Source of the DNA: Chloroflexota bacterium
GTDB lineage: Bacteria > Chloroflexota > Anaerolineae > Fen-1058
Direction of reading: 5' to 3'
DNA: 8,603 nucleotides
Assembly: GCA_016219235.1 (NCBI GenBank)
Contig: JACRBO010000578.1
Coordinates: forward strand, 1 to 8,603
The position numbers were made by a program, and so were the translations under genes. Under the pieces are notes generated by a model. It had not been told where the DNA came from. It did no database searches and saw only the letters and a list, made by a program, of their open reading frames with translations. Below, piece after piece: positions 1 to 8,603 of this stretch (positions within the stretch are counted from its first letter, which is position 1; each line of letters starts with the position of its first letter).

Positions 1-1
1 C

Positions 2-1171
2 GACCGGCTGGGCGGCTCACTGCTGTTTCCGTTCTTCGCGCTGTACATCACGCAGAAGTTCAACGTCGGCATGACCGAGGTCGGCGTGCTGTTTGGCCTG
101 TTCTCGATCTCCAGTATCGTGGGCAGCTTTATCGGCGGCGCGCTGACCGATCGGATCGGCCGCCGGACGATGATGATCTTCGGCTTGCTGGCGAGTTCGT
201 TCAGCACGCTGTTGATGGGCTTCGTGGAGACGCTGGAAGTGTTCTACGTGCTGGCGCTGGTCTCCGGCATCTTCACCGACGTGGCCGGCCCGGCGCATCA
301 GGCGATGGTGGCCGATCTGGTGCCGGAGCATAAGCGCGCCGAGGGCTATGGCATCATCCGTGTGGGCTTCAATCTGGCCGTGACGATCGGCCCGGCGATT
401 GGCGGCTTCCTGGCGGCGCAGTCGTACTTGCTGCTGTTCATCACGGATGCCGTGATCAGCAGCATCACGGCCTTGATTGTGTTTTCGTTCTTGAAAGAAA
501 CCCGGCCTAAGCTGGCATCAGGCGAGAAGCAGGAAAGCGTGGGGACAACCTTCCGCGGTTATGGCGTGGTGCTGCGTGACACCTCGTTTATGCTGTTCCT
601 GGGGGCCTCGCTGTTGATGGTGCTGGTGTATATGAACATGAACACCACCCTGGGCGTGTACCTGCGCGATGTACATCGTGTGCCGGAGAGCGGCTACGGC
701 GCGCTGCTGAGTATCAACGCGCTGATGGTGGTGGTGCTGCAATTCCCCATCACGCGCGCCATCCGCGACAGGACACCGCTGATCATGATGGCCTTCGGGG
801 CAGCGCTGTATGCGATCGGGTTTGCGATGTACGGCTTCGTGAGCGGCTACGCGGCGTTCGTGTTCGCGATGGTGATCATCACCTTTGGCGAGATGGTGGT
901 GTCACCGGTGGCACAATCGCTGACGGCGGCCTTTGCGCCGGAAGATATGCGTGGCCGGTACATGGCGGTCTTCGGCTTCTCGTGGGGTATTCCGTTCATG
1001 GTCGGGCCGTTGCTGGCGGGCGTGGTGCTGGATAACTTCAATCCCAATTTCCTGTGGTATGCGGCGGGTATCATCGGGGTGCTGGCGACGCTGGGCTTCT
1101 TGTATTTGCAGCGGCGCACCCACGGTCTGGAGATGCGGGCGGCGGCGACGGCGGCTGCGCAGGAAGCGTAA
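2..1171 (+). CDS. Major facilitator superfamily transporter, 5'-truncated by the window
   Basis: This is an inner-membrane secondary transporter of the major facilitator superfamily, probably of the 12-helix drug:proton antiporter-like type. The frame is open from base 2, giving 389 visible residues; family members usually have about 400-430, so perhaps 10-40 N-terminal residues are missing. The first visible residues (GGSLLFPFFALYIT) read as the end of helix 1, so the ATG at 71 is internal and not the start. The hallmark loop 2-3 motif A is clear (GGALTDRIGRRT, encoded near 137-172). Hydrophobic segments alternate with short charged loops through the whole frame. A second family-like block, PEDMRGRYMAVFG followed by a GP-containing helix, lies near 940-1030. 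The tail after the last helix is short and Ala-rich. The substrate cannot be read from the sequence. Two hairpins follow the stop codon, so it is probably the last gene of its transcript. The family call is secure; export versus uptake is not. Confidence 0.9.
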   Translation, partial: DRLGGSLLFPFFALYITQKFNVGMTEVGVLFGLFSISSIVGSFIGGALTDRIGRRTMMIFGLLASSFSTLLMGFVETLEVFYVLALVSGIFTDVAGPAHQAMVADLVPEHKRAEGYGIIRVGFNLAVTIGPAIGGFLAAQSYLLLFITDAVISSITALIVFSFLKETRPKLASGEKQESVGTTFRGYGVVLRDTSFMLFLGASLLMVLVYMNMNTTLGVYLRDVHRVPESGYGALLSINALMVVVLQFPITRAIRDRTPLIMMAFGAALYAIGFAMYGFVSGYAAFVFAMVIITFGEMVVSPVAQSLTAAFAPEDMRGRYMAVFGFSWGIPFMVGPLLAGVVLDNFNPNFLWYAAGIIGVLATLGFLYLQRRTHGLEMRAAATAAAQEA

Positions 1172-1190
1172 GTATAGGTCCAGCAGAGGC

Positions 1191-1226
1191 GGCTCCCACG
1201 CCGCCGGATACGCGGGCGTGGGAACC
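1191..1226 (+). repeat. Imperfect hairpin downstream of the transporter gene
   Basis: Arms of 12 bases (1191-1202 GGCTCCCACGCC and 1215-1226 GGCGTGGGAACC) pair with one mismatch around a 12-base loop. No uninterrupted T-run follows directly, only T-rich CGCTTTGCTTT. It could be a weak terminator or an mRNA 3'-end stabiliser for the transporter transcript. It lies about 20 bases after the stop codon. Confidence 0.55.
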
Positions 1227-1248
1227 CGCTTTGCTTTGGATGGGCTAG

Positions 1249-1280
1249 CCGACCGTGTCCAGCCGACACGGTCGGTTTTG
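1249..1280 (+). terminator. Intrinsic terminator after the transporter gene
   Basis: A perfect 10-base stem, CCGACCGTGT (1249-1258) with ACACGGTCGG (1266-1275), encloses a 7-base loop and is followed by TTTTG. This is the classic GC-rich hairpin plus T-run of a Rho-independent terminator. It separates the transporter transcript from the kinase fusion gene. The next promoter box begins only 17 bases after the stem. Confidence 0.8.
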
Positions 1281-1292
1281 TGTTGCCTGCGG

Positions 1293-1298
1293 TATAAT
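1293..1298 (+). promoter_or_regulatory. Probable sigma-70-type -10 box for the kinase fusion gene
   Basis: A perfect TATAAT lies 35 bases upstream of the ATG at 1333, in the context GCGGTATAATCG. No good -35 hexamer is present at 16-18 bases spacing; that position overlaps the right arm of the preceding terminator (around 1270-1276). The start site would be near 1305, giving a short leader of about 28 bases. A strong Shine-Dalgarno AAGGAG (1321-1326) sits six bases before the ATG and fixes the translation start. Confidence 0.6.
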
Positions 1299-1332
1299 CG
1301 CCCCGAACCTTTAGCCTCGCAAGGAGCACAAC

Positions 1333-3255
1333 ATGAAGATCTTCGTCCCCGGCCGCATCTGCCTGTTTGGTGAACACTCCGATTGGGCGGGCGGCCATCG
1401 CCGCATCAATGCCGACATCGAAAAAGGCTACACGCTGATCAGCGGCACGAATCAAGGGATTTATGCCGAGGTCGAGCCGCATCCCACTTCGCTCGTGTTG
1501 TCATCGACCGCGCCCGATGGGACGATCATCGGCCCGTACGATATCCCGATGGAACCGAAGGCGCTCCTCGAAGAAGCGGAGCGGGGCGGCTTCTGGAGCT
1601 ACATGGCGGGCGTGGCCTATCAGGTGGCGACGAACTATCGGGTGCGGGGGCTGATCATTCACAATACGTGCACGGATTTGCCGATGAAAAAAGGCTTATC
1701 CTCAAGCGCGGCGATCTGCGTGTTGACGGCGCGGGCGTTCAATCGCATCTACGATCTCAAGTTGACCACACGCGGCGAGATGGAACTGGCCTATATGGGC
1801 GAGATCACCACGCCCTCGCGCTGTGGCCGCATGGATCAAGGCTGCGCCTTTGGCACGCGGCCGGTGTTGATGACGTACGACGGCGACTTGCTGGACACGC
1901 AAGAACTGCAAGTCAACAGCGAACTGTACTTCGTCATCGTCGATCTGCACGCGAAGAAAGACACGATGGAGATTCTCAACAAACTCAATCGTTGCTATCC
2001 GTTTGCGGAAACCGAGATTGAGCGCGGCGTGCAAGAGTTGCTCGGGCCGATCAACAAGCGCATCGTGCATCAGGCGCTGGATGCATTGAAAGCGGGTGAT
2101 GCGCCAAAGTTGGGCGCGTTGATGGTGGAGGCGCAAGCCTTCTTCGATCGCTACGCCACACCCGCCTGTCCCGAAGAACTCACGTCGCCCGTGCTGCACA
2201 AAGTGCTGGCGTATGAGCCGCTCAAAGCGCATGTCTGGGGTGGCAAGGGTGTCGGTTCGCAGGGCGACGGCACCGCGCAATTTTTGGCGCGCAGCGAAGC
2301 CGATCAACAGGCGGTGATGGAGATCATCGAACGCGACTTAGGCATGGAGTGTCACACACTGTCGCTGAAGCCGGGTCGCAAAGTGCGCAAGGCGTTGATT
2401 CCGGCGGCGGGCTTTGGGACGCGATTATTCCCGGCGACGAAAGCGACCAAGAAAGAGTTATTCCCCGTCATCGATCGCGACGGCGTGGCGAAGCCGGCCA
2501 TTCTCTACATCGTCGAAGAGGCGCTGAATGCGGGCATCGAAGAAGTCGTCATCATCGTGCAAGAAAATGATCTGGCCGATTTCCGCTCGTTCTTCAATAC
2601 ACAGATTTCGATCGAGAACTACAACAAGTTGCCGCGTCACTTCCAGGACTATGCGCGGCGCTTGCTCGAAATCGGGCGGCACGTCACCTTTATCACACAA
2701 AACGTGCAGGACGGCTTCGGCCACGCGGTGTATTGCGCCCGCGAAGCGATCGGCCACGAGCCGTTCCTGCTGATGCTGGGCGATCACCTGTATCGCTCGA
2801 ATACGGATCGTTCGTGCGCGCAGCAACTGCTGGATGCGTATCAAGAACACGGCCTCAGTGTGGTAGGGTTGCGCCGCACGCCGGAAGAAGCCATCGCGGC
2901 GTTTGGCACGGCGACCGGTATCTGGCTGGAGGCCAATCGGGTGTTGAACATCACCGAATTTGCCGAGAAGCCCACGGTCGATTATGCGCGCGAGCATCTC
3001 TTCATCAGCGGCCTGCCGGAAGGTGAATACTTGACGTTGTTCGGGCAGTACATCATCAAGCCGCAAATCTTTGGCTACCTCGAAGAGAATATCACCAACA
3101 ACGTGCGCGAGCGGGGCGAATTTCAGTTGACCTCATGCCTCGATCGTTTACGGCAAGAGGCCGGCTTCCACGGCGTCGTCATCGATGGGCGGCGCTTCGA
3201 CATCGGTCTGCCGGAGCATTATCTGGAGACGCTGCGTACTTTTCGCGACGAGTAA
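1333..3255 (+). CDS. Bifunctional sugar kinase (GHMP family) - UDP-sugar pyrophosphorylase (GalU-like) fusion
   Basis: A 640-residue cytoplasmic protein with two enzyme domains. Residues 1-345 are a GHMP sugar kinase. Motif 1 (6-21, PGRICLFGEHSDWAGG) matches the galactokinase signature; R8 corresponds to the catalytic Arg, and E14, H15 and D17 to the sugar-binding residues. The ATP-binding loop is 117-127 (PMKKGLSSSAA), the catalytic-Asp motif is RMDQ with D168, and motif 3 is 304-314 (GKGVGSQGDGT). Residues 351-640 are a GalU-like nucleotidyltransferase: the nucleotide loop starts at 357 (PAAGFGTR) and runs into TKATKKELFPV; then K387-P388, GFGHAV (461-466), metal Asp D484 (LGDH), EKP (545-547), EFQLT (596-600) and D623 (FDIG). 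The linker is only a few residues. The inferred reaction is sugar to sugar-1-phosphate (ATP), then UDP-sugar (UTP). The sugar is unknown; galactose, glucuronate or arabinose are possible. Fkp/FKGP proteins have the opposite domain order. AAGGAG supports the start. Domain calls are firm; the substrate is open. Confidence 0.9.
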   Translation: MKIFVPGRICLFGEHSDWAGGHRRINADIEKGYTLISGTNQGIYAEVEPHPTSLVLSSTAPDGTIIGPYDIPMEPKALLEEAERGGFWSYMAGVAYQVATNYRVRGLIIHNTCTDLPMKKGLSSSAAICVLTARAFNRIYDLKLTTRGEMELAYMGEITTPSRCGRMDQGCAFGTRPVLMTYDGDLLDTQELQVNSELYFVIVDLHAKKDTMEILNKLNRCYPFAETEIERGVQELLGPINKRIVHQALDALKAGDAPKLGALMVEAQAFFDRYATPACPEELTSPVLHKVLAYEPLKAHVWGGKGVGSQGDGTAQFLARSEADQQAVMEIIERDLGMECHTLSLKPGRKVRKALIPAAGFGTRLFPATKATKKELFPVIDRDGVAKPAILYIVEEALNAGIEEVVIIVQENDLADFRSFFNTQISIENYNKLPRHFQDYARRLLEIGRHVTFITQNVQDGFGHAVYCAREAIGHEPFLLMLGDHLYRSNTDRSCAQQLLDAYQEHGLSVVGLRRTPEEAIAAFGTATGIWLEANRVLNITEFAEKPTVDYAREHLFISGLPEGEYLTLFGQYIIKPQIFGYLEENITNNVRERGEFQLTSCLDRLRQEAGFHGVVIDGRRFDIGLPEHYLETLRTFRDE

Positions 3256-3264
3256 CAAAGCCTC

Positions 3265-3317
3265 ACGCAAAGCCGCAAAGAAGCAAAGAAAAAGCCTTGA
3301 GACCTTTGCGTCTTTGC
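3265..3317. repeat. Inverted repeat built from GCAAAG tandem units
   Basis: Three tandem 8-base units ending in GCAAAG lie at 3265-3288 (ACGCAAAG, CCGCAAAG, AAGCAAAG). They are answered by two CTTTGC units at 3304-3317. The 14-base arms 3275-3288 and 3304-3317 pair with one mismatch around a 15-base loop. It begins ten bases after the stop of the fusion gene, so it may end or stabilise that mRNA, but there is no T-run. From memory, CGCAAAG-type repeats are common dispersed intergenic elements in several phyla. Confidence 0.65.
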
Positions 3318-3369
3318 TTCTGCCCGTGTCCGCATAGTGGCGGGCCGCTGGCGTGCGTGAGACTTCTGT

Positions 3370-3406
3370 AAGCACCGATAGGTCAAACCAGCCTATCGGT
3401 GCTTTT
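3370..3406 (+). terminator. Strong intrinsic terminator between the fusion gene and xylA
   Basis: Perfect 12-base arms, AGCACCGATAGG (3371-3382) and CCTATCGGTGCT (3392-3403), enclose a 9-base loop. The right arm runs into TTT, and A3370 can add one more pair. It lies about 115 bases after the fusion gene stop and isolates that gene from the xylose cluster. The A before the left arm is not part of an A-run, so termination on the opposite strand is less likely. Confidence 0.85.
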
Positions 3407-3438
3407 CGATGTGTGAATCTCTTAATTATCGGGAGCAG

Positions 3439-3452
3439 GTGACAAACATCAC
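3439..3452. promoter_or_regulatory. Candidate Crp/Fnr-family binding site upstream of xylA
   Basis: GTGA at 3439-3442, a 6-base spacer and TCAC at 3449-3452 form the GTGA-N6-TCAC core recognised by Crp/Fnr-family regulators. The outer consensus positions (T before, A after) are not met, being G on both sides. Its centre (3445.5) is about 65 bases upstream of a start site set by a TAGAAT box at 3499-3504, or about 33-39 bases upstream if the TATAGT/TACTAT region is the -10. Catabolite control of a xylose operon would make sense, but a match this short can arise by chance. Confidence 0.4.
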
Positions 3453-3464
3453 GCGGAAAACATG

Positions 3465-3522
3465 ACTATAGTACTATTTGTCGGCCGGGAATTGGGCATA
3501 GAATGAGTCTAATTTGGCGAAT
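3465..3522 (+). promoter_or_regulatory. Probable xylA promoter/operator region
   Basis: Two -10-like boxes are present: TATAGT at 3467-3472 and TAGAAT at 3499-3504, the latter with a poor TTGTCG -35 at 3478-3483 (15-base spacing). Neither is a strong consensus promoter. Two overlapping perfect palindromes sit here, ACTATAGT (3465-3472) and ATAGTACTAT (3468-3477). A near-palindrome, ATTTGGCGAAT (3512-3522, one mismatched pair), lies just downstream of the second box. Either could be the operator of the ROK repressor encoded at 6425-7684. xylA has AGGAG at 3557-3561, eight bases before its ATG. Confidence 0.4.
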
Positions 3523-3569
3523 GGATAAACAAACCTTCCCCGCCCACACTTCTTTCAGGAGCAAAGCCA

Positions 3570-4739
3570 ATGTCCTCTCAGTATCAACCCAAACCCGAAC
3601 ATAAATTTACCTTTGGCCTGTGGACCGTCGGCAACCCCGGCGGCGATCCGTTTGGCAAGGCCGTGCGATCGGCGTTGACGCCCGTTCAGATCGTTCACCT
3701 GCTGGCTGAAGTCGGCGCGTGGGGCGTAAACTTCCATGACAACGACCTCGTCCCGATCGATGCCACACCCGCCCAGCGTGATCAGATCGTGGCCGATTTC
3801 AAGCAGGCGCTGAACGACACCGGCCTCTGCGTGCCGATGGCGACCACCAACCTCTTCTACGATCCTGCCTTCCGCGACGGCGCGTTCACCAGCAACGATC
3901 CCAAGGTGCGTGCCTACGCTCTGCACAAGACCATGCGCGCTATCGATCTGGGCGTGGAGTTGGGCGCGAAGACCTATGTGTTCTGGGGCGGCCGTGAAGG
4001 CGCCGAGACCGATTCCGGCAAGAGCGCGCTCGATTCGGGTAAGCGCTTCGCTGAAGCATTGAATTTCCTGTGCGAATACGCCCTCGACAACAAATATGAT
4101 CTGAAGTTTGCGTTGGAAGCCAAGCCGAATGAACCGCGCGGCGACATCTATTTGCCGACGACGGGCGCGATGCTGGGCTTCATCGCCACCCTCGATCATC
4201 CCGAGATGGTGGGCGTCAATCCGGAGATGGCGCACGAGCACATGGCCGGCCTCAACTTTATGCACGCCGTGGCGCAGGCGTGGGGCGCGGGCAAGTTATT
4301 CCACATCGACCTCAACGATCAGAACTACGCGCGCTACGATCAAGATTTGCGCTTCGGTTCGCAGAACATCAAGGCCGCTTTCTATCTGGTCAAGTTCCTC
4401 GAAGAGGTCGGCTATTCTGGTTCGCGCCACTTCGACGCGCACGCCTATCGCACCGACAACCTCGACGGCGTGAAGGCCTTCGCGCGCGGCTGCATGCGCA
4501 CCTACTTGATCCTCAAAGAGAAGGCCGAGCAGTTCAACGCTGATCCGGAAATTCAAGGCTTGTTGACAGAGATTAACGCCGACGACGGCTCGCTGGCGGA
4601 GTTCACCGGCGCATACTCGACCGGCAAAGCGGCGGCCCTGAAGGCCCGTGAGTTCGATCGAGCGGCGTTGGGCCAGCGCGGGATGCCGTATGAGAAGTTG
4701 GATCAACTGACGATTGATCTGCTGCTGGGTGTTCGATAA
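3570..4739 (+). CDS. xylA: Xylose isomerase, short class I (Streptomyces type)
   Basis: A cytoplasmic, metal-dependent isomerase that converts D-xylose to D-xylulose, the first step of the isomerase route. Its 389 residues match the short class I enzymes (about 385-395), which lack the N-terminal extension of class II. It starts with the typical FTFGLWTVG stretch. Active-site residues are all visible at an offset of +2 from Streptomyces numbering: H56 and D59 (FHDND), F96 (NLFYDP, subunit-interface aromatic), W139 (WGGREG), E183 and K185 (ALEAKP), E219 and H222 (NPEMAHE), D247, D257 and D259 (HIDLNDQN through DQDLRFG) and D289 (HFDAHAY). It should therefore be an active tetramer binding two divalent metals (Mg, Mn or Co). 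AGGAG eight bases upstream supports the ATG. It is the first gene of a three-gene + strand cluster with xylB and a ROK repressor. The assignment is very secure. Confidence 0.97.
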
Positions 4740-4745
4740 ACAACG

Positions 4746-4803
4746 TGATGAGTGACGAGTGACGAGTGAAGGCCGTTTCTCACTCGTCACTCGTTACTCG
4801 TCA
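4746..4803 (+). repeat. 24-base-pair hairpin of inverted heptamer repeats between xylA and xylB
   Basis: The left arm 4746-4769 and right arm 4780-4803 pair over 24 bases around a 10-base loop; as RNA every position pairs if two G-U wobbles are allowed. The left arm is three tandem heptamers (ATGAGTG, ACGAGTG, ACGAGTG) and the right arm three matching ones (CACTCGT, CACTCGT, TACTCGT). It starts 6 bases after the xylA stop and ends 7 bases before the xylB ribosome-binding site (GGGGAG, 4811-4816). No T-run follows, so a simple terminator is unlikely. mRNA processing or stabilisation giving more XylA than XylB, or a dispersed repeat, are the main options. Confidence 0.8.
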
Positions 4804-4822
4804 TTGATTCGGGGAGTCACGC

Positions 4823-6346
4823 ATGTCCCTTCTTCTCGGTATCGACGTCTCCACCACCGGCGCGAAAGCGCTGTTGATTGACGAGCGCGGCAGCGTCATC
4901 GCCACGCACACCACGGAATATCCGCTCTCGACGCCGAAGCCGCTGTGGTCGGAACAAGATCCGATCGATTGGTGGCAGGGTACGGTCGCCAGCGTTCAGG
5001 CCGCGTTGAGTAAAGCGAATCGATCGGGCGAGGAAGTCACCGCGATTGGCCTGACGGGCCAGATGCACGGCCTGGTCATGCTCGATAAAGCTGATCGCAT
5101 TTTGCGGCCGGCGATTTTGTGGAACGATCAGCGCACCGGCGCGCAATGCGCGGAAATCACCAAAAAAGTGGGCGGGATCGATCGGTTGTTGCAACTGACC
5201 GGCAATCAGGTGCTGCCCGGTTTCACCGCGCCCAAGATCGTGTGGGTGCGCGAGAACGAGCCGCAGATTTTTGATCAGACAACGCACATTCTCTTGCCCA
5301 AAGACTATGTGCGTTTTTGTTTGACGGGCGAATACGCCACCGAAGTGTCTGATGCGTCGGGCATGTCGCTGCTGGATGTGGCGAATCGACGCTGGTCGGA
5401 CGAGATGCTGAGCGCGCTCGATATTCCGCGTGAGTGGCTGCCCGTCTGCACCGAATCTGATGTGGTGTCGGGCCGCATCAGCGCGAGCGCGGCGAAGGCC
5501 ACCGGCTTGAAAGAGGGCACGTCCGTCGTGGGCGGTGGCGGCGATCAGGCCGCGCAAGCCGTGGGCAGCGGCATCGTGAAGGCGGGTGTGATCTCGGTTA
5601 CGTCGGGCACCAGCGGCGTCGTGTTCGCGCACAGCGATCATTACGCGGCCGAAGCGCAAGGACGCTTGCACGCCTTCTGCCATGCCGTCCCCGGCAAGTG
5701 GCACTACATGGGCGTGATGTTGTCCGCGGGTGGATCATTCCGCTGGCTGCGTGATTCGGTGGGCGAGATGGAGAAAGCCGCCGCGAAGTTGATCGATGTT
5801 GATCCGTATGAATTGCTCACGCAAGAAGCGGCGCTCACGCCGGTGGGCAGTGAGGGGCTGTTGTTCCTGCCATACCTCACCGGCGAGCGCACACCGTACC
5901 CCGATCCGCAGGCGCGCGGCGCATTTGTGGGCTTAACGCTGCGACACGGCAAAGGTCACCTGATTCGATCGGTGTTGGAAGGCGTGTCGTTTGGCCTGCG
6001 AGACAGCCTCGAACTGATCAAAGGATTGGGCGTGCCGATCGAGCAGGTGCGAGCATCCGGTGGCGGGGCGCGCAGCGCCGTGTGGCGGCAGATTCAGGCC
6101 GATGTGTTTGGCGCGGAACTGGTGTTGGTCAACGTCACCGAAGGCGCGGCGTTTGGTGCGGCATTGCTGGCCGGCGTCGGCGCGGGCGCATTCAACAGCG
6201 TCGATGAAGCGGTGGCCGCCACGATCAAGATCACCGATCGGACGGCGCCGATTGCCGCCAATGCCGCGAAGTACGAGCGTTTGTATCCGTCGTATCGCGC
6301 GTTGTATCCGGCGTTGAAAGACACGTTCCACTCGTTGCCAGTGTGA
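4823..6346 (+). CDS. xylB: Xylulokinase (FGGY family)
   Basis: A cytoplasmic ATP-dependent kinase that makes D-xylulose 5-phosphate from D-xylulose, feeding the pentose phosphate pathway. Its 507 residues fit the family (about 480-510). The N-terminal phosphate-binding segment is at 6-20 (GIDVSTTGAKALLID, D8). The substrate motif QMHG is at 80-83 and WNDQR at 100-104. The catalytic base is D241 in GGGGDQAAQAVG, followed by TSGTSGV (260-266). The second FGGY domain shows GERTPYPDPQARGAF (354-368) and the ATP-side signature ASGGGARSAVWRQI (411-424). The MHG motif and GGGGDQ loop favour xylulose over glycerol or gluconate. GGGGAG lies six bases before the ATG. The gene ends with two in-frame stops, TGA then TAA. 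It lies 83 bases after xylA and 78 before the repressor gene, consistent with one operon. Very secure. Confidence 0.96.
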   Translation: MSLLLGIDVSTTGAKALLIDERGSVIATHTTEYPLSTPKPLWSEQDPIDWWQGTVASVQAALSKANRSGEEVTAIGLTGQMHGLVMLDKADRILRPAILWNDQRTGAQCAEITKKVGGIDRLLQLTGNQVLPGFTAPKIVWVRENEPQIFDQTTHILLPKDYVRFCLTGEYATEVSDASGMSLLDVANRRWSDEMLSALDIPREWLPVCTESDVVSGRISASAAKATGLKEGTSVVGGGGDQAAQAVGSGIVKAGVISVTSGTSGVVFAHSDHYAAEAQGRLHAFCHAVPGKWHYMGVMLSAGGSFRWLRDSVGEMEKAAAKLIDVDPYELLTQEAALTPVGSEGLLFLPYLTGERTPYPDPQARGAFVGLTLRHGKGHLIRSVLEGVSFGLRDSLELIKGLGVPIEQVRASGGGARSAVWRQIQADVFGAELVLVNVTEGAAFGAALLAGVGAGAFNSVDEAVAATIKITDRTAPIAANAAKYERLYPSYRALYPALKDTFHSLPV

Positions 6347-6348
6347 TA

Positions 6349-6413
6349 AGACCTGTCAGGTGACGCATCGAAGGCGTGAACATCAGTAACCGCTTGCGCC
6401 ACCTGACAGGTCT
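6349..6413. repeat. Long inverted repeat with palindromic arms between xylB and the ROK gene
   Basis: Perfect 14-base arms at 6349-6362 and 6400-6413 are separated by 37 bases. Each arm contains an 11-base perfect palindrome about a central base: ACCTGTCAGGT (6351-6361) and ACCTGACAGGT (6401-6411). The left arm overlaps the second stop codon of xylB and the right arm touches the AAGG ribosome-binding site (6414-6417). Two palindromes just before a repressor gene look like paired autoregulatory operators. As RNA the 14-bp stem could also affect translation. From memory, ACCTGTCAGGT-like repeats are also dispersed elements in some genomes. Confidence 0.7.
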
Positions 6414-6424
6414 AAGGCCATGCC

Positions 6425-7684
6425 ATGACCTCTCGCTATCGAACCGCCGATCAAGCCTGGGTGCGCGAACGCAATCTCTCGATTGTGCTGAATTACCTGT
6501 GGGAAGCCGGCGGCCCGATCGCGCGGGCGCGGCTGACGGAAATCAGCGGCCTCAACAAAAGCACGATCGGTAACTTGCTGACGCCGCTGCAAGCGTGGGG
6601 TTTCGTGCGCGAGACCGGCACGCAGAGCATCGGCCCGGGCCGCCCCGGCGCGCTGATCGATCTGAACCCGGCTGCGGGCCGCATCGTCGGCGCGGAGATC
6701 GGCGTGGACTTCATCTCGGTGGTGCTGGCCGATCTGAAAGCCAACGTCATGTGGCGGCGCAAGATCGATACGAACGGCGCAGTCAGGCCGGGCCAACCGC
6801 AGGTCATGGTGCAGGCAGAGATGATGGTGCGCGAGGCGATGCAGCAGGCCGAAGCGAGCGGTCAGCGCGTGCTCGGCATCGGGCTGGGTGTGCCGGGCTT
6901 GATCGATCACGCGACGGGCACGCTGCTGTTTGCGCCCAACCTCGGCTGGAAGGATGTGCCCCTGCGCGAGATGTGGCACGCGGCGTTTGGCGTGCCCGTC
7001 ATCGTCGAGAATGAAGCAAACGTGGCCGCGCTGGGCGAACGCATGTTGGGCGTGGCAAAACAAAACGATCACTTCATTTATCTCAGCGCGGGCGTGGGCC
7101 TGGGCGGCGGCCTGGTGATCGATGGCAAGTTGGTGGGCGGCGCGGGCGGCTTCGCGGGCGAGATCGGTCACATGACGTTAGTGCCGGACGGCCCGCAGTG
7201 CAACTGCGGCAATCGCGGCTGCTGGGAAACATTGATCGGGCCGACGGCCATCAAAGAACGGATCAGGCAAGCCGCGGCACTGGGGCAAACGCCGCTGCTG
7301 CTGGCGCTGCCGGAAGTCAACGGCGATGTGACCGCGATTCGCATGCAGCATGTCCTGGCTGCGGCGGAGCAGGGCGAAGTAGCGGTGCTGCACGTGCTGG
7401 ATGAAGTGGGGCGGTATCTGGGGATTGGCATTGCGAGTCTGGTGAATGCGCTGAACCCCAGTTTAGTGGTGTTAGGCGGGGTGTTGAGTCTGGCCGGGCC
7501 GTATATTCTGCCGCGCGCGCAGCAGGAAGTCAACGCGCGGGCGCTGGCCGCGTCACGGGCGGGCGTGGATATTTGCTTATCGGCGTTCAAGTTTGACGCA
7601 TGTGTGATGGGTGGGGTTAGTCTAATCGTGCGCGAGATACTGGGCAAGCCTGAGGCGTGGCAGCCGGGCAACACTGCACCTTAA
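6425..7684 (+). CDS. xylR: ROK-family transcriptional repressor, probably the xylose repressor
   Basis: A 419-residue DNA-binding regulator of the ROK family, within the usual XylR/NagC range of about 380-420. Residues 12-65 form a winged helix-turn-helix; the helix-turn-helix core is LTEISGLNKSTIGNLL (37-52), followed by the wing. From about residue 85 comes a sugar-kinase-like fold: GAEIGVD (89-95), GIGLGVPGLID (151-161), the AGVGLGGGLV glycine loop (222-231) and the ROK zinc motif with H249, C259, C261 and C266 (GHM then CNCGNRGCWE). The sugar-site segment reads ENEAN (195-199), with Glu where ROK kinases carry the catalytic Asp, which fits a regulator that senses sugar but does not phosphorylate it. 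It is the third gene after xylAB on the same strand, so xylose is the likely inducer; the effector is inferred from context only. AAGG at 6414-6417 lies seven bases before the ATG. Confidence 0.88.
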   Translation: MTSRYRTADQAWVRERNLSIVLNYLWEAGGPIARARLTEISGLNKSTIGNLLTPLQAWGFVRETGTQSIGPGRPGALIDLNPAAGRIVGAEIGVDFISVVLADLKANVMWRRKIDTNGAVRPGQPQVMVQAEMMVREAMQQAEASGQRVLGIGLGVPGLIDHATGTLLFAPNLGWKDVPLREMWHAAFGVPVIVENEANVAALGERMLGVAKQNDHFIYLSAGVGLGGGLVIDGKLVGGAGGFAGEIGHMTLVPDGPQCNCGNRGCWETLIGPTAIKERIRQAAALGQTPLLLALPEVNGDVTAIRMQHVLAAAEQGEVAVLHVLDEVGRYLGIGIASLVNALNPSLVVLGGVLSLAGPYILPRAQQEVNARALAASRAGVDICLSAFKFDACVMGGVSLIVREILGKPEAWQPGNTAP

Positions 7685-7707
7685 CAACTGAAAACCATAG
7701 TTGAATT

Positions 7708-7872
7708 CGTCATTGCGAGCCGCGGCAGTATCGCGGCGAAGCAATCTCGGCCTGATCGATATGAGATAGCCGCGTCGCGTCCTTCGACTGCGCAGCGGAA
7801 GAGCACGCTGCTCCGCTCACGCCGTATCCGCAAAGCGGCGGCGCGCCGGGCGGGATGCTCCTCGCCATGACG
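7708..7872. repeat. 165-base palindromic repeat element with 12-base terminal inverted repeats
   Basis: The ends are CGTCATTGCGAG (7708-7719) and CTCGCCATGACG (7861-7872), inverted copies with one mismatch. Just inside the left end is GCGAAGCAATCTC (7736-7748), the core of a widespread family of intergenic repeats of the type CGTCATTGCGAG...GCGAAGCAATCT, which I recognise from many bacterial genomes. The interior is rich in short GC palindromes. It carries no transposase and no credible gene. It lies between the convergent ROK gene and response-regulator gene, ending 4 bases beyond the regulator's stop codon, and may supply a bidirectional transcript end. It accounts for nearly all of this 192-base gap. 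Confidence 0.65.
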
Positions 7873-7876
7873 GAGG

Positions 7877-8603
7877 CTACACCAACGCATCGTCAATGAC
7901 TTGCCGGACGGCGGTGGCGTCCAGGTCTTTCTTGTCGAGGAAGGCCACCGCCCCGGCGCTTAAGCCTAAACGGTGAAACTCCCGATCGGGATACGCGCTG
8001 ATCAACACGACGCGTGTGGCCGGCGACACGGCTTTCACGCGGCGCGTGCAGTAGATGCCGTCTTCGTCAGTGAGTACGACATCGATCAACGCCAGCTGCG
8101 GCTTCACGCTCTCGGCCAGTCGCACAGCCTCGGCAACATCGTCGGCCTCGTACAACAGCGTGGCTGGATAGGTCTTGCCAATCATGCGCGCGAGCTGCTG
8201 TCGATAGCGCGGATTGTCATCGACCAGCAAAACCGACAGGGATTTGCCGGATTCCGATGCAGCGACCTCAGTCGCTTGCTGACCTGTCGCCGCCAGCACC
8301 TCGGGATGATGCATCAGGTAACTCAACGCCTCTGATCGGCTGTACACGCCCAACGCGCGATACAAGCGCGTGAGGTGGTTCTCGACCGTCTTGACGCTGA
8401 GGCCGGTGGTCTGCGCGATCTTGCGATTGTCGTGGCCCTGCGCCAGCAGATGCAGCAGTTCGCGCTGGCGGCGGGTAAGCGGCGGAACTTGCGGGGGCAG
8501 GGCGGGTGCCGACCGGTGGCGCAACAATCGCTCGACCAGCGGGCCGGATATCCAGCGTTCACCCGCGATCACGCGCTGCACGGCCAGCTGCAAATCGGCC
8601 AAC
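7877..8603 (-). CDS. Response regulator with LuxR-type HTH followed by a C-terminal receiver domain, 5'-truncated
   Basis: A cytoplasmic two-component regulator; 241 residues are visible and the frame stays open to the right edge. A TTG at 8600-8602 could be read as a start, but visible residues 1-30 (ADLQLAVQRVIAGERWISGPLVERLL) resemble the last receiver helix and linker of NarL/FixJ regulators, so the gene most likely begins outside the window. Residues 41-97 are a LuxR/GerE helix-turn-helix (LTRRQRELLHLLAQG, then GLSVKTVENHLTRLYRALGV). Residues 121-241 are a complete receiver: acidic pair D128-D129 (LLVDDN), phosphoacceptor D174 (ALIDVVL), S202 (VLISAY) and conserved K224 (FLDKK). The inferred order is receiver-HTH-receiver, unlike the usual receiver-HTH. 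It converges on the xylose cluster and nothing links it to xylose. The signal and targets are unknown. Confidence 0.88.
   Translation of the reverse strand, partial: LADLQLAVQRVIAGERWISGPLVERLLRHRSAPALPPQVPPLTRRQRELLHLLAQGHDNRKIAQTTGLSVKTVENHLTRLYRALGVYSRSEALSYLMHHPEVLAATGQQATEVAASESGKSLSVLLVDDNPRYRQQLARMIGKTYPATLLYEADDVAEAVRLAESVKPQLALIDVVLTDEDGIYCTRRVKAVSPATRVVLISAYPDREFHRLGLSAGAVAFLDKKDLDATAVRQVIDDALV

Follow-up and report, generated by a model that had tools for sequence, protein, structure and literature searches.

A kinase-first fusion of a galactokinase-like GHMP kinase and a GalU-like nucleotidyltransferase, a candidate one-polypeptide route to UDP-sugars in Anaerolineae and other bacteria

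The window, that is, the whole stretch of 8,603 nucleotides analysed from a Chloroflexota bacterium, carries on its forward strand a single intact open reading frame (1333-3255), which begins with ATG, encodes 640 residues and contains no internal stop. Within the window, this gene is preceded by that of an MFS transporter, incomplete at the window edge, and followed by genes for a xylose isomerase (xylA, 573 bits), a xylulokinase (xylB, 589 bits) and a ROK-family regulator, as identified with Pfam and NCBIfam. A 24-base inverted repeat (4746-4803, 92% complementary, 10-base spacer) lies between xylA and xylB. The reverse strand encodes, at 7877-8602, a regulator with a LuxR-type DNA-binding domain before its receiver domain; it is incomplete at the window edge, and an earlier receiver may be missing. 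No RNA family reaches its gathering score in the window, and none of the window's repeats is informative for the fusion gene. The features of the gene are listed below.

1321..1326, +: likely ribosome-binding site AAGGAG, read from the sequence, six bases 5' of the ATG
1333..3255, +: whole gene, predicted 640-aa bifunctional kinase/uridylyltransferase (open reading frame, Pfam, homologues)
1333..2370, +: N-terminal domain (residues 1-346), a GHMP kinase with the galactokinase fold
1348..1386, +: residues 6-18, sugar-binding motif PGRICLFGEHSDW, which corresponds to PGRVNLIGEHTDY in galactokinase (alignments)
1399..1404, +: Arg23-Arg24, inside an 11-residue stretch missing from canonical GalK
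1693..1707, +: GLSSS, GHMP ATP-binding motif, residues 121-125 (alignment; Gly121 is Cys in one row)
1822..1839, +: CGRMDQ, whose Asp168 corresponds to the catalytic Asp of galactokinase (CGIMDQ; alignments)
2239..2271, +: GGKGVGSQGDG, third GHMP motif, residues 303-313 (alignment)
2371..2379, +: linker, about residues 347-349 (AlphaFold2 model and structure comparison)
2380..3252, +: C-terminal domain (residues 350-640), a GalU-like nucleotidyltransferase
2410..2457, +: residues 360-375, nucleotide-binding loop GxGTR...KKE (alignment)
2698..2727, +: Q456...G-F-G-H-A, GalU-type segment presumed to recognise the base, residues 456-465 (alignment)
2779..2784, +: Gly483-Asp484, expected metal site (alignment)
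2965..2973, +: EKP, presumed sugar-phosphate contact segment, residues 545-547 (alignment)
3199..3201, +: Asp623, invariant, expected second metal ligand (alignment)

The sequence-only reading had described one polypeptide in which a galactokinase-like kinase is joined to a GalU-like uridylyltransferase by a very short linker, and this description is borne out by the intact reading frame, the Pfam and NCBIfam domains and the full-length relatives. Pfam places GHMP_kinases_N at residues 98-173 (E 5e-10) and NTP_transferase at 353-634 (E 4e-20), and the families reaching E 0.001 are limited to GHMP, galactokinase-signature and two NTP-transferase families. In the AlphaFold2 model (mean pLDDT 89.4), one strand ends at residue 345 and the next begins at 353, with a linker of about three residues. 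The pTM of 0.64 leaves the relative placement of the two domains uncertain. An internal transfer of sugar-1-phosphate between them, as suggested by the sequence-only reading, would be conjectural, and even the crystal structure of Fkp is reported to show no tunnel (PMC11982464).

The protein search returned at least 7927 matches at E ≤0.001, more distant relatives included. Each of the best 120 of these covers 100% of the query, with 638-662 aa and 78-98% identity, so the close homologues, which might have been uniformly encoded as two genes, are full-length fusions. An assembly artefact or frameshift is ruled out, since more than 100 relatives are full-length and the fused form recurs in genomes of Anaerolineae, Verrucomicrobiota and Sumerlaeota type. 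Two separate genes as the usual state are likewise ruled out. The kinase-only relatives fall into a large outgroup and several lineages that branch within the fused clade. The search for the kinase-first order yielded a conserved family, titled mostly Anaerolineae or Chloroflexota, found also in several other phyla and exhibiting no common neighbour. The architecture and the conservation of the fusion are firm. JGI labels such proteins 'UTP-glucose-1-phosphate uridylyltransferase/mevalonate kinase', and no recognisable description of a kinase-first GHMP/GalU fusion was found in the literature searched, outside the coverage of which most subscription journals lie.

Among the GTDB species genomes, 49 loci were returned, 46 of which are related to the fusion, although contig ends truncate some of them; the other three (L047-L049) are distant transferases and were left out of the fusion count. 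Most of the 46 are titled Anaerolineae, Thermoflexales, Chloroflexi or Chloroflexota. The loci outside these are titled Sumerlaeota (L033, L039), Verrucomicrobia (L040), Glassbacteria (L035), Acidobacteria (L031) and uncultured bacterium (L034). G002, which carries L020, is titled Anaerolinea thermolimosa; among 396 genomes drawn from its class, 30 match at E 1e-70: 22 are fused, one is cut off (G090), three are transferase-only (G065, G091, G851) and four are kinase-only, with G116 and G050 close and G024 and G844 about 50% identical. Seven of 400 genomes match in the phylum of G002, three of them fused. For G011, which carries L040 and is titled Verrucomicrobia, the phylum has 36 matching genomes out of 288 at E 1e-50, with 28 fused, seven transferase-only and one, G400, bearing the two halves on two contigs. 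For G013, which carries L033 and is titled Sumerlaeota, eight of 40 genomes in the phylum match, comprising one fused, one fused but cut and six transferase-only. A pattern search of viral contigs did not find the fusion.

Conservation was assessed in an alignment of 46 proteins, comprising 40 fused, three kinase-only and three transferase-only sequences. All 43 kinase rows keep Arg8, Glu14, His15, Asp17, Trp18, Arg23, Arg24, Ser123-125, Asp168, Lys209 and Thr211. The score against the galactokinase model TIGR00131 is low (40.8 bits for the whole protein and 44.2 for the kinase half, below the curated cut-off of 226.65), and the kinase half scores about 58-61 bits against the NCBIfam archaeal galactokinase and mevalonate kinase models. 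In a profile alignment of the kinase family with ten canonical GalK proteins from the scanned genomes (probability 98.9, E 1.8e-17), the GalK sugar and catalytic residues map to Arg8, Glu14, His15, Asp17 and Asp168. We take these to be the counterparts of the galactose-contact residues and the catalytic Asp of galactokinase, in which the residues equivalent to Glu14 and His15 presumably face the C6 hydroxyl. Two differences from canonical GalK are observed in the pocket: an 11-residue insert after GEHSDWAGG, which holds Arg23 and Arg24, and a seven-residue gap, which removes a sugar-contact Tyr. This Tyr (Tyr216 of L136) is present in all ten canonical GalK rows, and the nearest fusion position, 216, is variable. 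As the Tyr is missing and the insert is present, the sugar cannot be read off from the residues; a hexose whose C6 hydroxyl is free is probable, though it need not be galactose.

The best NCBIfam model for the second half is GalU (TIGR01099, residues 351-633, E 1.7e-54), with 185.2 bits, below the curated cut-off of 326.8. The GalU motifs GxGTR/KE, Q..G.GHA, GD, EKP and the C-terminal Asp are all found in the window protein; we assume that they have the roles known from GalU, namely base recognition for residues 456-465, metal binding for Gly483-Asp484, sugar-phosphate contact for EKP and second metal ligand for Asp623. G360, G362, K374, Q456, G461, G463, H464, A465, D484, E545, K546, P547 and D623 are unchanged in all 43 transferase rows. 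T363 is changed in L107, Arg364 is replaced by Lys in L043 and by His in L103, and Lys373 is Arg in L035. In one fused clade (L111-L113), Lys373 is replaced by Pro and Glu375 by Thr within the KKE segment, and the corresponding genomes (G235, G343, G393) each encode a separate GalU. Together, these two observations suggest a fused transferase that is altered or relaxed, the activity of which may have been lost or changed in that clade. The window protein exhibits the reference residue at every variable position (R364, K373, E375). The earlier claim that both domains keep their catalytic motifs thus holds for it, and the exceptions among its relatives are T363, R364, K373, E375 and Gly121.

Both halves of the window protein are very probably active, and we favour, with moderate confidence, a bifunctional UDP-hexose synthase. 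The N-terminal domain would use ATP to phosphorylate a free hexose at C1, by galactokinase chemistry, with Asp168 as the base and Arg8 assisting. The C-terminal domain, judging from its likeness to GalU, would then convert the sugar-1-phosphate and UTP to UDP-sugar and pyrophosphate. This domain probably also takes glucose-1-phosphate and acts as the chief UDP-glucose pyrophosphorylase of many hosts. The most likely sugar is galactose or a close hexose retaining the C6 hydroxyl; galactose itself is quite possible, at somewhat less than an even chance. With a kinase/pyrophosphorylase fusion of this kind, a single enzyme can turn a free sugar into a nucleotide sugar, which is an expensive product.

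The genes next to the fusion vary. Apart from the fusion, no family occurs in more than nine of 50 sequences (the 49 loci and the window), so the loci share no neighbour in general. The MFS gene lies ahead of the fusion in the window, L001 and L041. The gene found at a 5-bp gap upstream of the fusion in L005, L014, L027 and L037 appears DNA methyltransferase-like by eye and is uninformative. A second set comprised 31 Verrucomicrobiota-type and related loci. A UDP-glucuronate decarboxylase gene lies near the fusion in L096 and L103, by comparison with the PDB, and in L093, by clustering; the best PDB matches in the first two are UDP-glucuronate decarboxylase 1 entries (367 and 413 bits), the runner-up scoring 145 bits in L096 and no other match being found at E 1e-60 in L103. 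NAD-dependent sugar epimerase/dehydratase-like genes near the fusion in L040 and L095 match dTDP-glucose 4,6-dehydratase best in the PDB, followed by epimerases, and bear motifs that we take to be UDP-glucuronate 4-epimerase-like. A nucleotide-sugar dehydrogenase is encoded near the fusion in L040, L095 and L113, the last confirmed by comparison. These neighbours fit a supply of UDP-sugars.

Among the alternatives, salvage of a uronic acid or a pentose (glucuronate, galacturonate, arabinose or xylose) to its UDP-sugar, which would make the fusion a bacterial counterpart of zebrafish DrGKUP, draws on the decarboxylase neighbours, on the xylA and xylB genes that follow in the window and on the Arg23-Arg24 pair, which is present in 43 of 43 rows and could meet a carboxylate. 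However, the xyl genes are not a shared neighbourhood: among the 49 GTDB loci, tblastn finds xylA near the fusion only in L001, whose protein is 97% identical to that of the window and where xylA follows the fusion and reaches the contig end, and it finds xylB in none. Furthermore, Glu14 and His15, which in galactokinase face the C6 hydroxyl, are also present in 43 of 43 rows, and a different GHMP kinase, with the motif GNPSDGY.GKT, already pairs with GalU in L051, L056 and L113. We consider this alternative improbable.

This second GHMP kinase (331-337 aa) adjoins a GalU gene at L113:10137-12062, L051:6265-8149 and L056:4952-6949. Its GNPSDGY.GKT motif is presumably glucuronokinase-like, GNPSD being what we assume to mark the glucuronokinase type. 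The pair directly follows the fusion in L113 and is located about 1 kb from a kinase-only relative in L051; it constitutes a two-gene bacterial parallel of DrGKUP. At L055:6998-9522 and in L128 (G014:C457), a more distant galactokinase-like gene directly precedes a sugar nucleotidyltransferase gene, which suggests that kinase-nucleotidyltransferase pairing arose repeatedly. Transferase-only relatives at about 49% identity occur in L053 and L054. In L053 (3-1238, 1427-2320, 7912-10899), the surroundings include GH20- and GH106-type glycoside hydrolase genes and oxidoreductase-like genes; those in L054 are similar by eye.

The closest relatives identified are stand-alone kinases from this family and GalU-like enzymes, and an origin of the fusion separate from that of Fkp is therefore likely, as the sequence-only reading had proposed. 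A tree was built from 88 kinase domains, 54 fused and 34 kinase-only, on which the fused or kinase-only label requires ten changes, at least five of them on well-supported branches. Of 45 kinase-length proteins, the tree takes 31 as kinase-only and three (P0171, P0194, P0234) as fused; the remaining 11 were excluded because they extended into the second half or looked truncated. P0135, taken as kinase-only, carries the label 'partial' in its source record and could be a truncated fusion; when it is omitted, nine changes suffice. A second tree of 61 rows includes 24 outgroup kinases, all kinase-only and on one side of a strong branch, and it requires six changes, at least four of them forced. 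If the root is assumed to lie with the outgroup kinases, the simplest history is a single fusion event, after which the transferase half was lost about five times; some kinase-only rows are short metagenome predictions. One inferred loss is in the sister group of the window gene (P0172, P0214). Because kinase-only members also branch within the fused clade, the two steps do not have to remain linked.

The genomes that encode the fusion were also scanned for GalK, GalT, GalU and UGP-type enzymes. Among 21 of them, GalK exceeds its cut-off in 15, GalT matches above 200 bits in 16, and both occur in 11, so galactose alone does not explain the fusion gene. This co-occurrence rules out simple replacement of GalK or GalT as its general role. 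A separate family of galactokinase-like proteins in which GGNHTDHN replaces GEHTDYN (L139-L141, 59-75% identical to L139) is found in three genomes with no GalK over the cut-off (G002, G003, G004). A 402-aa open reading frame in L023, with APGRVEL near its start, is located 34 bases upstream of the fusion and could belong with that family.

A separate GalU, defined by a 200-bit line set after the scores were known, was detected in 24 of the 53 fusion genomes covered, and the other 29 gave no such match; the 53 omit seven of the 28 fused genomes in the phylum of G011 (G314, G361, G381, G169, G184, G335, G342). The UGP-type family PF01704, sought in the 29, was matched in nine Verrucomicrobiota-type genomes, which are its only positive control, as it matched none of 14 named control genomes. 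Neither enzyme was found in 20 of the 53, including all 18 Chloroflexota-type genomes among the 29, so the second half may double as the UDP-glucose synthase of the cell. Most of the scanned genomes are drafts, which makes such absences soft; the loci of G001 and G004 are on single chromosome records, and the absence there reflects more than draft incompleteness. RmlA-like transferases are present in GalU-less fusion genomes and could supply UDP-glucose, which leaves the case for a sole UDP-glucose synthase at moderate strength. The role in UDP-glucose synthesis is not general, given the separate GalU in 24 of 53 fusion genomes. The distant kinase-only genomes G024 and G844 showed no GalU at E 1e-30 either, which counts against that role. 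The family would be a testable candidate for the UDP-glucose source of some Anaerolineae with no separate GalU or UGP-type enzyme detected. A more far-reaching version, in which the fusion is a separate one-polypeptide route from free sugar to UDP-sugar, the kinase serves a sugar unserved by known natural anomeric kinases (for instance, from glucose to UDP-glucose) and the second half is the sole UDP-glucose synthase of some Anaerolineae, is rather unlikely.

The same data bear on a chance fusion of two unconnected housekeeping enzymes, a galactokinase paralogue and the GalU of the cell, with no common substrate. The repeated emergence of kinase-only descendants and the 29 of 53 fusion genomes in which GalU was not found elsewhere would agree with it, as would the crystal structure of Fkp, for which no tunnel between the active sites is reported (PMC11982464). 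Nevertheless, at least three groups of phylum rank retain the joined form at a nearly constant total length, and sugar-1-phosphate is a natural link between the two chemistries, which makes a chance fusion distinctly improbable.

A further alternative, a sugar-phosphate 1-kinase and nucleotidyltransferase with a separate phosphatase acting between them in the style of HldE or HddA/HddC, and with Arg23 and Arg24 holding the distal phosphate, is very doubtful: a GmhB/HisB-type HAD phosphatase gene is directly upstream of the fusion in L096, L099 and L100, and 21 of 27 fusion genomes contain a GmhA-like match, but these phosphatases adjoin only three of 31 loci and pass the histidinol-phosphatase domain cut-off and not those of GmhB, GmhA was not found at E 1e-5 in the other six genomes (G004, G005, G012, G034, G064, G109), its cut-off was reached in none of 30 genomes scanned (drafts, so partly soft), and Arg24 is not kept in all outgroup kinases. 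The GmhA results make a heptose pathway unlikely as the general role. HldE itself places its kinase first and its nucleotidyltransferase second, joined despite the intervening phosphatase step. Its two folds are presumably unrelated to those of the fusion, on which no HldE-type kinase or adenylyltransferase model was matched (Pfam and NCBIfam, E 0.001).

The preferred reading, a UDP-hexose synthase, has to be compared with the natural GHMP fusions. Plant FKGP, an L-fucokinase/GDP-fucose pyrophosphorylase, presumably shares the layout of bacterial Fkp. The kinase half of the fusion exhibits about 21-22% identity to archaeal galactokinases (Pyrococcus, 1s4e, 2dei), which are not fused, and the transferase half shares with GalU the fold and the nucleotide, metal and sugar motifs at about 25-34% identity, in a fused form. 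Fkp also makes a nucleotide sugar by salvage with one polypeptide that joins a GHMP fucokinase and a pyrophosphorylase, and it acts on GTP and fucose (PMC11982464). Its 949 aa run from the pyrophosphorylase to the kinase and include a 70-residue linker and a beta-helix domain (PMC11982464), whereas the fusion is kinase-first and GalU-type, has 640 aa and matches no such additional domain. Zebrafish DrGKUP is closer in chemistry, as it also combines a GHMP sugar kinase with a bacterial-type UTP nucleotidyltransferase; its authors give the UTP-type pyrophosphorylase as N-terminal with the glucuronokinase after it, a very low pyrophosphorylase activity, and bacterial and archaeal relatives that are pyrophosphorylase only (PMC3938481). 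In contrast to DrGKUP, the kinase of which is of the glucuronokinase type, the fusion has the reversed domain order and a GEHSDW kinase motif. The earlier statement that known GHMP fusions place the pyrophosphorylase first is correct for Fkp (PMC11982464), but it omitted the closest UDP-type precedent, DrGKUP (PMC3938481). The natural GHMP fusions met in print, Fkp/FKGP and DrGKUP, carry the order opposite to that observed here (PMC11982464, PMC3938481). An uncharacterised and widespread fusion with the reversed order should be a moderate surprise to specialists. The family is large and bacterial and comprises natural fused and natural kinase-only versions, in which the value of fusing could be directly measured. 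It would work like Fkp and DrGKUP but belongs to neither.
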